In this document: positions 1 to 64,000 of the stretch, in pieces
How positions within the stretch are numbered: the first letter of the stretch is position 1
Layout of the letters: the number at the start of each line of letters is the position of its first letter
DNA from: Gammaproteobacteria bacterium
Lineage (GTDB): Bacteria > Pseudomonadota > Gammaproteobacteria > JAABTG01
Length of the DNA: 64,000 bases
NCBI GenBank assembly: GCA_034522055.1
Contig: JAXHLS010000002.1
Location: forward strand, 3,367,549-3,431,548
Direction: 5' to 3'
Program-made: the position numbers and the translations under genes
The notes under the pieces: model-generated
Database searches by the model: none
The model's input: only the letters and a program-made list of their open reading frames with translations
What the model was told of the DNA's origin: nothing

Positions 1-1
1 C

Positions 2-1486
2 CGCGGGGTGGGCAAGACCACCATCGCCCGCATCCTCGCCAAGTGCCTCAACTGCCTGGAGGGTGTCAGTTCGCATCCCTGCGGTGAATGCCAGGCCTGT
101 CGCAGCATCGACGAGGGCCGCTTCGTGGACCTCATCGAGGTGGACGCGGCCTCCCGTACCAAGGTGGACGAGACCCGGGAGCTGTTGGACAACGTGCCCT
201 ACGCGCCGGCCTCAGGCCGCTACAAGGTGTACCTCATCGACGAGGTGCACATGTTCTCCAACCACAGCTTCAACGCCCTCCTGAAGACCCTGGAGGAGCC
301 ACCGCCCCACGCCAAGTTCCTGCTGGCCACCACCGATCCCCAGAAGGTGCCGGTGACCATCCTGTCCCGCTGCCTGCAGTTCAACCTCAAGGGGCTGGCT
401 GCCGCCGAGATCGCCGAACAGGTGACGCGTATCGTCCGCGCCGAGGGCATCGAGGCCGAGCCGGGCGCGGCCCAGCTCCTGGCGGTGGCGGCGGACGGCA
501 GCGTGCGCGATGCCCTGTCCCTGCTGGACCAGGCCATCGCCTTCGGTCACGGCCGCCTGGTGGAGGCGGATGTGCGGGAGATGCTCGGTACCCTGGACCG
601 CGGCCGGGTACTGGATGTGCTGGAAGCCCTGGCGGCCGCGGACGGGGCGGGTGTGCTCCGGCAGGTGGCGGAGATGACGGCCATGGGCCAGGACCTCGAT
701 GGGGCCTTGGCGGAACTCGCCACGGTGCTGCAGCGCATCGCCGTGATCCAGGTGGTGGGTGCCGAGGCGGTGGCAGAGGACCTGGAGCAGGAACGCATGA
801 CGGCCCTGGCCGGGACAATGAGCCCGGAGGATATCCAGCTGTGGTATCAGGTGGCCGTCCACGGCCGCCGCGACCTGCCCTATGCGCCCGACCATCGGGC
901 GGGCATGGAGATGACCCTGTTGCGTATGCTGGCCTTTAGGCCGGCCGAGGCGGTGGCCCTGCCGGCGGCTGCGCCGCCCACCCCGCCCCGCGAGCCCGCG
1001 GATCGGGGCCGGCAGCCTCAGGCCCGCGCCACCCCGTCTCCCGAGCCGGCACCGAGCGGGGCGCTCGGGCCAGCGGCGGTCGCCGACACCGCAGGGCACC
1101 AACTGGCCGCCGCCACCTGGGCGGACACCGTGGCCGCTCTGGACATCAAGGGCCTGGCCCGGGAGATGCTCTACAACATGCAGTTCAAGGGGCTGGAAGG
1201 CGATACGGTGCATGTGCTGCTGGACCACGGCCATCGCCATCTCCACGGCAAGGAGCGCGAGAGCCAGGTGGCGGCAGCCCTGGGCGCCTGGATCGGCCGC
1301 CCGCTGAGACTGGCGGTGGAGTTCGGTACCCTCGACGGCGAGACGCCCGCATCCGTCCGCAGTCGTCGCGCCGGCGAGCGCCAGCGCAGCGCGGAACAGA
1401 CCATCGAGCGCGACCCCAATATCCGGCACATGCAGGAAGCCCTGGGGGCCGTGGTGGTGAATGACTCAATCAAACCGGCGGACTGA
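2..1486 (+). CDS. dnaX: DNA polymerase III subunit gamma/tau (5' truncated by the window edge)
   Basis: This is the clamp-loader ATPase subunit of DNA polymerase III. The frame is already open at base 2 and begins inside the Walker A loop (RGVGKTT), so only the first few dozen residues are missing. It is followed by a cysteine cluster (CGECQAC) that binds zinc in this family, Walker B with sensor residues (VYLIDEVHMFS) and an SRC motif (ILSRCLQF) that supplies the arginine finger. A proline-rich linker (about residues 318-360) separates the AAA+ part from a C-terminal tau-like domain. I see no A-rich slippery heptamer of the E. coli kind, so a gamma form made by frameshifting is not evident. 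The gene leads a dnaX-ybaB-recR cluster. Confidence 0.97.
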   Translation, partial: RGVGKTTIARILAKCLNCLEGVSSHPCGECQACRSIDEGRFVDLIEVDAASRTKVDETRELLDNVPYAPASGRYKVYLIDEVHMFSNHSFNALLKTLEEPPPHAKFLLATTDPQKVPVTILSRCLQFNLKGLAAAEIAEQVTRIVRAEGIEAEPGAAQLLAVAADGSVRDALSLLDQAIAFGHGRLVEADVREMLGTLDRGRVLDVLEALAAADGAGVLRQVAEMTAMGQDLDGALAELATVLQRIAVIQVVGAEAVAEDLEQERMTALAGTMSPEDIQLWYQVAVHGRRDLPYAPDHRAGMEMTLLRMLAFRPAEAVALPAAAPPTPPREPADRGRQPQARATPSPEPAPSGALGPAAVADTAGHQLAAATWADTVAALDIKGLAREMLYNMQFKGLEGDTVHVLLDHGHRHLHGKERESQVAAALGAWIGRPLRLAVEFGTLDGETPASVRSRRAGERQRSAEQTIERDPNIRHMQEALGAVVVNDSIKPAD

Positions 1487-1504
1487 CCGCCCACGAGGTG
1501 AGCA

Positions 1505-1828
1505 ATGAAAGGCGGATTGGGCAACCTGATGAAGCAGGCCCAGCAGATGCAGGAGAACCTGCAGAAGGCCCAGGAGGAACTGGTGAACGTGGAGGTCACC
1601 GGCCAGTCCGGTGGCGGCATGGTGGCAGTGGTGATGAATGGCCGCCACGATGTCAAGCGCGTGACCATCGATCCCGCTCTGATGGGCGACGACAAGGAGA
1701 TGCTGGAGGACCTGGTGGCGGCGGCGGTGAACGATGCCGTGCGCAAGGTGGAGACGGCGGTGCAGGAGCACATGGCCGAGGTCACCTCCGGGCTCAACCT
1801 GCCGCCGGGGATGAAGCTGCCTTTCTAG
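1505..1828 (+). CDS. ybaB: YbaB/EbfC family nucleoid-associated protein
   Basis: A 107-residue protein of the YbaB/EbfC family, small dimeric DNA-binding proteins almost always encoded between dnaX and recR. The N-terminus has the typical [15 protein letters not shown] helix, then the glycine-rich strand region ([14 protein letters not shown]) and a C-terminal helix ending in LPPGMKLPF. It begins 18 bases after the dnaX stop behind a GAGGTGAGCA ribosome-binding region, which favours this ATG. Length and context match the family. The exact cellular role (nucleoid organisation or recombination support) is only partly known for the family. Confidence 0.96.
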
Positions 1829-1846
1829 TATGGTGGGGTACCGCAA

Positions 1847-2443
1847 ATGAGTGGCAGTCCCCTGCTGGACAAGTTGGTGGAGGCCCTGCGGGTGCTGCCA
1901 GGGGTAGGGCCGAAGTCGGCCCAGCGCATGAGCTACTACCTGTTGCAGCACAACCGTGACGGCGGGCGCCGCCTGGCGAGCGCCCTGGCCGCCGCCATGG
2001 AGCATATCGGCCACTGCAGCGTCTGCCGCACCCTGTCGGAACAGGAGGTGTGCACCCTGTGCAGCGACATCCGGCGGGACGCCGGCCTGCTGTGCGTGGT
2101 GGAATCCCCCGCGGACGTGGCCGCCATCGAGCAGGCCACGGATTTCCGCGGTCGTTATTTCGTCCTCATGGGCCATCTCTCCCCCCTGGACGGCATCGGC
2201 CCGGAAGATCTGGGCCTCGACCGCCTGGAAGCCCGTCTCGCCGACGGCAGTATCCGCGAGATCATCCTCGCCACTAATCCGACGGTGGAAGGCGAGGCCA
2301 CCGCCCACTACATCAGTGAATATGCCCGCGAATGCGGCGTGCGCGCCACCCGCATCGCCCACGGCGTGCCCATGGGTGGCGAGCTGGAATACGTGGACAG
2401 CGGCACCCTCTCCCACGCCTTCAGCGGGCGGCAGGAGGTTTGA
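1847..2443 (+). CDS. recR: Recombination protein RecR
   Basis: RecR acts with RecF/RecO to load RecA on gapped DNA. The 198-residue product carries an N-terminal helix-hairpin-helix ([17 protein letters not shown], residues about 17-34), a C4 zinc finger (CSVC...CTLC, about 58-73) and a Toprim domain ([14 protein letters not shown] onward). The C-terminal motif [10 protein letters not shown] is intact. It is the last gene of the dnaX-ybaB-recR cluster, starting 18 bases after ybaB. The sequence immediately downstream changes to lower GC, marking the edge of an inserted islet. Confidence 0.97.
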
Positions 2444-2598
2444 CGAGCGAGGGAGTGGGAGGTGGGTGAAACCCACCTACTCGAACTGAACCGAGAGCCC
2501 GCAGGCGTTCGCAGTCAAGTGGACGGGCAATGAAGAGAAGGCGGCATATGCGGACCCGCCACCGATTTCGGCCGTTTATACGGGTCAGTCGATGCATG

Positions 2599-2605
2599 GT
2601 TGGGC
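2599..2605 (+). other. Candidate integron-type core site (GTTGGGC), 5' boundary of a cassette-like islet
   Basis: The heptamer GTTGGGC fits the attC R' consensus GTTRRRY. It is the exact reverse complement of the GCCCAAC box at 3874-3880 at the far end of the three-gene islet. In an inserted integron cassette the bases after the first G come from the cassette's own attC, so such a complementary pair is what a cassette would show. No integrase gene or attI is visible nearby. The remaining intergenic bases 2444-2629 hold no gene I can support. Confidence 0.4.
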
Positions 2606-2629
2606 TACAAGTACACGCAGAGTTAATAG

Positions 2630-2779
2630 ATGGCAACTAAGAAAAAATGGAAGGCGTCGAAAGACCCACTCTATAGAGGTGACGGGAGACAGTCAGTCTG
2701 CGTGCCGAGACCGGATGCAGATGATTCGATAGTGCGTCACGTTATGTATTTTGAAGACCCCGGAAGAGAAACGCCATAG
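2630..2779 (+). CDS. Small hypothetical protein (49 aa), first gene of an AT-rich islet
   Basis: An ATG-initiated frame of 49 codons starts MATKKKWKASKDPLY and ends ...FEDPGRETP. It is basic at the N-terminus and has no recognisable motif or membrane segment. It lies just inside the GTTGGGC box, and its TAG stop directly abuts the TTG start of the next frame, which suggests translational coupling. Codon usage and base composition match the two following genes and differ from flanking core genes. Function unknown. That it is a real gene rests on the tight packing with its neighbours. Confidence 0.5.
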   Translation: MATKKKWKASKDPLYRGDGRQSVCVPRPDADDSIVRHVMYFEDPGRETP

Positions 2780-3061
2780 TTGTCCACCTCAGAAGAATTC
2801 GAATTGGCTGAAAAGTTTTCAAATGGCGCTGTTTGGCAGACGCTTGTGAAAATCGCAAAAGCAGAAGCAGTTGGGCATATTAGTCGGGCAGAGCTATTAT
2901 CCTTAATAAAGGGGAACGGGAAAGGAAAAGCTAAATGGCTAAATGCATTTGAAGTTATGCAGGCACGCCGTTACGTGGAGCAATGGGGAGAACACTTGCT
3001 CGATTTTCGCGGAATAGGAGAACCTGCGCCTGTCATCAAAAAGATATTTGAGAAATCATGA
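2780..3061 (+). CDS. Hypothetical protein (93 aa), islet gene 2
   Basis: A 93-residue mainly helical protein starting at TTG (STSEEFELAEKFSNG...) and ending FEKS. It has no signal peptide or membrane segment, and I recognise no family. The start codon follows the previous stop without a gap and no ATG is available upstream in frame, so translation probably depends on coupling. The stop overlaps the ATG of the next gene by four bases (ATGA). The three genes therefore form one transcription unit. Composition is AT-rich compared with recR and the sulfotransferase gene. Function not assignable from sequence. Confidence 0.7.
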   Translation: MSTSEEFELAEKFSNGAVWQTLVKIAKAEAVGHISRAELLSLIKGNGKGKAKWLNAFEVMQARRYVEQWGEHLLDFRGIGEPAPVIKKIFEKS

Positions 3062-3891
3062 GACTTCACTCTTGTCAAAACTGTTGGTTTAACGGGCTTC
3101 AATACGGGGCGCTCGGCTTGGCTGTCGGATATTGTTCTAGGCATAAAAAAATACTAAACGTTGCAGATGGTACTACCTGCGGATTGCATTTAAGAAAAGA
3201 CCTCTCAGTTAACCGAGCAAAAGAAATTTCAATCGTTCATCATGAACACTACACGAGCGAATGTGTAAGTCGAATAGTAGACGCCGAGTGCTGTGAGCCT
3301 GATGTATCGGACAGTGATAAAGATAAAATTCATCTAAGAAAAGACGCTGTGGCCGGCGCGGCATTAGATTATGGCGAACTCGGATCAACTATTGAGTCGC
3401 TTGCTGAATTAAAGGCGTTGCCTGGCGCTCGGGCCGAGTTAGCAATGCTAAGCCTTGGTCGTGCGTATGTTTCCAACTGTATGTCAAGAAACGGAAAGTG
3501 GACTAGTGGTCTGCACATGTATTGGTGGAGCAGGGGGCGATTGGCAGATATGCCAGAAATTAAGGTCGAAGATTTACGGAGTGTTGGGGCAACAAATCTA
3601 GCTAGGCAATCTGATTTAACTGCATGGTCATTGGTGATGCTTCGTGTGACGTTTATTGAAGATATAACAACGTATGCAGGTCAGCAGAACGATCCCTTAG
3701 GAAAAGTTGACAGCTTGACGGAACAAGCTGCTTTATCTATGGATACATTCAATCTGCGTAATTTAAAGAAATGGTTAACAAATGAAGCAGCCCCTCAACT
3801 GGATGCGAGACTCTCTCATGATCGATACGTGGAACTGGCGACGAAGCTACACAAAGATCGAGAAAACGGCGAAGCCCAACAAGGCGCTTAA
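3058..3891 (+). CDS. Hypothetical protein with N-terminal Cys-rich motif (277 aa), islet gene 3
   Basis: The 277-residue product opens with a cysteine-containing segment (CQNCW, GYCSRHKK, then TTCGLH, residues about 6-42). These spaced cysteines and histidines could hold a zinc ion, but I do not recognise the family. The rest looks soluble and helical. The gene ends in AQQGA with its TAA inside the sequence GCCCAACAAGGCGCTTAAC, so its 3' end overlaps a half attC-like site. That is usual for integron cassette genes. It overlaps gene 2 by four bases. Function unknown; a stress or defence role would be speculation. Confidence 0.75.
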   Translation: MRLHSCQNCWFNGLQYGALGLAVGYCSRHKKILNVADGTTCGLHLRKDLSVNRAKEISIVHHEHYTSECVSRIVDAECCEPDVSDSDKDKIHLRKDAVAGAALDYGELGSTIESLAELKALPGARAELAMLSLGRAYVSNCMSRNGKWTSGLHMYWWSRGRLADMPEIKVEDLRSVGATNLARQSDLTAWSLVMLRVTFIEDITTYAGQQNDPLGKVDSLTEQAALSMDTFNLRNLKKWLTNEAAPQLDARLSHDRYVELATKLHKDRENGEAQQGA

Positions 3892-3905
3892 CTCGGCTGC
3901 TTCAG
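3874..3905 (+). other. Candidate attC left half (R'' GCCCAAC plus L''-like stretch)
   Basis: GCCCAAC at 3874-3880 matches the attC R'' consensus RYYYAAC. It is followed by AAGGCGCTTAACTCGGC, which resembles an L'' region, and by a small stem (CTGCTTCAGCG). I could not find the expected L'/R' half (ending GTTGGGC) downstream, so the site would be truncated. Its complement GTTGGGC at 2599 marks the other end of the islet. Confidence 0.4.
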
Positions 3906-4472
3906 CGAGAATCTCCTTTGTCGGCATCCTTCGAACCCCGACGAGTTGATGAATTTTCACCGCATTGTCAACCATCGGCCTCCCCGTCGCGTCTTCCGTC
4001 ATCTCCCCCTATCCCTTGTCTTGGCGAGAGCCTATGGTTCGTTGCGGAAAAACCAACCCGAAGGTGTGCCACGCCGCCATCATTTATCCGTGTGCATGAT
4101 ATGCTTAGCGCTCGCCGCGAGCGCAACATTCACCCACAGATTCTGCGCACGAGCCAAACGTAAGAATGCGTTTCAGCGGGCTCCGAATCGCGGCTTAGCC
4201 GAGCAACGGCCCGGCGACGCCGATGACGGTGATCAGCAGCCCGCGGGAGAGGTTGGTCACCACCACCGGGCGGGCGCGGGCCATGGCGCGCGCGGCTCGG
4301 GGCGTGTCCCCGTGTCTATGACGGAAACCAGCGGCGGTCACCGTGGTTGGCTGCACCGGGGCGGCTGCCTCCCCACCATGGTGTACCGGCATTCCCCACC
4401 CGGGGTGCGGGCTGCCCGAAGATGATAAGCTGACTGGCGATCCTCACCGTCGTTGACGCAACCCCTCTTCCA
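3906..4472. other. Intergenic stretch with no gene I can support
   Basis: About 570 bases separate the islet from the sulfotransferase operon. A minus-strand frame ending at 4195 (C-terminus ...NLSRGLLITVIGVAGPLLG) has a hydrophobic tail that could be the remnant of a membrane protein, but nothing upstream of it is convincing. The promoter of the sulfotransferase operon must lie near 4400-4472. I cannot point to clear -35/-10 boxes. Confidence 0.4.
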
Positions 4473-5729
4473 ATGCGTGAAGCCTTCATCCTCAGCCTGC
4501 GTTTGCACGGCCGCTGGCTCCGCGAGGCCCTTGGTCCACGGGGGCGGCAGGTGGCACCCCTCACTCCTTACCGGTTGCTGGTGCTGGCTCTCCTGCTGCC
4601 GGCTTACGCCCTGCTTCAGGCGGCACACTGGCTGGGCTTCGTGGCGGATGAACTGCTTTTCCCCGGCTACCGCAATGCCCCCGTGACGGCGCCGCTGTTC
4701 ATCACCGGTATCCCGCGCAGCGGCACCACCTTTGTCCACCGTGCACTGGCCGGGGACGAGGCGAGCTTCACTACCCTCCGCACCTGGGAAGCCTTGTTTG
4801 CACCCTCGGTAAGCGAGCGCCGGCTGCTCCGCGGCATCGCCCGGCTGGACGGGCTGCTGGGGCGTCCCCTGTGGCACCTGGCCGAGGCCGTCACGCGGCG
4901 CCTTACCGGCGGACTGGCCGCCATCCACGAGGTGGGCCTGGAGGCGGCGGAGGAGGACTATCTGACCCTGCTGCCGGCGGGGGGCTGCTTCATCCTGGTG
5001 CTGGCGTTCCCCGCCAGCCCTTCGCTGTGGCGCCTGGGGCGCCTGCAAGAGCTGCCGGCGCCGGAGCGGCGGGTGCTCGTCGACTTCTACCGGGCCTGCC
5101 TCCAGAAGCACCTCTATGCGGCGCCGCCGGGCCGCCGCCTGCTTTCCAAGAACGCGGCCTTCGGTTCCTGGCTCCCCGAACTGGCCACGCGCTTCCCCGA
5201 CGCCCGCTTCCTGGTTTGCGTGCGCGAGCCGGTGGAGGCCCTACGCTCCCAGCTGGGGGCGTTGCGAGGCGGCCTGGCGTTATTCGGCACCCTGCCGGCG
5301 GCCGATGCCGTGGCACGTGGGCTGAAGGCCAATGTCACCCACGCCTACGTAGTGCTGCGGGACTGTGGGCAGCGGCTTCCCGCCGGGCGCCTCGCGGTGA
5401 TCGACCAGGGGCGGCTGCGGGCGGCGCCCCGGGGTGAGCTGGAAGGGGCACTGGCGCGGCTGGGGGTGCCGGTGGTCCCGTCCCTGGAGGCAGCCCTGGA
5501 GGCGGCCCTGGAAGTAGCAAAGCGCCGGACGGGGGATGGTGAAGACAGGGGCCATCGTCACCCGCCGGTGACCGGCGGTGAGGACCCCGATCCGGGCCCG
5601 GTAGTCGCCCGCCTGCACCACGACCTGATCAACGGCATGGCCCCGCTGGGCCGTGAGTTCGACCATGAGTTGGACCATGAATTGGACCATGAGCCGAACA
5701 ATGAGCCGAGCAATGAGCCGCGCGATTGA
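4473..5729 (+). CDS. Sulfotransferase family protein
   Basis: The product (418 aa) is a PAPS-dependent sulfotransferase by its 5'-phosphosulfate loop (FITGIPRSGTTFVHRAL, about residues 75-91) and a later CVREP segment corresponding to the 3'-phosphate-binding region. The hydrophobic stretch LLVLALLLPAYALLQAAHWLGF (residues about 34-55, quoted in part by position) may anchor it to the membrane. The acceptor is unknown. The glycosyltransferase and deacetylase downstream suggest a surface glycan or glycolipid. The last about 20 residues are a degenerate Asp-His-Glu-Leu/Pro repeat produced by a 12-nt tandem repeat, which also forms the start region of the next gene in another frame. Confidence 0.85.
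   Translation: MREAFILSLRLHGRWLREALGPRGRQVAPLTPYRLLVLALLLPAYALLQAAHWLGFVADELLFPGYRNAPVTAPLFITGIPRSGTTFVHRALAGDEASFTTLRTWEALFAPSVSERRLLRGIARLDGLLGRPLWHLAEAVTRRLTGGLAAIHEVGLEAAEEDYLTLLPAGGCFILVLAFPASPSLWRLGRLQELPAPERRVLVDFYRACLQKHLYAAPPGRRLLSKNAAFGSWLPELATRFPDARFLVCVREPVEALRSQLGALRGGLALFGTLPAADAVARGLKANVTHAYVVLRDCGQRLPAGRLAVIDQGRLRAAPRGELEGALARLGVPVVPSLEAALEAALEVAKRRTGDGEDRGHRHPPVTGGEDPDPGPVVARLHHDLINGMAPLGREFDHELDHELDHEPNNEPSNEPRD
5653..5724 (+). repeat. 12-nt tandem repeat, six degenerate units, read in two frames
   Basis: Six consecutive 12-mers of the form (A/G)TGAGYYGNACC/G run from 5653 to 5724. In the sulfotransferase frame they encode a DHEL/NEP-type tail. In the +1 frame each unit begins with ATG (or GTG), giving the glycosyltransferase a series of six possible in-frame starts at 5653, 5665, 5677, 5689, 5701 and 5713. 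Change in unit number would alter both proteins without breaking either frame. Confidence 0.85.
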
Positions 5730-6873
5730 TGACGAGCCAGACGGCTCCGCGGGCGCCTTGACGCTGCCGGCCCGCCGCGAGGCAGGTCGGCTGCGGGTGG
5801 CTATCTTTTCCGACGCCCTGCCGGAGCGCAACGGCGCCGGCGCCTACTACGAGGACCTGGCGGTGCAGCTGGGACCGAGGCTGGCGGCGCTCCGGCTCTT
5901 CCGGCCGGCGGTTAAGCGGCGCCTGCTCGGACTCGCCCTGCCGCTGCCCGGCGACTCCACCCAGAAGCTCATTACCCCCAACGTGATGCGTATCGGGCGG
6001 GAGCTCAAGGGGTTGCGGCCCCACCTCATCGTCGCGGTGACCCCGGGCCCCTTCGGCCTGCTCGGCCTCTACCATGCGCGACGCCGCGGCTGCGGCTTCC
6101 TCACCGCCTTCCACACCCATTTCGAGGGGCTGGCTGAACTCTACGGCGGCACCGTGGCGGTGCGACTGGCCCAGGGCTACCTGGAACGCGTCAATCACCT
6201 GCTATGCCGCAACAGCGACGCCGTGCTGGTGAACAACGATGCCCTGCGCGCCACCGTGGAGCGCCTGGGGGCGCGCCGGGTGGACGTCATGGGTACGCCT
6301 CTGGCCCGTGCCTTCTTGGACACTCCGCCGCTGCCGCCGCCGCCGCGCCTGCGCCAGGTGCTGTTCGCTGGCCGCCTGGCCCCGGAAAAGAACCTCTCCG
6401 AGATCCTGGAGGCCAGCCGCGCCCTGCCCGGGCTGCGTTTCGTGATGTCCGGCGACGGGCCCCTGCGCCGGGAACTGGAGAAGGCCGCCGCGCAGCTGCC
6501 CAACCTGCGGCTGACGGGGTGGCTGAGCCGCGACGCCCTGCGGGCGGAGATGGACGCCTCGAGCCTGCTGCTGCTGCCCTCCCACATGGAGACCTTCGGC
6601 ACCGTCGCCCTGGAGTCCATGGCCCGGGGGCGTCCGGCACTGGTGGCGGAGAGCGCCGGCATTCACCACTGGCCCATCCTGGGCGAGGCCCTGTTTCCGC
6701 TGGCCGCGGGGGATACCGTGACCGCCGCCCTCGTGGAACTGGCGGCCCTGCCCGCGGAGGTATGGACGACCAAGGCGGCGGCGGCGCGGAAGGCCGCCGA
6801 GGCCCTCAACCAGCACACCCTCATGCAATGGCTGGACTTCGTGGAGCGCTACGGGCGGGGGCCCCGTGACTGA
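5713..6873 (+). CDS. Glycosyltransferase family 4 protein
   Basis: A GT-B fold glycosyltransferase of about 386 residues. The N-terminal domain has RVAIFSDALPERNGAGAYYE and a FHTHFEGLAELYGG segment. The C-terminal nucleotide-sugar domain has LFAGRLAPEKNLSEILEA, a SGDGPLRREL turn and the EX7E-like THMETFGTVALESMARG-type region (exact sequence at about 6584-6630). Start is uncertain: ATG/GTG codons recur every 12 bases from 5653 to 5713, and I chose the last one because conserved sequence starts soon after. It overlaps the sulfotransferase end by 17 bases and the next gene by 8, so the three genes are co-translated. Likely donor and acceptor unknown. Confidence 0.85.
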   Translation: MSRAIDDEPDGSAGALTLPARREAGRLRVAIFSDALPERNGAGAYYEDLAVQLGPRLAALRLFRPAVKRRLLGLALPLPGDSTQKLITPNVMRIGRELKGLRPHLIVAVTPGPFGLLGLYHARRRGCGFLTAFHTHFEGLAELYGGTVAVRLAQGYLERVNHLLCRNSDAVLVNNDALRATVERLGARRVDVMGTPLARAFLDTPPLPPPPRLRQVLFAGRLAPEKNLSEILEASRALPGLRFVMSGDGPLRRELEKAAAQLPNLRLTGWLSRDALRAEMDASSLLLLPSHMETFGTVALESMARGRPALVAESAGIHHWPILGEALFPLAAGDTVTAALVELAALPAEVWTTKAAAARKAAEALNQHTLMQWLDFVERYGRGPRD

Positions 6874-7585
6874 TTCGGCGGGGCGACCGGCGGCGGTGGT
6901 CTCGGTGCACGACGTCATGCCGGAGACCCTCGGGCGGGTGGAGGCAGTGCTGGCCCTGGCCGAGGGCCTAGGGGTGCCGCCGCCTACCCTGCTGGTGGTC
7001 CCAGGGAGGCGTTGGGAGGATGACCCGCTGCGGCGGTTGGGGCGGCTCGCGGCGGCCGGTTACCCCCTGGCGGCCCACGGCTGGAGCCACCGGGTGGAGT
7101 GCTTCGGCGGCTTCTACCACCGCCTGCATGGGGCCGTGGTGTCCCGCGACGTGGCCGAGCACCTGGCCCTCGACGGTGCCGGCGTCTGCGCCCTGATGTG
7201 TCGCTCCTATGGCTGGTTCGCGGCCCATGGGTTGCCGTCTCCCACCCTCTACGTGCCCCCGGCCTGGGCGCTGGGCCCGCTGGCGGCCGCGCAGCGCCAG
7301 CGGCTGCCCTTCGCCCACATCGAAGTGGCGCGCGGCGTGGTCGAGGTGGCCTCGGGCCGCTTGCGGCCGCTGCCTCTGGCGGGCTTCGAGGCGGATACCC
7401 CCCTACGGGCCGCATTCCTGCGGTCCTGGAACCGGGCCCAAGTGGCCCTTGCCCACCGCCGGCCCCTGCGCATCGGCATCCACCCCCGCGACCTGGAGCT
7501 GCCGCTTAGCGACCAGCTCCGCGCCCTGCTGCAGCGGGACTTCCGCTTTCTGAGCTACGACGAGGCCATGGCCGTCGTGACGTGA
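6866..7585 (+). CDS. DUF2334 domain polysaccharide deacetylase-like protein
   Basis: A 239-residue DUF2334-type protein related to polysaccharide deacetylases. It has an early SVHDVMP motif (catalytic Asp and metal-binding region), AAHGWSHR with the metal-binding histidines, and a late RIGIHPRDLELP motif. The GTG start overlaps the glycosyltransferase stop (GTGACTGA), so it is the third gene of the operon. With its neighbours it probably trims or modifies a surface glycan, though the substrate is not evident. The strong motifs make the family assignment firm and the function less so. Confidence 0.85.
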   Translation: MTDSAGRPAAVVSVHDVMPETLGRVEAVLALAEGLGVPPPTLLVVPGRRWEDDPLRRLGRLAAAGYPLAAHGWSHRVECFGGFYHRLHGAVVSRDVAEHLALDGAGVCALMCRSYGWFAAHGLPSPTLYVPPAWALGPLAAAQRQRLPFAHIEVARGVVEVASGRLRPLPLAGFEADTPLRAAFLRSWNRAQVALAHRRPLRIGIHPRDLELPLSDQLRALLQRDFRFLSYDEAMAVVT

Positions 7586-7592
7586 TGGCGGC

Positions 7593-8618
7593 TTAGGGCA
7601 GCTGTTGGGCGCGCCGCCAGCGCTGGAACAGGGGCTCCTCCAGGTAGCCCTTCTTCAGCACGTAGTCCAAAACATTGTTCAGGCGGTCGAACTGGATGAC
7701 GGAATCCACGCGTATCACCTCGCTGCCGTGTTCGTCGAAGAACACCAGGGTGGGGGTGTAGAAGAGTTCGAGATCGCGTCCCCATTGGAAGGGCGTGGTG
7801 CGGTGGCCGCCGGGGGTGAGGACCGGGGTCTCGTCGTCCCACATGCTGAGCTGCACGATCTCGAAGCCCTCCAGCTTGTCCCGCACCCTGGCATCCTGTA
7901 GCGGCTCGGCGTGGAGGACGTCGCAGGCATGACAGCGGGCCTGTTCGAAGATCACCAGCAGGGGCTCGGGGGCGGCGAAGCGGGAGCGGTCCAGGGCGTA
8001 CGGCGGGTCGCTGAACAGGGGGTCCGGGATGAGTTCGTCGTCCTCGATGGGCACCAGGATCTCGGCGCGGGCCAGATAGTCGCGGTAGGACATGCGTTGG
8101 TAGTGGCCGTCGGCCACGTATTCCAGGGCGGCGCGCATCTTGTAGGGCGGGTAGTAGCCCCTCAGTTTCAGGGCCTGGCTGCCGTCGGCGCCGTAGAAGA
8201 TCAGCGACGGAGTGAAATGGGTGCGTTCCCGGATGGCGTATTCCTTCACCGTCAGGGTGTTGCCCTGGGGATCCGTGAGTTCCTCGTCGCCGAAGATGTT
8301 GAGGGCGATGACATCGAAGTGGCTGGTGACGTAGTGCACCAGGTCGGGCTTGGACAGATTCACCTCCTGCATGGTCTTGCAGTAGGCGCACTCGGGTTGG
8401 TGGAAATAGATGATGAGGCCCGACTTGCCCTTGTCCAGGGCCTCCTCCAGATCGTGGCCGAGTTCCAGCAGGCTCATCTTGAACCAGGGTGGTTTCTGGA
8501 GATTGAAGTCGCCGGGGCTATCGTCGAAGGAGAGCAGACCCTGGTCGGGGTCGTCGGCGCCATGGGCGGTGAGACCGCATACCAGGACCATTACGGTGAT
8601 GATGAGGCGTACCGGCAT
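7593..8618 (-). CDS. Periplasmic protein with two thioredoxin-like domains
   Basis: A 341-residue exported protein. The first about 20 residues form a signal peptide (MPVRLIITVMVLVCGLTAHG). Two thioredoxin-fold halves follow, one with a CAYC active site (HQPECAYCKTM) and one with CHAC (EQARCHACDVL). It resembles SoxW/thioredoxin-like proteins made of tandem domains, suggesting disulfide handling in the periplasm. It converges with the DUF2334 gene, with only 7 bases between the stops. I see no partner redox gene beside it, so the substrate cannot be inferred. Confidence 0.85.
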   Translation of the reverse strand: MPVRLIITVMVLVCGLTAHGADDPDQGLLSFDDSPGDFNLQKPPWFKMSLLELGHDLEEALDKGKSGLIIYFHQPECAYCKTMQEVNLSKPDLVHYVTSHFDVIALNIFGDEELTDPQGNTLTVKEYAIRERTHFTPSLIFYGADGSQALKLRGYYPPYKMRAALEYVADGHYQRMSYRDYLARAEILVPIEDDELIPDPLFSDPPYALDRSRFAAPEPLLVIFEQARCHACDVLHAEPLQDARVRDKLEGFEIVQLSMWDDETPVLTPGGHRTTPFQWGRDLELFYTPTLVFFDEHGSEVIRVDSVIQFDRLNNVLDYVLKKGYLEEPLFQRWRRAQQLP

Positions 8619-8749
8619 GGTGGAACCTCGCTGTAGTTATCCAAGGAGGCGGCTGGCAGGCCGCAGGGTGGGCAGGCCCGGCCGTTGCTGTTGGTATGGC
8701 CCAGTATGGCCCATGGCTGCAGCATATCGGAAGCCCGCCGCCGTACCCC

Positions 8750-10867
8750 TCAGGCCGGCATGTTGTGGATTTCGATCTCCGGCAGGGTGTCGGCGCCACG
8801 TAGGCCGAACACCTTGAGGTAGAAGGCCAGCTCCGATTCCAGGGCGCGCTGGATGTTGGCCGCCTGGCGGAAGCCGTGCTGCTCGTCCGGGAAGGTGACG
8901 TAGGCAACCGGGGTGCCCGCCTTCTTCAGAGCCGCCACCATGCCCTCGGCCTGGGACGGTGGCACCACCTTGTCTTCGAGGCCCTGGAGGAAGATGAGGG
9001 GGACGGTGATGCGGTGAGCGGCATACAGCGGCGAGCGGGAGTGGTAGAGCTGGCGCGCGGCGGGATAGGGCCCCACCAGTTGGTCGAGGTAGCGGGACTC
9101 GAACTTGTGGGTGTCCCGGGTCAGGGTCTCCAGGTCGCTGATGCCGTAGAGGCTGGCCCCGGTCTTGAAGAAGTCCTGGAAGGTCACCGCCGCCAGCATG
9201 GTATAGCCGCCGGCGCTGCTGCCGCGGATGATGAGGCGTTCGGGATTCACCCAGCCCTTGTACACCAGGTGGCTGGCGCCGGCGATGCAGTCCTCCACGT
9301 CCACCTCCCCCCAGCCGCCGTAGAGGCGCTGGCGGTAGGCGCGGCCGTAGCCCGTGCTGCCGCGGTAGTTGACGTCGAGGATGGCGAAGCCGCGGCTGGT
9401 CCAGTACTGGTAGTCCGGGCGCAGGGTCAGGGTGGCGGCCGCGGTGGGGCCGCCGTGGATGCGTACGATGAGGGGCGGCAGTTCGCCCGCCGGGGCGCTG
9501 CAGTCGTCGTTCCGGGGAGGATAGAAGAAGCCGTGGGCCGTCTCGTCGCTGCCGGTGGGGAAGCTCACCGCCGTGGGCTCGGATATGTAGCTGGCAGGGA
9601 TGTCCAGGGCACCGGCCCGGGCCACCACCTCCACGTGCCCGGACTCCGGTTCCACCCGCACCAGTTCGTCCGGCCGGTCGGGTGCCCCGCCGATGAGGCA
9701 GGCGCCATCGGTGGCGCCGGCGACACCGTGCATGTGGCGGTAGGGGACGGGGATGTCCCACAGGGTGCCGTCGCCATCGATGCGGGCCAGGAACCATTCG
9801 CCGTCCATGGTATAGATGCACACCACCTGGCCGCCGGCGGTGAAGCCATAGGTGGACTGGCCGAACACCCACTGTGGCAGCCCGAACTCGGCCGGCGCAT
9901 CGAACAGGGGCTCGGCGTGGACCTCCTCCCAGCGGTAGATGTTCCACCAGCCCGTGCGGTCGGAGACGAAATGGAGCTGCCCCCGGGGTGACCAGGCGGG
10001 CTGGAAGATGGACTCGTGTTCGCCGCCGGCCACGGGCTGGGGTGGGCCGAGGGTGCCGTCCTCGTGGATGCCGGCCAACCACAGTTGGGAGCCGTCCCAC
10101 GGCATGCGGGGATGTTCCCAGCTTATCCACGCCAGGCGGCGGGCGTCGGGGCTGAGGCGCGGCGAGGCCACGAAGTCGTGGCCCGCCACCAGCACCTTGC
10201 CGGCATCTTCGCCCCCCCAGACCACGGCCACCAGGGTGTTGACGGGTTCGCCGTCGCCGCCGTGGTCCTCCCGCACGCAGATGAGGCGCCGGCGGGGGGC
10301 GTCCACCACCAGGTCGGCATAGTGCCACGGGCCCTCGGGTGTGAGGGGCCGGGGGGCGGCATCCGGCGCCTGGCAGTAGAGGCGGCCGTCGGCGTCGTTG
10401 GAGAAGAATACGATGCCCCGGTAGACGGCGAAGGCGCCGCCGCCGTACTCGTGGACGCGGCTGCGAACGCTGAAGCCGGCAGGCGTTACATCCCGCCTGT
10501 TGCCCGCGGGATCCCGCGTGACCACTACATTGCGCCCGCCTTCGGCGGGCCGGGATTCGAGCCAATAGGGCGTGTCCCCGTCCACTGACGGTGACCCGAT
10601 GCCGATGGTCTCGGCCACGATGCTGGCGGCGGTGATGGGAGACGGCCAGGTGCCGTAGGGCCGCGCCCCGGTCCCGGATCCCGGTGGTGTCGAGCCGTTC
10701 GCTTTCAATGGAACGGTGGACTGGCTGGTGACGTCATGGTTGATGGAAACGGCCCCGTAGTGGCGTTCCCACGCCCGACCCCCCGGTTCCCCGGGGGTGG
10801 CCTCCCTGCTTGTAGTCGAAAAGTGCCGGGCCTGACGGGGCCGGACTACGGCCCTCCAGGCTGTCAT
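8750..10867 (-). CDS. S9 family (prolyl oligopeptidase-like) peptidase
   Basis: An alpha/beta-hydrolase peptidase with an N-terminal beta-propeller and a C-terminal S9 domain. The nucleophile elbow is GSSAGGYTML, the acid lies in GLEDKVVPPSQ and the histidine in DEQHGFRQ. It is a cytosolic-type dipeptidyl or acylaminoacyl peptidase. Conserved sequence begins at ARPYGTWPSPITAA, about 53 residues into this call. The true start may therefore be a later TTG near 10708, and the ATG at 10867 is a conservative choice. The frame remains open to 10999, overlapping the end of acnA, which is unlikely to be used. Confidence 0.88.
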   Translation of the reverse strand: MTAWRAVVRPRQARHFSTTSREATPGEPGGRAWERHYGAVSINHDVTSQSTVPLKANGSTPPGSGTGARPYGTWPSPITAASIVAETIGIGSPSVDGDTPYWLESRPAEGGRNVVVTRDPAGNRRDVTPAGFSVRSRVHEYGGGAFAVYRGIVFFSNDADGRLYCQAPDAAPRPLTPEGPWHYADLVVDAPRRRLICVREDHGGDGEPVNTLVAVVWGGEDAGKVLVAGHDFVASPRLSPDARRLAWISWEHPRMPWDGSQLWLAGIHEDGTLGPPQPVAGGEHESIFQPAWSPRGQLHFVSDRTGWWNIYRWEEVHAEPLFDAPAEFGLPQWVFGQSTYGFTAGGQVVCIYTMDGEWFLARIDGDGTLWDIPVPYRHMHGVAGATDGACLIGGAPDRPDELVRVEPESGHVEVVARAGALDIPASYISEPTAVSFPTGSDETAHGFFYPPRNDDCSAPAGELPPLIVRIHGGPTAAATLTLRPDYQYWTSRGFAILDVNYRGSTGYGRAYRQRLYGGWGEVDVEDCIAGASHLVYKGWVNPERLIIRGSSAGGYTMLAAVTFQDFFKTGASLYGISDLETLTRDTHKFESRYLDQLVGPYPAARQLYHSRSPLYAAHRITVPLIFLQGLEDKVVPPSQAEGMVAALKKAGTPVAYVTFPDEQHGFRQAANIQRALESELAFYLKVFGLRGADTLPEIEIHNMPA

Positions 10868-10938
10868 GGCGCGGCTATTGTCCCCGGGTCTTCGCCCGGC
10901 TGATACCAATAGTCTAACACTCCGCCTCTTTTTCCGGA

Positions 10939-13593
<2,655 letters not shown>

Positions 13594-13732
13594 GGTGGTT
13601 CCAGCGGTGGGTTTATGGATGGCCGCCTCCCCGCGGCTGTGGGAAGGGCGCGCGGAGTATTTGGCTAAGTGGACCGATTCTCCTCTGGATCCCCCCGCGA
13701 TTTCCAGCCGCGGAGTGGTGGCGCCGCAGCCG

Positions 13733-13789
13733 AATAAGGGTGTCAGGAACCCTTTCCAGGCTAAGGGAAAGGCTCCTGACACCTTATTT
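13733..13789. terminator. Long palindrome between acnA and sucB, terminator or mobile palindromic repeat
   Basis: AATAAGGGTGTCAGGAACC... and its near-complement ...TCCTGACACCTTATT form a hairpin with arms of about 24 bases and a 7-base loop (AGGCTAA). It sits 15 bases past the sucB stop and 140 bases before acnA. It may act as a terminator or insulating hairpin, although a long U-run is missing. The outer part (AAGGTGTCAGGA) looks like an interspersed palindromic repeat rather than a simple terminator. Confidence 0.65.
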
Positions 13790-13803
13790 TGTGGGTCGCG
13801 GGC

Positions 13804-15102
13804 CTACAGTTCCAGCAGCAAGCGGACTGGGTCTTCCAGGGCCTCCTTGATGGCCACCAGGAACTGCACCGCCTCGCGGCCGTCGATGAGACGGTGGTCG
13901 TAGGACAGGGCGAGGTACATCATGGGCCGGATCACCACCTCGCCGTCCCGGGCCACGGGGCGGTCCTGGATCTTGTGCATGCCGAGAATGGCGGTCTGGG
14001 GCGGATTGACGATGGGGGTGGACAGCAGGGAGCCGAACACCCCGCCGTTGGTGATGGTGAAGGTGCCCCCCATGAGATCCTCGGGGGCCAGCTTGCCGTC
14101 CCCGGCGCGGTCGGCGAAGGCGTTGATGGCCTGCTCGATGGCGGCGAAGGATAGGGTCTCTACGTTGCGCAGGATGGGCACCACGAGGCCCCGCTCGGAG
14201 CCGATGGCGATGCCGATGTCGCAGTAGTCGTGATAGACGATGTCGCCACCGTCCAGGTAGGCGTTCACCTTGGGGAAGCGGGTGAGGGCGGACACCGCCG
14301 CCTTGGCGAAGAAGGACATGAAGCCCAGGCGGACGCCGTGGCGTGCCTCGAAGGACTCCTGGTGGCGGGCGCGCAGGGCCTTCACCGGGGCCATGTCCAC
14401 CTCGTTGAAGGTGGTGAGGAGGGCGGCCGTCTGCTGGGCCTCCACCAAGCGCTCGGCCACCCGCGCCCGCAGCCTGGAGACGGGCTCTCGGCGCTCGCCG
14501 CGGCTGCCCACACCTGGGGAGGGCGGTACAACGGCCCGAGGCTCAGGGGACGCCGGCTCTGCCGGGGGGGGCTGCCCTTCGGCCATCTCGGCCTCGCGGC
14601 GGGCCACCAGGTCGAGGACGTCGGACTTGAGGATCCGGCCGTCCTTGCCGGAGCCGTCCACGTCCAGGGGCGTGAGGCCGTGCTCCGCCAGCAGCCGCCG
14701 CACCGACGGGCTCACGGGCGGTTCGCTGGCCACGCCTTCGCGCCTGGCCTCATCCAGGCTCATGACCTGGGGCGGGGCGGCATCGGTCTCCTTCTCCCGT
14801 AGCGGGGCCTCTTTGCCCCGGGCTATGGGCCGCTCCTTGTCCTGGGGGCGCGTGGCGGATGCTCCGTCGCTGTCCAGCACCGCCAGCACCTCCTCGCTGC
14901 CCACCACGTCGCCCTCAGCGTGTTTGATCTCCTTGAGGACTCCATCCCCGGGGGCGGTCACCTCCAGCACCACCTTGTCGGTCTCCAGCTCGATCAGCAG
15001 GTCGCCTTGCTGCACGGTGTCCCCCGGCTGTTTCTGCCAGGCCATCAGGGTGGCCTCGGATACCGATTCGGCGAAGGTCGGGACCTTTATTTCTGTCAAC
15101 AC
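13804..15102 (-). CDS. sucB: 2-oxoglutarate dehydrogenase E2 (dihydrolipoamide succinyltransferase)
   Basis: The E2 core of the 2-oxoglutarate dehydrogenase complex, about 432 residues. The N-terminal lipoyl domain carries [11 protein letters not shown] with the lipoylated lysine. A peripheral-subunit-binding domain ([14 protein letters not shown]) and the catalytic domain follow, with [17 protein letters not shown] holding the active-site His and Asp. The start is GTG at 15102 ([14 protein letters not shown]), since the reading frame upstream overlaps sucA without conservation. A TTG three bases later is an alternative. It follows sucA by 13 bases. The E3 gene is not in the window. Confidence 0.96.
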
Positions 15103-15115
15103 GAGTGGGGTTCCT

Positions 15116-17977
15116 TCAATTGGGTGAGGAGGTCTGTCGATCGGAAGAGGTGGAGCCCTCGTACGGGGCCTGCTGGCTGTCGTCCCTGGCGCCGCGCTCG
15201 ATGCCGGAGAAGTCCAGAGCCTTGGCCACCAGTTGCTGCTGCTGCTGGAGGTGGATGTGGTAATAACCCACCGCCGGCGAGGCGGAGGGTGGCCGGGTGG
15301 TGCAGTCGAGGCCCTGGTCGGGGGAGAGGAACACCTTGAGGTTGGGGTACATGTAGAACCACGCCCCCTGGTTCCAGGGCTCCTCCTGGACCCAGCGCAC
15401 ATGAACGGCGTTGGGGTAGCGGTCCAGCATCTCCACCACGGCCTCCTCGGGGAAGGGGTAGAGCTGCTCGATGCGCACCACCACGGTGTCCTTCAGGTCC
15501 TGTTCGCGGCGTGCCGTCAGGAGGTCGAAATAGACCTTGCCGGAGCACAACAGGATATGGCGCACGGCCTCGGGCGGCAGTTGATCCACCTCGTCGATGA
15601 TCGGCCTGAAGCCGCGTTCCGCGAGGTCGTCGAGGCTGGACACCGACAGCTTGTGACGCAGCAGGCTCTTGGGAGACATGACGATGAGGGGGCGCCGGGA
15701 ATGGCGCAGCATCTGCCGGCGCAGCATGTGGAACATCTGGGCGGGCACGCTGGGATAGCACACCTGCAGGTTGTTCTCGGCGCACAGTTGCAGGTAGCGT
15801 TCGAGGCGTGCCGAGGAGTGCTCGGGCCCCTGGCCGTCGTAGCCGTGGGGCAGTAACATCACCAGCCCGCTGTAGCGCCTCCACTTGACCTCGGAGGAGC
15901 TGATGAACTGGTCGATGACCACCTGGGCGTTGTTGGCGAAATCGCCGAACTGGGCCTCCCAGATCACCAGGGTCTCGGGATCCGCGGCACTGTAGCCCAC
16001 CTCGAAGCCGAGGACCGCGGCCTCCGAGAGCAGGGAGTCGATGACCAGGAACTGGGGCTGCTTCTCGGCCAGGTGGCGCAGGGGCAGGTAGCGCTCGTTG
16101 GTCTCCTGGTGGTGGAGCACGGCGTGGCGGTGGAAGAAGGTGCCGCGACTGCTGTCCTGGCCCGACAGGCGGACGGGAAAGCCGTTCTCCAGCAGGGTCG
16201 CGTAGGCCAGCATTTCCACCGCCCCCCAGTCCAGGGCCCGCTCTCCCTGGGCCATCGCGCGACGTGCCGACAATACCTTCTGTACCGCCGGATGGACCTT
16301 GAAGCCTTCGGGGATGACGGTGATCTCCGTGAGCAGGCGGCCCAGGTCGCGGCGGGATACCGTGGTGTCCACCTCCTCGTTCCATGGCCCACTCACATAG
16401 CGGTTCCAGTCCACCGCGTAGGTGGTGCGGTAATCGTTGAGGATGGGGCGGGACAGCACCTTGCCCGACTCCACCCGGGCGGTGAATTCCTCCGTCATGC
16501 GCTGAAAGGCCGCCTCATCCACCACCCCCTCCGCCATCAGCCGGTCCCGATAGATGTCCCGCACCTTGGGGTGCTTGCGGATGGCGCGGTACATGAGGGG
16601 CTGGGTGACCGAGGGCTCGTCCGCCTCGCTGTGGCCGTGGCGGCGGTAGCACACCAGATCGATGACCACATCCTTGTTGAAGGCCATGCGGTAGGCCAGG
16701 GCGATGCGGGTGATGCGCACCACGGCATCGGGGTCGTCGCCATTCACATGGAAGATGGGGGCCTGGATCATCTTGGCCACGTCGGTGCAGTAGAAGGTGG
16801 AACGGGAGTCCAGGGCCTCGCTGGTGGTGAAGCCGATCTGGTTGTTGATGACGATATGCACCGTACCGCCGGTGGAATAACCCCGGGTCTGGGACAGGTT
16901 CAGGGTTTCCATCACCACCCCCTGTCCCGACAGGGCCGCGTCACCGTGTATGAGCACCGGGAGCACCTGGTTGCGCTTATGGTCGCCGCGGCGTTGCTGG
17001 CGGGCGCGCACGGAGCCCTCCACCACCGGATTGATGATCTCCAGATGTGAGGGGTTGAAGGCCAGGGCGAGATGCATGGGGCCTCCCGGGGTGTCGACGT
17101 CGGAGGAGAAGCCCTTGTGGTATTTCACGTCGCCGGAATGGCTGGCCTCATCGAACTGGCCCTCGAACTCCTGGAACAGGTCCCGTGGACTCTTGCCGAG
17201 GATGTTGACCAGCACGTTGAGACGCCCGCGATGGGCCATGCCGAGGATGGCCTCCCTGATGCCCTGGGCCCCGGCGTCCTCGATGAGCCCGTCGAGCAGG
17301 GGAACGAGGCTCTCGCCGCCCTCCAGGGAGAAGCGCTTCTGACCCACGTACTTGGTATGCAGGTACTCCTCGATGCCGGTGGCGGCCACCAGGCGTTCGA
17401 GGACGTGGCGCCGCATGGGTGACGGCGGGATGAACTGTCCGCCCTCCAGATGCTGCTGGATCCAGCGCTTCTGGGTGGTATCGGTGAGATGCATGTATTC
17501 CGCACCCACCGTCTCGCAGTACACCGCCTTCAGGTGTTCGAGTACGGCCGCCAGGGGTTGGCCGGGCTCCATCACCAGGGAACCGGTGTCGTACACCCGC
17601 TCCAGGTCGGACTGATCCAGCCGGTGGTAGGCCAGGTCCAGGTCCGGCGCCGGCGGGCGTTCGGCGATGCCCAGCGGGTCCAGGCGGGCGCGCCGGTGGC
17701 CGCTGAAACGGTAGGCGTTGATGAGTTGCAGCACGGCGATCTGCCGTTTGCGAGAGGGCAGGGACTTCGTGCCTGACGGTGCCTTGGGAACGGCCGGAGG
17801 TGTCGCGGGTCCGGTGGCGGCGGGCTTCGAGGCAGGGCCCGGGTGCGGCTTATCCTCCAGAGCAGCGAAATAGCTGCGCCAGGATGCGCTTACCGAGGTG
17901 GGATCATCGAGGTATGCCTCGTACTGTGCCTCCAGCAGTTCGGCGCTTCGGCTGTTGGTGAGCAAGTCGTGGTTCAT
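15116..17977 (-). CDS. sucA: 2-oxoglutarate dehydrogenase E1 component
   Basis: The thiamine-diphosphate-dependent E1 subunit (about 953 aa), which decarboxylates 2-oxoglutarate. Visible signatures are the N-terminal E2-binding region ([13 protein letters not shown]), the [12 protein letters not shown] histidine motif, the ThDP motif [14 protein letters not shown], and the transketolase-like C-terminal half with [20 protein letters not shown]. The ATG at 17977 is chosen. An in-frame TTG at 18019 gives 14 more residues but no better ribosome-binding site. The gene heads a sucA-sucB operon. Confidence 0.96.
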
Positions 17978-18240
17978 GAACACATGGTCGAATGGGTTGG
18001 ATGAACAGGATTGAGGCAATGCTATTCAACCCGTCGTGGATCAAATCGGCCTCGGCCGTTCGGCAGATGTCCTTACCGGCTCTGCCAAATCAATCGATCC
18101 CATGATAAATCACTCCCATGATCGCGGCGGCGGCCCTTCCATGGGCCGTCCTGGAGATGACGAATTCCTGGCATCTCGTTGATGTCTTGACTATAGAACT
18201 TTACAAACCCGCTGGCCATGGCAGCCAGCGACATCTACGC

Positions 18241-18440
18241 TAACTCTCATGGCGATACGCGCCGCCCAAGATGATGACAGAGGAGCGCGTATCGCCATGT
18301 TCGTTCCCTCACCCCATCCCTGTACTCCGGGCATCCTGCCCTTCGCCCTGCGGGCCGCGCCGAGGCGCGTTCAAATCCGTTCCCGACGGATTTGTCCCAG
18401 AGGGAGAGGGGGAGTTCGTGCTTCGCGACTTTCACGTTAA
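18241..18440. repeat. Palindromic interspersed repeat, copy 1 (expanded)
   Basis: CATGGCGATACGCG (18248-18261) and CGCGTATCGCCATG (18286-18299) form a perfect 14-bp hairpin with a 24-base loop. The flanking sequence (TTCGTTCCCTCACCCCATCCC... and ...CAGAGGGAGAGGGG) is shared with 22039-22165 in inverted orientation. Relative to that copy, about 80 bases are inserted between CATCCC and the GGGAGAGGGG part. A REP/MITE-like element is the likely nature. No protein is encoded. Confidence 0.8.
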
Positions 18441-18458
18441 AAGAAGGGGCGAGGATCT

Positions 18459-18881
18459 TCAGCGGGGAGGCTTGGACACCTGTTGCAGGATCTCACCGCC
18501 GAGTCCATCGTCACCCGCACGCAGCGCCAGATCCCCGAGGGAGACGATGCCCACACAGCGGTCATCGTGGTCCACCACCAGCAATCGTCTGACCTGGCTT
18601 TCCTCCATGATCTCCGCTGCCTCGGCGATGTCGTCATTCTCCCGCGCGAACACCACGCCCGGGCTGTAGATGCGGGATACGGGGGTGTCATCGGGCGCGG
18701 CTCCGGTGGCGGTGCCGCGGATGGTGATGTCTCGATCCGTGATCATCCCCACCACCTCGTCTCGTTCGCTGACCGGCAGGACGCCGACGTCGAGTTCGCG
18801 CATCATGGTGGCGGCCTGACGCAGCGAGGCCGTGCTGTCGATGGTCTTGAGGCTACGGGTGATGACGTCTCGTACGTGCAT
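18459..18881 (-). CDS. Tandem CBS-domain protein
   Basis: A 140-residue protein made of two CBS motifs (residues about 8-60 and 72-125: GVLPVSERDEVVGMITDRDI and RRLLVVDHDDRCVGIVSLGD). Together they form one Bateman module that usually binds adenosine nucleotides. No attached enzymatic or transport domain is present, so the partner is unknown. The start MHVRDVITRSL at 18881 is preceded by GGAGGTGGAATC, a good ribosome-binding site, and is preferred to the upstream in-frame extension. It is transcribed divergently from the sigma-54 activator. Confidence 0.92.
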   Translation of the reverse strand: MHVRDVITRSLKTIDSTASLRQAATMMRELDVGVLPVSERDEVVGMITDRDITIRGTATGAAPDDTPVSRIYSPGVVFARENDDIAEAAEIMEESQVRRLLVVDHDDRCVGIVSLGDLALRAGDDGLGGEILQQVSKPPR

Positions 18882-18911
18882 GATTCCACCTCCGTCGGTC
18901 TGAGGGCGCAT

Positions 18912-19306
18912 TACCCCGAAGGAAAGGCATCTGCCAACTGAATTGAGTCCATTACCGTGGCAGGTCTAATGCATGAAGCGGACCAGCACGCCATGCTTGT
19001 CATGGGACGCCAGTGTTCTCGCCCGCGGGTCTTTTGCCCCGGGCCGCGGTTTCTTTGCCCCGTAAATAGTGATAACGGTGTTCCCGGGCGAGTCGGCCCG
19101 CGCCCGGGACCCTTCATGCCTCCTCATTCTGGCCGGTCCGATATGCGGGGATCCCTGAGCACCCGGGTAACGGCCGCAATCGAGCCATGGCCGCATTAAC
19201 AAACGACAATGTAAAGGCCCTCATGCCCACCTTAAGGTTACGTGTGTGCGGGGCGTTCTCCTATTCCAGGGAGAGGGTCCCATGGATGATCCATGGAGGC
19301 GTGACC
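18912..19306. promoter_or_regulatory. Divergent intergenic region between CBS gene and sigma-54 activator
   Basis: About 400 bases with no gene I can support. It must hold the promoters for both divergent genes. I see CG-rich short repeats (GGGTCTTTTGCCCCGGG and GTTTCTTTGCCCCG) but no clear -35/-10 pair. Confidence 0.4.
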
Positions 19307-20425
19307 ATGACCGATTCCTTGCTCTTCATCGAAGACCGGGCGCCCCTGGGCAAAGAGCCCTCCCACCGCACCGCCAGAACCCAGCGTAGCCTGCGCCTGC
19401 ACAAAGACGCCGGCGCTCCGCGCTATGGCGTCGCAGCCTTCGCAGGGCGCAGTACCGCTGCCCGGCGTATTCGTGACCTGCTCCGGCGACTGGCGGGCGT
19501 GCCCATGAGCGCCCTGGTGATTAACGGCGAGACGGGCACGGGTAAGGGATTGGTGGCGCGCATCCTCCACCACTCGGGCCCGCGCGCCGACCGGCCCCTG
19601 GTGGAGGTGAACTGTGCCGCGCTGCCGCGGGAACTGCTGGAATCGGAATTGTTCGGTCATGAGGCCGGCGCCTTCACGGGGGCCAGCCGCCGTCATGTAG
19701 GTTATCTGGAGCAGGCCGATGGGGGCACCCTTTTTCTCGATGAGATAGGCGAGATGGACCTCGACCTCCAGGCCAAGCTGTTGACTGCCATCGAGGATCA
19801 GGTTCTGAGGCGGGTCGGTGGCGAGAAGCCGGTGACCGTGGACGTGCAGGTGCTGGCCACCAGCAACCGTGGCCTGGAGCAACAGGTGAGGGATGGGACC
19901 TTCAGAAGCGATTTGTTCCATCGCCTGAGCGTCTTCACTCTGGATCTCCCGCCTTTGCGCGACCGTCTGGAGGATCTGGAGGATCTGGTGCCCTTGCTCA
20001 TGGCGGACGTTAACGCGGCCACGGGGCATGGGGTCGAGCGTGTCTCTGACCGCGTCTACGATATCCTGGCGGCTTACGATTGGCCGGGCAACATCCGTGA
20101 GCTGCGCAACGTGGTGGAGCGTGGGGTGCTGCTGGCGGAGGGCCCCGAACTCACGGATGAGTGGTTGCAATTGGGCCGCGAGGTGCGAGGTGATGGCGGT
20201 GGGGCTCCGCGAACCGATGGTTCGCGGGTGGTCATCCCCGTCGACGGCTCCATGACCCTGGACGAGATGGACAGCTATATCATCCAGACTGCCCTGGACC
20301 GCAAGGGATACAATGTCACCGCAGCGGCTCGGGCATTGGGTACCACCCGGGAGACCTTGCGTTACCGCATCGACAAGTACGGTCTCAGGGTGGAGCAGGG
20401 TGTCTTCGCCCCGGACGGCGTGTGA
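19307..20425 (+). CDS. Sigma-54-dependent activator without sensor domain
   Basis: A 372-residue enhancer-binding protein. The AAA+ core shows Walker A GETGTGKG, the complete GAFTGA loop that contacts sigma-54 (GHEAGAFTGAS), Walker B (GGTLFLDEIGEM) and the arginine-finger region. The C-terminal Fis-type helix-turn-helix (GYNVTAAARALGTTRETLRYRI) is intact. The N-terminal about 60 residues are not a receiver, GAF or PAS domain as far as I can see, so activity is probably controlled by a partner or by expression. ATG 19307 follows GGAGG at proper spacing and is favoured over the longer frame from 19187. Confidence 0.93.
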   Translation: MTDSLLFIEDRAPLGKEPSHRTARTQRSLRLHKDAGAPRYGVAAFAGRSTAARRIRDLLRRLAGVPMSALVINGETGTGKGLVARILHHSGPRADRPLVEVNCAALPRELLESELFGHEAGAFTGASRRHVGYLEQADGGTLFLDEIGEMDLDLQAKLLTAIEDQVLRRVGGEKPVTVDVQVLATSNRGLEQQVRDGTFRSDLFHRLSVFTLDLPPLRDRLEDLEDLVPLLMADVNAATGHGVERVSDRVYDILAAYDWPGNIRELRNVVERGVLLAEGPELTDEWLQLGREVRGDGGGAPRTDGSRVVIPVDGSMTLDEMDSYIIQTALDRKGYNVTAAARALGTTRETLRYRIDKYGLRVEQGVFAPDGV

Positions 20426-20734
20426 CTCGACGTCAGGAAGTGTAGGCGCGCCCTTGGGCGCGAACGGCCCGCGCACCTTGTTCCGGCCACCGGTGTTCGC
20501 GCCTGAGAGAACTCCGACAGGCCGGTGCTGTCCCCGTGCAGGCGGGCGCGTCGAAGGAAGATGCACCGGAAAACCGGCCCTGGCGGCGGCGTACTCCAGG
20601 CTTCCAAAGCCATCCATCGAACCGGATATTCCCTGTGGCAGCCACCTGCTTTATTGTGCGCCGATGTCTGATGTCGTGTAGACGAACGGCTGGTGGTAAC
20701 CAGCGCTCATCCCAACCCGAGTCGAGGAACTGTC
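20426..20734. other. Intergenic region upstream of gltA
   Basis: About 310 bases with a GC-rich hairpin (GGCGCGCCCTTGGGCGCG near 20444) that could end the activator transcript, and the gltA promoter further right. I examined TGGCAGCCACCTGCTTT near 20636 as a sigma-54 element, but the GG-GC spacing is 9 rather than 10. No gene is supported here. Confidence 0.4.
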
Positions 20735-22033
<1,299 letters not shown>

Positions 22034-22038
22034 TGTGA

Positions 22039-22165
22039 AAGACGTGCCGCAGGCACACAGCGGCCCCCTCTCCCTCTGGGAGAGGGATGGGGTGAGGGAA
22101 CGAACATGGCGATACGCGCTCCTCTTTCATCATCTTGGGCGGCGCGTATCGCCATGAGAGTTAAC
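22039..22165. repeat. Palindromic interspersed repeat, copy 2
   Basis: It contains the same 14-bp stem (22105-22118 and 22143-22156) and the same flanking CCCTCTCCCTCTGGGAGAGG / GGATGGGGTGAGGG sequence as copy 1 at 18241-18440, in inverted orientation. It lies directly after gltA and may also serve as its terminator through the CCCTCTCCCT...AGAGGG stem. No coding content. Confidence 0.8.
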
Positions 22166-22224
22166 CCCACCCCTGCCGCCAGCACGGATGGCGTGGAGGA
22201 TTCCCCAAAAGCGCCCCGACCCGC

Positions 22225-22230
22225 TATAAT
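22225..22230 (+). promoter_or_regulatory. Likely -10 box of the tRNA-Thr gene
   Basis: TATAAT is located 13 bases before the tRNA 5' end, a normal spacing for a stable RNA promoter, and is followed by a GC-rich CGGCCCCAC stretch. No good -35 hexamer is visible. Confidence 0.55.
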
Positions 22231-22242
22231 CGGCCCCACACC

Positions 22243-22318
<76 letters not shown>

Positions 22319-22478
22319 TAAAAATCAGACAGTTACGAGATTAACCCGATACTTTTATCAAGAATTATCTACCCGATTATCTACTAACGCTCCGGCAATG
22401 GGTTCGACAGAAAGGCCGGAGTCGCCTGGGTTGATAAGAAGTACGCCGCGCCGCCCTTCCGTCGGCAGTTCCTCGAGG

Positions 22479-22540
22479 CAGAGGCCGGAGCCTGGCATGG
22501 GGTTGTGGGGTCGGGAGTTCGAATCTCCCCGCTCTGACCA
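22479..22540 (+). pseudogene. Degenerate tRNA 3' portion (tRNA-Pro-like), possible attachment-site remnant
   Basis: GGGGTCGGGAGTTCGAATC followed by TCCCCGCTCTGACCA is a typical T arm with acceptor 3' strand and CCA. Upstream, GGCATGGGGTTG resembles an anticodon arm around TGGGG-type loops of tRNA-Pro, and CAGAG at 22479 can pair with CTCTG at the end. A D arm is missing and the total is about 62 nt, so I call it a remnant. It is the kind of sequence left at an island junction. Confidence 0.6.
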
Positions 22541-22548
22541 ATAAAAAC

Positions 22549-22581
22549 AAGCACTTAGACGTTAGTCTCGGTGCTTTTTTT
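22549..22581 (+). terminator. Rho-independent terminator after the tRNA-like remnant
   Basis: AAGCAC...GTGCTT with an inner AGAC/GTCT stem is followed by a run of seven T. It lies 8 bases after the CCA of the tRNA-like sequence, supporting that this once was an expressed tRNA locus. Confidence 0.8.
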
Positions 22582-22826
22582 ATGTCCGATAGGAAATAGG
22601 TACCAAAAGAATCGCCACTAAGAAAACGCCTCGCACTAGCCGAGGGGCGGCAGCACGCTACGATGCAGAGGGCCGGCAGGCGCCGGTACGGACGTCATGG
22701 CTGCGACTGTGGCCAAGCTGCGGGCCAAGCCGCTCCTGTTCGCCATTTATGCGGGTTTGGACAGCCGTCAACAGGCGCTGCTTAACTGAGGGCGTTGAAG
22801 CGGGAAGTCGGCTGAAAGAGGCTCGA

Positions 22827-24017
22827 TTGGAATCTGATCTGATCTTTCCGGACCGTTGCATTGCCCATCTGGATATGGATGCCTTCTACGCGTCCGTGGA
22901 GTTGCTGCGCTACCCACAGCTACGCGGCCAGCCGCTCGTGATCGGCGGGCGTCGCGCAGAGCCGCCGGTCAAGGGGAAGGACGGTACCTGGCAGTTTGTC
23001 CGCCTGGGCGGCTACCGGGGCCGCGGCGTGGTGACCACCGCGACCTACGAGGCGCGTGCGCTGGGGGTGCATTCCGGCATGGGGCTGATGACCGCCGCCC
23101 GCCTCGCGCCGCACGCGTTTCTGCTGCCGGCCGATTTCACCGCCTATCGCGACTACTCGGCGCGCTTCAAGGCCGCGGTCGCAGCCCTCGCGCCGCAGAT
23201 CGAGGATCGGGGGATCGACGAGATCTACATCGATCTGGCCACGCATCGGTTGGATCCGGGGTTGGATCCGGCCGGTATCGCCCGAAGGCTCAAGGAAGCA
23301 GTACGCACCGCGACAGGATTGTCCTGCTCCATCGGGGTCGCCCCGAACAAACTGCTGGCGAAGATCGCCTCGGAGTTCGACAAGCCGGACGGCCTCACGC
23401 TGGTAGGTCCGGAGGATCTGACCACACGGATCTGGCCACTGAACGCAGACAAGATCAATGGTATCGGGCCGAAATCCGCGAAACGGCTGGAGACCTTGGG
23501 CATCCATACCATTGGCGATCTCGCCCAAACCGATCTCGGACTGCTCCAGACCCACTTCGGGCGCAATTACGCGGCCTGGCTGCACGCGGCCGCCCACGGG
23601 CGGGACGATCGGCCGGTGGTCACGGAAATCGAACGCAAGTCAGTCAGCCGGGAAACGACCTTCGAGCACGACCTCCATCCGCAGCACAACCGAGCGCAGC
23701 TCACGGGGATCCTCACCGCCCTCTGCGAACAGGTGGCGGCCGATCTCAGGGCCCTGGACGTACGTGGAACGACCGTGGGTATCAAGCTGCGTTACGCGGA
23801 CTTCCGTACCCTGACCCGCGACCTTACGCTGCGCAAGCCCCTCGACGATCCCGCGGGCCTGCTGGCCGCGAGCCGGGAGTGCCTGCGCCGGGCGCCATTG
23901 GACCAACCCTTGCGACTGCTGGGCGTACGCGTGAGCGCGTTGGTGTCGAGGGAGGACGCGGCCCGGGATCCAGCGTCCGGGGCACAGGGCGAACTGGCCT
24001 TTGAAGAACGAACCTGA
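22827..24017 (+). CDS. dinB: DNA polymerase IV / Y-family polymerase
   Basis: A Y-family translesion polymerase of about 396 residues. Palm-domain motifs are LDMDAFYASVE and the catalytic DRGIDEIYIDL. The finger region, thumb helix-hairpin-helix (INGIGPKSAKRLETLGI) and little-finger domain are intact. The family usually has SIDEAYLD; here the serine is replaced by glycine. I prefer the TTG at 22827 because AAAGAGG precedes it at good spacing and the sequence before it is not conserved. The ATG at 22749 is the alternative. No beta-clamp motif is clear at the C-terminus. It is the first gene after the tRNA-like junction. Confidence 0.88.
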   Translation: MESDLIFPDRCIAHLDMDAFYASVELLRYPQLRGQPLVIGGRRAEPPVKGKDGTWQFVRLGGYRGRGVVTTATYEARALGVHSGMGLMTAARLAPHAFLLPADFTAYRDYSARFKAAVAALAPQIEDRGIDEIYIDLATHRLDPGLDPAGIARRLKEAVRTATGLSCSIGVAPNKLLAKIASEFDKPDGLTLVGPEDLTTRIWPLNADKINGIGPKSAKRLETLGIHTIGDLAQTDLGLLQTHFGRNYAAWLHAAAHGRDDRPVVTEIERKSVSRETTFEHDLHPQHNRAQLTGILTALCEQVAADLRALDVRGTTVGIKLRYADFRTLTRDLTLRKPLDDPAGLLAASRECLRRAPLDQPLRLLGVRVSALVSREDAARDPASGAQGELAFEERT

Positions 24018-24147
24018 TGGCGTTTTTGTGGCAGAAGACCCAAGGGGCAAAGCGCCGCCGATTGAAGTCAGTTTGAGGTCTACACCCTGCCGATTTCCCG
24101 CTTTGCAACAAGTCCTTCAACTGTTCCTATTCGGATCGCGATCTGTA

Positions 24148-24669
24148 ATGCGCAAACTGTTGTTGAAAACGCTGCTTCGCTCGCTGATCACCAAGCCGGC
24201 ACCGGTTGCCGATGACGCCGAGCTGGTCTAGCTCACCAGGGCCCTGGACCTGGAGAGTACCACGCGCCGACGCACCGGCCGCAGCCTGGTGATCCGCATG
24301 GTGGATGCAGGAGCGTGCAACGGCTGCGAACTGGAGATCCAGGCCTTGAGCAACGCCTGGTACGACCTCGAGCGCTTTGGTCTGCACTTTGTCGCATCGC
24401 CGCGTCACGCCGATGTGCTGCTGGTCACCGGCCCGGTGACCCACAATATGCGCGAGGCGCTTGAACGGACCTGGAACGCAATGCCGGCACCAAAATGGGT
24501 GGTGGCTGCCGGAGATTGCGCGCGCGACGGCGGCTGCTTCGCCGCCAGCTACGCTGTGGTCGGCGGGGTAGACAAAGTGATCCCGATGGACCTGCACATC
24601 CCCGGTTACCCGCCGGCGCCGGTCGCGCTGCTCAAGGGCCTGCTGGCACTGCTCGAAGAAAACGCCTGA
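24148..24669 (+). pseudogene. Orphan [NiFe]-hydrogenase/NuoB-like small subunit with internal TAG
   Basis: The frame starts MRKLLLKTLLRSLITKPAP, runs into a TAG at 24229-24231, and continues in the same frame with a good NuoB/HyfI-type sequence. That part has GACNGCELEIQAL and GDCARDGGCFAASYAV, the 4Fe-4S ligands of the N2-like cluster. A shorter product could start at GTG 24289 and would keep all ligands. No other hydrogenase or complex I genes are beside it, so it is most likely a stranded, decaying gene of a group 4 hydrogenase or related complex. Confidence 0.75.
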
Positions 24670-24740
24670 TCGAATACCGCTCACGCACGACTACCGTTTA
24701 CACGCGGGTGCAGGTTGGTGTGGTCTGGCGAATTAGCCAA

Positions 24741-24773
24741 GTGCTAAAACCGATTGTCAATCGGTTTTAGCAC
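24741..24773. promoter_or_regulatory. Perfect 15-bp inverted repeat, putative operator of the metal-efflux operon
   Basis: GTGCTAAAACCGATT and AATCGGTTTTAGCAC are exact complements separated by GTC. The repeat ends 25 bases before the first ATG of the repressor gene and is well placed to overlap the promoter. BlaI-type repressors bind dyads at their own promoter, so this is the natural candidate for the operator, although it does not follow the TACA-N2-TGTA core of classical BlaI sites. Confidence 0.7.
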
Positions 24774-24798
24774 CTGTATATTGCCCGCTCCTTTCCTG

Positions 24799-25221
24799 AT
24801 GCGGTCCCTCATGTCTTCGCTGGAATCAAAAGCCGCACCCCGCCTGGGGGACCTCGAAGCGTGCCTGCTCAAGTATCTGTGGACGGTCGAATCCGGCACG
24901 GCGAAGTCGGTGCACGACGCAGTCGGCCGGGCGCGCGGCGTGTCGTTGAATACCATTCAGTCGACGCTCGATCGTCTGCATACAAAGCAGCTCCTGGACC
25001 GCAAGAAGATCAGCCGGGCATATTGTTACACCGCGTGTGTCAGTTGTGGCTCTCTGCTCGCAGCGATGGTTTCCGAAGCCGCGACCCGGTTGTCCGGGGA
25101 CAATGCGATCGCCGTGGCGGCACTGATCGATGCCGCGGCGCAACTCGACGACGCCGCCCTGGACGAACTCGAGCAATTGATCGTGGCGCGGCGGGCAGGG
25201 GAGGGGCGCACAGGTGATTGA
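24799..25221 (+). CDS. BlaI/MecI/CopY family repressor
   Basis: A 140-residue winged-helix repressor of the BlaI/CopY family (GDLEACLLKYLWTVESG, SLNTIQSTLDRLHTKQLLDR). The C-terminal part, which carries dimerisation and in BlaI the protease cleavage site, contains CVSC, a possible metal or redox contact. It overlaps the M56 protease gene by 8 bases, as in blaI-blaR1 pairs, but here the pair leads a heavy-metal efflux operon. ATG 24799 is chosen; ATG 24811 is equally possible. A perfect dyad lies upstream. Confidence 0.88.
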   Translation: MRSLMSSLESKAAPRLGDLEACLLKYLWTVESGTAKSVHDAVGRARGVSLNTIQSTLDRLHTKQLLDRKKISRAYCYTACVSCGSLLAAMVSEAATRLSGDNAIAVAALIDAAAQLDDAALDELEQLIVARRAGEGRTGD

Positions 25222-26197
25222 AGCATTTCTCGGCTTGACCAGTCTATTGGCGATCGTTGCCGTGTTCGGACTGTTCACCGGTACGCTCGTCGCCTCGCTG
25301 AGCGCCCGCTTTTTGCTTTCCAGTTCATTTTTGGACCAAACTCCGCCCGGACTGCGCTGCCGCCGGGTCGAGCAAATCGCGCTGCTTCCGATCGCCGCGT
25401 CACTGCTCGCGATGCTCGCACTCATCCTGCCGGCGTTGTTCAAGCTTGCGGGACTGATCGACGACCATTGCCTGGCACACGGTCTGCATCATCCGCATTT
25501 TTGCCTACGCCACCTCCCGGCGTTTGACGCGAGCCCATTGGCGCTAATGGTGCTGGTCGCCGGCGCGCTGTCGATGGTCGGACTAGTGCGTGCGGTGCTT
25601 CCCCTGTATGGACAGGCCCGGCTGACGAACTCCATCGCGCGCATCGCGCCGCCAGACCGCCACGTGATCAGAACCGACTCGGAATCGCCGCGGGCTTTTC
25701 TTGTTGGCATTCAAAAGCCGCGGATAGTCCTGACTAAAGGGTTGTTGCGCAAACTGACGCCGCCTGAAAGACGGGCCGTAGTACGCCACGAGATCGCGCA
25801 TGCGCGTGCCGGCGATCTGGCGCGCAGGCTGATGCTCGTCCTGCTTGCCTCTCTGCATCTGCCGCAAACGGGGCGGTGCCTCTTGCGCCACTGGAACCAG
25901 GCGGCAGAGGAACGCGCCGACGATACTGTTGCCGCGCACGGCCAGGGACTGGACCTGGCATCGGCCCTGGTTAAAATCCTGCGCGGCAAGCGGCCTGAAT
26001 CATCGGTGCAGGCGCATTCGATGGGCGCTGATTCGGGCGATGTTGCCCGGCGGATTCGTCGTCTGGCCGACGGTCCGGGCGAATTGAGCAGTTCCTGCTG
26101 GCTGGAATGGTCGCTGATTGCAGGGCTCAGTCTGGTGACGTTGGCTGCGGCAAGCCAACACCACGCAGTCGAGACCGTTATTGGCTGGTTGGGATGA
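25214..26197 (+). CDS. M56 family (BlaR1-like) membrane metallopeptidase with His/Cys-rich loop
   Basis: A 327-residue integral membrane protease. About four membrane segments are visible, with the zinc motif HEIAH at about residue 193 and the glutamate ligand in EERADD. It lacks the extracellular penicillin-sensor domain of BlaR1. Between the second and third membrane segments lies a short loop DDHCLAHGLHHPHFCLRHLP with five or more His and two Cys, well suited to bind a metal cation. Together with its position between repressor and CzcCBA genes, I infer that it senses metal and inactivates the repressor. The GTG start overlaps the repressor gene. Confidence 0.85.
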   Translation: MIEAFLGLTSLLAIVAVFGLFTGTLVASLSARFLLSSSFLDQTPPGLRCRRVEQIALLPIAASLLAMLALILPALFKLAGLIDDHCLAHGLHHPHFCLRHLPAFDASPLALMVLVAGALSMVGLVRAVLPLYGQARLTNSIARIAPPDRHVIRTDSESPRAFLVGIQKPRIVLTKGLLRKLTPPERRAVVRHEIAHARAGDLARRLMLVLLASLHLPQTGRCLLRHWNQAAEERADDTVAAHGQGLDLASALVKILRGKRPESSVQAHSMGADSGDVARRIRRLADGPGELSSSCWLEWSLIAGLSLVTLAAASQHHAVETVIGWLG

Positions 26198-27417
26198 TGA
26201 TGATTCGGCCAGGAATCGTTGCCGCCTGTCTTGCCGGATGGATGCTGGCATTGGCCGCCCCTGTGCACGCCCAACCGCTTACCGAGAACGAGGCGGTGCG
26301 ACTGGGCCTGGAAGTTGCGGCCTGGCGCGAGTGGGCCGACGTCTCGATGGACCAAGCGCGCAACCAAACCCGCGCAACCGGTTTGCAAGACAACCCTGAA
26401 TTCGAGTTCATCGATGAATCGCTGGACCTGCCCGGCGGCAATACCGACCGCTTCTACTGGCTACGCCAACCGCTGGACCTGACCGGCCGAAACTCGCTGA
26501 TGCGCAAATCGGCTCGCGCCGCCGAAGGCGTCACTGCCGCAGACATCAGCCTGATCCGGCGCCAGCGCGCCAAGACCATTCGCGCTTCGTTTTATCGGGC
26601 GACCAAGCTCCGCAGGGAAAGCGAGGCCATGCAAACCTGGCGCGGCCGGTTGGCCGAACTCGGCCAGGCGGTGGCCGAGCGGGTTCGCGCCGGTGATGCG
26701 TCGCGCTTCGACCGGCTAAGGATACAGCGCGAGCAATCCTTGCTCGACGGCCGCCTGGCGGCAAGTCACGCCGAACTGAATTCGGCGCGCAAGCGACTGT
26801 TCGGTTTGCTTGAAAGCCGGCCGCGCACGTTGGCCGGCCACCTGTTGCCCGCCGATCCGCCCCAAGCCGCGGCCGTACTGGCCGCGTTGAAAACGCATCC
26901 GGAAGTCCGGCGGCTCCAGGCCGGCGCCGAGGCCGACCAGCTCGCCGCGCGCGCCGCGGGGCGGGAAGCCTGGCCGGAAGTCACGCTGGGTGTAGGCGTC
27001 CGGCGCTTCGAGGACGGCCCGATCTCGGAGACCGGCGGGGTTTTTTCGATCGGTGTCGAGGTGCCGTTGTTCGACCGCGGCCGCCAGCGCCGCGCGGCGG
27101 CCGAAGCCGGGGGCGGCGCGAAGTCGGCCGAGGCCGCGCTGGCAATCGCGCGACTGGAGGCCGAAGCGCAGGCCTTGCTCGATGAACTGGCGCTGCGCCG
27201 CAATGCAGCGCTGGCCGCGCGCACCGCGCTGGAAGGCGACACGGGCTCGCTGCCCGAGATCGCGGAAGCTTCCTATCGTGCCGGCGAGCTCGATGTCATG
27301 AACCTGCTCGATGCCTGGCAGACCGAACTCGATCTGCGCCTGCAGGCCATCGAACTGGCATACGCGGCGCGTGTGGCCTCGATCGAATTGATGCAACTGA
27401 CCGGAGAAGCCCAATGA
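26194..27417 (+). CDS. czcC: CzcC-type outer-membrane efflux protein
   Basis: A TolC-superfamily outer-membrane channel of about 407 residues. A signal peptide (ACLAGWMLALAAPVHA) ends near residue 27 and is followed by the coiled-coil repeats of the family (QPLTENEAVRLGLE, second half ending in IELAYAARVASIELMQLTG). It is the exit duct of the tripartite RND pump formed with the following CzcB and CzcA. Three consecutive ATG codons (26194, 26197, 26200) overlap the protease stop; any may be used. The stop overlaps the next ATG (ATGA). Confidence 0.9.
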   Translation: MMMIRPGIVAACLAGWMLALAAPVHAQPLTENEAVRLGLEVAAWREWADVSMDQARNQTRATGLQDNPEFEFIDESLDLPGGNTDRFYWLRQPLDLTGRNSLMRKSARAAEGVTAADISLIRRQRAKTIRASFYRATKLRRESEAMQTWRGRLAELGQAVAERVRAGDASRFDRLRIQREQSLLDGRLAASHAELNSARKRLFGLLESRPRTLAGHLLPADPPQAAAVLAALKTHPEVRRLQAGAEADQLAARAAGREAWPEVTLGVGVRRFEDGPISETGGVFSIGVEVPLFDRGRQRRAAAEAGGGAKSAEAALAIARLEAEAQALLDELALRRNAALAARTALEGDTGSLPEIAEASYRAGELDVMNLLDAWQTELDLRLQAIELAYAARVASIELMQLTGEAQ

Positions 27418-27815
27418 AACATGCCCTGATCCTCGCCAGCATCCTTGCCGCCGTCCTGTCGCTCGCCGCGTGCGGCGACCCTGCCCACGACGAAAGCGAA
27501 GCGCACAGTCACGATTCCGGAAGTTCTTCCCACGACAGCGGGGAGGCTCACGATCACGGGCCGGACCGCGACCATGCGCACGCAGAAAAGTCCTCGGGCG
27601 AAACGCAGGCGTTTTACGGTGATGAAGCCGAGTCGACGGCGGAAGAAGCGAAACCGCAAGAATCGGCAGGCGACGAGCCCGTCGGCGAAGACGGAAGCAA
27701 TCACGAGCACCATGACAATGGCCATCACGACCACGGCGATGCCGACGACGCCGCGCAATCCGATCCGCACGCTCATGATCACGGCGATGGCGAAGACCAC
27801 GACCCGCATGGATAA
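27414..27815 (+). CDS. Histidine-rich periplasmic lipoprotein
   Basis: A 133-residue lipoprotein: signal peptide with lipobox (LSLAAC, Cys at about 19), then a low-complexity domain of His, Asp and Glu (many HD, DHG and HHDHG units). Such domains buffer or deliver divalent cations. It overlaps czcC by four bases at its start and czcB by eight at its end, so it is a full member of the efflux operon. It probably collects metal for CzcB/CzcA in the periplasm. No catalytic motif. The low-complexity sequence makes homology calls unreliable. Confidence 0.85.
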   Translation: MKHALILASILAAVLSLAACGDPAHDESEAHSHDSGSSSHDSGEAHDHGPDRDHAHAEKSSGETQAFYGDEAESTAEEAKPQESAGDEPVGEDGSNHEHHDNGHHDHGDADDAAQSDPHAHDHGDGEDHDPHG

Positions 27816-29418
27816 AAATCTGTTGCTGCTGGCCGCTCTGGTCTTGCTGGCAGGCTGCGGCGCGCTGGAAACCGGAGACCACGCGCACGACCGCGACGAG
27901 GCCGAACACGCGCCTGCCGAGGAAACAGCGGCCGAAGTGGTGACTCACTACACCGCCGACAGCGAACTTTTCGTTGAATTCGCGCCGTTGGTCGCGGGCC
28001 GGGGTTCGCGCTTTGCGGCGCACGTCACGCGACTGAGCGATTTCGAGCCGGTGCGCGCCGGCCGGGTCGATGTGGTGCTGGCGCGCGATGGCCAGACCGC
28101 AGCTCGGTTCCGGGTCGAGCAGCCGGCGCGCGACGGCCTGTTCACGCCCACCGTCACGCCGCGCGAATCCGGCGAATTCGAGTTGCGTATCGAGGTCGAG
28201 GCGCCGGGCTTGAGGACTGTGCACGAGCTAGGCCAGTTCCCGGTATTTTCCGATCCGGGCGCCGCACGCGTTGTCGGCGAGGCGCCTGCCGGCGAAATCA
28301 CCTACCTCAAGGAACAGCAATGGCGCGTACCGTTCGCCACCCAGGCGGTACGCGAGGTGTTGATGCGGGCATCGGTACCGGGTGTGGCCCGGGTCCAGGC
28401 GCCCGCCGACGGCAGTGCGCAGGTGGTCGCGCCTGCCGACGGCTACTTCACGGCGGTCGAGGTTCCGCGCGCGGGCCGGCATGTGCAGGCCGGCGACGTG
28501 CTCGGCTACCTGGTCCCCCGGTTGGGCGAAGGCACCGACTTCGGCCGGCTGATGGCCGAACTGGAAAGCGCCCGCAGCCGGCTCTATCTGGCACGCCGCG
28601 ACGTCGATCGCTTGACCGCGCTGGTCGAAAAGGGCGCGGTCCCCGAGCGCCGACTGATCGAGGCACGCGCGGAGTTCAACGTCGCGCAAAGCGAGTTGCG
28701 CGCCGCTCGCGGGCGGGTCGAGCAACGGCAGGGCGATACGGCCGGGGCCGGCATTGCGCTGAAGGCGCCGGTGTCGGGCGAAATCATCGACGTGGCGATT
28801 GCACCTGGTGCGTTCGTGCGCGCCGGCGAGTCGCTGGCCTGGCTGGCGGACCCGACCCGGCGCTGGCTGGAAGTGCGCGTGCCGGAAGCCCGCGCGAGAC
28901 GGCTGGAAGAAACCAGCGGCGTCTGGTTCATGGCCGATGGCACAACCGTGGTGCTGGATGCCGCCACCGGCGCCCAGGTGATCCAGGCCGCGCGGCGCGT
29001 CGAACCGGCCTCGCGCACCGTGGTGGTGACGATTGAATACCCCTTGCTCGCCGCGGCCGGAGCGGCCGTCGGCGACACCCGCGCCGGCGACAATGAATCG
29101 AGCGCAAAACCGATCCCGGATGCGCCCGGGTTGATCGGCCTCGGCATGGCCGCACACGTGTATGTCGGCGCGCCGACCGAGCGTCTGGCCGTCCCGTCCA
29201 GCGCGATCATCGACGACGGCGGGCGACCCGTGGTCTACGTGCAGACCGGCGGCGAGAGCTTTGCGCGCCGGCCGGTCGAGACCGGTATTCGCGACGCCGG
29301 GTGGATCGAAATCCAGTCGGGTCTGGCGGCCGGCGAGCGGGTCGTGACCACCGGCGCCTATGACGTCAAGCTGGCGTCGGTCGGCGGCGAAGAGGTCGGT
29401 CACGGCCATGCGCATTGA
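27808..29418 (+). CDS. czcB: CzcB-type periplasmic adaptor lipoprotein
   Basis: The 536-residue membrane-fusion protein of the RND pump. It begins MDKNLLLLAALVLLAGC with a lipobox, followed by a short His/Asp-rich region and an N-terminal beta domain seen in long CzcB proteins. A barrel-sandwich hybrid (APADGYFTAVEVPRAGRHV), an alpha hairpin and the beta-barrel domain (WLADPTRRWLEVRVPE) come next, with a C-terminal domain ending EEVGHGHAH. A frame open from 27445 is only an overlap with the lipoprotein gene. It lies 33 bases before czcA. Confidence 0.92.
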   Translation: MDKNLLLLAALVLLAGCGALETGDHAHDRDEAEHAPAEETAAEVVTHYTADSELFVEFAPLVAGRGSRFAAHVTRLSDFEPVRAGRVDVVLARDGQTAARFRVEQPARDGLFTPTVTPRESGEFELRIEVEAPGLRTVHELGQFPVFSDPGAARVVGEAPAGEITYLKEQQWRVPFATQAVREVLMRASVPGVARVQAPADGSAQVVAPADGYFTAVEVPRAGRHVQAGDVLGYLVPRLGEGTDFGRLMAELESARSRLYLARRDVDRLTALVEKGAVPERRLIEARAEFNVAQSELRAARGRVEQRQGDTAGAGIALKAPVSGEIIDVAIAPGAFVRAGESLAWLADPTRRWLEVRVPEARARRLEETSGVWFMADGTTVVLDAATGAQVIQAARRVEPASRTVVVTIEYPLLAAAGAAVGDTRAGDNESSAKPIPDAPGLIGLGMAAHVYVGAPTERLAVPSSAIIDDGGRPVVYVQTGGESFARRPVETGIRDAGWIEIQSGLAAGERVVTTGAYDVKLASVGGEEVGHGHAH

Positions 29419-29451
29419 TACTTCTGGTTGCATTAGTAAGTCCCGTTCGCG

Positions 29452-32400
29452 ATGATTGACCGCGTCATTTCCTGGTCGCTGGGCAATCGCCTGCTGGTGC
29501 TGGTGCTGGCCGCCGGCCTGCTTGTCTGGGGCAGCTGGTCGGCGCTGCAAACGCCGGTCGACGTGTTCCCCGATCTGACCGCACCCACGGTTACCGTCGT
29601 CGCGGAAGCCCACGGGATGCCGCCGGAGGATGTCGAGATTCAGGTGACCCTGCCGATCGAGACCGCGCTGAACGGCGCGGCCGGGGTGCGTCGGGTGCGC
29701 TCGACCAGCGGCATCGGCATCAGCGTGGTCACCATCGAGTTCGATTGGGGAACCGACATTTATCGCGCGCGCCAGGTGGTGGCCGAAAAGCTTCAGATCG
29801 CGCGGGCCTCGCTGCCCGCCGAACTGCCGCCGCCGGTGCTCACACCGGTGACCTCGATCATGGGCGAGGTGATGTTCATCGCGCTCAAATCGAATGCAGC
29901 CGAGCCCGACATCCGGGACGAGATGGCGCTGAAGACCGCGGCCGACTGGGTCGTCAGGCGGCGCCTGCTGGCCGTACCCGGGGTGGCCGAAGTCATTCCG
30001 ATCGGCGGTCGCACGCGTCAGTTTCAGGTCATCGTTCAGCCCGAACGACTGGCCACCTTCGATATTTCCATGGGCCAGGTGCTCGAAGCCGTGCGCACGG
30101 CCGGGCGCAACGCGTCGGCCGGCTTCATGGTTGAAAACGGCCAGGAATTTTTGATCCAGGGTATCGGGCGAGTGCGCCGGGTTGAAGACATCGAACAGGC
30201 CGTGGTCGCCCGGCGCGACAACGTCCCAGTGCAGCTGCGTGACTTGGCCGTGGTGCGGATCGGTCCAGCGCCGCGCCGCGGTACGGCCGCGCACAGCGGA
30301 GAGCCGGCGGTGGTGCTGGGCATTCAGAAGCAGCCGGGCGTCAACACCCTGGCGCTGACCCGCCGCCTGGATTCGGCGATCGACGATATCCAGGCATCGC
30401 TGCCCGACGGCATGCGGATTGAGACCGATGCGTTCCGCCAGGCCGACTTTATCCGGATCGCGGTCGACAATCTGGGGGTGGCGCTGCGCGATGGCGCGGT
30501 GCTGGTCGTGGCGATCATGTTCGTGTTCCTGCTCTCGGCGCGCGCCACCGGCATTGCGTTGCTGGCGATTCCATTATCACTGCTGGCCGCGGTACTGACC
30601 ATCCGCGCGCTGGGCGGCAGCATCAACACGATGACGCTGGGCGGCATGGCGATTGCGCTGGGTGCGCTGGTCGACGACGCGATCATCGTGGTCGAAAACA
30701 TCGTGCGGCGACTGCGGGAGAATCAGGCACGGGCCGCCGACGTGCGCCGCCCGACCGTCGCCGTGGTCTTCGATGCCACGCGCGAAATCCAGGGCTCGAT
30801 CGTGTTCGCCACGCTGATCATCATCCTGGTCTTTTTGCCACTGTTCTTTCTGGCCGGCGTCGAGGGCCGCCTGCTGGAGCCGCTGGGCCTGGCCTACATC
30901 GTCGCGCTGGCCGCCTCGCTGCTGGTGGCATTGACGGTCACGCCGGTGCTGTGCCTGCTGATGCTGCCGGAGCGGCCCGAGGCCGGGAACAGCCACGACA
31001 ACCGTTTTACCGCTCTGCTCAAGCGGGGCTACCGGCCGCTGCTGGAAACCGCGCTGTCTCGCTGGCGCGCAGTCGCTGTAACGGCGACCGGCCTGCTGAT
31101 CGCCGCCTGTATCGCACTGGCGTTTGCCGGTCGCGGCTTTCTGCCCGAATTCAATGAAGGCAGCCTGACGATCAGCGTGGTGACGCTGCCCGGTACTGCG
31201 CTGCAGGAATCCGACCGCATCGGGGCGCAAGTCGAGAACATCCTGCTGGCGCAACCGGAAGTAGTCGCGACCACCCGGCGCACCGGTCGCGCCGAACTTG
31301 ACCCGCATGCCCAGGCGGTGTATTCGTCGGAGATCGACGTCAACCTGAAAATGCGCGAGCGCGAAAAGGCCGCGCTGCTGGCCGACCTGCGCGCGGCATT
31401 CGCCGCGATTCCGGGCACCAATATCGTCGTTGGCCAGCCGATTTCGCACCGCATCGACCACATGCTTTCGGGCACGCGCGCCAACATCGCGATCAAGATC
31501 TTCGGCCCCGAACTGCCCGAACTGCGCCGGCTCGGCGCACGCATCGAGCAGATCGCGGGGCAGGTCGACGGCGCCGTCGACGTCGCGATGCAACAGCAAA
31601 GCGAGATTCCGTTCGTCGCCATACGATTCGACCGCGCGGCGCTGGCGCGCTACGGCGTGTCGATGGCCGCCGCGGCCGAGATGGTCGAGGCGGCGTTCGG
31701 CGGCACCGTGGTCGGCAGCGTGCTCGAGGAATCGGCCAGCTTCGATCTGGTCGTGCGCTACCCCGAGCGCATGCGTGACGACTTCGAGACCTTGCGCAAC
31801 ACGATCTTCGAGACCCCGGCCGGTGCCGAACTGACGCTGGATACCATCGCCGATGTCCGGCGCGCCCGCGGACCCGATACGATCAGTCGCGAAAACGTCC
31901 AGCGCAAGATGGTGGTGATGGCCAATGTCGCCGGCCGCGATCTGGTCGGGGTGGTCGAAGACATGCGGCGGCGCATCGGCGCGCAGATTGAATTTCCGAC
32001 CGGTTATCACATTGAGTTCGGCGGCCAGTTCGAAAGTGCCGAGGCGGCCGGCCAAAGATTACTGTTATTGGGCCTCGTGGTCATTGCCGGCATTTTCTTC
32101 CTGTTGGTCACCGCTTTCACCTCGGCTCGTGACGCCGCGCTGGTGATGCTGAACCTGCCGCTGGCGCTGATCGGCGGCGTGGCCGGCGTGTGGCTGGCCG
32201 GTGGCGTCGTGACCATCGCGGCACTGATCGGCTTCATCACGCTGTTCGGCATCGCCACCCGCAACGGTGTGATCCTCATCGACCATATCCGCCGACTGGT
32301 CGAGGAGCACGACCTGGCGCCGGCCGAAGCCGTCCGCACCGGTGCCGATCAGCGCCTGATCCCCATCCTGATGACCGCGCTGGCCACAGCACTCGCGCTG

Positions 32401-32553
32401 GTGCCGCTGGCGCTGGCCGGCGGCCAGCCAGGCAGCGAAATCCAGGCACCAATGGCCATTGTCATCCTGTGCGGCCTGATCACCTCGACCGCGCTGAACA
32501 TGGTCGTCGTACCCGCGCTGTATCTGCGTTTCGGCGCCGTTTGCCGATCGTGA
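29452..32553 (+). CDS. czcA: CzcA-type heavy-metal RND efflux pump
   Basis: A 1033-residue inner-membrane RND transporter of the heavy-metal (HME) family. The first membrane helix (LLVLVLAAGLLVWGSWSAL) is followed by VDVFPDLTAPTVTV, and the TM4 region GALVDDAIIVVENIV carries acidic residues used for proton relay. The two large periplasmic loops and twelve membrane helices are as expected. It exports divalent or monovalent metal ions together with CzcB and CzcC; the exact ion cannot be read from the sequence. Last gene of the operon controlled by the BlaI/M56 pair. Confidence 0.95.
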   Translation: MIDRVISWSLGNRLLVLVLAAGLLVWGSWSALQTPVDVFPDLTAPTVTVVAEAHGMPPEDVEIQVTLPIETALNGAAGVRRVRSTSGIGISVVTIEFDWGTDIYRARQVVAEKLQIARASLPAELPPPVLTPVTSIMGEVMFIALKSNAAEPDIRDEMALKTAADWVVRRRLLAVPGVAEVIPIGGRTRQFQVIVQPERLATFDISMGQVLEAVRTAGRNASAGFMVENGQEFLIQGIGRVRRVEDIEQAVVARRDNVPVQLRDLAVVRIGPAPRRGTAAHSGEPAVVLGIQKQPGVNTLALTRRLDSAIDDIQASLPDGMRIETDAFRQADFIRIAVDNLGVALRDGAVLVVAIMFVFLLSARATGIALLAIPLSLLAAVLTIRALGGSINTMTLGGMAIALGALVDDAIIVVENIVRRLRENQARAADVRRPTVAVVFDATREIQGSIVFATLIIILVFLPLFFLAGVEGRLLEPLGLAYIVALAASLLVALTVTPVLCLLMLPERPEAGNSHDNRFTALLKRGYRPLLETALSRWRAVAVTATGLLIAACIALAFAGRGFLPEFNEGSLTISVVTLPGTALQESDRIGAQVENILLAQPEVVATTRRTGRAELDPHAQAVYSSEIDVNLKMREREKAALLADLRAAFAAIPGTNIVVGQPISHRIDHMLSGTRANIAIKIFGPELPELRRLGARIEQIAGQVDGAVDVAMQQQSEIPFVAIRFDRAALARYGVSMAAAAEMVEAAFGGTVVGSVLEESASFDLVVRYPERMRDDFETLRNTIFETPAGAELTLDTIADVRRARGPDTISRENVQRKMVVMANVAGRDLVGVVEDMRRRIGAQIEFPTGYHIEFGGQFESAEAAGQRLLLLGLVVIAGIFFLLVTAFTSARDAALVMLNLPLALIGGVAGVWLAGGVVTIAALIGFITLFGIATRNGVILIDHIRRLVEEHDLAPAEAVRTGADQRLIPILMTALATALALVPLALAGGQPGSEIQAPMAIVILCGLITSTALNMVVVPALYLRFGAVCRS

Positions 32554-32848
32554 GTGCGCTGACTAACCAGATAATGGTTTGACATAATTCCCGGGGCGAA
32601 GTGTGCTGCATGAACGATAGAGAGAACTAGAGTTCATCGACGCCAGTATCCGGATTCGAGCGCATGACATCGGGGTCGGTAACAGCAACTCGCGTGACAA
32701 AGTTATCCGCGCTGTGCGAAACGTGGAACGTGGCTGGAAAGCAATGCGGAGCTATCAGTAGGCATAGTGCTTATCCTCATAAGGCTCAAGATATCAATGG
32801 GCTGAGTTCCAGCGGCATTTGTTGATTTTCAGCAGGAGGTAGACACGG

Positions 32849-33211
32849 TTGGCTTATTACATCGTTAAAGTCGCAGTGACCGCCATTCTGGTAGTCCTTA
32901 TATCGGAAATCTCCAAACGCAGCTCGTTTGTCGGGGCCGTGCTTGCCTCGGTGCCGCTGACTTCCGTCCTGGCGATGTTCTGGCTTTATGCAGACACCGG
33001 GGATGCTGGCAAAGTCAGCGCGCTCGCAGACAGTATCTTCTGGCTGGTTTTGCCATCGCTGGCATTGTTTATCGCGCTGCCTATTCTTCTGGCGCAGGGG
33101 ATAAATTTCTATCTCAGTCTGGCGGGATCGATCGGTATTACCGCAATTTGCTATGGGCTGATGGTGGCTGTGCTTCGCTATTACGGAGTCCAATATATAA
33201 ATAGCGTATAA
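32849..33211 (+). CDS. DUF3147 family membrane protein
   Basis: A 120-residue protein with four membrane segments matching DUF3147 (VLASVPLTSVLAMFWLY and FWLVLPSLALFIALPILL). The TTG start follows AGGAGGTAGACACGG, an excellent ribosome-binding site, and nothing upstream in frame is conserved. Function of the family is unknown. The short tail after the stop (AACGAGGCG...CGCCTC...GTTAAGT) looks weakly like an attC site. Together with the next two mini genes this may be a leftover of a cassette array. Bases 32554-32848 before it hold no gene I recognise. Confidence 0.85.
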   Translation: MAYYIVKVAVTAILVVLISEISKRSSFVGAVLASVPLTSVLAMFWLYADTGDAGKVSALADSIFWLVLPSLALFIALPILLAQGINFYLSLAGSIGITAICYGLMVAVLRYYGVQYINSV

Positions 33212-33346
33212 CGAGGCGAAGTATGACGCGCCCTTCGGGCGCAGGACGCTCGCAAGCTTGCGCCTCTGTGTCTAGGGTTAAGTGGCTGGATTTAGGCGAA
33301 GGTTGCCCGCCATTGTGCAATCATTTAGAGAAACTGGAGATATGTC

Positions 33347-33571
33347 ATGACAGAAACTATACCTGGTCCTGGAATGTGGCCCTTAGGCCCATTGATGATG
33401 TTGGTGATGGCGGCAGTGATTATCGTGCCGTTTTGGTTTATTTTTTCCAAAGCTGGCTACTCAAAGTGGTTAAGCTTGCTGATGATCGTTCCACTCGTGA
33501 ACGTGATCCTTTTGTATTTCTTTGCGTTCTCTAAATGGCCGATCCTCGGAACTAGCGACAAGCAAACATAG
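33347..33571 (+). CDS. Small membrane protein (74 aa), paralogue 1
   Basis: Two membrane segments: one in LGPLMMLVMAAVIIVPFWFIF and one in WLSLLMIVPLVNVILLYFFA (positions about 13-33 and 41-60). They are separated by SKAGYSK and followed by SKWP, a pattern common in small uncharacterised inner-membrane proteins. The N-terminal half is clearly related to the 49-residue product at 36058-36207 (PFW-IFSKA shared). Start ATG follows GGAGATATGTC. Function unknown; neighbours suggest an accessory role rather than a core one. Confidence 0.75.
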   Translation: MTETIPGPGMWPLGPLMMLVMAAVIIVPFWFIFSKAGYSKWLSLLMIVPLVNVILLYFFAFSKWPILGTSDKQT

Positions 33572-33917
33572 ATTCGTCACCAGCGTTGATCTTAGTTATG
33601 CTCCGCATAACTCATAAGCATTTATCCGCCGTGCGCAGCATGGCGAATAAATGTCTGTTGGACTAAGCCGCCCATCAGATCGGCGCGGTCTGATCTATAG
33701 GGAAATGTATTGCGCGGGGTGGGTGCGATGCGCCGGCGGTGGCGCAGATCGGGGCGGTGGTCGTGGCCGGCGAGGCGTCTTCGTCCATGTCTTCGGGCCC
33801 TGCAACGTGCGATAGGTGGTCATTCTCTCGCCATTTCTGCGCAAAATCCAATGTCCGGACGAGCGCAACCGCGGCCCGGCTGCGGGGCCGTCCCACCTCG
33901 GTCAAGACCGCGGGCCT
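33572..33917. other. Flank of the IS91-type element, no gene
   Basis: About 345 bases. The left portion has short dyads (GTTATGCTCCGCATAAC and ATTTATCCGCC...GGCGAATAAAT), the latter a fairly good hairpin at about 33620-33650. The right portion probably includes the replication-origin end of the IS91-type element, downstream of its transposase. I cannot fix the exact element boundary. Confidence 0.4.
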
Positions 33918-35069
33918 TTATCCTGTTCTACGGCCTCGGTGTCGCGTGTCGGGCGGTCTCCAGAGGGACCGACCGGGCGCAATCTGCGCGATCACGTGCA
34001 GTCGCCCGGTCCGGCACTGCGGGCAGGGATAGTCGACGCTGTCGTGGTGTGCGGTGCCGTCGTCCTTCTCCGGTGGGACGGGGACGGCCAGGGCCTCACG
34101 GATCCGGGCGAGCTTCTCCCGGCGGCCGCGGTTGGCCAGGAAGCCGAAGTGACGAATGCGCATCAGCCCTTTCGGTAGGACATGCATCAGGAAGCGGCGC
34201 ACGAACTCTTCGCCCTCCAGGGACAATGTCTTATGTCGGTCACGGTCGCGGTAGTCCTTGTACCGGATGGTCACCCGTTCGTCGTCGACCGCGAGGATCC
34301 GCGCTGGGGTGATCGCGATGCGGTGGGTGTAACGGGCCAGGTAGTCGACGACGGTGGCGGTATGGTCGAGACAGTGTTTGGTGTAGACCACCCAGTCAAC
34401 GGCCATCAAGGCGTCGAGTACGGCATCGACCTCGCCGTCGCGCGTGACACGGTACAGTTCGCCCTGGGTCGCGGCCTGGCGCAACTGTGTCACCATCCGC
34501 CCTCGGAAGTGCCGCGAGAGCGCCTTGACGGGAAACAGGTAGGTGCTCTTCGCCGCCCGCCACTGGCCGTCGCTACCCAGGGCTCCGCCGGGCACCAGGC
34601 AATGCAGGTGCACATGGCGGCTCAGGTTCTGGCCCCAGGTGTGCAGTACTGCACTCATGCCCATCTCACCGCCCAGACGCTTGGGATCCTGGCCGAACGC
34701 CTTGAGGGTGGACCAGGCCGCCTGAAAGAGCAGGCGGTAGATCACCTCCGGGTGCAGTGCCACCCAGCCGTTGAGGGTATGTGGCAGGGTGAAGACCAGA
34801 TGGTAATAGGTCACCGGCAGGATGTGCCCCTGCTGACGCGCGGCCCATTGGCGGGTCGCCCGTCCCTGGCACTGCGGGCAGTGCCGGTCGCGGCAACCGT
34901 GATACCAAACCTCTTCGTCACCGCAGGCGCCGCAGCGCAGCCGCACCCCGCCCATCGCCTCGGTTCGGCAGGCCTGCAGATGGCCACAGACCTTGCGCCG
35001 CTGGTAATCCAGCGTGTCAGCGCGCAGGAAGCGGTTCAGAATCCCTTGCACAGTGGCCGCCTCAGTCAT
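33918..35069 (-). CDS. IS91 family transposase
   Basis: A 383-residue rolling-circle transposase. The N-terminal zinc-binding region has CGHLQACR, CGACGDEEVW and CRDRHCPQCQ. The HUH motif is HVHLHCLVPGG at about residue 130, and the catalytic tyrosine lies in DYLARYTHRIAI. Family length is normal and no damage is visible, so the transposase may be active. Its start (ATGACTGAG) overlaps the end of the recombinase gene by eight bases. Confidence 0.93.
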   Translation of the reverse strand: MTEAATVQGILNRFLRADTLDYQRRKVCGHLQACRTEAMGGVRLRCGACGDEEVWYHGCRDRHCPQCQGRATRQWAARQQGHILPVTYYHLVFTLPHTLNGWVALHPEVIYRLLFQAAWSTLKAFGQDPKRLGGEMGMSAVLHTWGQNLSRHVHLHCLVPGGALGSDGQWRAAKSTYLFPVKALSRHFRGRMVTQLRQAATQGELYRVTRDGEVDAVLDALMAVDWVVYTKHCLDHTATVVDYLARYTHRIAITPARILAVDDERVTIRYKDYRDRDRHKTLSLEGEEFVRRFLMHVLPKGLMRIRHFGFLANRGRREKLARIREALAVPVPPEKDDGTAHHDSVDYPCPQCRTGRLHVIAQIAPGRSLWRPPDTRHRGRRTG

Positions 35070-35918
35070 GACCCACCCCCAGTCCCGCGATCAGATCGGA
35101 CACCCCCTGCGCAGCGCCGCGCTGCTCGGGTACCCAATGCACGTAGCGCATCGTCGATTGCAGGTTGCCGTGGCCGAGCAGGCGTTGCAGCCGGTGGACC
35201 GGCAGGCCGCTCTCCAGTTGATGGGTCGCATAGGCGTGACGCAGGCTGTGGATGCCGCCGATCTTCTCCACTCTGGCCCGGTTCTTGGCGCGACCGAACA
35301 CCCGCTGGGCGCTGGCGATACTGAGAGGGGTCGTCGTATCGCTTCCGCTGGGAAAGAGCCACGTGGGGGGCGGTAAATCGCCCAGTAACGGCGCAGCGCG
35401 TGAAGCAGGCCGGGCGAAAGGGTGACCAGCCGGTCCTTCGCCCCCTTGCCCTGCTCGATGCGCAGCAGCCCGCGTTCGCCATCGATATCACGCACCCGCA
35501 CTCGCACCACCTCGCTCACCCGCAGGCCGCAGCCGTAGCAGGTCTGAAGCAGCATGCGGTGCTTGGGGTTGGTACACGCCACCAGAATGCGCCCCACCTC
35601 ATCGCGGGTCAGCAACTCGGGGATCCGTTGGGCCCGCTTCGGCATCACGAAGGACACATCGAACGACGGCCACTTCAGCACCTGCACATAGAGGAAGCGC
35701 ACCGCACCGTGGTGAACCCGGCAGGTCGAACCGGATAGCGAACGCTCGACGGCCAGATACCTGAACCAGGCCTCCAGCTCTTCGAGGCTCAACTGACTCG
35801 GCGAACGCCCGTAGTACCGCGCCAGGGCGGTAACCGCTGCCAGGTAACTCTGATGGGTACGCACTGAAAAGCCACGCTGGCGCATGGCATCAATCATCTG
35901 CTGACGCAAGGGTGTCAT
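35062..35918 (-). pseudogene. IS91-associated tyrosine recombinase with a frameshift in a C6 run
   Basis: The first frame (from 35918) has the core-binding domain and the first catalytic arginine (CYGCGLRVSEVVRVRV). The second frame has HSLRHAYATHQLESG (HxxR) and LGHGNLQSTMRYVHW with the His and the tyrosine nucleophile. They join if one C is added to the run of six G at 35365-35370 (plus strand): reading then goes IYRPP-TWLFPSGSD without a gap. This is either a one-base deletion, an assembly error, or a site where -1 slippage makes the full protein. Confidence 0.85.
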
Positions 35919-35976
35919 CGTCGTCTCTCCTCTCAGTCAGACCCACATCGGGTCAACTGAGAGTGTTGACGACGGA
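35919..35976. repeat. Hairpin at the IS91 element end
   Basis: CTCTCAGT-CA-GACCC-ACATC-GGGTC-A-ACTGAGAG (35930-35963) forms two stacked perfect stems, and an outer CGTCGTC/GACGACG pair extends it. It lies just before the recombinase start codon at the left border of the element and may be the ter end or an operator. Confidence 0.65.
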
Positions 35977-36002
35977 AGAACCGCCGGCGTCTATCGAAGG
36001 GG

Positions 36003-36041
36003 AGCTACCGCGGAGCGGTTTAGTTCAACTCAGCGTTAGAT
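36003..36041 (+). other. Candidate attC right half (L'/R')
   Basis: The stretch ending TTTAGTTCAACTCAGCGTTAGAT looks like the right half of an integron attC: L'-like TTCAACTC and R' box GTTAGAT fitting GTTRRRY. The left half is missing, as though the IS91-type element inserted there. It is followed after 16 bases by the second mini membrane protein gene. Confidence 0.5.
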
Positions 36042-36057
36042 TTCAATGGAGAGAACC

Positions 36058-36207
36058 ATGCCAAATGCAGGCCAAGAAATGCCGATGGGCTTTTTCCCAT
36101 TCGGTCCGATCATGTGGGTCGTGTTGGCGATAATATTTATCATCCCGTTCTGGCAAATCTTCTCGAAGGCGTGGTGGGACCCGGTGACGACGGTGAACCC
36201 GTCATGA
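36058..36207 (+). CDS. Small membrane protein (49 aa), paralogue 2
   Basis: A 49-residue protein starting MPNAGQEMPMGFFPFGPIM with one clear membrane helix (WVVLAIIFIIPFWQIF, residues 20-35). It corresponds to the N-terminal half of the 74-residue protein at 33347-33571: FGPIM, IPFW and IFSKA align with LGPLM, VPFW and IFSKA. The second membrane segment is missing, replaced by a short WWDPVTTVNPS tail. GGAGAGAACC before the ATG is a good ribosome-binding site. Function unknown. Confidence 0.7.
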   Translation: MPNAGQEMPMGFFPFGPIMWVVLAIIFIIPFWQIFSKAWWDPVTTVNPS

Positions 36208-36512
36208 CCCTCTTGCTACGAAACGAGGACTGATCCCGCCGGCCGCTGCCGGCATCTTCGCCCTGGCCACTTGGGTAAAAGTGGCGCCTCCCCCTCTCTG
36301 GCCCACGGGCTACAGTGAACCGCCCCGAAAATCGCGGAGGCTGCTTGGTTTAAGTCAAGCCGCCATCGCGACCAGACTGGCGAGTTGGCGGATCCCTTTG
36401 CTGTCGTCTGGTGGAGGCGGAGAGAATCATATTGAACTTTAAATCAATGGTTTCTTTGGACAAACGTCAGATCTGAACGTTGTATATCTATTTCCGAGAT
36501 CGATTCGCACGA
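36208..36512. other. Intergenic stretch with a probable IS C-terminal scrap
   Basis: On the minus strand, codons near 36363-36410 read DDSKGIRQLASLVAMAA followed by a stop. This looks like the C-terminus of a transposase, but too little remains to name it. The right-hand part holds the AbiE promoter region, with TTGGAC and TATATC present but poorly spaced. Confidence 0.4.
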
Positions 36513-36541
36513 TGTCCGAAAAAGATCTACAATTTTCGGAC

Positions 36542-36542
<1 letters not shown>
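36513..36542. promoter_or_regulatory. Inverted repeat overlapping the abiEi start, likely autoregulatory operator
   Basis: TGTCCGAAAA and TTTTCGGACA are exact complements separated by 10 bases. The right arm ends on the A of the ATG at 36542. AbiEi antitoxins are known to repress their own promoter by binding inverted repeats, so this fits. It also argues that translation begins at 36542 and not at the ATG at 36512. Confidence 0.7.
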
Positions 36543-37419
<877 letters not shown>

Positions 37420-37423
<4 letters not shown>

Positions 37424-38499
37424 ATCCGGCTTTCGATGAGGTTCTCGCAGCCGGGGCGGACGCGATGTTGGGCGCCTTTGATGCGACGGCCCTGCGTCTC
37501 GGTACGGTGTCCCAGAATATCGAGAAGGACTTCTGGGTCTGCTGGACGCTGGATGCCTTGTTCAATGGCCTGAAAGACGGGGGACCCCGTCTCCTCTTCA
37601 AAGGCGGAACTTCCTTGTCCAAGGGGTTCGGTCTGATCAACCGCTTCTCCGAAGACATCGACATCACCGTGTTTCGGGACGACATTGGCGAGCCGGCGAC
37701 CATTGAGGAACTCGATGCGCTCAGCGGCAAAAAGCGCAGGGCGCGGCTCGATGCGATCAAGGATGCCTGTAAGACGTATATCAGTGGCCCGCTACACGCT
37801 GAGTTGACGCTGATCCTCCAAGACCGGCTCCAAGCCGCAGGTTTCGATACCAGCGTGCCACGGGTGGAAGCCGACGACGCCGATCCCGACGGGCAGACCT
37901 TGCTGATCTGGTATCCCGCGGCAACGCCGCGATCGGATTACGTGCGGGCGGCGATCAAGATTGAGTCTGGCGCGAAGTCCGCGCTCGACCCGAACAGCGA
38001 AGTGCCCATCAAACCCTATGTCGATGATGATTTGCCGACGCTTGACCTGACCGTTCCTTCTGTACGGACGGTCGATCCGGAACGTACGTTCTGGGACAAG
38101 GTCGTCATCCTCCACGGGCTGCGGCGCTGGTTCGACAAGCGCGGCGAGCTACGCGGGGGCGGCCAACGCGTGTCCCGCCATTATTATGACCTGCACCGGC
38201 TCGCCGCGTCGCCGGTCGCCGCCGCCGCCATCGCTGAGACGGCGCTCGGCACGGACTGCGTTGCGCACGCCCGGATGTTCTTCAATCGACCGGACTTTGA
38301 TTTTGCGAGTGCTGCGCCCGGCTCCTTCGCGATGGTGCCGCATGACGCGATGATCGATCAGTTGCGGGTCGACTACAGAGCTATGCAGGGCATGATCTTC
38401 GGTGACCCTCCGGAGTTCGAAGCCGTGCTCAAGAGCATCAGCGCGTTGGAGACGCATCTGAACCGAAACGGCGCAAGTGGAAGCGGGGTGACACGATGA
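37420..38499 (+). CDS. abiEii: AbiEii-type nucleotidyltransferase toxin
   Basis: A 359-residue nucleotidyltransferase toxin of the AbiEii/DUF1814 family. It is the partner of the AbiEi antitoxin and an abortive-infection or island-stabilising system. The active-site motif FKGGTSLSKGF...RFSEDIDITVF (GGTS and DxD, residues about 65-90) is intact, and a distal DLTVPSVRTVDPERTFWDKV motif is typical of the family. The ATG overlaps the antitoxin stop. All known catalytic motifs look complete, so the pair is probably functional. Confidence 0.9.
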
Positions 38500-38525
38500 A
38501 GCAACTGGAGGAGGGGCCGGTGCAG

Positions 38526-38936
38526 AAGCTGGAGTTTGGCGCGCAGCGCGCGGACGAGGCGGTGGCCCAGATCGGTGCGGTCAAGCTGATCCAGCGTTTT
38601 GGTAGCGCGCTGACAAAATCGCCAGGACCGATTTTGAACAGCCGAAGGCTGGTCCCGGAGGGGTGGAGGGCAGGACGCCCGGAATCACCTCAATGTCCAC
38701 TTCCATATGCTGTTTCTCGACGGGGTGTACATCGAGCGTGCCGCCAGTGCACTGCGTTTCCCCTGAGTGAGGGTGCCGATCAGCGCCGAGCTAGCCCGGC
38801 TGACCTGGATCTCGGCGCAATGCATCGGCGGCTACCTCGAACGCCATGGGATGCTGGAGCGCTGTTGCGGAGAACCGCTACCTGGCCGGCGATGACATCA
38901 AGGCTGGCGCGATGGACGAGCTGTTGGGGGCATTAC
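38526..38936 (+). pseudogene. Decayed IS91-type transposase fragment
   Basis: Pieces of an IS91/IS801-like transposase can be read in successive frames: VKLIQRFGSAL, then after an insertion HLNVHFHMLFLDGVYIE (HUH-like region), then [28 protein letters not shown] and [20 protein letters not shown]. The fragment is broken by a 70-base insertion at 38613-38682 and by small indels. It is different from the intact IS91-type element at 33918-35069. Confidence 0.75.
38613..38682. repeat. 70-bp palindrome-containing insertion in the IS91 fragment
   Basis: Between codons for RFGSAL and HLNVHFH lie 70 foreign bases. They contain the perfect dyad CAAAATCG/CGATTTTG (38614-38621 and 38629-38636) and a GGCTGGTCCCGG...CAGGACGCCCGG part. 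It looks like an interspersed palindromic element that inserted into, or replaced part of, the transposase gene. Confidence 0.6.
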
Positions 38937-39064
38937 CACCGAGATGCTTTCGGCCCCCGGAGTTCTACTATGCCGAGGACTATCACCAACAATGCCTGGC
39001 CAAGAATCCCGGCGGATATTGCGCCATCGGCGGCACCGGGGTGGATTATCCGACGGTGGCTTGA
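38937..39064 (+). pseudogene. msrA: 3' fragment of peptide methionine sulfoxide reductase A
   Basis: The sequence ITTE followed, one frame over, by [17 protein letters not shown] and [18 protein letters not shown] is the C-terminal end of an MsrA protein: the [11 protein letters not shown] motif and the resolving-cysteine region GGYC. The N-terminal two thirds, including the catalytic GCFWG, are absent. It is joined directly to the IS91-type transposase fragment, a trace of an old rearrangement. Confidence 0.8.
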
Positions 39065-39586
39065 GCAGCCCGCCGCGATCCGCCCGGCAATGGGCATCGG
39101 GGCGGCCGTTCCAAGCCCGGCTGGCCTCCTCGAAAGAGGGGATGCAGGTTGTTGTCAAGGCCTTGACATCCACCTTATGCACATGACTGGTGCTGCTGTA
39201 TTAAAAATGAAACAACATCGGTCAAGGCGCCGTGAGGTTCATTAACACTTACTTAAGTATATGATGTTAAAAGTATAATTCGAATTGGCTAAAGTGTCGC
39301 CAATCTAAAGAAAGCCGTGTGGGAATGCGGGTTGGAGACCAATTGCCCCAAAACATCCACAACCTTATCCACAGACTCTGTGGGCAATCCGGGTTTTATC
39401 CGCACCATTAATGAATTAGGGCTCGACGCTTAATAAACCACGTTAACAAATCACAATAACGAAGAGGGCCGCGAGGTCATCGCGATGCCCTGTAATGGAC
39501 CACTCAGCCGTGGCGTGCGAGGGCGGCCAGCATGTGCCGGCCCATCGCCGCTAAGTTTGCGACCATCTTACCTTTGACGTACATTA
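39065..39586. other. Gene-free region with a solo transposon end and a DnaA-box-like site
   Basis: About 520 AT-rich bases without a gene I can support. GAAACAACA-TCGGT at 39209-39222 is identical to the right end plus target duplication of the transposon at 40587-43988, so it may be a stray end of a related element. TTATCCACA at 39373-39381 is a perfect DnaA box, but I see no cluster of such boxes or iterons. Confidence 0.45.
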
Positions 39587-39610
39587 AAAAGTACAACTTA
39601 ACGTACTTTT
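39587..39610. promoter_or_regulatory. Dyad upstream of the Phd/YefM-type antitoxin
   Basis: AAAAGTAC and GTACTTTT (39587-39594 and 39603-39610) flank AACTTAAC, with a further GTAC at 39579. The dyad ends 10 bases before the antitoxin ATG, where autoregulating antitoxins of this type bind. Confidence 0.65.
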
Positions 39611-39620
39611 AGAGGTCGCC

Positions 39621-39902
39621 ATGTCGAAGGTAAGAGTTGATGAGGATATCCGTCCCCTGTCTGAGTTTCGTGCCGAAGTGGCGTCATTTGTAAAGCACAT
39701 TCACGAGACGCGGCGACCGATGGTTTTGACCCAGCGAGGGCGTGGGGTCGCCGTCCTCATGGATGTCCATGAGTTCGAGCTGATGCAGGAACGACTGGAG
39801 ATCCTCGAGGACATCTATCGCGCCGAAGAACAACTCGCCGCTGGCGGGGGCGTCCCCCACGATGAAGCGAGGGCGCGGGTCCTGAAAGGGATCGCGCGGT
39901 GA
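39621..39902 (+). CDS. Phd/YefM family antitoxin
   Basis: A 93-residue antitoxin with the Phd/YefM fold: IRPLSEFRAEVASFVKHIHETRRPMVLTQRGRGVAVLMDVHEFE (positions about 11-55), then a helical tail that binds the toxin. It is preceded by a dyad and the ribosome-binding sequence AGAGGTCGCC. Its stop overlaps the GTG start of the toxin gene, so both are co-translated. A standard type II toxin-antitoxin pair. Confidence 0.92.
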   Translation: MSKVRVDEDIRPLSEFRAEVASFVKHIHETRRPMVLTQRGRGVAVLMDVHEFELMQERLEILEDIYRAEEQLAAGGGVPHDEARARVLKGIAR

Positions 39903-40201
39903 GGGTGGAGTGGTCTCCACTGGCACTGGATCGGGTATCTGATATCGCGCGCTACATCGCCAAAGACAACCCGGATGCCGCCGAGCGGTGGGTGAACGAA
40001 CTGTTCGATGCGGTCGAGCGTCTGGAGGATTTTCCGGAGATCGGTCGCGTTGTTCCGGAAGTGGGTGTCAGGCGAATCAGAGAGCTGATCTTTGGCGCCT
40101 ACCGCGTGATTTACAGCGTCAAGGACAAGGTCGAGATCCTCACGGTCCGCCGGGGAAGCCAGCTGCTGGATGTGAGCGAGATCGACGATGAACAGGAGTA
40201 A
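39899..40201 (+). CDS. RelE/ParE family toxin
   Basis: A 100-residue RelE/ParE-superfamily toxin (VEWSPLALDRVSDIARYIAKDNP, LEDFPEIGRVVPEVGVRRIRE, YRVIYSVKDKVEILTVRRGSQLL). The GTG start overlaps the antitoxin gene by four bases. Whether it is an mRNA interferase or a gyrase inhibitor cannot be decided from these motifs. It appears intact and in a normal pair with the upstream Phd-type antitoxin. Confidence 0.9.
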   Translation: MRVEWSPLALDRVSDIARYIAKDNPDAAERWVNELFDAVERLEDFPEIGRVVPEVGVRRIRELIFGAYRVIYSVKDKVEILTVRRGSQLLDVSEIDDEQE

Positions 40202-40208
40202 CGAGACC

Positions 40209-40424
40209 ATGGCACCGAAAGCCCAGTGCCCAAGGCCGGCTGGCTTGTCGCCTGCGCGAACCCGCCGCGGCCGGGACGTGGCAGATGTGAAGTCGGTGAC
40301 TGACTCGGCGATGGCCGAAGACGAACGGGCGTTCATGCGCGCCGTCATCGCCGGTCTCGCCGACCTCAAGGCCGGAGGGGAACTGCCACTCGCGGAGGCC
40401 AAAGCGCGGTTGGGCTTGAAGTAG
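40209..40424 (+). CDS. Small hypothetical protein with antitoxin-like C-terminus (71 aa)
   Basis: The last 36 residues (EDERAFMRAVIAGLADLKAG, ELPLAEAKARLGLK) resemble the C-terminal half of CopG/RHH-type antitoxins, while the N-terminal half (PKAQCPRPAGLSPARTRRGR) does not resemble anything. The ATG is preceded by AGGAGTAACGAGACC just after the toxin stop, and a shorter product could start at ATG 40312. It may be a fused remnant of a third toxin-antitoxin gene. Moderate support only. Confidence 0.5.
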   Translation: MAPKAQCPRPAGLSPARTRRGRDVADVKSVTDSAMAEDERAFMRAVIAGLADLKAGGELPLAEAKARLGLK

Positions 40425-40527
40425 ACTCATGCCGAAACGCGCCGACTCGGCATCGAATAGGTGCATCGGTCCGGCCGCGGCGTTGCCAAAACATGCCGCC
40501 GACGAGCCGCCCGGAAGCCGGCCACCA

Positions 40528-40548
40528 AATTATTACAGTGTAATAATT
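40528..40548. repeat. Perfect palindrome AATTATTACAGTGTAATAATT, copy 1
   Basis: A 21-bp palindrome centred on G40538. The same 19-bp core occurs again at 45247-45265. It is placed 38 bases outside the left end of the transposon and may be an operator of a lost toxin-antitoxin gene. Confidence 0.8.
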
Positions 40549-40767
40549 CCTGCGGATGGCTATTGGTGGCCGCTTTCGACCTCGGTTGTTGTATCTCAAA
40601 TTATTCCACCAGTAATTTCCCGGTTTATTCCGAGCGAGTAGGCTGCAGTTTTCTCGGTTTGAGCGCTCCGGTGGAAGAGCGCGGGCAGGATAGGATGAGA
40701 AGAAGCTGGAGGTCTGGCGAGATGGGCGCCGCTTGTGGCGGCGGTTGCGGTTGGGAAAGACTGGGAT

Positions 40768-40935
40768 TCAGTCCCAGAGGTCGGGCTGTCTGGGATTGGT
40801 GTTCTGGTAGTAGCGCGTGATCTCGGCGAAGTAGCGGTTTTCGAGGGTCTGGGCGATGGCGTAGAGGAGGTCAACCATCTGAGCGGCGGCCTCGTCGGAG
40901 AGGTGGTCGGGCAGGGTCTGATCGTCGTCGTTCAT
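40768..40935 (-). CDS. Small conserved transposon protein (55 aa)
   Basis: A 55-residue acidic protein (MNDDDQTLPDHLSDEAAAQ...) whose core NRYFAEITRYYQ is mirrored by NHYFIQIHRWYH in the 62-residue protein at 62636-62824. In both cases the gene is the last in a DDE-ATPase-small protein order. The conserved aromatic/basic helix and constant position suggest a real accessory factor of transposition, function unknown. The start at ATG 40935 is chosen; a GTG at 40953 overlapping the ATPase stop would add six residues. Confidence 0.75.
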   Translation of the reverse strand: MNDDDQTLPDHLSDEAAAQMVDLLYAIAQTLENRYFAEITRYYQNTNPRQPDLWD

Positions 40936-40949
40936 GGTGGTGTGGTGTC

Positions 40950-41750
40950 TCACGGTTGCAGCTCGTCGAGCGCTGTCTGGAGGTGGGTCTCGGTGACGTG
41001 GTGTTGGTTGTCCAGCGCGGCGGCAGTGAGGGCGTAGTGGGCGATGCGGTTGACCTTGCGCGGAAGCCCGCGCGAGGCCTGGAACAGGGCCTCGGTTGCG
41101 GGTGGGGTGAAGATGGGGGCCTCGGCGCCGGCGAGGCGCAGGCGGTGAATGAGATAGTCATCGAGTTCGTCGCGCGAGAGGCCGGGGAGGTGGTGGCGCA
41201 CCACCAGTCGCTGGCTCAACGACTCGTGCACGGCCATGGCGAGGCGTCGGCGCAGCTCGGTGAGCCCGACCAGCAGCAGGCACAGGCGGTTGTCGGCATC
41301 CATGGCGTAGCTGGTCAAGAGGCGCAGATCCTCGAGCACGTCATTGCGTAGGTGCTGCGCCTCGTCGACGATCAACACGGGCAGCTGCTTGGCCTCCTGC
41401 ACCAGGCGGGTGATCTCGACGCGGATGGCGCGGTAGGCGGTAGCGCGGGACCGCTCCGTGGGCAGGCCGAGTTCCCAGGCGATGGACTTGTACATATCGA
41501 GCACGTTGCCGGTGGACAGGGAGACGTAATAGACGCGGTACAGGCCGGGATGGAGTCCGGCGGTGACGTGCCGGCAGACGGTGGTTTTGCCGGAGCCGAC
41601 CTCGCCGGTCAGCAGGCCGATGCCGCGCAGATCGATGAGGTGCGTGAGCCGGGCCTCGGCCTCGCGGCGGGCGGTGGAGGCATAGAGTTCATCGGCCTCG
41701 AGGGTATTCTCGAAGGGGAAGCGAGTGAACGCGAAGTGGCGCAGATACAT
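40950..41750 (-). CDS. ExeA/MuB-like AAA+ ATPase of the transposon
   Basis: A 266-residue AAA+ protein of the ExeA/GspA-like family. It begins YLRHFAFTRFPFENTLEAD, followed by Walker A GEVGSGKTT, Walker B VLIVDEAQHL, sensor region LLLVGLTELRRRL and a winged C-terminal part GLPRKVNRIAHYAL. In transposons such ATPases (MuB, TnsC, TniB, IstB) choose the target and activate the transposase. Its gene directly abuts the transposase stop. The protein is related to the ATPase at 62826-63674. Confidence 0.9.
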   Translation of the reverse strand: MYLRHFAFTRFPFENTLEADELYASTARREAEARLTHLIDLRGIGLLTGEVGSGKTTVCRHVTAGLHPGLYRVYYVSLSTGNVLDMYKSIAWELGLPTERSRATAYRAIRVEITRLVQEAKQLPVLIVDEAQHLRNDVLEDLRLLTSYAMDADNRLCLLLVGLTELRRRLAMAVHESLSQRLVVRHHLPGLSRDELDDYLIHRLRLAGAEAPIFTPPATEALFQASRGLPRKVNRIAHYALTAAALDNQHHVTETHLQTALDELQP

Positions 41751-43096
41751 TAGTCGTTCTCCTCATTGTGCGGGTTGTCGAAGGCCCCGAGGGTGAGACG
41801 CGACGGGTGCGGTTCGGAGGCTGGGGTATCGGTGTCGAGGCGCCAGGAGGGCCGGTCGCGGCGCACGGTGGTGTTGGCATAGGCATCGAGCGGCGTGGCC
41901 TGTCCTGCCGGCTGGCCTTTATGGACCACGGTCAGGGGCCGGGTGGGCGGCACGGCGGGGTCGTACTGTAAGGTCACGGTCTCGCCGACGAGCACGGCGT
42001 CGACCTCATAGACGTGGCCGTTCAGGCTCACGGTGCGGTCGTTCATGACCCGGCGCTTGGTCTCGCAGAGGAACAGCGCATCGAGGCCGGGATCGGGGAA
42101 GCGGATCTGATCGCCGACCAGGGCCCACTGTTCGAGGGGCGTTTTGCCGTCGAGGCCGCGGTGCGGGGTGTGGTGATACTCGCCCTCGATGAAGGCCCAC
42201 AGGCGTCGGTTGAGGGCCTCGAGGCTCACCGTATCCTCAGCGGTGAGCTGGGTGAGCAGCTGTGCTCGGACGGTGCGGAACCAGCGTTCGATTTTGCCCT
42301 TCCCCTGAGGTTGATGGGGTCGGGCGTGGATCAGCGCCGTGCCGAGCCTGGCGCAGACGAGGGCGAGTTGGCGGGAGCGGTAGTTGGCGCCGTTGTCGAC
42401 GTAAAGGCGCTGGGGGATCCCGCGGCGGATGAGAGCCTGCTTGAACACCGGCAGGAAGGCGCCGGTGTTTTCGGCGAAGGCGAAGGCCGCATAGGGGATG
42501 ACGCGGGTGGCGTCATCGATGAAGGCGATGAGATAGGTCTTTCTGCGCCGGCCCCGCCCATCAGCGGCGGTGATGCCATGCATCACATCGCTCATCCACA
42601 GCTCGTCGGCGTACTGGAAGGCGAAGCGCCGCCGATCGGTGCCGATGGGTGCATCGGTCTTCTTGACCATGAGCCCTTCGCGGGTGAACAGACGGTGCAC
42701 GGTGGAGGCGGGCAACGGCTGCTCGGCCGGGACCAGGCCCTGCTCGCGTGCGTGTTTGATCACTGCGCGCACTGACAGCTTCGGATGCCCCTCTTTGATG
42801 GCGCACAGCGCTTCGGCCACGGAGTCGGGCAGTCGCCGGGGCTGCCCCCGATCGGCCCGTGGCTTGGGCAACAGCGCGTCGAAGCCGCCGCGCCGATAGT
42901 GCTTGAGCCAGTCGCGGATCGTTCTCGGCGGCCACGCGGGAGCGACGGCTGCCGGGGATCACATAGTCCTTGTCTGCCTTGGCGCGCAGCCGCTCGGTGA
43001 TGCCGGCACTGCCCGGGGCCAGTGTACGAGGTCGGCGATCAGGCCGTAGCGGAACAGGGCCACCGCCTGGCGGTGGTCATCATCAGGATCAGTCAT
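41750..43096 (-). pseudogene. Mu/TnsB-like DDE transposase, N-terminal part broken by two compensating indels
   Basis: The intact frame from about 42871 has an rve-type DDE core (DELWMSDVMHGITAA, YVDNGANYRSRQLA, QPQGKGKIERWFR) and a Mu-like C-terminal beta domain (RTVSLNGHVYEVDAVLVGE). The N-terminal helix-turn-helix part starts at ATG 43096 (MTDPDDDHRQAVALFRYGL). It can be read on only if one base is added near 43022 and one removed near 42922. The two changes cancel, yet a TGA lies between them. Either the gene is inactive or these are sequencing errors. Confidence 0.8.
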
Positions 43097-43142
43097 CGGA
43101 TCTTCTCTCGGTTATGAGCCCTTGGGCCCGGGAGAGGAGACG

Positions 43143-43814
43143 TTACGGCGGAGAACGCGGCGGATCAGGCCCCAGGGGTTGTTGGGTGGCCAAATTGGGA
43201 TCACCGTGGGCGGTTGCCCGGGGACAAAACCCCACCGGCGTCGGCAGTTGAGGCAGCTGCCGGGCCGCCGAAGCACGCAGCGCCATCAGCACGGTCTCAT
43301 GGCCGAGATGGCCACGAAGGTGAGTGACGGTCGCGAGGCAGCCGGCCAGTTGGTCAGGCAGAAGAGCGATGACGATGAGCAAGAAACGGTGCACCAAGAC
43401 AATGCGCCGGCGTATCCAGCGCAGCGCCCCCGGCAGCTCGATATCCAGGCGCAAGGTGCTTGCCGCCGCTTCCATGCTCGGCGCCTGCTCGGCGACGGCC
43501 ACCACGTGTTCCAGCTCGTTGAGCGTACCGGGCAGCCGTGCCGCCAGATGGTCCGGCAACAGACTGAAGGTGGTGTGACTCTCAGGGCAGTACCAGCGGG
43601 CGATTCGTGTCCCCGCCGGCGTCTTGCGCTCGTAGGTGCCGTGGCGGGCCAACGAGCAACCACCACGAGGATGGTTTGGGCAGCGAGAGAGACTTGCCTC
43701 CCGCCAGGCTTGGCGGTTAACGTAATCCTCGCTGGTGTGCCCCGTTTGGAATCGAAGCTGCACCGGCCACGGCCCGGCGGCTGTCACCGCGCGGGCCTTT
43801 TCCTTTCTTCTCAC
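43143..43814 (-). CDS. Zinc-ribbon protein encoded upstream of the transposase
   Basis: A 223-residue protein with a zinc ribbon: CPNHPRGGCSLARHGTYERK with a later WYCPESHTTFSLL segment (residues about 44-85). This pattern is seen in transposase-associated or InsA-like DNA-binding proteins. A helical part follows (ELEHVVAVAEQAPSMEAAAS). It is the first gene of the transposon, with its start GTG at 43814 and its stop 46 bases before the transposase ATG. A role in end binding or regulation is inferred from position. Confidence 0.7.
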   Translation of the reverse strand: MRRKEKARAVTAAGPWPVQLRFQTGHTSEDYVNRQAWREASLSRCPNHPRGGCSLARHGTYERKTPAGTRIARWYCPESHTTFSLLPDHLAARLPGTLNELEHVVAVAEQAPSMEAAASTLRLDIELPGALRWIRRRIVLVHRFLLIVIALLPDQLAGCLATVTHLRGHLGHETVLMALRASAARQLPQLPTPVGFCPRATAHGDPNLATQQPLGPDPPRSPP

Positions 43815-43993
43815 TTATCGGTAAGTAGAGATTACCGGCTCTGCCCCGATCAGCGAAAGCCTCAACATCCACCGGCGACACCCCTGCCCGACGACTTCCC
43901 GGAATACTCTCTCTGACCAGAGGCTTCACCAGCGGGACAAACCGAGAAGATCCGACTGGTATCCAACGCTTTAATCTGCGAAACAACATCGGT

Positions 43994-44137
43994 TGCCGGT
44001 CAGGTAGCGACCTCTTCGAGTTCAACGTACGTTCAGACGCATAACCGAACCTACCTCGAGGTAGCCCCTGTCAAGATCGGTGATGGCGCGGACCACCGGT
44101 GGAGCGACGGCATCAACCCGTACGGGTATCTTGGATA
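43994..44137. other. Short intergenic region right of the transposon
   Basis: No gene. It joins the 5-bp target duplication to the promoter dyad of the next toxin-antitoxin pair. Confidence 0.4.
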
Positions 44138-44155
44138 GTAGCACTTATGTGCTAC
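44138..44155. promoter_or_regulatory. Dyad GTAGCAC-TTAT-GTGCTAC upstream of antitoxin gene
   Basis: Perfect 7-bp arms (44138-44144 and 44149-44155) located 31 bases before the antitoxin ATG at 44187. A probable operator for autoregulation by the ribbon-helix-helix antitoxin. Confidence 0.7.
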
Positions 44156-44186
44156 ACTTTCGCCAAAGCAATGCTTGGGAGCCTGC

Positions 44187-44474
44187 ATGATGCCGACGAC
44201 GACCGTTCGTTTGCCCGATGATCTCAAAAATCGTATTGCGCGTGCCGCAGAGCGGGTAGGCATGACCTCGCACGCGTTCATCCTCGATGCGATTGCCGAA
44301 CGCGTGGATGCGGAAGAGCGACGCAATGAATTCCACGAGACGGCAGGAGATCGCTATGCCCAGATCGTCGCATCGGGAGAGACGATCCCCTGGTCGGAGA
44401 TGCGTATCTATCTGGAAGATCGCGTAGCCGGTAAGAAGCCGACTCCTCCGGTGGCACGTAAGCTTTCCCGCTGA
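44187..44474 (+). CDS. Ribbon-helix-helix antitoxin
   Basis: A 95-residue protein with an N-terminal RHH fold (TTTVRLPDDLKNRIARAAERVGM, TSHAFILDAIAERV) and a C-terminal extension (YAQIVASGETIPWSEMRIYLEDRVAG) that embraces ParE-type toxins. It is paired with the toxin gene 12 bases downstream. Two ATG codons in a row at 44187 and 44190 are possible starts. An upstream TTG frame extension is not needed. The dyad at 44138-44155 is its likely operator. Confidence 0.9.
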   Translation: MMPTTTVRLPDDLKNRIARAAERVGMTSHAFILDAIAERVDAEERRNEFHETAGDRYAQIVASGETIPWSEMRIYLEDRVAGKKPTPPVARKLSR

Positions 44475-44486
44475 TCATTCGTCGCG

Positions 44487-44783
44487 ATGGCGCGCATCGA
44501 GCTGGCGGCGCAGGTTGCCGACGATTTCGATCGAATACTGGAACACCTCGCACAATACGAGGTCGCGGAGGCGGCAGCGCGTATCGATCAGATCATCCAG
44601 GCAATCAATGTGCTTGAATCCAATCCCCTGCTGGGACGCCCAGCTCGTCACGATGCCCGGGAACTGATCATCGGCCGACAATCTCGCGGTTATGTTGCCC
44701 TCTACCGCTATGTTCCTGAGGTCGATACCGTCTTCGTGTTGGCGATCAGAAGCCAGCGCGAGGCGGGTTACAAATTCCTCTAA
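44487..44783 (+). CDS. ParE/RelE family toxin
   Basis: A 98-residue toxin of the ParE/RelE superfamily (ARIELAAQVADDFDRILEHL, INVLESNPLLGRPARHDARELIIG, YVALYRYVPEVDTVFVLAIRSQREAGY). It follows the RHH antitoxin closely and appears intact. A second, truncated relative begins at 45092, so this locus has carried more than one such module. Confidence 0.9.
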   Translation: MARIELAAQVADDFDRILEHLAQYEVAEAAARIDQIIQAINVLESNPLLGRPARHDARELIIGRQSRGYVALYRYVPEVDTVFVLAIRSQREAGYKFL

Positions 44784-44821
44784 CGGACGAAAGAAGAAAT
44801 TCTCACGCAGCTGTCCCCTTA

Positions 44822-45068
44822 AGTCCACAGGCCTTGCCTGCCCTTGGCAAAGCGAGCCTTCTCACTCGCGTCGCCAGGGGCGGGACCGCGCTTGCGCGGT
44901 GACTGTGGGCCCCTGTGGTCAGGTGAAGCCGCGCCGGAGGCCCGCGGGAGCCTCTCGATGCAGCCCCTGTGCCAGGCGCATGCCTGGCGCCGGGGCTGCT
45001 CCGCCGCGACGCCTCCCGTCTCACTAGCGAGCGCAAGCGGGGTAGTGGCGCGGGCGGCGCTGCTGTAA
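44822..45068. repeat. 247-bp structured direct repeat, copy A
   Basis: The segment aligns without any gap to 45322-45568, exactly 500 bases to the right, at roughly 90 percent identity. It holds several nested stems. The outer stem is GTCCACAG with CTGTGGGC, next is CCTGCCCTTGGC with GCCAGGGGCGGG, followed by GCGAG/CTCGC and CCGCGC/GCGCGG. Another strong hairpin is GCAGCCCC...GCCAGGC-GCAT-GCCTGGC...GGGGCTGC. No convincing protein frame. A mobile hairpin element or structured RNA is possible. Confidence 0.85.
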
Positions 45069-45091
45069 ACGGCTGGGCTCGAAGTAGGAGC

Positions 45092-45190
45092 ATGGCGAAG
45101 GTTGCCATTCGGATCACCGAATCCGCACTTAGCGATCTGGAATCGATACGGACCTGGTACGCGGATTCGTGTCGTTCGAGTCTGGCGTAG
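45092..45190 (+). pseudogene. Truncated ParE/RelE-type toxin N-terminus
   Basis: The 32-codon frame MAKVAIRITESALSDLESIR(TWYAD) matches the beginning of plasmid-stabilisation toxins of the RelE/ParE family and then stops after an unrelated tail. ATG is preceded by AGTAGGAGC. It lies between the two 247-bp repeats and shows that a further toxin gene was lost here. Confidence 0.6.
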
Positions 45191-45246
45191 CGAGCGCCTG
45201 CTCGTCGTGCCGGACGAAGACTCGCCCTGACGTGCCGCCTCGGCAA

Positions 45247-45265
45247 ATTATTACAGTGTAATAAT
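45247..45265. repeat. Perfect palindrome ATTATTACAGTGTAATAAT, copy 2
   Basis: Identical to the core of the palindrome at 40528-40548, including the preceding AA/CAA. Nineteen bases, centred on G45256, between the two 247-bp repeats. Confidence 0.8.
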
Positions 45266-45321
45266 CGCCCGCCGGCCGGCCGCTCGAAGCCGTCCCTCAC
45301 TCCCGAATCAGCTGTCCACAG

Positions 45322-45568
45322 AGTCCACAGGCCTTGCCCGCCCTTGGCAAAGCGAGCCTTCTTACTCGCGTCGCCAAGGGCGGGACCGCGCCTGCGCGGT
45401 GCCTGTGGACCCCTGTGGTCAGGTGAAGCCGCGCCGCAGGCCCGCGGGAGCCCGTTGATGCAGCCCCTGTGCCAGGCGCATGCCTGGCGCCGGGGCTGCT
45501 CCGCCGCGAAGCCGCCCGTGTCACTAGCGAGCGCAAGCGGGGTAGTGACGCGGGCGGCGCTGCCGTAA
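45322..45568. repeat. 247-bp structured direct repeat, copy B
   Basis: Second copy of the repeat at 44822-45068. The long stems are perfect here: GTCCACAGGC with GCCTGTGGAC, and CCCGCCCTTGGC with GCCAAGGGCGGG. Where copy A differs, the pairs become G-T wobbles rather than mismatches, so pairing appears to be kept in both copies. Similarity begins a few bases earlier (CAGCTGTCC) but with a one-base shift. Confidence 0.85.
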
Positions 45569-46164
45569 TCGGCGCGGCGTGAGGGCCGATTTTTCCGATG
45601 ACGCGCGAATGACGCGTTCCTAAACTGCCGCCCACGATCGATTTCATCCGTGGCCACTGCGGCTCAGTGGCAAAGAGGGCGCCCACCCTCGACCTCTCAG
45701 GTCGAATCGGGCATGCGCGCCAAGGACCGGATCCAGCGCGCCGACCGAGAGGTCGCCGGTCCATCGTCAAAATCGTCGGCCCTCCGGTCGACTCATCCGG
45801 TGAGCTCCCAGCTCGCCATTCCACGATCCGCTCGATCCGGCCGCCGCAAGGCGCGTCGACGGGTGTTCTCTCAACATCGCGAAGATCCCATTCGCCCAAC
45901 TCAACGGAGGTAATGCGCTACAGCAAGACCATTCATTCAACTCAAGCAACACGAAGGAGGTGATGCGTTATCGAAAAGCGGCCCGCAACGGGCCCGTTGG
46001 TCTGCACCGGACCGATCCCCCACAGGGGAGAACCGGTGTTGCCTGCAACCAGGCATCTTCAGGTTGAACGGGAGTGGTGTCCCGTGACCCGTGCCTTGAT
46101 CTAGGGACCTGGGCGGCTACGGCCTGCCAGGTGGTCAGAAACACTTACCAGAGCATCGAACACT
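45569..46164. promoter_or_regulatory. Leader region of the ICE integrase gene with two tiny coupled ORFs
   Basis: The region has CGGAGGTA-ATG at 45913 opening a 16-codon frame (MRYSKTIHSTQATRRR). Its TGA overlaps the ATG at 45963 of a 34-codon frame (MRYRKAARNGPVG...), itself behind AAGGAGGTG. Hairpins such as GGCCCG-CAAC-GGGCC (45979-45994) and CACCGGACCG...GAACCGGTG follow. This could be a translated leader controlling the downstream integrase. Bases 45569-45900 hold no supported gene. Confidence 0.45.
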
Positions 46165-47031
46165 TTGAGAGACCTGAACTACCAACTCAAACAGCTGTGT
46201 CGCCACAACCGTGACGGTGGCTACGCGACCCAGCGCAACCGCGAGCGCCTGCTGTCGCTGATCGCGGACCAACTCCACGCGCTGGGCTTCCGGGGCATGG
46301 GCGCACAATCGCTGAAACCGAAACATGTGGAAGCGCTGGTGAACCGGTGGCAGACCGAGTCGCTCTCCATCGGCACCATCAAGAACCGGATGACGGTGTT
46401 GCGCTGGTGGGCCCAGAAGGTCAATCGACAGAATGTGATTGCACGCCAGAACGACCACTATGGGATCCCGGAGCGGACCTTCGTCAGCACCGAGTCGAAG
46501 GCGCGCCAGGTCGACGGCGCGGCACTCGATCGCATCAAGGATGCCCACGTCCGTATGAGCCTCGAGCTGCAGCAGGCCTTCGGCCTCCGGCGCGAGGAAG
46601 CCATCAAGTTCCAGCCGAGCTACGCGGATCGGGGCGATCAACTGGTGCTGAAGGACAGCTGGACCAAGGGCGGCAAGGCCCGCGAGATCCCCGTGCGCAC
46701 CCCGGCGCAGCGGGTGATCCTGGATCGCGCCCATCGCCTCGCGGGCCGCGGCTCGCTGATCCCGGCCGAGCGCAACTACCGGCAGCAGCTGCGCGTGTAC
46801 GAGCGACACACGGCGAATGCCGGTCTCTCCAAGCTGCACGGCCTCCGGCACGCCTATGCCCAGGGACGTTACGAGGAGCTCACCGGCTGGAAGGCACCCG
46901 CGGCCGGGGGCCCGACCTCGAGTTCTTTCACGCGAGAGCAGCGCGCCATCGACCGCGCGGCGCGGCTCGTCATCAGCCGCGAGCTCGGCCACGGACGCGA
47001 GCAGATATTGACCGTATATTTGTCGCGCTGA
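46165..47031 (+). CDS. ICE tyrosine recombinase (integrase domain-containing protein)
   Basis: A 288-residue tyrosine recombinase of the kind found in PFGI-1-class ICEs, with an N-terminal SAM-like domain (YQLKQLCRHNRDGGYATQRN) and a catalytic domain. Visible catalytic residues are R in QQAFGLRREEAIKF, HxxR in LHGLRHAYAQGRY, H in SRELGHGREQ and the nucleophile Y in LTVYLSR. The start is TTG at 46165. This family is present in addition to the main ICE integrase in related elements. It heads the conjugation gene block that follows. Confidence 0.85.
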   Translation: MRDLNYQLKQLCRHNRDGGYATQRNRERLLSLIADQLHALGFRGMGAQSLKPKHVEALVNRWQTESLSIGTIKNRMTVLRWWAQKVNRQNVIARQNDHYGIPERTFVSTESKARQVDGAALDRIKDAHVRMSLELQQAFGLRREEAIKFQPSYADRGDQLVLKDSWTKGGKAREIPVRTPAQRVILDRAHRLAGRGSLIPAERNYRQQLRVYERHTANAGLSKLHGLRHAYAQGRYEELTGWKAPAAGGPTSSSFTREQRAIDRAARLVISRELGHGREQILTVYLSR

Positions 47032-47122
47032 AAGGAGCGCGTAACCTGCGAGAGTTTCCCGTTTCGCGAGGACGGCGCGCTCAGCAAACTCGGACGCAGG
47101 TTTTGAACTCGGCCGGGCACTC

Positions 47123-47569
47123 ATGAAACGAACCTACGCGCATCGCCGTCACCTTTTTCCCGTCTCCGCGTGCATGCTGGGGGCGCTGATTGCGTCCCTC
47201 GATGCCAATACGGCCGAGCTCACCGTCGCGCGCTACTCGACGGTGCAGCCGGCGCCGAGCCTGGCGCAACGGGATCCCCTCGCAGCGCCGGTGGTCTCGG
47301 TACTGCCGGCCTCCGTGATCCGGATCGGAGCAGCGGTCGAGACGCTGCTCGAATCATCCGGCTACCGTCTGTCGTCATCCCTTGCCGCCGACGCGGAACG
47401 AGCCGAACTTTTGGATCTGCCGCTGCCGGAAGCCCACCGCGCGCTCGGTCCGCTGCCGCTGCGCACGGCCTTGAGGATCCTCGCCGGACCCGCCTTCATG
47501 CTGGTCGAAGATCCCGTGCATCGGCTGATCTCGTTCGAGCGGTGCGACCAAGGGACGGGTAAGCGCTGA
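47123..47569 (+). CDS. ICE PilL-type protein (N-terminal domain family)
   Basis: A 148-residue exported protein. A signal sequence (LFPVSACMLGALIASLDAN) is followed by VARYSTVQPAPSLAQRDPL and by the domain AVETLLESSGYRLSSSL...LPEAHRALGPLPLRTALRIL...FMLVEDPVHRLISFE (read in parts). This matches the PilL-like proteins of PFGI-1 class conjugative elements (TIGR03748 type). It begins the T4SS (type G) gene block. The ATG overlaps the preceding frame slightly and is well placed. Confidence 0.8.
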   Translation: MKRTYAHRRHLFPVSACMLGALIASLDANTAELTVARYSTVQPAPSLAQRDPLAAPVVSVLPASVIRIGAAVETLLESSGYRLSSSLAADAERAELLDLPLPEAHRALGPLPLRTALRILAGPAFMLVEDPVHRLISFERCDQGTGKR

Positions 47570-47571
47570 CC

Positions 47572-47814
47572 ATGGAAACCCTCATCGCCATCCTGATCGT
47601 CCTCGGCCTTTTGTCCGCAAGCGGCGTGCTGCCCGAGAAATCCCCGCGACCGGCCAACCAGCAGACGCAGCCGTCTGCCCTGGAGGCGTCTGAGCCAGGG
47701 GTCCGCCCCGCGTGTAATCAGCACGACCCGGCGTATCGCGACCTCACCGTGCCTTACCCGCGACGGACGAGTAGCGACCCGGCCGACAACATGGAGGCCG
47801 CGTGCGATGTATAG
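47572..47814 (+). CDS. Small ICE protein (80 aa)
   Basis: An 80-residue protein with an N-terminal membrane helix (LIAILIVLGLLSASGVL) and a hydrophilic, proline-rich remainder. The ATG lies directly behind the PilL-type gene stop, and the end overlaps the next gene by eight bases, so it belongs to the operon. No family recognised. Confidence 0.65.
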   Translation: METLIAILIVLGLLSASGVLPEKSPRPANQQTQPSALEASEPGVRPACNQHDPAYRDLTVPYPRRTSSDPADNMEAACDV

Positions 47815-48586
47815 GCCCTTCCTCCTCGCAACGGTGGGCACGGTGCTGTCGCTGATCGTGAGCCCAAGCCGGGCCGCCGATCCGGCCAACACCGCATCAG
47901 GGAACACCACGACCAGTGCGACCCTCCTGGAGCGCACGCCGCTCACCGAGCACGAACGTGCCCGGGCCGGGCTCTGGGGCTTGTCGGCAGCCGAGTGGCA
48001 GCGCTATCGGACGCTCATGGAAGGGATCCGCGGCAGCATCAGCCCCGGGACCATCTCGCCGATAGAGGTCCTCGGTATCCACGCGCGCGATGAGGCCGAG
48101 CGCCGCAGGTACGCCGAGCAGTGGGCCGTGATGATGCGTGAGGATGCCGGGCGTATCCTCGCCTTCCAGCGGGCCTACGACGACGCGGCGCGCCTGTTGT
48201 TCCCGAACCAGACCCTCATCGAGGTCGCGCGCCTGCCGGCTCAGACCGACGGCGGCGAGGGGTTACGGCGCACCGATCGGGTGTTGCTGTTCGCGCGTCC
48301 GGACTGTGCCGCGTGCGATGCGCTGCTCGCGCGGGTGCTGGCGAGACTCGACCGCCTGGACGGCGTCGATGTCTTCTTGAGCGAGATCGCAGTGGGCGAC
48401 GAAGGGGCCATTCGGAACTGGGCAATCGAGCGCGGGATCCGTCCCGAGTGGGTCACCACGCGACGCGTGACCTTGAACTTCGATGGAGGCGCCCTCAAGC
48501 GCGTCGCGCCCGGGCGAGGTGATCTCCCCGTCCTGATGCGCCGCCGGGGTGAGTCCGTCACACCACTGTCGGGATCGGCGTTGTGA
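47807..48586 (+). CDS. TIGR03759 family integrating conjugative element protein
   Basis: A 259-residue exported protein with a signal peptide (LLATVGTVLSLIVSPSRA). The conserved N-terminal block LTEHERARAGLWGLSAAEW is characteristic of the TIGR03759 ICE family. The C-terminal half has a thioredoxin-like LLFARPDCAACDALLARV with a CAAC motif, which could help in disulfide formation of pilus or T4SS components. The stop overlaps the next start by four bases. Order and sequence fit PFGI-1-class ICEs. Confidence 0.88.
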   Translation: MYRPFLLATVGTVLSLIVSPSRAADPANTASGNTTTSATLLERTPLTEHERARAGLWGLSAAEWQRYRTLMEGIRGSISPGTISPIEVLGIHARDEAERRRYAEQWAVMMREDAGRILAFQRAYDDAARLLFPNQTLIEVARLPAQTDGGEGLRRTDRVLLFARPDCAACDALLARVLARLDRLDGVDVFLSEIAVGDEGAIRNWAIERGIRPEWVTTRRVTLNFDGGALKRVAPGRGDLPVLMRRRGESVTPLSGSAL

Positions 48587-49140
48587 GACCGTACGCCCGC
48601 TCGGTTCTTGCGCTGGTGGCGATCGGGGTGGCGTCACCTTCGGCCCTCGCCGCCACCCCTGTTTCGGAAAACGGCGTGCCCGAAGGGTACCGCCGCGTCG
48701 CGGTGGCCCATGGGATCCCGAGCGCGCTGTTCTACGCCGTCGCGCTCGCCGAGAGTGGCCAACACGTCGAACACCTGCGCACCACCCGGCCGTGGCCCTG
48801 GACCCTCAACATACAGGGCAAGGGGCGCTACTTTCCCACTCGCCAGGCGGCGGTGGTCGCCGCGCGCGAGGCGCTCGCCAAAGGGCGCCGATCGGTCGAT
48901 ATCGGCCTCATGCAGATCAATTGGGCATACCACAAGGCAGCTTTGCGCTCGGTCGAGGCGGCCATCGATCCCTACCATAACCTCGCCGTAGGCGCGGGGG
49001 TCCTCGCCGACTGTTACCGGGCACGGGGCGACTGGTGGGCGGCGGTCGGCTGCTATCACGCGCCGAATGATGCCGATCGGGCGGCCCGCTACCGTGAGCG
49101 GGTGGAGCGGATCTGGTCCCGCGTCACGGCGATGGGGTAA
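48583..49140 (+). CDS. ICE lytic transglycosylase
   Basis: A 185-residue SLT-type peptidoglycan lytic transglycosylase. After the signal peptide (VLALVAIGVASPSALA) come ALFYAVALAESGQ with the catalytic glutamate, SVDIGLMQINWAYH, and the NLAVGAGVLADCY end of the fold. Such enzymes open the wall locally for the type IV secretion apparatus. The GTG start overlaps the previous stop (GTGAGACCG). Position between TIGR03759 and TIGR03765 genes is as in other PFGI-1-class elements. Confidence 0.92.
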   Translation: MRPYARSVLALVAIGVASPSALAATPVSENGVPEGYRRVAVAHGIPSALFYAVALAESGQHVEHLRTTRPWPWTLNIQGKGRYFPTRQAAVVAAREALAKGRRSVDIGLMQINWAYHKAALRSVEAAIDPYHNLAVGAGVLADCYRARGDWWAAVGCYHAPNDADRAARYRERVERIWSRVTAMG

Positions 49141-49147
49141 TCCCCGG

Positions 49148-49681
49148 ATGCGAATGGCGCGAACGGTAAGGATCCTCCCGGCGACCCTCGGCCTGTGGTC
49201 CGCTGTCGCCTGCGCAGAACTCACGGTCATCTACGACAGCGGCGCCACCGCGCCCCTCGCACCGTACCTGGAGGCCTTCAGTGAGCGGCCGCCGGCAGCC
49301 CCGGTCCAGGCACAGCCCGAAGTCAGTCTGGGCGCGGCCGATCTGACGCGCCTGCTCCCGATCCGCACGCCGGCGCTGACACCAGGGCCGGTGTCACCGC
49401 GTCCGTTATCTCTCCCCAATGGGGCGACGCTGCCGCGACCACTCTTCCTGATCGGCGCCGATCCCCTGTCGCGCCAGTGGCTGGAGACGCATCGGGAGCG
49501 GCTCGCGGCGATCCATGGGGTCGGCTTGCTGGTCAATGCGGAGTCCGCGGCAGATCTCGAGGCCATCGCCACCATCGCGCGGGGCCTGCCGATCCTGCCG
49601 GCGTCCGCGACGGACATCGCGGAGATCCTGGGCCTGAAGCACATCCCGGTCCTGATCTCCCGGCGCGGCATCGAGCAATGA
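49148..49681 (+). CDS. TIGR03765 (PFL_4695) family integrating conjugative element protein
   Basis: A 177-residue exported protein: signal peptide (ILPATLGLWSAVACA), LTVIYDSGATAPLAPYLEAF, and the C-terminal block LFLIGADPLSRQWLETHRER...GLLVNAESAADLEAI (read in parts). This matches the PFL_4695/TIGR03765 family of ICE proteins of unknown role. ATG 49148 (or 49154) is chosen because the signal peptide starts there. The stop overlaps the traD ATG (ATGA). Confidence 0.88.
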   Translation: MRMARTVRILPATLGLWSAVACAELTVIYDSGATAPLAPYLEAFSERPPAAPVQAQPEVSLGAADLTRLLPIRTPALTPGPVSPRPLSLPNGATLPRPLFLIGADPLSRQWLETHRERLAAIHGVGLLVNAESAADLEAIATIARGLPILPASATDIAEILGLKHIPVLISRRGIEQ

Positions 49682-51804
49682 GTCCGCATCCCGTCGAGGC
49701 GCTGCTGCGCCCGCCGGTGGAACTCTGGTCGGCCCTGGTCGCGGCAGCAACGGGAATGATGGCCCTGCTGGCGCCCTGGGCATTGATGATGCCGCCGGGT
49801 GTCGCCATGGCCGCGGCTGCGGCATTGTTCCTCTTGGCGTTTGTGCGTACCCGCCAGGCGTGGCGCGTCATCCGCTACCAGCGCAACATGCGCCGCCTGC
49901 CAAGCTACAAGCTCCGGGCCGATCGCATTCCCGTCAGCCGCCACAAGCTGTTTCTCGGGCGCGGCTTTCGCTGGACCCAGCGCCACACCCAGCGCCTGCG
50001 CGACACCCTCCGTCCCGAAGTGCAGCACTACGTTCAGCCGGGGACGCTCTACCAGTGGGCGCGGCGGAAAGAGGTCGCCTGGGAATCGGTGCCGATGCTC
50101 AGCGTCGTGGCCTGGATGCTGCGCCAGCCCAGAGGGTGGAATCCGCTCAAGCCCCTGCCGGCGGTCGGCGGCACCCCGGCACTGCATGCCGTGGAGCCCG
50201 ACGAGCAGGACGTCTGGATGGATCTCGGCGAGCGCGTCGGCCACACCCTGGTGCTCGGTACGACCCGGGTCGGTAAGACCCGGCTCGCCGAGATCCTGAT
50301 CACCCAGGATATCCGCCGCGGCGACGTGGTCATCGTCTTCGATCCGAAGGGCGATGCCGACTTGCTGCGCCGTGTCTACGCCGAGGCCAGGCGGGCCGGA
50401 CGCGCCAGGGACTTCACCCTGTTTCATCTCGGCTTCCCCGAGGTGTCGGCGCGGTACAACGCCATCGGCAGCTTCTCGCGGATCACCGAAGTGGCGACCC
50501 GGATCGCGAACCAGCTGCCCAGCGAGGGCAACTCGGCTGCCTTCAAGGAGTTCGCCTGGCGCTTCGTCAATATCATCGCCCGGGCGCTGGTGGCACTCGG
50601 CCGTCGGCCGGACTACCAGCAGATCCGTCGTTACATCAATGACATCGAGCCCCTGTTTGTCGAATACGCACGCGAGCACCTGCGGCGCAATGGTGAGGAG
50701 AGCTGGTCCGAGGCGGTCGAGGAGATCGCGGGCAAGATCAGTGAGCGTAACCTCTCATCGGCGCTGAAAGGGCGCGATCGGGACGCAATCGCCCTGATGC
50801 GCTACCTGCAGGCGCAGGATTTCTATGATCCGGTCCTCGATGGCCTCGTGTCGGCGTTCAAGTACGACAAGACCTATTTCGACAAGATCGTGAGCTCGGT
50901 CGGGCCCCTGATGGAGAAGCTGACCACCGGCAAGATCGCCGAGCTCATCTCGCCCGATTACCTGAACGGCGACGACAGCCGGCCGATCTTCGAGTGGCTG
51001 GACGTGATCCATCGCAAGGGGATCGTCTACGTCGGCCTCGATGCACTCACTGATACGACCGTCGCGAGTGCCGTAGGCAACTCCATGTTCGCCGATCTGG
51101 TCTCCGTGGCCGGTCACATCTACAAGCACGGTATTCACGACCCGGCCGAGGAAGGTGCCGCGCCGCAAACGGTCCATTTGCCGACGATCTCGATGCACGC
51201 CGACGAGTTCAACGAACTGATCGGGGACGAGTTCGTCCCCTTACTGAACAAGGCGGGTGGCGCCGGCTTTCAGGTGACCGCCTACACCCAGACCTGGTCC
51301 GACGTGGAGGCGAAGATCGGCAGCCGTGCCAAGGCGGGGCAGGTGGCCGGTAATTTCAACACCCTGATCATGCTGCGGGTCAAGGAACTCGCGACGGCCG
51401 AGATGCTTACCGACCAGCTGCCCCGGGTCGAAGCGTTCACGCTCATGAACGTCTCCGGCGTCAACGACTCGTCGGATCCCATGTCCGGCGTCGATTTCCA
51501 GTCGCGCAACGAGGATCGCATCAGCGTGTCCGAGGTGCCGATGCTCACGCCTGCCGAACTCGTCCGACTCCCGAAGGGCCAGGCCTTCGCGCTGCTCGAA
51601 GGCGGAGGACTCTGGAAGATCCGCATGCCGTTACCCGATGACAAAGGCGATCCAGCGATGCCGGCGAACCTGACGGCCATCGCCGATGAGATGGAGCGTA
51701 CCTACATCACCAACGACCACTGGTATCGGGCCAACGAGACCTGGTGGCACGCGGTTACCGATGGCGACCCTCCCGTCGCGGGGGAGGGCGACCGTGGGAT
51801 CTGA
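49678..51804 (+). CDS. traD: Type IV coupling protein TraD of the ICE
   Basis: A 708-residue VirD4/TraD-type coupling ATPase that brings DNA to the conjugation channel. Two N-terminal membrane helices (residues about 14-60) are followed by Walker A LGTTRVGKTRLAE, Walker B VVIVFDPKGDADLL and a late HADEFNELIGDEFVPL and QVTAYTQTWSD region typical of TraD in PFGI-1-class ICEs. It overlaps the TIGR03765 gene by four bases and the next by 11. No damage visible. Confidence 0.94.
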   Translation: MSPHPVEALLRPPVELWSALVAAATGMMALLAPWALMMPPGVAMAAAAALFLLAFVRTRQAWRVIRYQRNMRRLPSYKLRADRIPVSRHKLFLGRGFRWTQRHTQRLRDTLRPEVQHYVQPGTLYQWARRKEVAWESVPMLSVVAWMLRQPRGWNPLKPLPAVGGTPALHAVEPDEQDVWMDLGERVGHTLVLGTTRVGKTRLAEILITQDIRRGDVVIVFDPKGDADLLRRVYAEARRAGRARDFTLFHLGFPEVSARYNAIGSFSRITEVATRIANQLPSEGNSAAFKEFAWRFVNIIARALVALGRRPDYQQIRRYINDIEPLFVEYAREHLRRNGEESWSEAVEEIAGKISERNLSSALKGRDRDAIALMRYLQAQDFYDPVLDGLVSAFKYDKTYFDKIVSSVGPLMEKLTTGKIAELISPDYLNGDDSRPIFEWLDVIHRKGIVYVGLDALTDTTVASAVGNSMFADLVSVAGHIYKHGIHDPAEEGAAPQTVHLPTISMHADEFNELIGDEFVPLLNKAGGAGFQVTAYTQTWSDVEAKIGSRAKAGQVAGNFNTLIMLRVKELATAEMLTDQLPRVEAFTLMNVSGVNDSSDPMSGVDFQSRNEDRISVSEVPMLTPAELVRLPKGQAFALLEGGGLWKIRMPLPDDKGDPAMPANLTAIADEMERTYITNDHWYRANETWWHAVTDGDPPVAGEGDRGI

Positions 51805-52531
51805 GGCCGCCGCAGATCCAAGACGCCGGGAGGTGCGCCAAGGGCTGTTATCAACTCTCCTGACTACCGTCGCTCAGGGCATCAAATGGCTCATCCTGTC
51901 GCTGGTGTTCTCGGTGATCATCGAATGGGTGGGCATGGTCTTCTGGTGGCCGGACGAGGGCCTCGAGCACAGCCGCGACATGCTGGCTGCCGAGATCGGC
52001 TACCTCCAGGCGGACTTCGGCCGCAGCCTGGTCAGTTCGGATCCCGCCCAGTTCACCAAGACCGTCGCGGACCAGACCTACTACGTCCTGTTCGAGTTTA
52101 CCCGAGTCGCCGACTTCATCGAGTGGGTCGCCAGTGCCCCGGTGCCCGGCGAGTCGGGGCTGCGGTCACGGCTGCATGGCGCATTTCAGCCGGTCGCCGA
52201 GTACGTGCTCGCCGCGATGCAAGTGACGCAGGTCTTTTCGGTCCGGCTGGCTGTTCTGGCACTCGCCATGCCGGTGTTCGTGATGTTCACGCTGGTCGCC
52301 ATCGTCGACGGCCTGGTGAAGCGGGATCTGCGGCGGTGGGGTGGGGGACGGGAGAGCTCTTTCGTCTACCACTGGGCGAAACGCTCCGCGCTGCCGCTGC
52401 TGGTCCTCACCTGGGTGATTTACCTGGCGTTGCCCTTCAGCCTGCACCCGAGCTTCGTCGTCCTGCCATTCGCGACATTGTTCGCCCTGAGCGTGGCGGT
52501 CACGGCGAGTTCGTTCAAGAAGTATCTATAA
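51794..52531 (+). CDS. TIGR03747 family integrating conjugative element membrane protein
   Basis: A 245-residue membrane protein with four predicted membrane segments (IKWLILSLVFSVIIEWVGM region, VRLAVLALAMPVFVMFTLV region, ALPLLVLTWVIYLALPF and FATLFALSVAVTA). It has the RRWGGGRESSFVYHWAKR loop characteristic of the TIGR03747 family that follows traD in these ICEs. The GTG at 51794 overlaps traD. After this gene the expected next genes (RAQPRD, TIGR03758, TIGR03745 and so on) are missing, so the element is cut off here. Confidence 0.9.
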   Translation: MGSEAAADPRRREVRQGLLSTLLTTVAQGIKWLILSLVFSVIIEWVGMVFWWPDEGLEHSRDMLAAEIGYLQADFGRSLVSSDPAQFTKTVADQTYYVLFEFTRVADFIEWVASAPVPGESGLRSRLHGAFQPVAEYVLAAMQVTQVFSVRLAVLALAMPVFVMFTLVAIVDGLVKRDLRRWGGGRESSFVYHWAKRSALPLLVLTWVIYLALPFSLHPSFVVLPFATLFALSVAVTASSFKKYL

Positions 52532-52799
52532 GGGTTGGCGGTCGTCGCGCCGAACGCCGCCGCGGCGTGGGCTGTTCGACGAGACGGGGTTACCCCAGGA
52601 TGCCCTCGTTTGGGCTGTGCCGTCAGCGGCGCGGCAACGGTGCCGCCTGTCCGGGGAACAGGCGGGCCGAGGAAAAGTACGCCGACGAGGGCGTCGTTGA
52701 GAAGAATTCGATGCCGTGACCCCATTCTGCACGTTGATGGGTGTGCCGGCCGGGCCTCCCCACGGAAGGTGTCGATGCCAATCAGGCGAGACTAACCGC
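52532..52799. other. Junction after the truncated ICE block, no gene
   Basis: About 270 bases with no supported gene, linking the last ICE gene to an IS256-type remnant. It is the likely breakpoint where the rest of the ICE was deleted. Confidence 0.4.
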
Positions 52800-53058
52800 T
52801 GCGAGGCACCTAAGCTGCGAGGCACCAAAGAGGTCGTTTAAACTGCCTATTCGCAGCAGCTTCGGGCAGGTAGCCGTTGTGTGCCACGGCCTAGCGGTCC
52901 TGTTCATCCTTGAGCTCTCTGTAGTGTGCCAGCCACTGTGCAATCTCGGCTTCCACCACCGCACTGAGGATGTCGCGGACACCGTTGCTGATCGATTCTT
53001 ACATTGGGTCGTTCTCTACCTGTGGCTGCGAAATCGATTGGAATGTAGACTCGGGCAT
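52800..53058 (-). pseudogene. N-terminal remnant of an IS256-type transposase
   Basis: From ATG 53058 the minus strand reads MPESTFQSISQPQVENDPM, a stop, ESISNGVRDILSAVVEAEIA, QWLAHYRELKDEQDR, a second stop, then AVAHNGYLPE. This is the start of an IS256-family transposase with at least two stop codons. The rest of the gene is absent. Upstream, GTTGGTT...AACCAAC (53085-53105) forms a hairpin near the presumed IS end. Confidence 0.75.
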
Positions 53059-53195
53059 GGCGTCTCCTGTTCTGTTGGTTGCGATGTTGGTCGTGACCAA
53101 CCAACAGGAAACGCCCCCCTTCACCCGATCGCCATATATTAGAAATCAGCGTTATTCCAGAAAATGGACTTACAATTAAACCGACTGCTAACTAC

Positions 53196-53861
53196 ATGAA
53201 CGCACAAGAATCTTCGACTCAAACGCCTAGGCGTGGTATTAGTACATTTAGTTTAATTCTAATCGTTGGCAGTATATTGCTACTGTTGTGGGCTGCTACC
53301 CCATTTATAATAAGCGCCCTGTTCGACGATTGGGCTACAGCCGCTAACGTTACAACAACCTTTTTTGCCTTTCAGTCCTTTGTATCTTCTCTAGCACTCC
53401 TAGGAGCAATTGTTAGCATATTTATGCAACATAGGGACACAGAAAATCAAAAAGATGAAGCCGCACAAAAAGAGCGTCGTTACGCGACATTTCAATTGTA
53501 TCGTGACTTCCATACCGAAGAAATGACCGCAGCTCGCACTAGAGCGCACAAATGGATCGAAAGCCAGACAACTAACGGTGGCTCTTTAGATTTCTTCTCA
53601 GGCCTTTCGCCAGAAGATCCAGACAGAATGGCTATATTGCGTGTATGTCAGTTCTTCTATTCGCTTCATGCACTCTACCAACATAGACTCCTTGACCCAC
53701 AGCTATCTGCTGCTATATTCGGCTTTTACTTAGAATGGTGGAAAGTTCGTCTAAAACGCGCGCAAGACGATTTCCGACCAGAGTCATCAACTTATAGAGA
53801 CGTAATAGACACCGTCCTAAGTTTTTCCCTCACGCAACAAGTGATGGATAATGAGAAATGA
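53196..53861 (+). CDS. Two-TM membrane protein of an AT-rich operon (221 aa)
   Basis: A 221-residue protein with two N-terminal membrane helices (LILIVGSILLLLWAATPFI and FQSFVSSLALLGAIVSIFM). A coiled segment (DTENQKDEAAQKERRY) and a cytoplasmic helical domain follow, ending QVMDNEK. It resembles uncharacterised DUF4760-like membrane proteins, although I am not sure of the family. Base composition is far more AT-rich than the ICE genes, indicating separate acquisition. Its TGA overlaps the ATG of the methyltransferase gene. Confidence 0.8.
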   Translation: MNAQESSTQTPRRGISTFSLILIVGSILLLLWAATPFIISALFDDWATAANVTTTFFAFQSFVSSLALLGAIVSIFMQHRDTENQKDEAAQKERRYATFQLYRDFHTEEMTAARTRAHKWIESQTTNGGSLDFFSGLSPEDPDRMAILRVCQFFYSLHALYQHRLLDPQLSAAIFGFYLEWWKVRLKRAQDDFRPESSTYRDVIDTVLSFSLTQQVMDNEK

Positions 53862-54559
53862 CAACCAATTCAGGCACCGATGGCTGGGTCTCTTCGAAAT
53901 ATCACTGGGAGTCAGAGACCGCGCAATCTGCGACGGAGTTGCAACGTGTTTATGCTCAATGGGCCCAAGACTACGACAACGAAATGCAGGCTAATGACCT
54001 AAAGTCCTATAAGAGTATAGGACGCGTTGTTGTCGAACTTCTAAATCGTAATGAAGTATACACAGAACAAGGCCTTAATGTAGGCTCAAATCAATCGCGC
54101 CATATTAACATCCTCGACGCTGGATGCGGTACAGGCCTTCTCGGCACGCACCTACGATTCAAAACAAACGACGGTTCCATTTCGAAGAGATTCCAAATTA
54201 TCGGTATAGACATTAGCTGCGAGATGCTTAAAGTCGCGAAGGAAAAATTAACTTACAATAGTCTGCTTGTAGCAGACATTCACAGACCGTGTCTCCTGCC
54301 CCATGGATTCTTTGATTTCGTAGTCGCGGCGGGCCTATTTATGCCCGGACATTGCGGTCCCAGCGCTATTCAAAGGCTGGCAGATCAACTAACTCCAGGC
54401 GGCTACTTAGTATTCACGGTAAGAGAATCGGACTTTGCGCAACGACAGAACGAGTACGAGGAAGCTATCAACTTGTCGCGATGTTTTATTGAACATAAGA
54501 GCCTAGAGCCCTACTATGGTCCTATATACGCGTACGTCATTACCGCACGAAAGACCTAG
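53858..54559 (+). CDS. Class I SAM-dependent methyltransferase
   Basis: A 233-residue methyltransferase of the UbiE/Methyltransf_11 type: N-terminal helix VYAQWAQDYDNEMQANDL, SAM-binding motif I ILDAGCGTGLLG, motif II IIGIDISCEMLKVA, and later FDFVVAAGLFMPGHCG and LTPGGYLVFTVRESDF. The substrate is unknown. It overlaps the membrane protein gene by four bases and is followed 10 bases later by the dioxygenase gene. A shared small-molecule or lipid substrate for the two enzymes is plausible. Confidence 0.9.
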   Translation: MTTNSGTDGWVSSKYHWESETAQSATELQRVYAQWAQDYDNEMQANDLKSYKSIGRVVVELLNRNEVYTEQGLNVGSNQSRHINILDAGCGTGLLGTHLRFKTNDGSISKRFQIIGIDISCEMLKVAKEKLTYNSLLVADIHRPCLLPHGFFDFVVAAGLFMPGHCGPSAIQRLADQLTPGGYLVFTVRESDFAQRQNEYEEAINLSRCFIEHKSLEPYYGPIYAYVITARKT

Positions 54560-54569
54560 CGAAAATGCC

Positions 54570-55313
54570 GTGAAGGAATTTCATACAGAAGGAATTGCAA
54601 AGTTACCACTAACAGCTAGGAATAGCGACCTAAAAGAGGTCGAATGCTATTTATTGCGACGAGCCAGTAGCCGGCACCCAGGAAATATATGGGATTCAGC
54701 AGGTCGTTTTCGCGCTGCTCACGGCTACGAGGCGGGCTTGCTCGACGACTTGATAGCATTGCTTGCGGAGCAAGCCAAAGTTCTTATCCAATCCCGACAA
54801 GTGTACATATATCAGTACAGAGTAAATTCGAAACACCCATCGACTCTGGAAGAAGGAGCTGGTGCTTGGCAGCTTCATCGGGATTTCGATTTTTGGCATT
54901 ACATGGATGGAATGCCAGATGCGCAAGCAGTGGTCTTCCACTTACTCGTTACTGATATTTCATACAACGACGGACCACTGGTAGTGTGTAATAGAAGCCA
55001 TCGTGACCCCTTGCCGCCGCATAACGACAGTAGTAACTTAAGCTGGGAAGACGGCTTCAAGGAAGATTTACGCTATACGATTGACGCTCGATTTATTGAA
55101 GAATGGAAGAACCAGACCTTGTTGGTTGGCCAAGCTGGGGCTTTGTATGCGATGCATCCAATGGCTTGGCACTATTCGGGGCTGAACCTTTCTCACTCCC
55201 CTAGAATTCTAATGTCTGTTGCCTTTAATTCAATCGACAATATGCCAAAAAAATTCAGCGCCTTACTGCAGAGACCGTCGTACATTACAGAAGACCCGAC
55301 GCATCGATTCTGA
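54570..55313 (+). CDS. PhyH-type Fe(II)/2-oxoglutarate dioxygenase
   Basis: A phytanoyl-CoA dioxygenase-like enzyme of about 247 residues. Iron ligands are visible as the HxD motif in WQLHRDFDFWH and the distal histidine in MHPMAWHYSG, with the 2-oxoglutarate-binding arginine in SHSPRILMS. It likely hydroxylates a small molecule or a modified residue. I choose GTG 54570, 10 bases after the methyltransferase stop; an ATG at 54516 overlapping the methyltransferase is possible. The gene closes a three-gene operon. Confidence 0.85.
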   Translation: MKEFHTEGIAKLPLTARNSDLKEVECYLLRRASSRHPGNIWDSAGRFRAAHGYEAGLLDDLIALLAEQAKVLIQSRQVYIYQYRVNSKHPSTLEEGAGAWQLHRDFDFWHYMDGMPDAQAVVFHLLVTDISYNDGPLVVCNRSHRDPLPPHNDSSNLSWEDGFKEDLRYTIDARFIEEWKNQTLLVGQAGALYAMHPMAWHYSGLNLSHSPRILMSVAFNSIDNMPKKFSALLQRPSYITEDPTHRF

Positions 55314-55633
55314 CCGTTCGATCGAGTGCTGTTCCAGAAGGGATTACGTTTGGGGAAGTATCTCGACGCGGCGAAGGGGAATTAAAAGGATCAGAGCCGT
55401 TTGATTCTGCGCAACCCGGGCCGCGGGGAGTTGTAGGGCTACTTTTTCGACCCCCCCTGCTCCAATAATCGGCTGGCTCCGGGAAAAAAGGGCAACCTCG
55501 CAAAAAAGTGGCTCCTAAAGGGTCCTTCGGCGGTAAGAAACTCCGACAGACTCGGAAATAGAACAACTGAGCACACTTAGGAACAACGCCCCTTCAGCAC
55601 TTCATGAACTGCTGAAATATTTTGCTTCTGGGT
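55314..55633. other. Gene-free stretch between the operon and an intron remnant
   Basis: About 320 bases, including GGGGAATTAAAAGGATCAG, which looks like an IS200/IS605-type or similar end scrap, and homopolymer-rich parts. No supported gene. Confidence 0.35.
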
Positions 55634-55747
55634 TGTGCCACGAACGCTTGTCGGAGGCAAGCGATGCTGTACTGGAGATGAGGGTAAGCCCCTCGGAGCC
55701 GCCGGTCAGGCGGAGGCTCCAAACCGCCCAGTGCTGCTGCGTCTTAA
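55634..55747 (+). ncRNA. Remnant of the 5' part of a group II intron
   Basis: TGTGCCACGAACGC, GATGCTGTACTGGAGATG and CAGTGCTGCTGCGTC line up in order with the first about 110 bases of the intron at 59985 (TGTGTCACGAACAC, GGTGCTGTACTGAAGATG, CGGTGCTGCTGCGTT). The copy is cut off by the IS5-type element at 55748. No intron 3' part is found on the other side. Confidence 0.75.
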
Positions 55748-56995
55748 GGGAACTTCTAAAAATACCGCGCCAAATGTGAGATCATAGGCGGCATCTTGGA
55801 ACGTTAGGATTTGCCCATGCAGCCCGGCTTTTTCGATCTGGATAACCGTTATCAGGAACTGGAGAAACTCGGGGACCCATTGCCGACAATCGAGCGGGTA
55901 GTCGACTGGGAAAGTTTCCGCCCGATGCTGGAAAAGATTCACCAGAAGACGCGCAAGAGCAATGCCGGGCGCAAGCCCTACGATGTCGTGCTGATGTTCA
56001 AGGTCCTGGTGCTTCAGCACCTGTACAACCTGGCCGACGAACAGACCGAATATCAGATCCAGGATCGCTATTCCTTCTGCCGGTTCCTCGGTCTGACGCC
56101 GGAAGGTCGGGTTCCGGATGCCCGGACCATCTGGCTGTTCCGGGAACGGCTCAAGGAGCTGGAGCTGGTGGAAACGCTTTTCGCACAGTTGTCCAAGCAG
56201 ATAGAGGGATCGGGATACATCGCGCGACGGGGCCAAATCGTGGACGCGAGCATCGTGGCGGCGCCGCGTCAGCGCAATCGCCGGGAAGAGAATGCCCTGG
56301 TCAAGGAAGGCAAGACGCCGGAAGCGTGGCAGGACAAGCCCGCCAAGCTGCGGCAGAAGGATGTCGAGGCCCGCTGGACGAAGAAACACGGGAAGACCTA
56401 CTACGGCTACAAGAACCACGTGGGTATCGACAATGAACACAAGCTTGTCCGACGCTTCGGGGTGACGGATGCGGCGGTCCATGACAGCCAGGTTCTTGAC
56501 AGGCTGCTCGACCCCATGAACACGAGTGCCGACGTGTGGGCGGACTCGGCCTATCGCTCCAAAGAGCGGGAAGCGGCACTGAAGGAACGGGGCTACCGAA
56601 GCCATATTCAGACCAAGGGCACGGCGAAGCGGCCGCTGTCGGAGCGCGCCATCAAGGCCAACCATCGGCGAGCCAAGGTTCGTGTACGGGTTGAGCATAT
56701 CTTTGCTGCCCAAACTGCGATGGGCGGGATGCTGGTACGCACTATTGGATTGGCTCGAGCGCGGGTGAAGATTGGCATGATGAATATCGTCTATAACATT
56801 CGGCGACTGGCCTACCTGGAGACGCGGCGTGCATTGAGCAGCCCATAGAGGACATCACAAGCTCGGTTAGGCATGGCACGAACGGGAATATCCCGGTATT
56901 GCCCTTTCCATAATCGCGACATGATATTCATCCAGGGTGGCGAATGCCCGTCCTTTAGCCGCGAGATGCAAAAGCAGGGATTAATAGAGGTTCCC
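55748..56995 (+). mobile_element. IS5-family insertion sequence
   Basis: The ends GGGAACTTCTAAAAAT and, inverted, GGGAACCTCTATTAAT agree at most positions and enclose a single transposase gene. The left flank is an intron remnant; the right flank is only six bases from the end of the ISKra4-type element. No clean target duplication is visible, probably because of later rearrangement. Confidence 0.8.
55817..56848 (+). CDS. IS5 family transposase
   Basis: A 343-residue DDE transposase of the IS5 family: N-terminal MQPGFFDLDNRYQELEKLGD, catalytic region GQIVDASIVAAPRQRN (first Asp), FGVTDAAVHDSQVLDRLL and VWADSAYRSKEREAAL (second Asp), then VRVRVEHIFAAQ with the Glu. It appears intact. ATG 55817 is used; an upstream TTG at 55811 adds two residues. 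Confidence 0.93.
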   Translation: MQPGFFDLDNRYQELEKLGDPLPTIERVVDWESFRPMLEKIHQKTRKSNAGRKPYDVVLMFKVLVLQHLYNLADEQTEYQIQDRYSFCRFLGLTPEGRVPDARTIWLFRERLKELELVETLFAQLSKQIEGSGYIARRGQIVDASIVAAPRQRNRREENALVKEGKTPEAWQDKPAKLRQKDVEARWTKKHGKTYYGYKNHVGIDNEHKLVRRFGVTDAAVHDSQVLDRLLDPMNTSADVWADSAYRSKEREAALKERGYRSHIQTKGTAKRPLSERAIKANHRRAKVRVRVEHIFAAQTAMGGMLVRTIGLARARVKIGMMNIVYNIRRLAYLETRRALSSP

Positions 56996-57001
56996 TAAAG
57001 A

Positions 57002-58658
57002 TTTGGGTGTAGATCTCGAACTGACTTCAACAAGTCAACGTAAGCGATCGATTTATTGGGAGTTATATACGGGTTCGGTATTTCCCAAGGCGGCATCGGT
57101 GACAGTTTGTCGTGAGGGGGGCGCAGCAGGAATGAGGAAGGGGCAGTGGACCTCTGGAATAATGTTCGGTGAGAAAGCGAAACCACTCCGGAGGGCTGCC
57201 CCAATGCCAGTATTTCACGCCGAGACCCGTCACGCCACTGCGTGCCCTATCAGCCAAAGCCTGGAGCGCCTGAAGGCGATGCTGCGGGCGCTGTCCGAGC
57301 GCGCCGTGGCGTGGGAGGACTTCGAATCTTACGAGCGCGAACTCCATGCGGCATTCGTCGAAGCTGAACGCGAGGTACTGGCCAGCGAACTGGAGGGCCT
57401 TGATGTGGATGTGCCCTACGTTTTCATCGAGGGCCACCGACACCGTCGGGTGCTGCGTTCGAGCGAGACCTATACAAGTGCGGTGGGGCCGGTCACGGTG
57501 ACGCGCACCCTGTATCGCGCGGGCAAGGGTCGGTCGGTGGTGCCCCTGGAGTTGCGTGCGGGGATGATAGAGGGGCAGTGGACGCCGCTGGCGGCGCGCC
57601 AGGCGAGCTTTCTGGTGGCGCAGCTCACGCCGCAGGCATGCGAGGACACACTGCGTGAGTTGGGCAACATGGTCCCATCCAAGAGCAGCCTGGATCGGCT
57701 GCCCAAACGCCTGAGCGCGCGTTGGGAGGCCGAGCGAGAGGCCTTCGAGGCGGGGCTGCGTGAGGGTTTTTCGGTGCCGGAGGCGGCCTGCACGATGGGC
57801 GTATCCCTCGATGGGGTGATGGTGCCGATGAAGGACGGCGCGCGCCAAGTGAAGCGAGCCGAGGCGCGTTCTGCGGGCAAGCAGACCAAGGGGCCGGCAG
57901 GCTACCAGGAGGTCGGATGCGGCTCGGTGTCCTTCTATGATGCTCAAGGGGAACGGTTGGATACGGTGCGCTTTGGGCGCATGCCGCAGGCGAAGAAGGC
58001 GACACTCAAGGAGAGCCTGCGCGCGGAGGTGACTGCGGCCCTTGCTCAACGCCCCGATCTCACCGTCGTCAAGGTCGCCGACGGCGCTCGGGACAACTGG
58101 ACTTTCCTCACCGAACTGGCCCCTGAAGGCGAGGAGCGCGTGGACTTCTTTCACGCCGTCGAGCAGCTCAAGGCGGCGCTTGATAGCGCCTACGGGGACA
58201 CTGATCCAAAGGGTCGCGCCCAGTTCGAGAAGCTGCGCCATATCCTTCGCAAAGAGAGCGACGGCGTGGAGAAAGTCATTCGCGCCCTCAGGCACCTGCG
58301 CGACAAACACCCACGTCGCAAGCGCATCAAAGAGGTGCTCGGCTACTTCCGGCGTCACCGTCGACGGATGGATTACGCCGCTGCGGCGGCACGCTCGCTG
58401 CCCATCGGTTCCGGGGTTATCGAGGCCACTTGCAAATCCCTCGCCACGCAGCGCATGAAGCGCTCCGGCATGCGCTGGCGCCATGACGGCGGACAGGCCA
58501 TCCTGACGCTGCGCGCACTCATGCAAAGTCATCGTTTCGACCCTGCCTGGCAACTCTTGTCAGAAACTTACCGTGGCCAAGTGGTGCTCCCGGATGACCC
58601 CGTCATACCGATGCAAAGGCGTGCCGCCTGAATGGTCAATTACAGAGCTACACCCAAA
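57002..58658 (+). mobile_element. ISKra4-family insertion sequence
   Basis: TTTGGGTGTAGATCTC at 57002 and GAGCTACACCCAAA ending at 58658 are inverted ends (TTTGGGTGTAG...CTC shared). They enclose one transposase gene. The element lies only six bases from the right end of the IS5-type element. I see no obvious target duplication. Confidence 0.8.
57204..58631 (+). CDS. ISKra4 family transposase
   Basis: A 475-residue transposase. Conserved segments are YVFIEGHRHRRVLRSSETY, VGPVTVTRTLYRAGKGRSV, MGVSLDGVMVPMKDGAR (first Asp), VKVADGARDNWTFL and FHAVEQLKAALDSAYGD (second Asp region), and a C-terminal LPIGSGVIEATCKSLATQR with the Glu. The start MPVFHAETRHATACP at 57204 follows the family. The frame extends further upstream without similarity. 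The gene appears intact. Confidence 0.9.
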   Translation: MPVFHAETRHATACPISQSLERLKAMLRALSERAVAWEDFESYERELHAAFVEAEREVLASELEGLDVDVPYVFIEGHRHRRVLRSSETYTSAVGPVTVTRTLYRAGKGRSVVPLELRAGMIEGQWTPLAARQASFLVAQLTPQACEDTLRELGNMVPSKSSLDRLPKRLSARWEAEREAFEAGLREGFSVPEAACTMGVSLDGVMVPMKDGARQVKRAEARSAGKQTKGPAGYQEVGCGSVSFYDAQGERLDTVRFGRMPQAKKATLKESLRAEVTAALAQRPDLTVVKVADGARDNWTFLTELAPEGEERVDFFHAVEQLKAALDSAYGDTDPKGRAQFEKLRHILRKESDGVEKVIRALRHLRDKHPRRKRIKEVLGYFRRHRRRMDYAAAAARSLPIGSGVIEATCKSLATQRMKRSGMRWRHDGGQAILTLRALMQSHRFDPAWQLLSETYRGQVVLPDDPVIPMQRRAA

Positions 58659-59368
58659 GATTTGGCTTTCTGGGCGTGTCTTCAGGGATCCCCTTATTTC
58701 CCGAGGCAACGTGCTAAGTATCTGATTTCCCGTCGAGGCTGGCGCAGCCGGGGCCAATGGATCGTCGGTAACATGTTGATTTTACGAGGCTCAAAGAATG
58801 AGAGGATCCATGAGAGGCATGTCCAGATAGTTTGCGCCCGAAGAAACACAGCGGGTCTGTTGCTGTTGAAGTGTTTCGCTTGTCCCAGGAGCGAAAGAAA
58901 GGCCCAGTACATCAATCAGGGAATGACGGCCAGGCGCGTCTGCCGTGAGCCTTCCAAGATGGGCTGTGCCAGGGCTCTGAACTCGTCTCGAGCCTCCTCC
59001 GGGATGTTGCGTACGTTGAAGAGCACGTTTGCGCGGCGCGGTTGGCGAAATAAGGTGTGCACGCCCTGCGGGGTGTCACCGAGCAGCTCCGACAGTCGGG
59101 ACAAGACGGAGGGCGGCGCTAAAGCCTTGATGCCGACCTCCTAGGCGTGCTCGACCCAGATCAAGGCCATCACCTTCTCCTTGACGTCTTCGGGAAGGTA
59201 TTCTTGCTGTCCCTCTCCGAAGGTCAAGGCTCACTCCTATTGATTGCCCGAGGATAGTTTTTCTGGCAGCGTGGCAAGGCGGATCTCGGTTGCGCTGCAA
59301 GAGAAACTTGCAGGGATGAGATGCAACCACTCCGCTTGCAGTGCGTAGCTGCAACTCATGCAACCTAG
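58659..59368. other. Degenerate stretch with a decayed unknown gene on the minus strand
   Basis: Between the two IS elements lie about 700 bases without an intact gene. On the minus strand one frame reads LTFGEGQQEYLPEDVKEKV, MALIWVEHA, a TAG stop (about 59141), EVGIKALAPPSVLSRLSELL, GDTPQGVHTLFRQPRR and so on to 58916. It looks like a formerly coding sequence, but I cannot name the family. Confidence 0.45.
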
Positions 59369-59464
59369 GGAACCGCTGATTTATTCGGATAGCGATCAGC
59401 GATCCACGTGCGCCGCGGGATATGAGATCATAGGCGCGTTCCCATTTCAGCGAGCCCTGAAGCC

Positions 59465-62298
59465 ATGCAACGCAGCTTTTCCGACCTGGAGTACGCCGCC
59501 AAGAAGAAGCAGACCCGCCGCGACCGTTTCCTGGCCGATATTGAGGCGGTGACGCCCTGGCAGGACCTGGTGGCAGAGCTGGAGACGTTCTATCCCAAGA
59601 GCGGCCGGCGGGGCCGACCGCCCATCGGCTTGGAGCGGATGCTGCGGATGTACGTGGCCCAGCAGTGCTTCGGGCTCTCTGACGAGGGCATTGAGGACGC
59701 GGTCTACGACAGCCAGTCCATTCGCCGCTTCGTGGGCATCGACCTGTCGCGGGAGTCGGCGCCGGACGCGACCACGCTGCTCAAGTTCCGGCACCTGTTG
59801 GAGACGCACGGGCTCATGCGCAAGGTGTTCGAGGCTATCAACGGACACCTGGCCGAGAAAGGCCTGTTGCTCCGGGAGGGGACCATTCTGGACGCGACGC
59901 TGATTGCGGCGCCGCCGTCCACCAAGAACCGCGAGAAGGCCCGCGACCCGGAGATGCACCAGGCCAAGAAGGGCAATCAGTGGTGTGTGTCACGAACACA
60001 GGCGGCAGACCTGTGGTGCTGTACTGAAGATGGGAGTAGGCCTCCCGAAGCCGGCCTGCAGGGGCAGGCTTCAAACCACCCGGTGCTGCTGCGTTCAAAA
60101 GACGTGGTGGTGAGCGACCGGGCGAAAGTCACCCCTTGAGGGGTGGCAGGTGGGTATTGAGAAGATGAGCGAAAGCAAACCGTCCGACGACGCATCGTTA
60201 TGCCCAAGACGCTGTCGAAACGGAGGTGGACCATTGGCTTCAGGACGAATCGGGGCGCTACCTGCTTACGGACCCGATGGCAGCCGGTGTATAGGCGGCA
60301 TGATCTCAATACAGGCTTTGGTACGGAACGTGAGAACCTTGTTCCAGATGCGAAGGGAAATGACAAGTGGCCAACACCATGAGGAAGAATACCGATGCTG
60401 GAGCGAGGGGCGGAGCCTCCCGTAGTAGTGACGAAGTCCCTGTAATGGGGGTGGAGCGAAGGGGGGGCGTTATCCTGCCGACGAATGTTGCCAACCTCCG
60501 GGGATGAGCAGCGTGAACTCGGCGAAACCTTACGGCATAGCGAAACGCACGGTATGGGAGGCATACCAGCAGGTCAAGGCCAACTGCGGTGCTGCCGGCA
60601 TCGACGATGAAACCATCGCCGACTTCGAACAGGACCTGTCGAAGAATCTGTACAAGCTGTGGAACCGGATGTCGTCGGGGTCATACTTCCCGCCGCCGGT
60701 CAAGCAAGTGGAGATTCCCAAGGCATCAGGAGGCATGCGCACGCTGGGAGTGCCCACGGTTTCTGACCGTGTCGCGCAAACCGTCGTCAAGCTTCTCATC
60801 GAGCCAGAGCTGGACTCGATCTTCCATCCGGACTCTTATGGGTATCGGCCGGGGCGGTCGGCGAAGCAAGCCGTGGCGATCACTCGTGAGCGCTGCTGGC
60901 GATATGACTGGGTGGTGGAGTTTGATATCAAGGCAGCCTTTGATCAGATTGACCACGGGCTGCTGATGAAGGCGGTGCGCGCCCACATCAAGGAAGACTG
61001 GATTCTTCTGTACATCGAAAGGTGGCTGGTTGCGCCGTTCGAAACAGAGGACGGCGCTCGCCTTCCACGCGAACGCGGCACTCCGCAGGGCGGAGTGGTC
61101 AGTCCCATCCTGATGAACCTGTTCATGCACTACGCCTTCGACACGTGGATACAACGCACCAGCCCGAACTGTCCGTTCGCCCGGTACGCAGATGACGCGG
61201 TGGTTCACTGCCGCAGTCGGAAGCAGGCGGAGTACGTGATGCGAGCCATCGCGTCACGGTTGGCGGACTACGGGTTGACGATGCATCCTGACAAATCGAA
61301 TGTCGTGTACTGCAAGGACAGCAACCGCACCGAACAGCATCCTCACGTGAGCTTTACCTTCCTGGGCTTTACGTTCAGGCCGAGGAAGGCCCACAGCAAG
61401 CAAGACCAGCTCTTCACGAGCTTCCTGCCGGGAGCCAGTGCAGATGCCTTGCGGCGGATGCGGCAGGCGGTGCGCCGTTGGCGACTCAATCGCCAGACGC
61501 ACGTGACGCTGGCCGAGGTGGCTCGGCTCTACAACCCAGTGATACAGGGGTGGTGGCAATACTATGGCGCGTTCTACCGAACCGCCATGCTCGGCATCTT
61601 CCAGCACATCGATAGAGCGCTTGAACGTTGGGCCCGACGAAAGTACAGGGCTCTTCACCGCCGCAAGCGGGCCAGCGTTGACTGGCTGGCCAAGATCCGT
61701 GCATCAGCACCACTGTTGTTCTATCACTGGCGCGTAGCCGGACCACAGGTTGGATAACGGGAGCCGTATGACGCGAGAGTGTCACGTACGGTTCTGTGAG
61801 CGGCTGCGGGGGCAGTTCCCGCGGCCGACTCGCCACTTCGGGATGAAGGCGCATATCGGCGTCGATGCGGACTCTGGCCTGGTACACACCCTCGTGGGCA
61901 CGGCCGCCAATGTGGCCGACGTGAGTCAGACCCACGCGTTGCTGCATGGTGAGGAGACGGATGTGCTCGGGGATGCGGGCTATCAAGGCATGGAGAAACG
62001 GGCCGAGACGAAGGACCTGGACGTCAGCTGGCATGTGGCCATGCGTCCCGGCAAGCGCAAGGCGTTGGGCGCTGACCCGGTGGACCAGCTGCGCGAACAG
62101 TACGAGCGGGCGAAGGCGCAGCTGCGAGCAAAGGTGGAGCACCCGTTTCATGTCATCAAGAACCTCTTCCGTCACCGCAAGGCCCGGTACCGCGGGCTGG
62201 CCAAGAACACGGCCCAGCTCTATGTCCTGTTCGGCTTGGCCAATCTCTTCATGGCGCGGGGGCGATTACTCGCCCTCGATACCCGTGATCCGTCCTGA
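59465..62298 (+). CDS. IS5 family transposase, split by a group II intron (exons 59465-59984 and 61835-62298)
   Basis: Exon 1 encodes MQRSFSDLEYAAKKKQTRRD to AKKGNQW plus the first base of the next codon. Exon 2 supplies the rest, starting YFGMKAHIGVDADSGLVHTL. Joined, they give 984 bases, a 327-residue uninterrupted transposase with all catalytic parts (GTILDATLIAAPPSTKN; GDAGYQGMEKR; AKVEHPFHVIKNLF). The splice exactly rebuilds the family motif GNQWYFGMK, so the gene is functional only if the intron is removed. Confidence 0.88.
59985..61834 (+). ncRNA. Group II intron with reverse transcriptase
   Basis: The intron begins GTGTGTCACG (consensus GUGYG) and ends CCGACTCGCC. Domain V is the 34-nt hairpin GAGCCGTATGACGCGAGAGT...ACGGTTC at 61761-61794 with the catalytic AGC-like base and bulge region of bacterial introns. 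Domain VI follows (GTGAGCGGCTGCGGG...). An RT/maturase gene lies in domain IV. Removing it restores the IS5 transposase frame, which fixes both boundaries. Confidence 0.88.
60504..61757 (+). CDS. ltrA: Group II intron reverse transcriptase/maturase
   Basis: A 417-residue intron-encoded protein. RT domains are seen in QVEIPKASGGMRTLGVPTVSD, PDSYGYRPGRSAKQAV, FDIKAAFDQIDH, RGTPQGGVVSPIL and the catalytic FARYADDAVVH. The maturase (X) domain follows with NPVIQGWWQYYGAFYR and ALERWARRKY. No C-terminal HNH endonuclease domain is present, which fits bacterial introns that use nascent DNA strands as primer. The gene lies in domain IV and ends just before domain V. It appears intact. Confidence 0.94.
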   Translation: MSSVNSAKPYGIAKRTVWEAYQQVKANCGAAGIDDETIADFEQDLSKNLYKLWNRMSSGSYFPPPVKQVEIPKASGGMRTLGVPTVSDRVAQTVVKLLIEPELDSIFHPDSYGYRPGRSAKQAVAITRERCWRYDWVVEFDIKAAFDQIDHGLLMKAVRAHIKEDWILLYIERWLVAPFETEDGARLPRERGTPQGGVVSPILMNLFMHYAFDTWIQRTSPNCPFARYADDAVVHCRSRKQAEYVMRAIASRLADYGLTMHPDKSNVVYCKDSNRTEQHPHVSFTFLGFTFRPRKAHSKQDQLFTSFLPGASADALRRMRQAVRRWRLNRQTHVTLAEVARLYNPVIQGWWQYYGAFYRTAMLGIFQHIDRALERWARRKYRALHRRKRASVDWLAKIRASAPLLFYHWRVAGPQVG

Positions 62299-62439
62299 AA
62301 TCGAGAATTCAGGGCAAAACGGGCAAATAAAGGCTCAAAATAAGACCCAGAAACGCTTCGCATAACGAAATCACTTGGTCCAGGCTGCCCTTGCGGGCAG
62401 GTCGTTGGACGAATTGGAATTAGTTCAGTGTTTCCCTAG

Positions 62440-62635
62440 GTCGGAAGATATATTCCGCGTCGTCCGGCATTGAGCCGTGGAAGTCACTTCTAGCGATGAC
62501 GCACGATCCACCCTGCTGCGAAAGACGTTCCCCGGTGAGAGCGGTCACCCGATTTGATGGACTGATTTTCACGATTGGTGATGGTTCCATCGACAGTGGT
62601 GAGGGCGGCGTTGCCGCCGCGGTCACACGCACAGA
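62440..62635. other. Gene-free stretch between IS5 end and the second transposon module
   Basis: About 200 bases; probably the left end region of the second DDE/ATPase module. I searched for TGTTGT ends like those of the first transposon and found none here, so the end may lie beyond the IS5 insertion or has diverged. Confidence 0.35.
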
Positions 62636-62824
62636 TCAGGACGAGGGGTCGAAGGGCAGGGTCAGTTGGTTATCGTGGGGGCGCTGGTCGTGGTACCAGC
62701 GGTGTATTTGTATGAAGTAGTGGTTTTGGAAGGCGGTATAGAAGTCTTCGAGGAACTCATTGAGTGCAACGACGGCTTCGTCGGGCAGTTCGGGGAAGGC
62801 GAAGCGATCGGCATCGTCGTGCAT
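62636..62824 (-). CDS. Small conserved transposon protein, second module (62 aa)
   Basis: A 62-residue protein (MHDDADRFAFPELPDEAVVA...) with NHYFIQIHRWYHDQRP in its second half, matching NRYFAEITRYYQ in the 55-residue protein at 40768-40935. It directly follows the ATPase gene (one base between), again in the same order. The two acidic N-termini and the shared aromatic helix suggest one family of transposon accessory proteins. Function unknown. Confidence 0.75.
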   Translation of the reverse strand: MHDDADRFAFPELPDEAVVALNEFLEDFYTAFQNHYFIQIHRWYHDQRPHDNQLTLPFDPSS

Positions 62825-62825
62825 G

Positions 62826-63674
62826 TCAGCGGACTCCAGCGGCGCTGCGTCGAGGCGGTTGCGTTGCGGGTGCAGCGAAGACCTGCAGATAGAGTTTTTC
62901 GTCGAGCACGGTGATGTCGCGCTGCGCGGCGGCCATGAGCAGTTCGGCGGCCATACTGATGAAGATGCGGTAGTTGCCTGCGGCGTGATCGGCGAGCGTG
63001 TGACGCAGTTCCTGGGTCATGAGGCCGGCGTTGCCGGCGGTGGTGAGCAGGTGTTCGAGGCAGGCGAGGAGCTCTTCACGGGTTGCGACGCCGGTGGCGA
63101 GGCGTGTGCGAATGCGCGAGCCCAAGGGGATGAGTTCCTCGCGGCGCAGCTTGTCGAGCAGGCGAGCATCGCCAGAGAGCACCACGCACAGGAGCGATTG
63201 GGAATCGAAGCGTGCGCTGGCCAGCAGGCGCAGCTCACTCAAGACCATGGGGGTCATTTCCTGGGCTTCGTCGATGAGGATGACGGGGCGTCGATTGGCG
63301 GAGCCGAGATGGTCGAGCCAGCGGGCGCGCAGCGCCTTGAAGCCACCCCAGCGGTTGCTCATGCGCATGGCGATCCCGAAGATGTCACCGAGCTCGCGGT
63401 AGAAGTCGCTCAAGTTGCTTTGCGGATGGTGGATGACGCCGACCGACAAGTCCGTCAGGCGTGAGAGGCGCTCGGCAAGCAGTCGCATGACGACGCTTTT
63501 GCCGGAGCCGGGATCACCATGGACAAGCGCGAAGCCGCCCTCGCGCAGGTGCGCCTGCTCGATACGCCAGCAGAAGTTCTCGATCTGGGGCGGCACATAG
63601 AGCGCTTCGGTCGGCACGTCGGGGGTAAAGGGGTTCCATTTGAGGCCATAGAGCGCCAGGAGTTTCTGGTTCAT
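62826..63674 (-). CDS. ExeA-like AAA+ ATPase, second module
   Basis: A 282-residue AAA+ protein: MNQKLLALYGLKWNPFTPDV at the start, Walker A HGDPGSGKSVVMRL, Walker B PVILIDEAQEMT, sensor LLCVVLSGDARLLDKL and a C-terminal winged part NYRIFISMAAELL. It is a relative of the ATPase at 40950-41750, sharing the order and fold but clearly diverged in sequence. It probably serves as target selector for the transposase encoded upstream. Confidence 0.9.
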   Translation of the reverse strand: MNQKLLALYGLKWNPFTPDVPTEALYVPPQIENFCWRIEQAHLREGGFALVHGDPGSGKSVVMRLLAERLSRLTDLSVGVIHHPQSNLSDFYRELGDIFGIAMRMSNRWGGFKALRARWLDHLGSANRRPVILIDEAQEMTPMVLSELRLLASARFDSQSLLCVVLSGDARLLDKLRREELIPLGSRIRTRLATGVATREELLACLEHLLTTAGNAGLMTQELRHTLADHAAGNYRIFISMAAELLMAAAQRDITVLDEKLYLQVFAAPATQPPRRSAAGVR

Positions 63675-63680
63675 GCGGGG

Positions 63681-63999
63681 TCAATCCTTCTCGTTGGTGG
63701 GTAAATAGGCCGGCGGCAGGCCGGTGGCGGCGTAGTCGGCGATCATTTGTTTCATCAGCGGTGCGATGCCGGTGTTGGTCGCGGCGCTCGGCGCTGGGTG
63801 GGTCGGCTCGACGCGCCGGCGCAGGGCGTCGGCGTTGGCCGTTTTATCGAGCGGGCGCACCGGGCAGAGGATGGTGCCCGTGCGCGCATCGACCAGGTCG
63901 ACGCGGCTCAAGTCCCAGCGGGCATAGCGCAGGTGCACCTCGCTCAGATGACGATAGCGCGACGGCAGCTCGAAGCGCTGGCCGTCGAGACTGACGGTG
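63681..63999 (-). CDS. Mu/TnsB-like transposase, C-terminal part (start outside the window)
   Basis: The minus-strand frame is open to the window edge and reads TVSLDGQRFELPSRYRHLSE, VHLRYARWDLSRVDLVDART, GTILCPVRPLDKTANADALR and so on, ending TNEKD. TVSLDGQRFEL parallels RTVSLNGHVYEV in the C-terminal beta domain of the transposase at 41750, and the remainder aligns with its tail. The catalytic core lies beyond the window. It is the first of the three genes in this second module. Confidence 0.75.
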   Translation of the reverse strand, partial: TVSLDGQRFELPSRYRHLSEVHLRYARWDLSRVDLVDARTGTILCPVRPLDKTANADALRRRVEPTHPAPSAATNTGIAPLMKQMIADYAATGLPPAYLPTNEKD

Positions 64000-64000
64000 C

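Follow-up and report, generated by a model that had tools for sequence, protein, structure and literature searches.

A 64,000-nucleotide stretch of a gammaproteobacterial genome (C2:3367549-3431548; host genome 5.1 Mb, seven contigs), referred to below as the window, carries, after recR (1847-2443) and before the operon that starts at 4473, an islet spanning about 2599-3930 whose ends resemble those of an integron gene cassette, with no integron in its vicinity. The question that this locus raises is whether a cassette was once inserted here and what has since become of it. The G+C content of the islet is 0.458 (2603-3930) against 0.636 for the window, i.e. 46% in 64%, which marks it as an AT-rich insert, as sharply different from its surroundings as the initial annotation had claimed. 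That annotation had also placed GTTGGGC and GCCCAAC boxes at the two ends, with the last gene ending inside the R''/L'' stretch; both boxes are present, and the stop of gene B lies at 3891, 11 bases beyond the R'' box. The three coupled genes that it described were not borne out. The islet contains two genes, gene A and gene B, overlapping by ATGA, and the former ORF 1 (2630-2779) and ORF 2 (2780-3061), which form a single continuous frame in relatives, are the halves of one gene split by an in-frame TAG. The coordinates of the features are collected in Table 1.

Table 1. Features of the islet and its flanks, in window coordinates
Feature	Position	Strand	Basis
Left flank, resembling the 3' half of an attC (L' and R' side) up to the G^TT crossover	2540-2602	+	
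R' box GTTGGGC, left boundary of the cassette	2599-2605	+	Same heptamer at the same offset in L048-L051
Gene A (earlier ORFs 1 and 2)	2630-3061	+	One open frame, about 143 aa, in relatives
In-frame TAG interrupting gene A	2777-2779	+	Sequence; intact copies in relatives
Gene B, 277 aa, Cys/His-rich N-terminus	3058-3891	+	12 relatives at 48-72% identity
GCCCAAC (R'' box), within the 3' end of gene B	3874-3880	+	Same place in L048-L051 and L056
Right attC, truncated: R'', L'' and variable part kept, L' and R' missing	3874-3930	+	Homology to L150
Genomic repeat fused to the attC, minus its first ~15 bases	3931-4158	.	Start within a few bases of 3930

By itself the box pair proves little, because both heptamers are frequent in the window, where the plus strand holds 10 copies of GTTGGGC and four of GCCCAAC. 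RYYYAAC sites number 55 on both strands of the window, the hairpin starting at 3874 ranks 11th among them, and its energy per base was matched or beaten by 27 of 400 dinucleotide shuffles. Once relatives of the two genes are compared, the pair stands above chance.

Relatives of the gene pair in other genomes

A pattern scan of 84,980 species genomes returned 12 loci encoding relatives of gene B with 48-72% identity. In four of them (L048, L049, L050 and L051), GTTGGGC lies 31-32 bases 5' of gene A, compared with 31 in the window, and GCCCAAC falls within the 3' end of gene B. The records of these four loci, the only ones of the 12 with the left box, are labelled Desulfobacteraceae or Desulfobacterales, within Desulfobacterota. 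The right box is also found in L056, which is labelled KSB1, lacks the left box and has a shortened gene B. The flanks of L048 and L051 are near-identical, so that the independent loci with both boxes are three; L048/L051, L049, L050 and the window otherwise have flanks of their own, and the ends of the cassette are the same throughout, i.e. a unit with constant ends recurs in different surroundings. A covariance model of attC, built from 20 training sites (19 from integrons of the class and one from L048), showed the cassette to end at the right in a complete attC in three loci, L048 (48.5 bits, this site being itself a training row of the model), L049 (26.9 bits) and L050 (25.5 bits), and detected none for this cassette in L051 or L056. 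Scans of the relatives for strict R''/R' patterns found little because R' varies within an array, and a 70-base attC query returned only chance-level matches among plasmids. A literature search on gene cassettes with attC in Desulfobacterales found no paper.

The initial annotation had held that recurrence of the islet elsewhere without the box pair would tell against a cassette. This is half the case, as in seven of the 12 relatives the gene pair is found without the two boxes together and without GCCCAAC, one of these boxless loci (L052) having a different RYYYAAC close to where gene B ends. The gene pair is therefore not tied to integrons, and the module also travels outside recognisable cassettes. 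In a gene B tree of 12 rows, from which L051 and L056 were omitted for their shortened gene B and to which a plasmid copy was added, the window groups with L047-L050, all Desulfobacterota, with support of 98/99; L047 belongs to this clade, yet its gene pair lies outside a recognisable cassette. Among 369 genomes of the class, gene B occurs in the present genome only. On these comparisons, one cassette lineage is present in Desulfobacterota and in this gammaproteobacterium. An integron integrase above the family cut-off is encoded in the genomes of four of the 12 relatives, and weaker matches (E <= 1e-40) are found in three more.

The relatives also settle the structure of gene A. A frame of ~143 residues precedes gene B in 10 intact loci and, as aligned, in L056, its two ends matching ORFs 1 and 2, and L051 also has a gene A frame according to its listed frame; a three-gene cassette was ruled out by these loci. 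Gene A is still conserved on both sides of the TAG and differs from L047 and L049 mostly at third positions, and the interruption thus looks recent or else an assembly error.

Two minor observations concern individual relatives. In Desulfobacterales HSG2 (L049:2519-6888), the cassette lies 2.4 kb downstream of a recR identified by Pfam RecR domains and preceded by dnaX- and ybaB-like frames (read by eye), a proximity that is not seen in other relatives and may reflect chance or a shared insertion preference. The KSB1-labelled copy (L056:396-1583) is Desulfobacterales-like, with a gene A 92% identical to that of L049, pointing to transfer or mis-binning.

Boundaries of the islet and integron traces in the host genome

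On the left, the cassette starts at the crossover of a GTTRRRY-type R' box at 2599. The preceding flank, 2540-2602, has one copy in the same genome (C2:903950-904012, 95%) and two in genome G231 (77%), and in a search of 369 genomes of the class at E <= 0.01 only three matched, namely the present genome, G231 and G233 (22 bases only). All four left-flank copies end in CAT[TG]GTT and then diverge (GGGC, GAAA, ATGC and ATGA), the pattern expected for the 3' half of an attC standing before different cassettes. The copy at C2:903950 forms the second half of a 122-nt site that starts with GCTCAAC and can be folded into one hairpin. Its score under the attC model, however, is only 4.8 bits, and 40 of 200 shuffles fold at least as well (z -0.85). 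The resemblance of the left flank to the 3' half of a long attC is only suggestive. Within the region of this copy (C2:902000-906000), a cassette-like gene stands behind the flank, followed by a weak attC (13.1 bits) and, by eye, a helicase-like gene; about 7 kb away, at C2:896281, is a lone attC of 24 bits.

On the right, an RYYYAAC-type R'' box at 3874 opens the attC in which the cassette ends. The attC model, run over 2500-4100 as the initial annotation had proposed, recognised no complete attC, and the right site scores 7.7 bits (E of 6.4 over 64 kb). Nevertheless, 3874-3930 can be aligned to L150 (C6:232082-232157), a complete attC elsewhere in the genome; the alignment scores 154, and the highest score among 2300 shuffled comparisons was 113. 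The L150 site continues with L' and ends in GTTGGGC, whereas the homology of the window stops near 3930, at the beginning of a genomic repeat of ~230 bp with 87% copies at C6:700224 and C2:887541 and shorter copies at C2:2044984 and C6:550381. The two 87% copies of the repeat start GTTGGGGTGAGCTTG or a near form, and the window copy lacks that start; the attC has therefore lost ~19 bases and the repeat ~15. Accordingly, 3874-3925 belongs to a longer site, now truncated, of which it holds R'', L'' and the variable part. The alternative that this stretch is by itself a short complete attC, forming a hairpin of 52-53 nt, was ruled out by the homology to L150 and by shuffles, which reached its energy in 98 of 400 cases and, for the 52-mer, in 10.5% of 1000; a separate shuffle comparison gave a z of -1.65. 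Folding energy is nonetheless a poor judge of attC here, as the attC of L049 has a z of only -1.10. A class-wide search with the right attC (369 genomes) gave short partial matches in four other genomes, none of which is an attC by the model. Elsewhere in the genome, the copies of the repeat at C6:700224, C2:887541, C2:2044984 and C6:550381 are intergenic, and their GTTGGGG...AACCCC hairpin start stands behind further GTAGGTCGGGCTTCAGCCCGACA-type hairpins.

The statement that no integron is near holds for the neighbourhood of the islet but not for the genome as a whole. The attC model found at least 18 sites at E up to 10 and at least 15 at E<0.04, these counts being lower bounds since 150 of 7379 first-look candidates were scored; the sites at E<0.04 comprise at least seven within 20.5 kb of C6, at least seven on C2, where several are single or paired, and at least one on C4. 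The C6 sites form an array (C6:211682-232157) of at least seven attC at E<0.04 and two weaker ones, two of the sites each being present twice in identical form because the 2.06-kb stretch that holds them is duplicated at 99% identity, and no match to an integron integrase was found near it. The only match in the genome that includes the diagnostic C-terminal part of integron integrases is a C-terminal fragment at C2:1575537-1575896 (203 bits; cut-off 265), about 1.8 Mb from the islet. The ORFs on its N-terminal side presumably represent an IS66-type element. In G001, a genome of the same genus, an integron integrase is present in two frames and shares ~70% identity with the fragment across 88 residues, and 138 of the 369 genomes of the class encode an integrase above the cut-off. 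The window itself contains, at 35110-35903 on the minus strand, two adjacent tyrosine recombinase family matches in different frames, probably a broken recombinase, with five or so similar instances elsewhere in the genome.

Origin of the islet and comparison with known systems

We interpret the islet as a single integron gene cassette that has decayed and become stranded, and assign this reading a probability of roughly 0.85. It is supported by the identical boxes and offsets around the A-B pair in L048-L051 and the right box in L056, by the complete attC sites of L048-L050 together with the homology of the right end to L150, by the termination of all left-flank copies at GTT, by the 15 or more genomic attC sites, the integrase fragment and the integrase of G001, by the low G+C of the islet, and by gene B, which groups with Desulfobacterota and is absent from the other genomes of the class. 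Of the original proposal of an integron-type cassette, the genes, boxes, offsets and complete attC sites recovered elsewhere (the latter in three loci) uphold the kind of element; its gene number was not confirmed, and the model recognised no complete attC in the window. Against this reading stand the failure of the attC model to recognise the window site and a hairpin within the range of shuffles; the seven relatives outside recognisable cassettes, including L047 of the same clade; and a left attC half that is only suggestive, three independent loci with both boxes, and the absence of an empty site among the genomes compared, G001 having recR followed by other genes and G003 and G004 aligning only to the recR end.

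On this reading, an integron integrase would have placed a cassette carrying A-B, an operon of two genes, downstream of an attC-type site. The left junction would then be G^TTGGGC, and the right end would consist of the attC that the cassette brought with it, starting with GCCCAAC. Later the 3' end of this attC would have been lost in a fusion with the genomic repeat, gene A would have acquired its in-frame stop, and the genome would have retained only an integrase fragment. With the 3' end of the right attC lost, normal excision of the window copy is predicted to fail. The sequences themselves show the boundaries, the homologous cassettes in other genomes, the truncation, the stop codon, and the attC arrays and integrase fragment of the host genome; we infer that the integrase was the agent, that the events took this order and that excision was lost. 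Judged by its sequence, the window copy is derived from a cassette and is not an intact one.

Loot et al. reportedly described, in 2024, the insertion of single cassettes at attG sites. A related history with the same agent, in which the islet would be a single insertion at a non-classical attG-type (G^T) chromosomal site and not the remnant of an array, is possible but rather unlikely. The site would perhaps be GTTGGGG at the start of the genomic repeat: the repeat begins at the truncated right attC, its other copies start GTTGGGGTGAGC, one letter from R', and this resemblance of GTTGGGG to R' hints at a possible attG-type entry into the repeat. The single or paired attC sites on C2 are consistent with such an event. 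However, the left flank differs from the sequence that precedes the repeat elsewhere and resembles an attC half, and no empty site was found. The islet is like the attG insertions cited in PMC12444791 in that a cassette lies in the chromosome away from attI, and differs from them in its target site, which is unreadable, and in its attC-like left flank. The arrival of the two-gene module by plasmid, transposon or recombination, with attC-like boxes that are coincidental, is very improbable, because relatives have complete attC sites, the right end of the window is homologous to a true attC (L150) and the box offsets are identical in other genomes, although the module lies outside cassettes in seven of 12 relatives and also on a plasmid, and boxes alone are common.

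Returning to the decayed cassette, its closest counterpart is the two-ORF integron cassette of PMC8618304, which likewise opens with R', carries R'' within the end of its final gene, is AT-rich and has two overlapping genes; in addition, homologous cassettes with complete attC exist elsewhere. The islet differs in its truncated right attC, its interrupted first gene, the lack of an adjoining integrase and a gene pair without a library family. It also resembles CALINs, i.e. clusters of attC without an integrase (PMC8618304, PMC12444791, PMC9668308), in being cassette DNA away from a complete integrase and in a host genome with other such sites. However, a CALIN needs at least two recognisable attC with no integrase nearby, and the islet, in which the model recognises none and which has two damaged halves only, does not qualify. 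According to these sources, attC clusters without integrase arise by off-target insertion, loss of intI or rearrangement (PMC8618304), Xanthomonas commonly carries CALINs at a distance from the integron (PMC12444791), and across Bacteria complete integrons are fewer than CALINs (PMC9668308). Since cassettes that lie apart from any integrase are common, the islet is an otherwise ordinary genome feature. What it offers is one cassette lineage in Desulfobacterota and a gammaproteobacterium. Here attC damage has apparently fixed the cassette in place, and its intact form is known and can serve for comparison.

Possible function of the gene pair

The kind of cassette is already known, and its gene family is nameless in the libraries searched. 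Neither gene A nor gene B matched a family in Pfam, NCBIfam or PADLOC; gene A gave nothing firm in PHROGs, Foldseek or VIA-align, and a sequence search of the PDB gave nothing firm for the proteins of the pair. No relatives were present in the viral contigs or phages searched. The two genes nevertheless form a conserved family that is amenable to bench testing.

Our guess, put at somewhat under even odds, is that A-B may be a small self-protecting unit, a toxin-antitoxin or anti-phage pair, disabled in the present genome. It is based on the frequency of such functions among two-gene cassettes and on the plasmid copy (Methylospira), which stands beside two toxin-antitoxin pairs, HicAB and ParDE. 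PMC8618304 describes two-ORF cassettes, some of them toxin-antitoxin systems. The L055 copy has a HamA-like gene (E of 5.8e-6) in its vicinity, and a PIN-domain gene lies close to that of L048; most other neighbourhoods consist of ordinary-looking genes (by eye).

AlphaFold gave a fair model of gene A (the best of five reaches a pLDDT of 76.8, the other four 45-54) and a poor model of gene B (pLDDT of 52.7). Foldseek returned no significant match to the gene A model, and among 83 chains compared by VIA-align the only row with Z >= 2 was Tpt1 (8tfi; Z of 4.6, rmsd of 3.3 over 80 residues), a Z below 8 being one that may reflect a common arrangement. Tpt1 is an RNA 2'-phosphotransferase, which we take to belong to the ADP-ribosyltransferase superfamily, and the invariant residues of gene A, R16, S52-T53 and E121, presumably follow the motif order of the R-S-E class. 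Together with the HicAB/ParDE, HamA-like and PIN-domain neighbours, the match to Tpt1 and these residues would fit an ADP-ribosyltransferase-like effector (Tpt1/KptA or R-S-E fold) with gene B as partner or antidote. This assignment is doubtful, since profile comparison with one KptA protein gave a probability of 0.1%, Foldseek returned nothing significant, no PADLOC family was matched, the Z is low and the neighbourhoods are mostly ordinary. It is improbable, though consistent with the loci compared here, that A-B is a toxin-antitoxin or anti-phage system not described so far, acting by NAD consumption or ADP-ribosylation and spreading across phyla as cassette and plasmid, with A switched off by the stop and B kept in the window.

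Follow-up and report, generated by a model that had tools for sequence, protein, structure and literature searches.

A BlaI-family repressor and an M56 membrane protease were found to share one operon with a CzcCBA heavy-metal efflux pump in the 64,000-nucleotide stretch of gammaproteobacterial DNA analysed here (the window). We consider it about 70% probable that this operon is a self-contained metal-resistance switch, in which periplasmic metal would act at an outer loop and a C-terminal tail of the protease to activate it, so that BlaI would be cut and the pump derepressed. The loop motif is not a chance occurrence, as 45 M56 genes in other genomes carry it too.

Results

Organization of the operon

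The operon lies downstream of a perfect dyad, with all of its genes on the plus strand. It begins with a BlaI/Penicillinase_R-family repressor of 140 aa (24799..25221; Pfam PF03965, E = 1.6e-18), for which an alternative start is possible at 24811, and an M56/BlaR1-like membrane metalloprotease of 327 aa (25214..26197; Pfam PF05569, 36 bits against a cut-off of 31). These are followed by a CzcC-type outer membrane factor (26194..27417; Pfam OEP, 3.7e-19), a His-rich lipoprotein of 133 aa recognised from its sequence, with the lipobox LAAC (27414..27815), a CzcB-type periplasmic adaptor (27808..29418; Pfam HlyD_3/HlyD_D23 and sequence), and a CzcA-type heavy-metal RND pump (29452..32553; TIGR00914 CusA/CzcA, 821 bits against a cut-off of 701; Pfam ACR_tran). 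The BlaI and M56 genes overlap by 8 bp (25221 vs. 25214), as do those of the lipoprotein and CzcB (27815 vs. 27808), and overlaps of 4 bp join M56 to CzcC (26197 vs. 26194) and CzcC to the lipoprotein (27417 vs. 27414); the sole intergenic gap, of 33 bp, separates CzcB from CzcA. The gene order and overlaps described in an earlier note on this DNA are thus borne out by the coordinates, with which the Pfam and NCBIfam models agree.

The His-rich lipoprotein had no family match in Pfam or NCBIfam. CzcB carries a lipobox of its own (LAGC), a His-rich N-terminal start and the C-terminus GHGHAH. No two-component genes were found within the operon. Downstream lies a gene for a small DUF3147/PRK09272-type membrane protein (32849..33211, plus strand; NCBIfam NF006749, 143 bits), homologues of which also adjoin BlaI–M56–RND operons at eight other loci (L021–L024, L052, L053, L068, and L127).

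Operator, promoter and repressor

The dyad at 24741..24773 is a perfect inverted repeat with arms GTGCTAAAACCGATTG-T-CAATCGGTTTTAGCAC and the conserved core AAAACCGATnnnnnATCGGTTTT. It had previously been described as a perfect 15-bp dyad; it is indeed perfect, and its arms are 16 bp long around a 1-bp centre. By chance, 0.01 copies of the core would be expected in the 64-kb window. A promoter, TTGTCA (-35) and TATATT (-10) with a 17-bp spacer, was located at 24754..24782 on the plus strand (10 of 12 matches; 0.1 sites in shuffles), and its -35 box falls at the dyad centre. The family operator AAAACCGATTGnCnATCGGTTTT is conserved and overlaps the -35 box, and in most relatives its centre is occupied by TTGAC. 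This overlap of operator and promoter had no place in the earlier account. Moreover, when the best palindrome upstream of BlaI was sought blindly, most loci yielded AAAACCGATTGAC-ATCGGTTTT-like sites, and an operator core scoring at least 14 of 18 was present in 37 of 43 loci, compared with 9 of 785 control windows. The possibility that the dyad is the terminator of the upstream gene was rejected, the core being conserved with a -35 box embedded in it. The exact, mismatch-free core occurs only once in the 5.1-Mb genome, and this single copy suggests that the circuit would be confined to one operon and control itself.

BlaI belongs to the BlaI/MecI/CopY repressors (Penicillinase_R), with a PF03965 score of 67.5 bits against a cut-off of 22.6. 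In its recognition region, S55, R59, L60, K63, R68, K70, and Y77 were present in all 54 relatives compared, and N51 and T52 in 53. The same 54 relatives contained no conserved Cys column, which makes BlaI unlikely to be the sensor itself, and no CopY-type C-terminal CxC...CxC hook. Cys76, Cys80, and Cys83 of this BlaI were considered as metal sensors and rejected, being present in only 2–3 of the 54. The protein scored 37.6 bits with the CopY/TcrY model TIGR02698, below the cut-off of 121.95, and falls outside that group. Furthermore, the operator does not match the cop box TACAnnTGTA and reads AAAACCGATTGTCAATCGGTTTT instead.

An M56 protease without a penicillin-binding domain

The M56 protein ends approximately 12 residues past its last membrane helix (TM4), and therefore lacks a penicillin-binding domain, as had been claimed; a Pfam search likewise found no C-terminal penicillin-binding sensor domain. 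It can be placed among the M56 (BlaR1-type) metalloproteases by its PF05569 match, HExxH motif, distal Glu/Asp and BlaR1-like membrane topology, and the absence of the C-terminal sensor domain places it outside the BlaR1/MecR1 beta-lactam receptors. The catalytic motif HEIAH (H192, E193, and H196; 25787..25801, plus strand) was identified from alignments, and its partners E232, D236, and R280 are also invariant among 54 aligned proteins. These residues correspond to the set H201/H205/E242/D246/R294 described for BlaR1 (PMC9834060).

The structure was modelled with AlphaFold2 from a 56-row alignment that left out two plasmid sequences (pLDDT 89, pTM 0.87). The model contains helices at residues 2–34, 45–78, and 108–144, the protease domain, a helix at 296–314 and a terminal helix at 316–326 that starts at H316. 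The best match of this model among solved structures was BlaR1 (Z = 13.8 over 225 residues, rmsd 4.6).

A conserved outer loop and C-terminal tail

The outer loop between TM2 and TM3, D84–P102 (DHCLAHGLHHPHFCLRHLP; 25463..25519, plus strand), is placed in the model between helices 45–78 and 108–144, and contains a candidate metal site consisting of C86, H89, H93, H95, C97, and H100. The C-terminal outer tail, H316-H317-x-x-E320 (26159..26173, plus strand), may form the second half of the sensor site; this His/Glu tail was absent from the earlier account. BlaR1 has both of its termini outside; its sensor domain comes after the last membrane helix and is reached by the loop that joins helices 2 and 3, and this counterpart of the present loop shares one outer face with the C-terminal sensor (PMC9834060). 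By analogy, the loop and tail described here would lie on the same outer face, at the place that the penicillin sensor occupies in BlaR1.

In an alignment of 54 main-branch M56 proteins, most of them only 20–33% identical to the protein of this locus, P59, C86, H93, H95, C97, H192, E193, H196, E232, D236, A249, R280, H316, and E320 were invariant, and H89, H100, and D201 almost so. Cys86, His93, His95, and Cys97 are thus as invariant as the catalytic HExxH. In 44 of the 54 rows the loop residues had been selected by the DNA scan described below, and H100, H316, H317, and E320 had not. In addition, 12 M56 proteins chosen regardless of the loop (21–29% identity) showed C86, H93, H95, C97, H316, E320, and the catalytic residues to be invariant. 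All 44 complete motif-selected proteins also carry the unselected H...E ending, followed by 4–22 further residues. Conservation of the loop in homologues, on which the idea of a sensor loop had been made to depend, therefore holds for C86, H93, H95, and C97 in both alignments.

These outer residues also bear on whether the metal might be sensed in the cytoplasm, through loading of the catalytic site or through metal bound by BlaI, with the outer loop having a structural role only. M56 proteases do require metal at HExxH, and the related repressor CopY itself binds copper (PMC10141476). However, every M56 protein has the catalytic zinc, which leaves the additional conserved outer residues unexplained, and the BlaI protein has neither conserved Cys nor the CopY Cys hook and scores far below the CopY/TcrY cut-off of about 122 bits, so that we regard cytoplasmic sensing as unlikely.

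Distribution and genomic linkage

The loop was back-translated as [DE]HCxxHxxxHxH[LF]C, and the DNA of approximately 85,000 species genomes was scanned blind to protein and context. The pattern was fixed to the loop spacing of this locus and therefore under-counted relatives whose loop is shorter by one residue. The scan returned 51 matches, of which 45 lie within M56 proteins; the other six fall outside M56 reading frames, some with internal stops, compared with a rough chance expectation of about four. The motif was absent from 23 other M56/M48 proteins obtained in the same searches.

BlaI was found directly upstream of M56 in all 43 motif loci for which upstream DNA is present. Czc genes follow downstream in 38 of the 45 M56 loci, and two further loci begin at the M56 gene with Czc genes present, giving 40 of 45 with directly adjoining pump genes. 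The remaining five have BlaI, but the available downstream stretch, which stops within approximately 1 kb in three of them, contains no recognised Czc gene. At one locus (L087), the motif-bearing BlaI–M56 pair lies beside MlaC and MMPL genes instead of Czc genes, and at another (L090), an unassigned ORF follows the pair and no Czc gene was recognised. A similar loop was also seen at L026, L027, and L049, yet with no RND pump alongside. The earlier note had proposed looking for this loop in M56 proteins near RND operons, and the survey found the same loop there. The pairing of BlaI/M56 with CzcCBA stands, although the notion of an isolated rewiring does not, since the locus belongs to a family with its own operator. 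Its members come from Gammaproteobacteria, Myxococcota, and a small number of other groups, the link to the pump extends to at least 40 species belonging to several phyla, and the genome studied here carries a second BlaI–M56–RND operon.

A protein search of plasmids, which yielded only nine records, was the source of a Cys-free branch. The order BlaI–M56–TolC–adaptor–CusA/CzcA recurs on plasmids of Shewanella, Glaciecola, and Salmonella, where both loop Cys are gone and the operon, operator and tail are kept. The Cys-free form is carried by conjugative plasmids, including one of Salmonella. In a maximum-likelihood tree, these Shewanella-type proteins (loop HWHH...F..SWH) form a single supported clade, whose neighbours, L083 and L126, both have the full Cys/His loop. 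On the simplest interpretation, the Shewanella-type branch lost both Cys and retained the His, tail and operator. As this sister branch lost both Cys yet kept operon, operator and tail, the Cys are not essential everywhere. A third branch has EHCHxxxCxxH loops, and its partners are divergent TonB-dependent receptors, not pumps.

The same branches weigh on a redox or thiol switch, in which the two Cys would form and break a disulfide in answer to envelope oxidative stress and not to metal. In its favour, neither C86 nor C97 varies within the main branch, but the same holds for the loop His and the tail His/Glu, for which a disulfide switch has no need; the sister branch without both Cys keeps its His, operon and operator; and the genes under control encode a heavy-metal RND pump. 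This explanation is accordingly very unlikely. There is equally little likelihood that the His-rich lipoprotein or metal-loaded CzcB relays the signal by docking on the loop, with no free metal bound by M56: a His-rich lipoprotein gene does lie within the operon, and several relatives have small His-rich genes alongside, but the Shewanella-type plasmid operons have no extra gene among those for M56, TolC, adaptor, and pump, and still keep the loop and tail His.

The pump and its likely metal

The TIGR00914 score places CzcA among the HME-RND pumps. Alignment to CusA showed S575, S625, and H670 in the positions of CusA M573/M623/M672, and the pump thus falls outside the CusA-type Cu/Ag group. 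The missing Met triad speaks against Cu(I)/Ag(I), and because of it Zn, Cd, Co or Ni are more likely to be the inducers than Cu or Ag. Close relatives of this locus are paired with the same ALGALVDDAIIVVEN-type pump, and many other relatives, together with the second copy in this genome, are paired with DFGLIVDGAVIIVEN pumps (DFGxIVDGA), a signature that we take to be that of Zn/Co/Cd pumps. At one locus (L102), a pump with the Met triad is located upstream of the BlaI–M56 pair.

Discussion

We propose that BlaI, bound to the 16-bp dyad over the -35 box, would repress the entire operon, its own gene included. The M56 protein would be an inner-membrane protein whose HExxH protease faces the cytoplasm and whose Cys/His loop and short His/Glu tail lie outside, where excess periplasmic metal would be bound jointly by loop and tail. 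The bound metal may move the membrane helices and so activate, or unblock, the protease, which would cut BlaI. With BlaI off the operator, the CzcCBA pump and the His-rich lipoprotein would be produced, and as the pump reduced periplasmic metal, intact BlaI would accumulate again. Bacteria thus seem to have turned a repressor-cleaving protease switch, familiar above all from resistance to penicillin, into one that responds to metals beyond the inner membrane.

An M56 protease that degrades a repressor when triggered by metal had been thought undescribed, and this is contradicted by the cyanobacterium Synechocystis sp. PCC 6803, in which copper switches on PetP, a protease of the BlaR family, and PetP in turn degrades PetR, a repressor of the BlaI type (PMC7896320, PMC13421787, and PMC10141476). 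One of these reports also mentions BlaR homologues without an assigned role in several marine bacteria. The two systems share a BlaI-family repressor and a membrane BlaR-family protease, and the metal-triggered proteolysis described for PetR/PetP is proposed here. PetR/PetP differs in governing the swap between plastocyanin and cytochrome c6, with no pump, and PetR both represses and activates.

The staphylococcal systems BlaR1/BlaI and MecR1/MecI resemble the present one in fold, with BlaR1 as the closest solved structure, and in the HExxH...E...D...R set, and BlaR1/MecR1 also in having both termini outside, an outer TM2–TM3 loop, and a C-terminal sensor element outside (PMC9834060). Repressor cleavage is established for BlaR1/BlaI (PMC9834060), and we infer the same step here. 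In contrast to BlaR1/MecR1, the M56 protein has no penicillin-binding domain and has instead a short His/Cys-rich loop and an 11-residue C-terminal helix with H...E; the operator and output also differ from those of BlaR1/BlaI and MecR1/MecI. CopY/TcrY belong to the same repressor superfamily (Penicillinase_R) and share a role in metal resistance, whereas the BlaI described here lacks the Cys hook and cop box, lies well below the TIGR02698 cut-off and is paired with a protease. In CusRS and CzcRS, metal outside the inner membrane likewise turns on CusCBA or CzcCBA, but there the switch is a histidine kinase with its response regulator, in contrast to the irreversible repressor proteolysis proposed here.

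The principle is therefore already known from PetP/PetR, and it is the sensor element of loop and tail, the efflux-pump output, the operator and the wide spread that appear to be new. Literature searches with thin coverage of subscription journals, which are weak evidence on this point, found no published link between M56 and RND proteins and no account of the loop, tail or operator of the RND branch. On balance, we lean towards the view that these proteins represent a widespread, undescribed receptor family, in which a Cys/His loop together with a His/Glu tail would stand in for the penicillin sensor of BlaR1 and let M56 proteases detect periplasmic metal, and in which the loop may tune metal specificity, a Cys-free, His-only branch having arisen within it.

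The control of heavy-metal RND pumps is usually attributed to two-component systems. If the proposed mechanism is correct, HME-RND pumps would gain a route of control besides two-component systems and ECF sigma factors. A proteolytic, irreversible switch appears to be coupled to a heavy-metal RND pump in at least 40 species. The minimal replacement for the beta-lactam sensor in an M56 receptor may be one loop and one short helix, and a site this small would make the activation of M56 proteins by outer signals amenable to point mutation. Finally, an annotation of "BlaI/M56" in such operons would be no indication of beta-lactam resistance.

Related BlaI–M56 loci and their genomic context

A second BlaI–M56–RND operon was found in the window's own genome (L025:1148-9362, corresponding to about 3.109-3.117 Mb of contig G000:C2). 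Its M56 loop reads VDHCRAHDHHIHLCVIHTP, and its CzcA is a DFGLIVDGA-type pump. The M56 genes of this operon and the window operon were the only two above the Pfam cut-off in that genome. Two ORFs immediately downstream of the window operon (33918-35918, minus strand), one resembling an IS91 transposase and the other a tyrosine recombinase, were identified by reading and suggest that the neighbourhood is mobile. A 126-aa NuoB-like ORF (24289-24669, plus strand; Oxidored_q6, E 1.2e-31), below the usual NuoB model length, immediately precedes the operator.

The whole operon, in the version lacking both loop Cys, is carried with the family's operator on a conjugative IncC plasmid of Salmonella enterica (L024; NZ_CP100354.1, 44679-61062). 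A predicted SMR efflux gene lies close to it.

Moreover, BlaI–M56 pairs adjoin small His-rich proteins, with no RND pump beside them, at L026:1219-3298, L027:6524-9487 and L049:1-2189, and their M56 loop reads EHCxxHC....DHIHLC. A MerR-like regulator also adjoins the L026 pair.

Finally, pairs with a divergent TonB-dependent receptor gene (L055:791-4358, L056:6264-9852, L075:8314-12006, L076:5805-9534 and L077:8658-12322) have no RND pump at these loci, and their related loop reads EHCHxxxCxxH, with a longer form in L075. They form a second branch, with metal uptake as a possible target of control.

Follow-up and report, generated by a model that had tools for sequence, protein, structure and literature searches.

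Introduction

What is a long, hairpin-rich non-coding sequence doing, twice over, near a tyrosine recombinase gene of a conjugative element, and is its structure selected as a folded single strand or as a plain DNA palindrome? The sequence in question lies in a 64,000-nt stretch of DNA from a gammaproteobacterium (assembly GCA_034522055.1, contig JAXHLS010000002.1, positions 3,367,549–3,431,548, forward strand), the whole of which is here termed the window. The original prediction, made from the letters alone, was of an unrecognised 247-bp element present in two copies, with nested stems under selection for RNA structure.

Two kinds of component that bear on the question are already known from single cases, namely relaxases resembling tyrosine recombinases and an RNA needed for transfer. 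In the island SGI1 (PMC6414798, PMC9299015) the GC-rich oriT contains three inverted repeats, the interval from oriT to mpsA encodes an essential RNA, and MpsA, which resembles tyrosine recombinases, is a proposed atypical relaxase. We describe the non-coding region, its distribution and the genes that accompany it, and then weigh the functions that it might have. Features are mapped in Table 1.

Table 1. Features at and around the repeat, in window coordinates
Feature	Position	Strand	Basis or comment
RHH/CopG-like antitoxin gene, neighbour outside the module	44187–44474	+	Pfam PF01402
ParE-like toxin gene	44487–44783	+	Pfam PF05016
w1, degenerate first copy (A+B+C)	44808–45078	+	dyad model, 51.1 bits; 6 of 9 changed pairs broken
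19-bp palindrome ATTATTACAGTGTAATAAT, left edge of conserved region	45247–45265	.	probable operator or partition site
Domain A, two hairpins within a long closing stem (three-way junction)	45309–45423	+	alignment of 22 copies and relatives; z −10.4
Domain B, hairpin, ACAGG...CCTGGCG conserved in relatives	45460–45499	+	z −7.9
Domain C, dyad hairpin GTCACTA...TAGTGAC, proposed oriT core	45511–45558	+	conservation, covariation, gene association
Conserved AAGGAGGTGAT, Shine-Dalgarno-like, 5′ of R2	45954–45964	+	alignment A4
Structured RNA (model R2), sgm-sRNA-like candidate; AACACTTACC at 46140–46149	45993–46153	+	covariation model
Tyrosine recombinase PF12834+PF12835, candidate relaxase	46165–47031	+	Pfam
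PilL2, PFGI-1-class ICE, start of transfer operon	47123–47569	+	TIGR03748
ICE protein TIGR03759	47807–48586	+	profile match
ICE protein, PFL_4695 family	49154–49681	+	TIGR03765
TraD coupling protein, real start probably near 49678	49477–51804	+	TIGR03754

The repeat and its copies

The two copies (44822–45068 and 45322–45568) start 500 nt apart and have no indels, just as had been predicted; they align at 93% identity over 257 nt, and the homologous stretch is slightly longer than the repeat itself (about 44808–45073 against 45309–45573). Stems do occupy most of the element: domains A, B and C of the second copy together fold at −175.7 kcal/mol (z = −11.3, 60 dinucleotide shuffles). The further claim, that differences between the copies keep the stems paired, stands for hairpin I (45337–45384), where both changes still pair, but fails for hairpin C, the dyad, where two of three changed pairs are broken. 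Nine of the 18 inter-copy differences fall on consensus pairs; three of these give G-U and six break the pair.

The dyad model scores the first copy at 51.1 bits and the second at 73.2 bits, and the dyad of the first copy has lost bases that are invariant across the 55 aligned dyads (alignment A3). This copy, w1, starts 25 nt after the ParE-like toxin gene, and two shortened copies of this ParDE-linked form are found elsewhere in the genome. It is best read as an old duplicate of the hairpin domains, in decay beside a toxin–antitoxin pair. Because the first copy is decaying, the differences between the two copies cannot carry the argument for structural selection that was originally built on them. 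The idea of structural selection, as opposed to a plain DNA palindrome, nonetheless finds support in the larger alignments described below (covariation, G-U bias and core variants), and it holds up that the selected structure is single-stranded, either as RNA or as transferred DNA.

The search for more copies yielded six full or nearly full ones, plus several fragments, in the same genome. Its ten dyads are accompanied by R2 in seven cases, and the other three adjoin the same ParDE pair. A single full-length relative, 73% identical, was found in another family of the same class among 95 genomes searched (own included). DNA searches of plasmid and phage records gave no relative of the repeat; at the protein level, the phage records gave one 30% match. 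In an Rfam search of the window no family matched the element over its gathering score, and a search of 44700–46180 up to E 5 returned only microRNA and psaA matches, far below their cut-offs.

The hairpin region

With the second copy begins a non-coding region of ∼850 nt (about 45309–46153), conserved in PFGI-1-class ICEs directly upstream of the tyrosine recombinase gene, in which hairpin domains A, B and C are followed by a structured RNA. Domains A+B+C were aligned from 22 of 37 extracted sequences. The dyad was aligned separately, and the covariation sought in a larger alignment is present there: across 48 distinct dyads 97.5% of cells are paired, with a covariation score of 0.219 against 0.094 for shuffled alignments (reached in 0/500 shuffles). 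Since loci entered alignment A3 by matching a strict core pattern (55 of 70), its core columns pair by virtue of that selection, and the evidence for the dyad comprises only its outer pairs and the core variants. Two outer pairs are changed on both sides in 10/48 and 23/48 rows, and pairing persists through the core changes GTCACT, GTCCCT and GTCATT. The dyad ends read GCG-N-AGC in 42/55 and GCG-NN-AGC in 7/55.

Wobble pairs favour the plus (gene-sense) strand, with G-U to A-C cells at 35:1 in the dyad, 105:19 in A+B+C and 184:94 in the R2 RNA, although the structures behind both the wobble and the covariation counts came in part from predictions on these alignments, made on the sense strand, which favours that strand by design. 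Reverse complements fold with weaker energy, by only a small gap in R2 (−88.2 versus −86.1), and the covariation value of R2 is larger on the minus strand.

At the left edge of the region stands a palindrome whose core, TTACANTGTAA, occurs twice in the window (40533–40543 and 45251–45261) and also at G000:C2:3133153-3133229 in the same genome, which has 19 such sites against one for a reversed-pattern control. Several mark ICE operon starts, and once there are three tandem copies 33 bp apart; the flanking bases vary between species yet remain palindromic. Its place in intact ICEs, upstream of the hairpins and flanked by STY4528 and PFL_4669, makes it look like an operator or a partition site, perhaps parS-like. 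Integron-like cassettes bounded by TTACANTGTAA were considered and rejected on account of that place, although homology does begin at the palindrome.

The structured RNA R2

The R2 model has 157 positions in seven helices and ends ∼11 nt before the gene start in nearly every locus. Its covariation score is 0.398 against 0.192 shuffled (0/500), and for 31 of its 43 pairs at least one row has both partners changed. Folded singly, the window sequence is not unusual (z −1.55), so the support for R2 is its covariation. Alignments A4 and A5 hold 56 and 53 of the 70 loci, near-duplicate, interrupted and too divergent rows having been removed by eye. Hairpins and R2 both covary across dozens of gammaproteobacterial loci.

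The model finds seven copies in its own genome, matches in 10/274 genomes of the class at E ≤ 0.001 (own included) and 87 matches over 89 loci searched, seed loci among them. Of the 20 plasmid loci, 10 were searched with the model; it matches those of Pleionea (E 1.3e-6) and Halioglobus (E 1.3e-4), and others gave only weak matches around the end motif AACACTTACC. That motif, as AA[CA]ACTNACC, lies near the gene start in only 12/20 plasmids, and Rhizobiaceae plasmids have GGTCA..AAAACTTACC at the same place. Three own-genome copies do not precede a recombinase gene; two of these (G000:C2:729138-729307 and 3555404-3555573) lie upstream of flhDC-like activator genes.

The recombinase and its genomic setting

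The host element is a PFGI-1-class ICE. Besides the genes of Table 1, a relative (L056) has ParB, STY4528, PFL_4669, a ParM-like protein and STY4534 upstream. A P4-like integrase, encoded some 64 kb further on (L191), is probably the ICE's own, and because the ICE has this separate integrase, the PF12835 recombinase is unlikely to be its integration enzyme. Residues R142, K168, H225, R228, H276 and Y285 are invariant in 26/26 aligned recombinases. Since all six catalytic residues are kept, the protein may be capable of ordinary recombination. Single-sequence structure prediction was poor (pLDDT 48.7) and was left unused, and a PDB profile search matched one designed protein. Elsewhere in the genome, a recombinase copy (G000:C2:3140946-3141737) matches only to residue 265 and seems to be without the in-frame catalytic C-terminal tyrosine. 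Group II intron domains also occur in the window (55680–55750, 60032–60151 and 61759–61834).

Association of hairpin C with the recombinase gene

Genome contigs were scanned with three aligned recombinases, giving 80 loci; upstream regions from 67 of these, together with the window, L021 and L025, make up a set of 70. Hairpin C is present in 65. The strict core GTCACT[AG]...TAGTGAC was found in 55, at 502–822 nt from the gene. Eight of the 15 strict-negative loci have the compensated core GTCCCT...AGGGAC, two have GTCACT...AGTGAC farther upstream, and five ICE loci of the 70 have no hairpin C by these pattern tests.

Plasmid homologues of the recombinase, down to about 42% identity, have the hairpin upstream in 15 of 20 fetched records, whereas shuffled upstream sequences gave such a hairpin in 0/1000 trials. 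The bearers include plasmids of Acinetobacter, Vibrio, Shewanella, Salmonella, Pasteurellaceae and Rhizobiaceae, and three Pasteurellaceae plasmids have GTCATT...AATGAC as core. The hairpin is absent from 5/20 plasmids examined, one of which offers only 294 nt upstream. Arm spacing is 14–18 in ICEs and 10–29 in plasmids, variability that fits a hairpin. Across classes hairpin C has a conserved place 5′ to a single gene family, and it accompanies that gene onto tiny plasmids with no transfer operon.

One such PF12835 gene, at 3983–4852 of a Shewanella plasmid (NZ_CP051531.1, L195), has the hairpin upstream and adjoins mcr-4.3; in the published account it is read as a phage integrase (PMC9769806).

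Relaxases and coupling proteins

MOBH TraI (TIGR03760), the one relaxase family searched, was found in none of the nine leader-bearing genomes. The profile scored over its cut-off in three of 26 further genomes of named loci (six at E ≤ 0.001) and in 11 of a class sample of 143 (29 matching); some of the genomes are incomplete. Fourteen class genomes have TraD over its cut-off; seven of them also have TIGR03760 over cut-off, in five cases within 2 kb of TraD by listed positions. MOBH relaxases are rare in the leader-bearing genomes and in those of the named loci.

The recombinase gene was found on 120 plasmid records, typed as non-mobilizable (80), conjugative (28) or mobilizable (12). A VirD4/TraD-like coupling-protein gene lies 3′ of it on pSIO1, on Pleionea and Psychrobacter plasmids and on one Acinetobacter record (by Pfam for three), and several of the homologue plasmids bear other relaxases (MobQ, MobA/MobL, MOBF, MOBP).

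Discussion

We propose, with a probability of roughly 60%, that domains A-B-C are an oriT, that R2 is its companion RNA and that the PF12835 protein is a relaxase of tyrosine-recombinase type. The proposal is drawn from the order of the parts, which equals that in the SGI1 and MobK cases. Computation further supplies in its favour the conservation, the covariation, the strand bias, the association of hairpin C with the gene and the rarity of the MOBH relaxase. Against it weigh the complete catalytic set of the recombinase, the ICE loci and plasmids that lack hairpin C, the end motif found in only part of the plasmids, the other relaxases on several homologue plasmids and the three R2 copies with no recombinase gene after them. 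Hairpin region, structured RNA and tyrosine-recombinase-like gene all point in the same direction, as in an SGI1-type module, and the recombinase domain has its nucleophile, as in the class of MOBM, MobK and MpsA. The second copy (45309–45562) would then be the hairpin-rich oriT of this PFGI-1-class ICE, and the ∼160-nt RNA would be the partner of that oriT. The recombinase would recognise hairpin C, nick near it by means of its tyrosine, remain bound to the cut strand, presumably the one transferred, and pass it to TraD. R2 might aid the assembly or coupling of the transfer complex, as has been proposed for the sgm-sRNA of SGI1.

Likenesses and differences with respect to known systems are as follows. 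In SGI1 a hairpin-rich oriT, sgm-sRNA and mpsA follow one another, the RNA ending by the gene start, a likeness to our region in part order; FlhDC-family activators are likewise encoded in the same island. SGI1 has a separate core-binding-like protein, MpsB, whereas here PF12834 forms the N-terminus of the same protein and the next gene is PilL2, and SGI1 relies on the transfer apparatus of an IncC plasmid while the present ICE has its own. MobK of pIGRK is also a tyrosine-recombinase-like relaxase with a site of imperfect inverted repeats, oriT1, directly upstream; it has no core-binding domain and the consulted portion of the paper describes no RNA (PMC8152469), in contrast to the PF12834 domain and R2 found here. 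TcpM of pCW3 (MOBM) resembles our candidate as a relaxase related to tyrosine recombinases, but according to a review (PMC12857230) it can dispense with the remaining catalytic residues, which here are all invariant. ICEs of the PFGI-1/ICEclc class share ParB, STY4528, PFL_4669, STY4534, PilL2 and TraD with this one, but have the MOBH TraI that was not found in the nine leader-bearing genomes searched. PF12835 is among the nucleases that one study considered as possible relaxase substitutes in marine elements (PMC11104534). Our search of the literature found no paper naming this hairpin or R2, or describing a family-wide hairpin plus covarying RNA tied to PF12834/PF12835.

The whole region might instead contain no oriT and act as an extended, structured 5′ leader that controls transcription or translation (by antitermination, for example) of the transfer operon and the flhDC-like genes. 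The bias to the sense strand, with G-U over A-C, and the copies before flhDC-like genes keep this reading in play, and the ∼11-nt gap between R2 and the start codon at almost all loci and the conserved AAGGAGGTGAT on the 5′ side of R2 would suit a leader; we nevertheless consider it less probable than an oriT, as hairpin C travels with the recombinase to tiny plasmids that have no transfer operon, and a leader leaves the missing MOBH relaxase unexplained. Less likely again is that the PF12835 protein resolves multimers or exchanges cassettes by recombining hairpin C as a duplex site. Duplex recombination cores have a fixed overlap of 6–8 bp, and it is the variable arm spacing (10–29 nt) that makes such a site improbable, along with the G-U polarity, the lack of any cassette array seen and an R2 RNA that would go unaccounted for, even though the complete catalytic residues in 26/26 proteins, the joint movement of hairpin and gene, and the ParB and ParM-like partition proteins encoded by ICE relatives would all suit it.

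Several copies per genome could suggest a dispersed repeat (MITE, REP or attC-like) with no function for the element. We give this very little credence: copies are confined to ICE contexts, seven of the ten own-genome dyads go with R2 while the other three sit beside one ParDE pair, and the position upstream of a single gene family is conserved across classes. Nothing was found in support of MITE or attC-like membership, which the original prediction had named as the finding that would count against it. Integrons have a cassette array with IntI, and attC sites a GTTRRRY core; here inspection of 45511–45558 shows no GTTRRRY, the gene is PF12834/PF12835 and there is no array, and the attC reading was rejected. 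A single-strand promoter of Frpo type has its structure selected on the template strand, and was rejected because of strand polarity, the wobbles favouring the gene-sense strand (on which the structures were predicted).

To return to the oriT reading, it may extend well beyond this locus. More tentatively, and at somewhat less than even odds, we suggest a widespread module that serves relaxase-less ICEs as well as many small alpha- and gammaproteobacterial plasmids. Its PF12834/PF12835 recombinase would recognise a covarying oriT hairpin, and a conserved structured RNA would be a working part of the transfer complex; relaxosomes with an RNA would then be a general phenomenon, of which SGI1 is one instance. 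If the oriT reading is right, many plasmids classed as ‘non-mobilizable’ (80 of the 120 with the gene) and seemingly relaxase-less ICEs would hide a transfer module that can be recognised, and for the sgm-sRNA of SGI1, so far a puzzle, there would be a structural counterpart supported by covariation.
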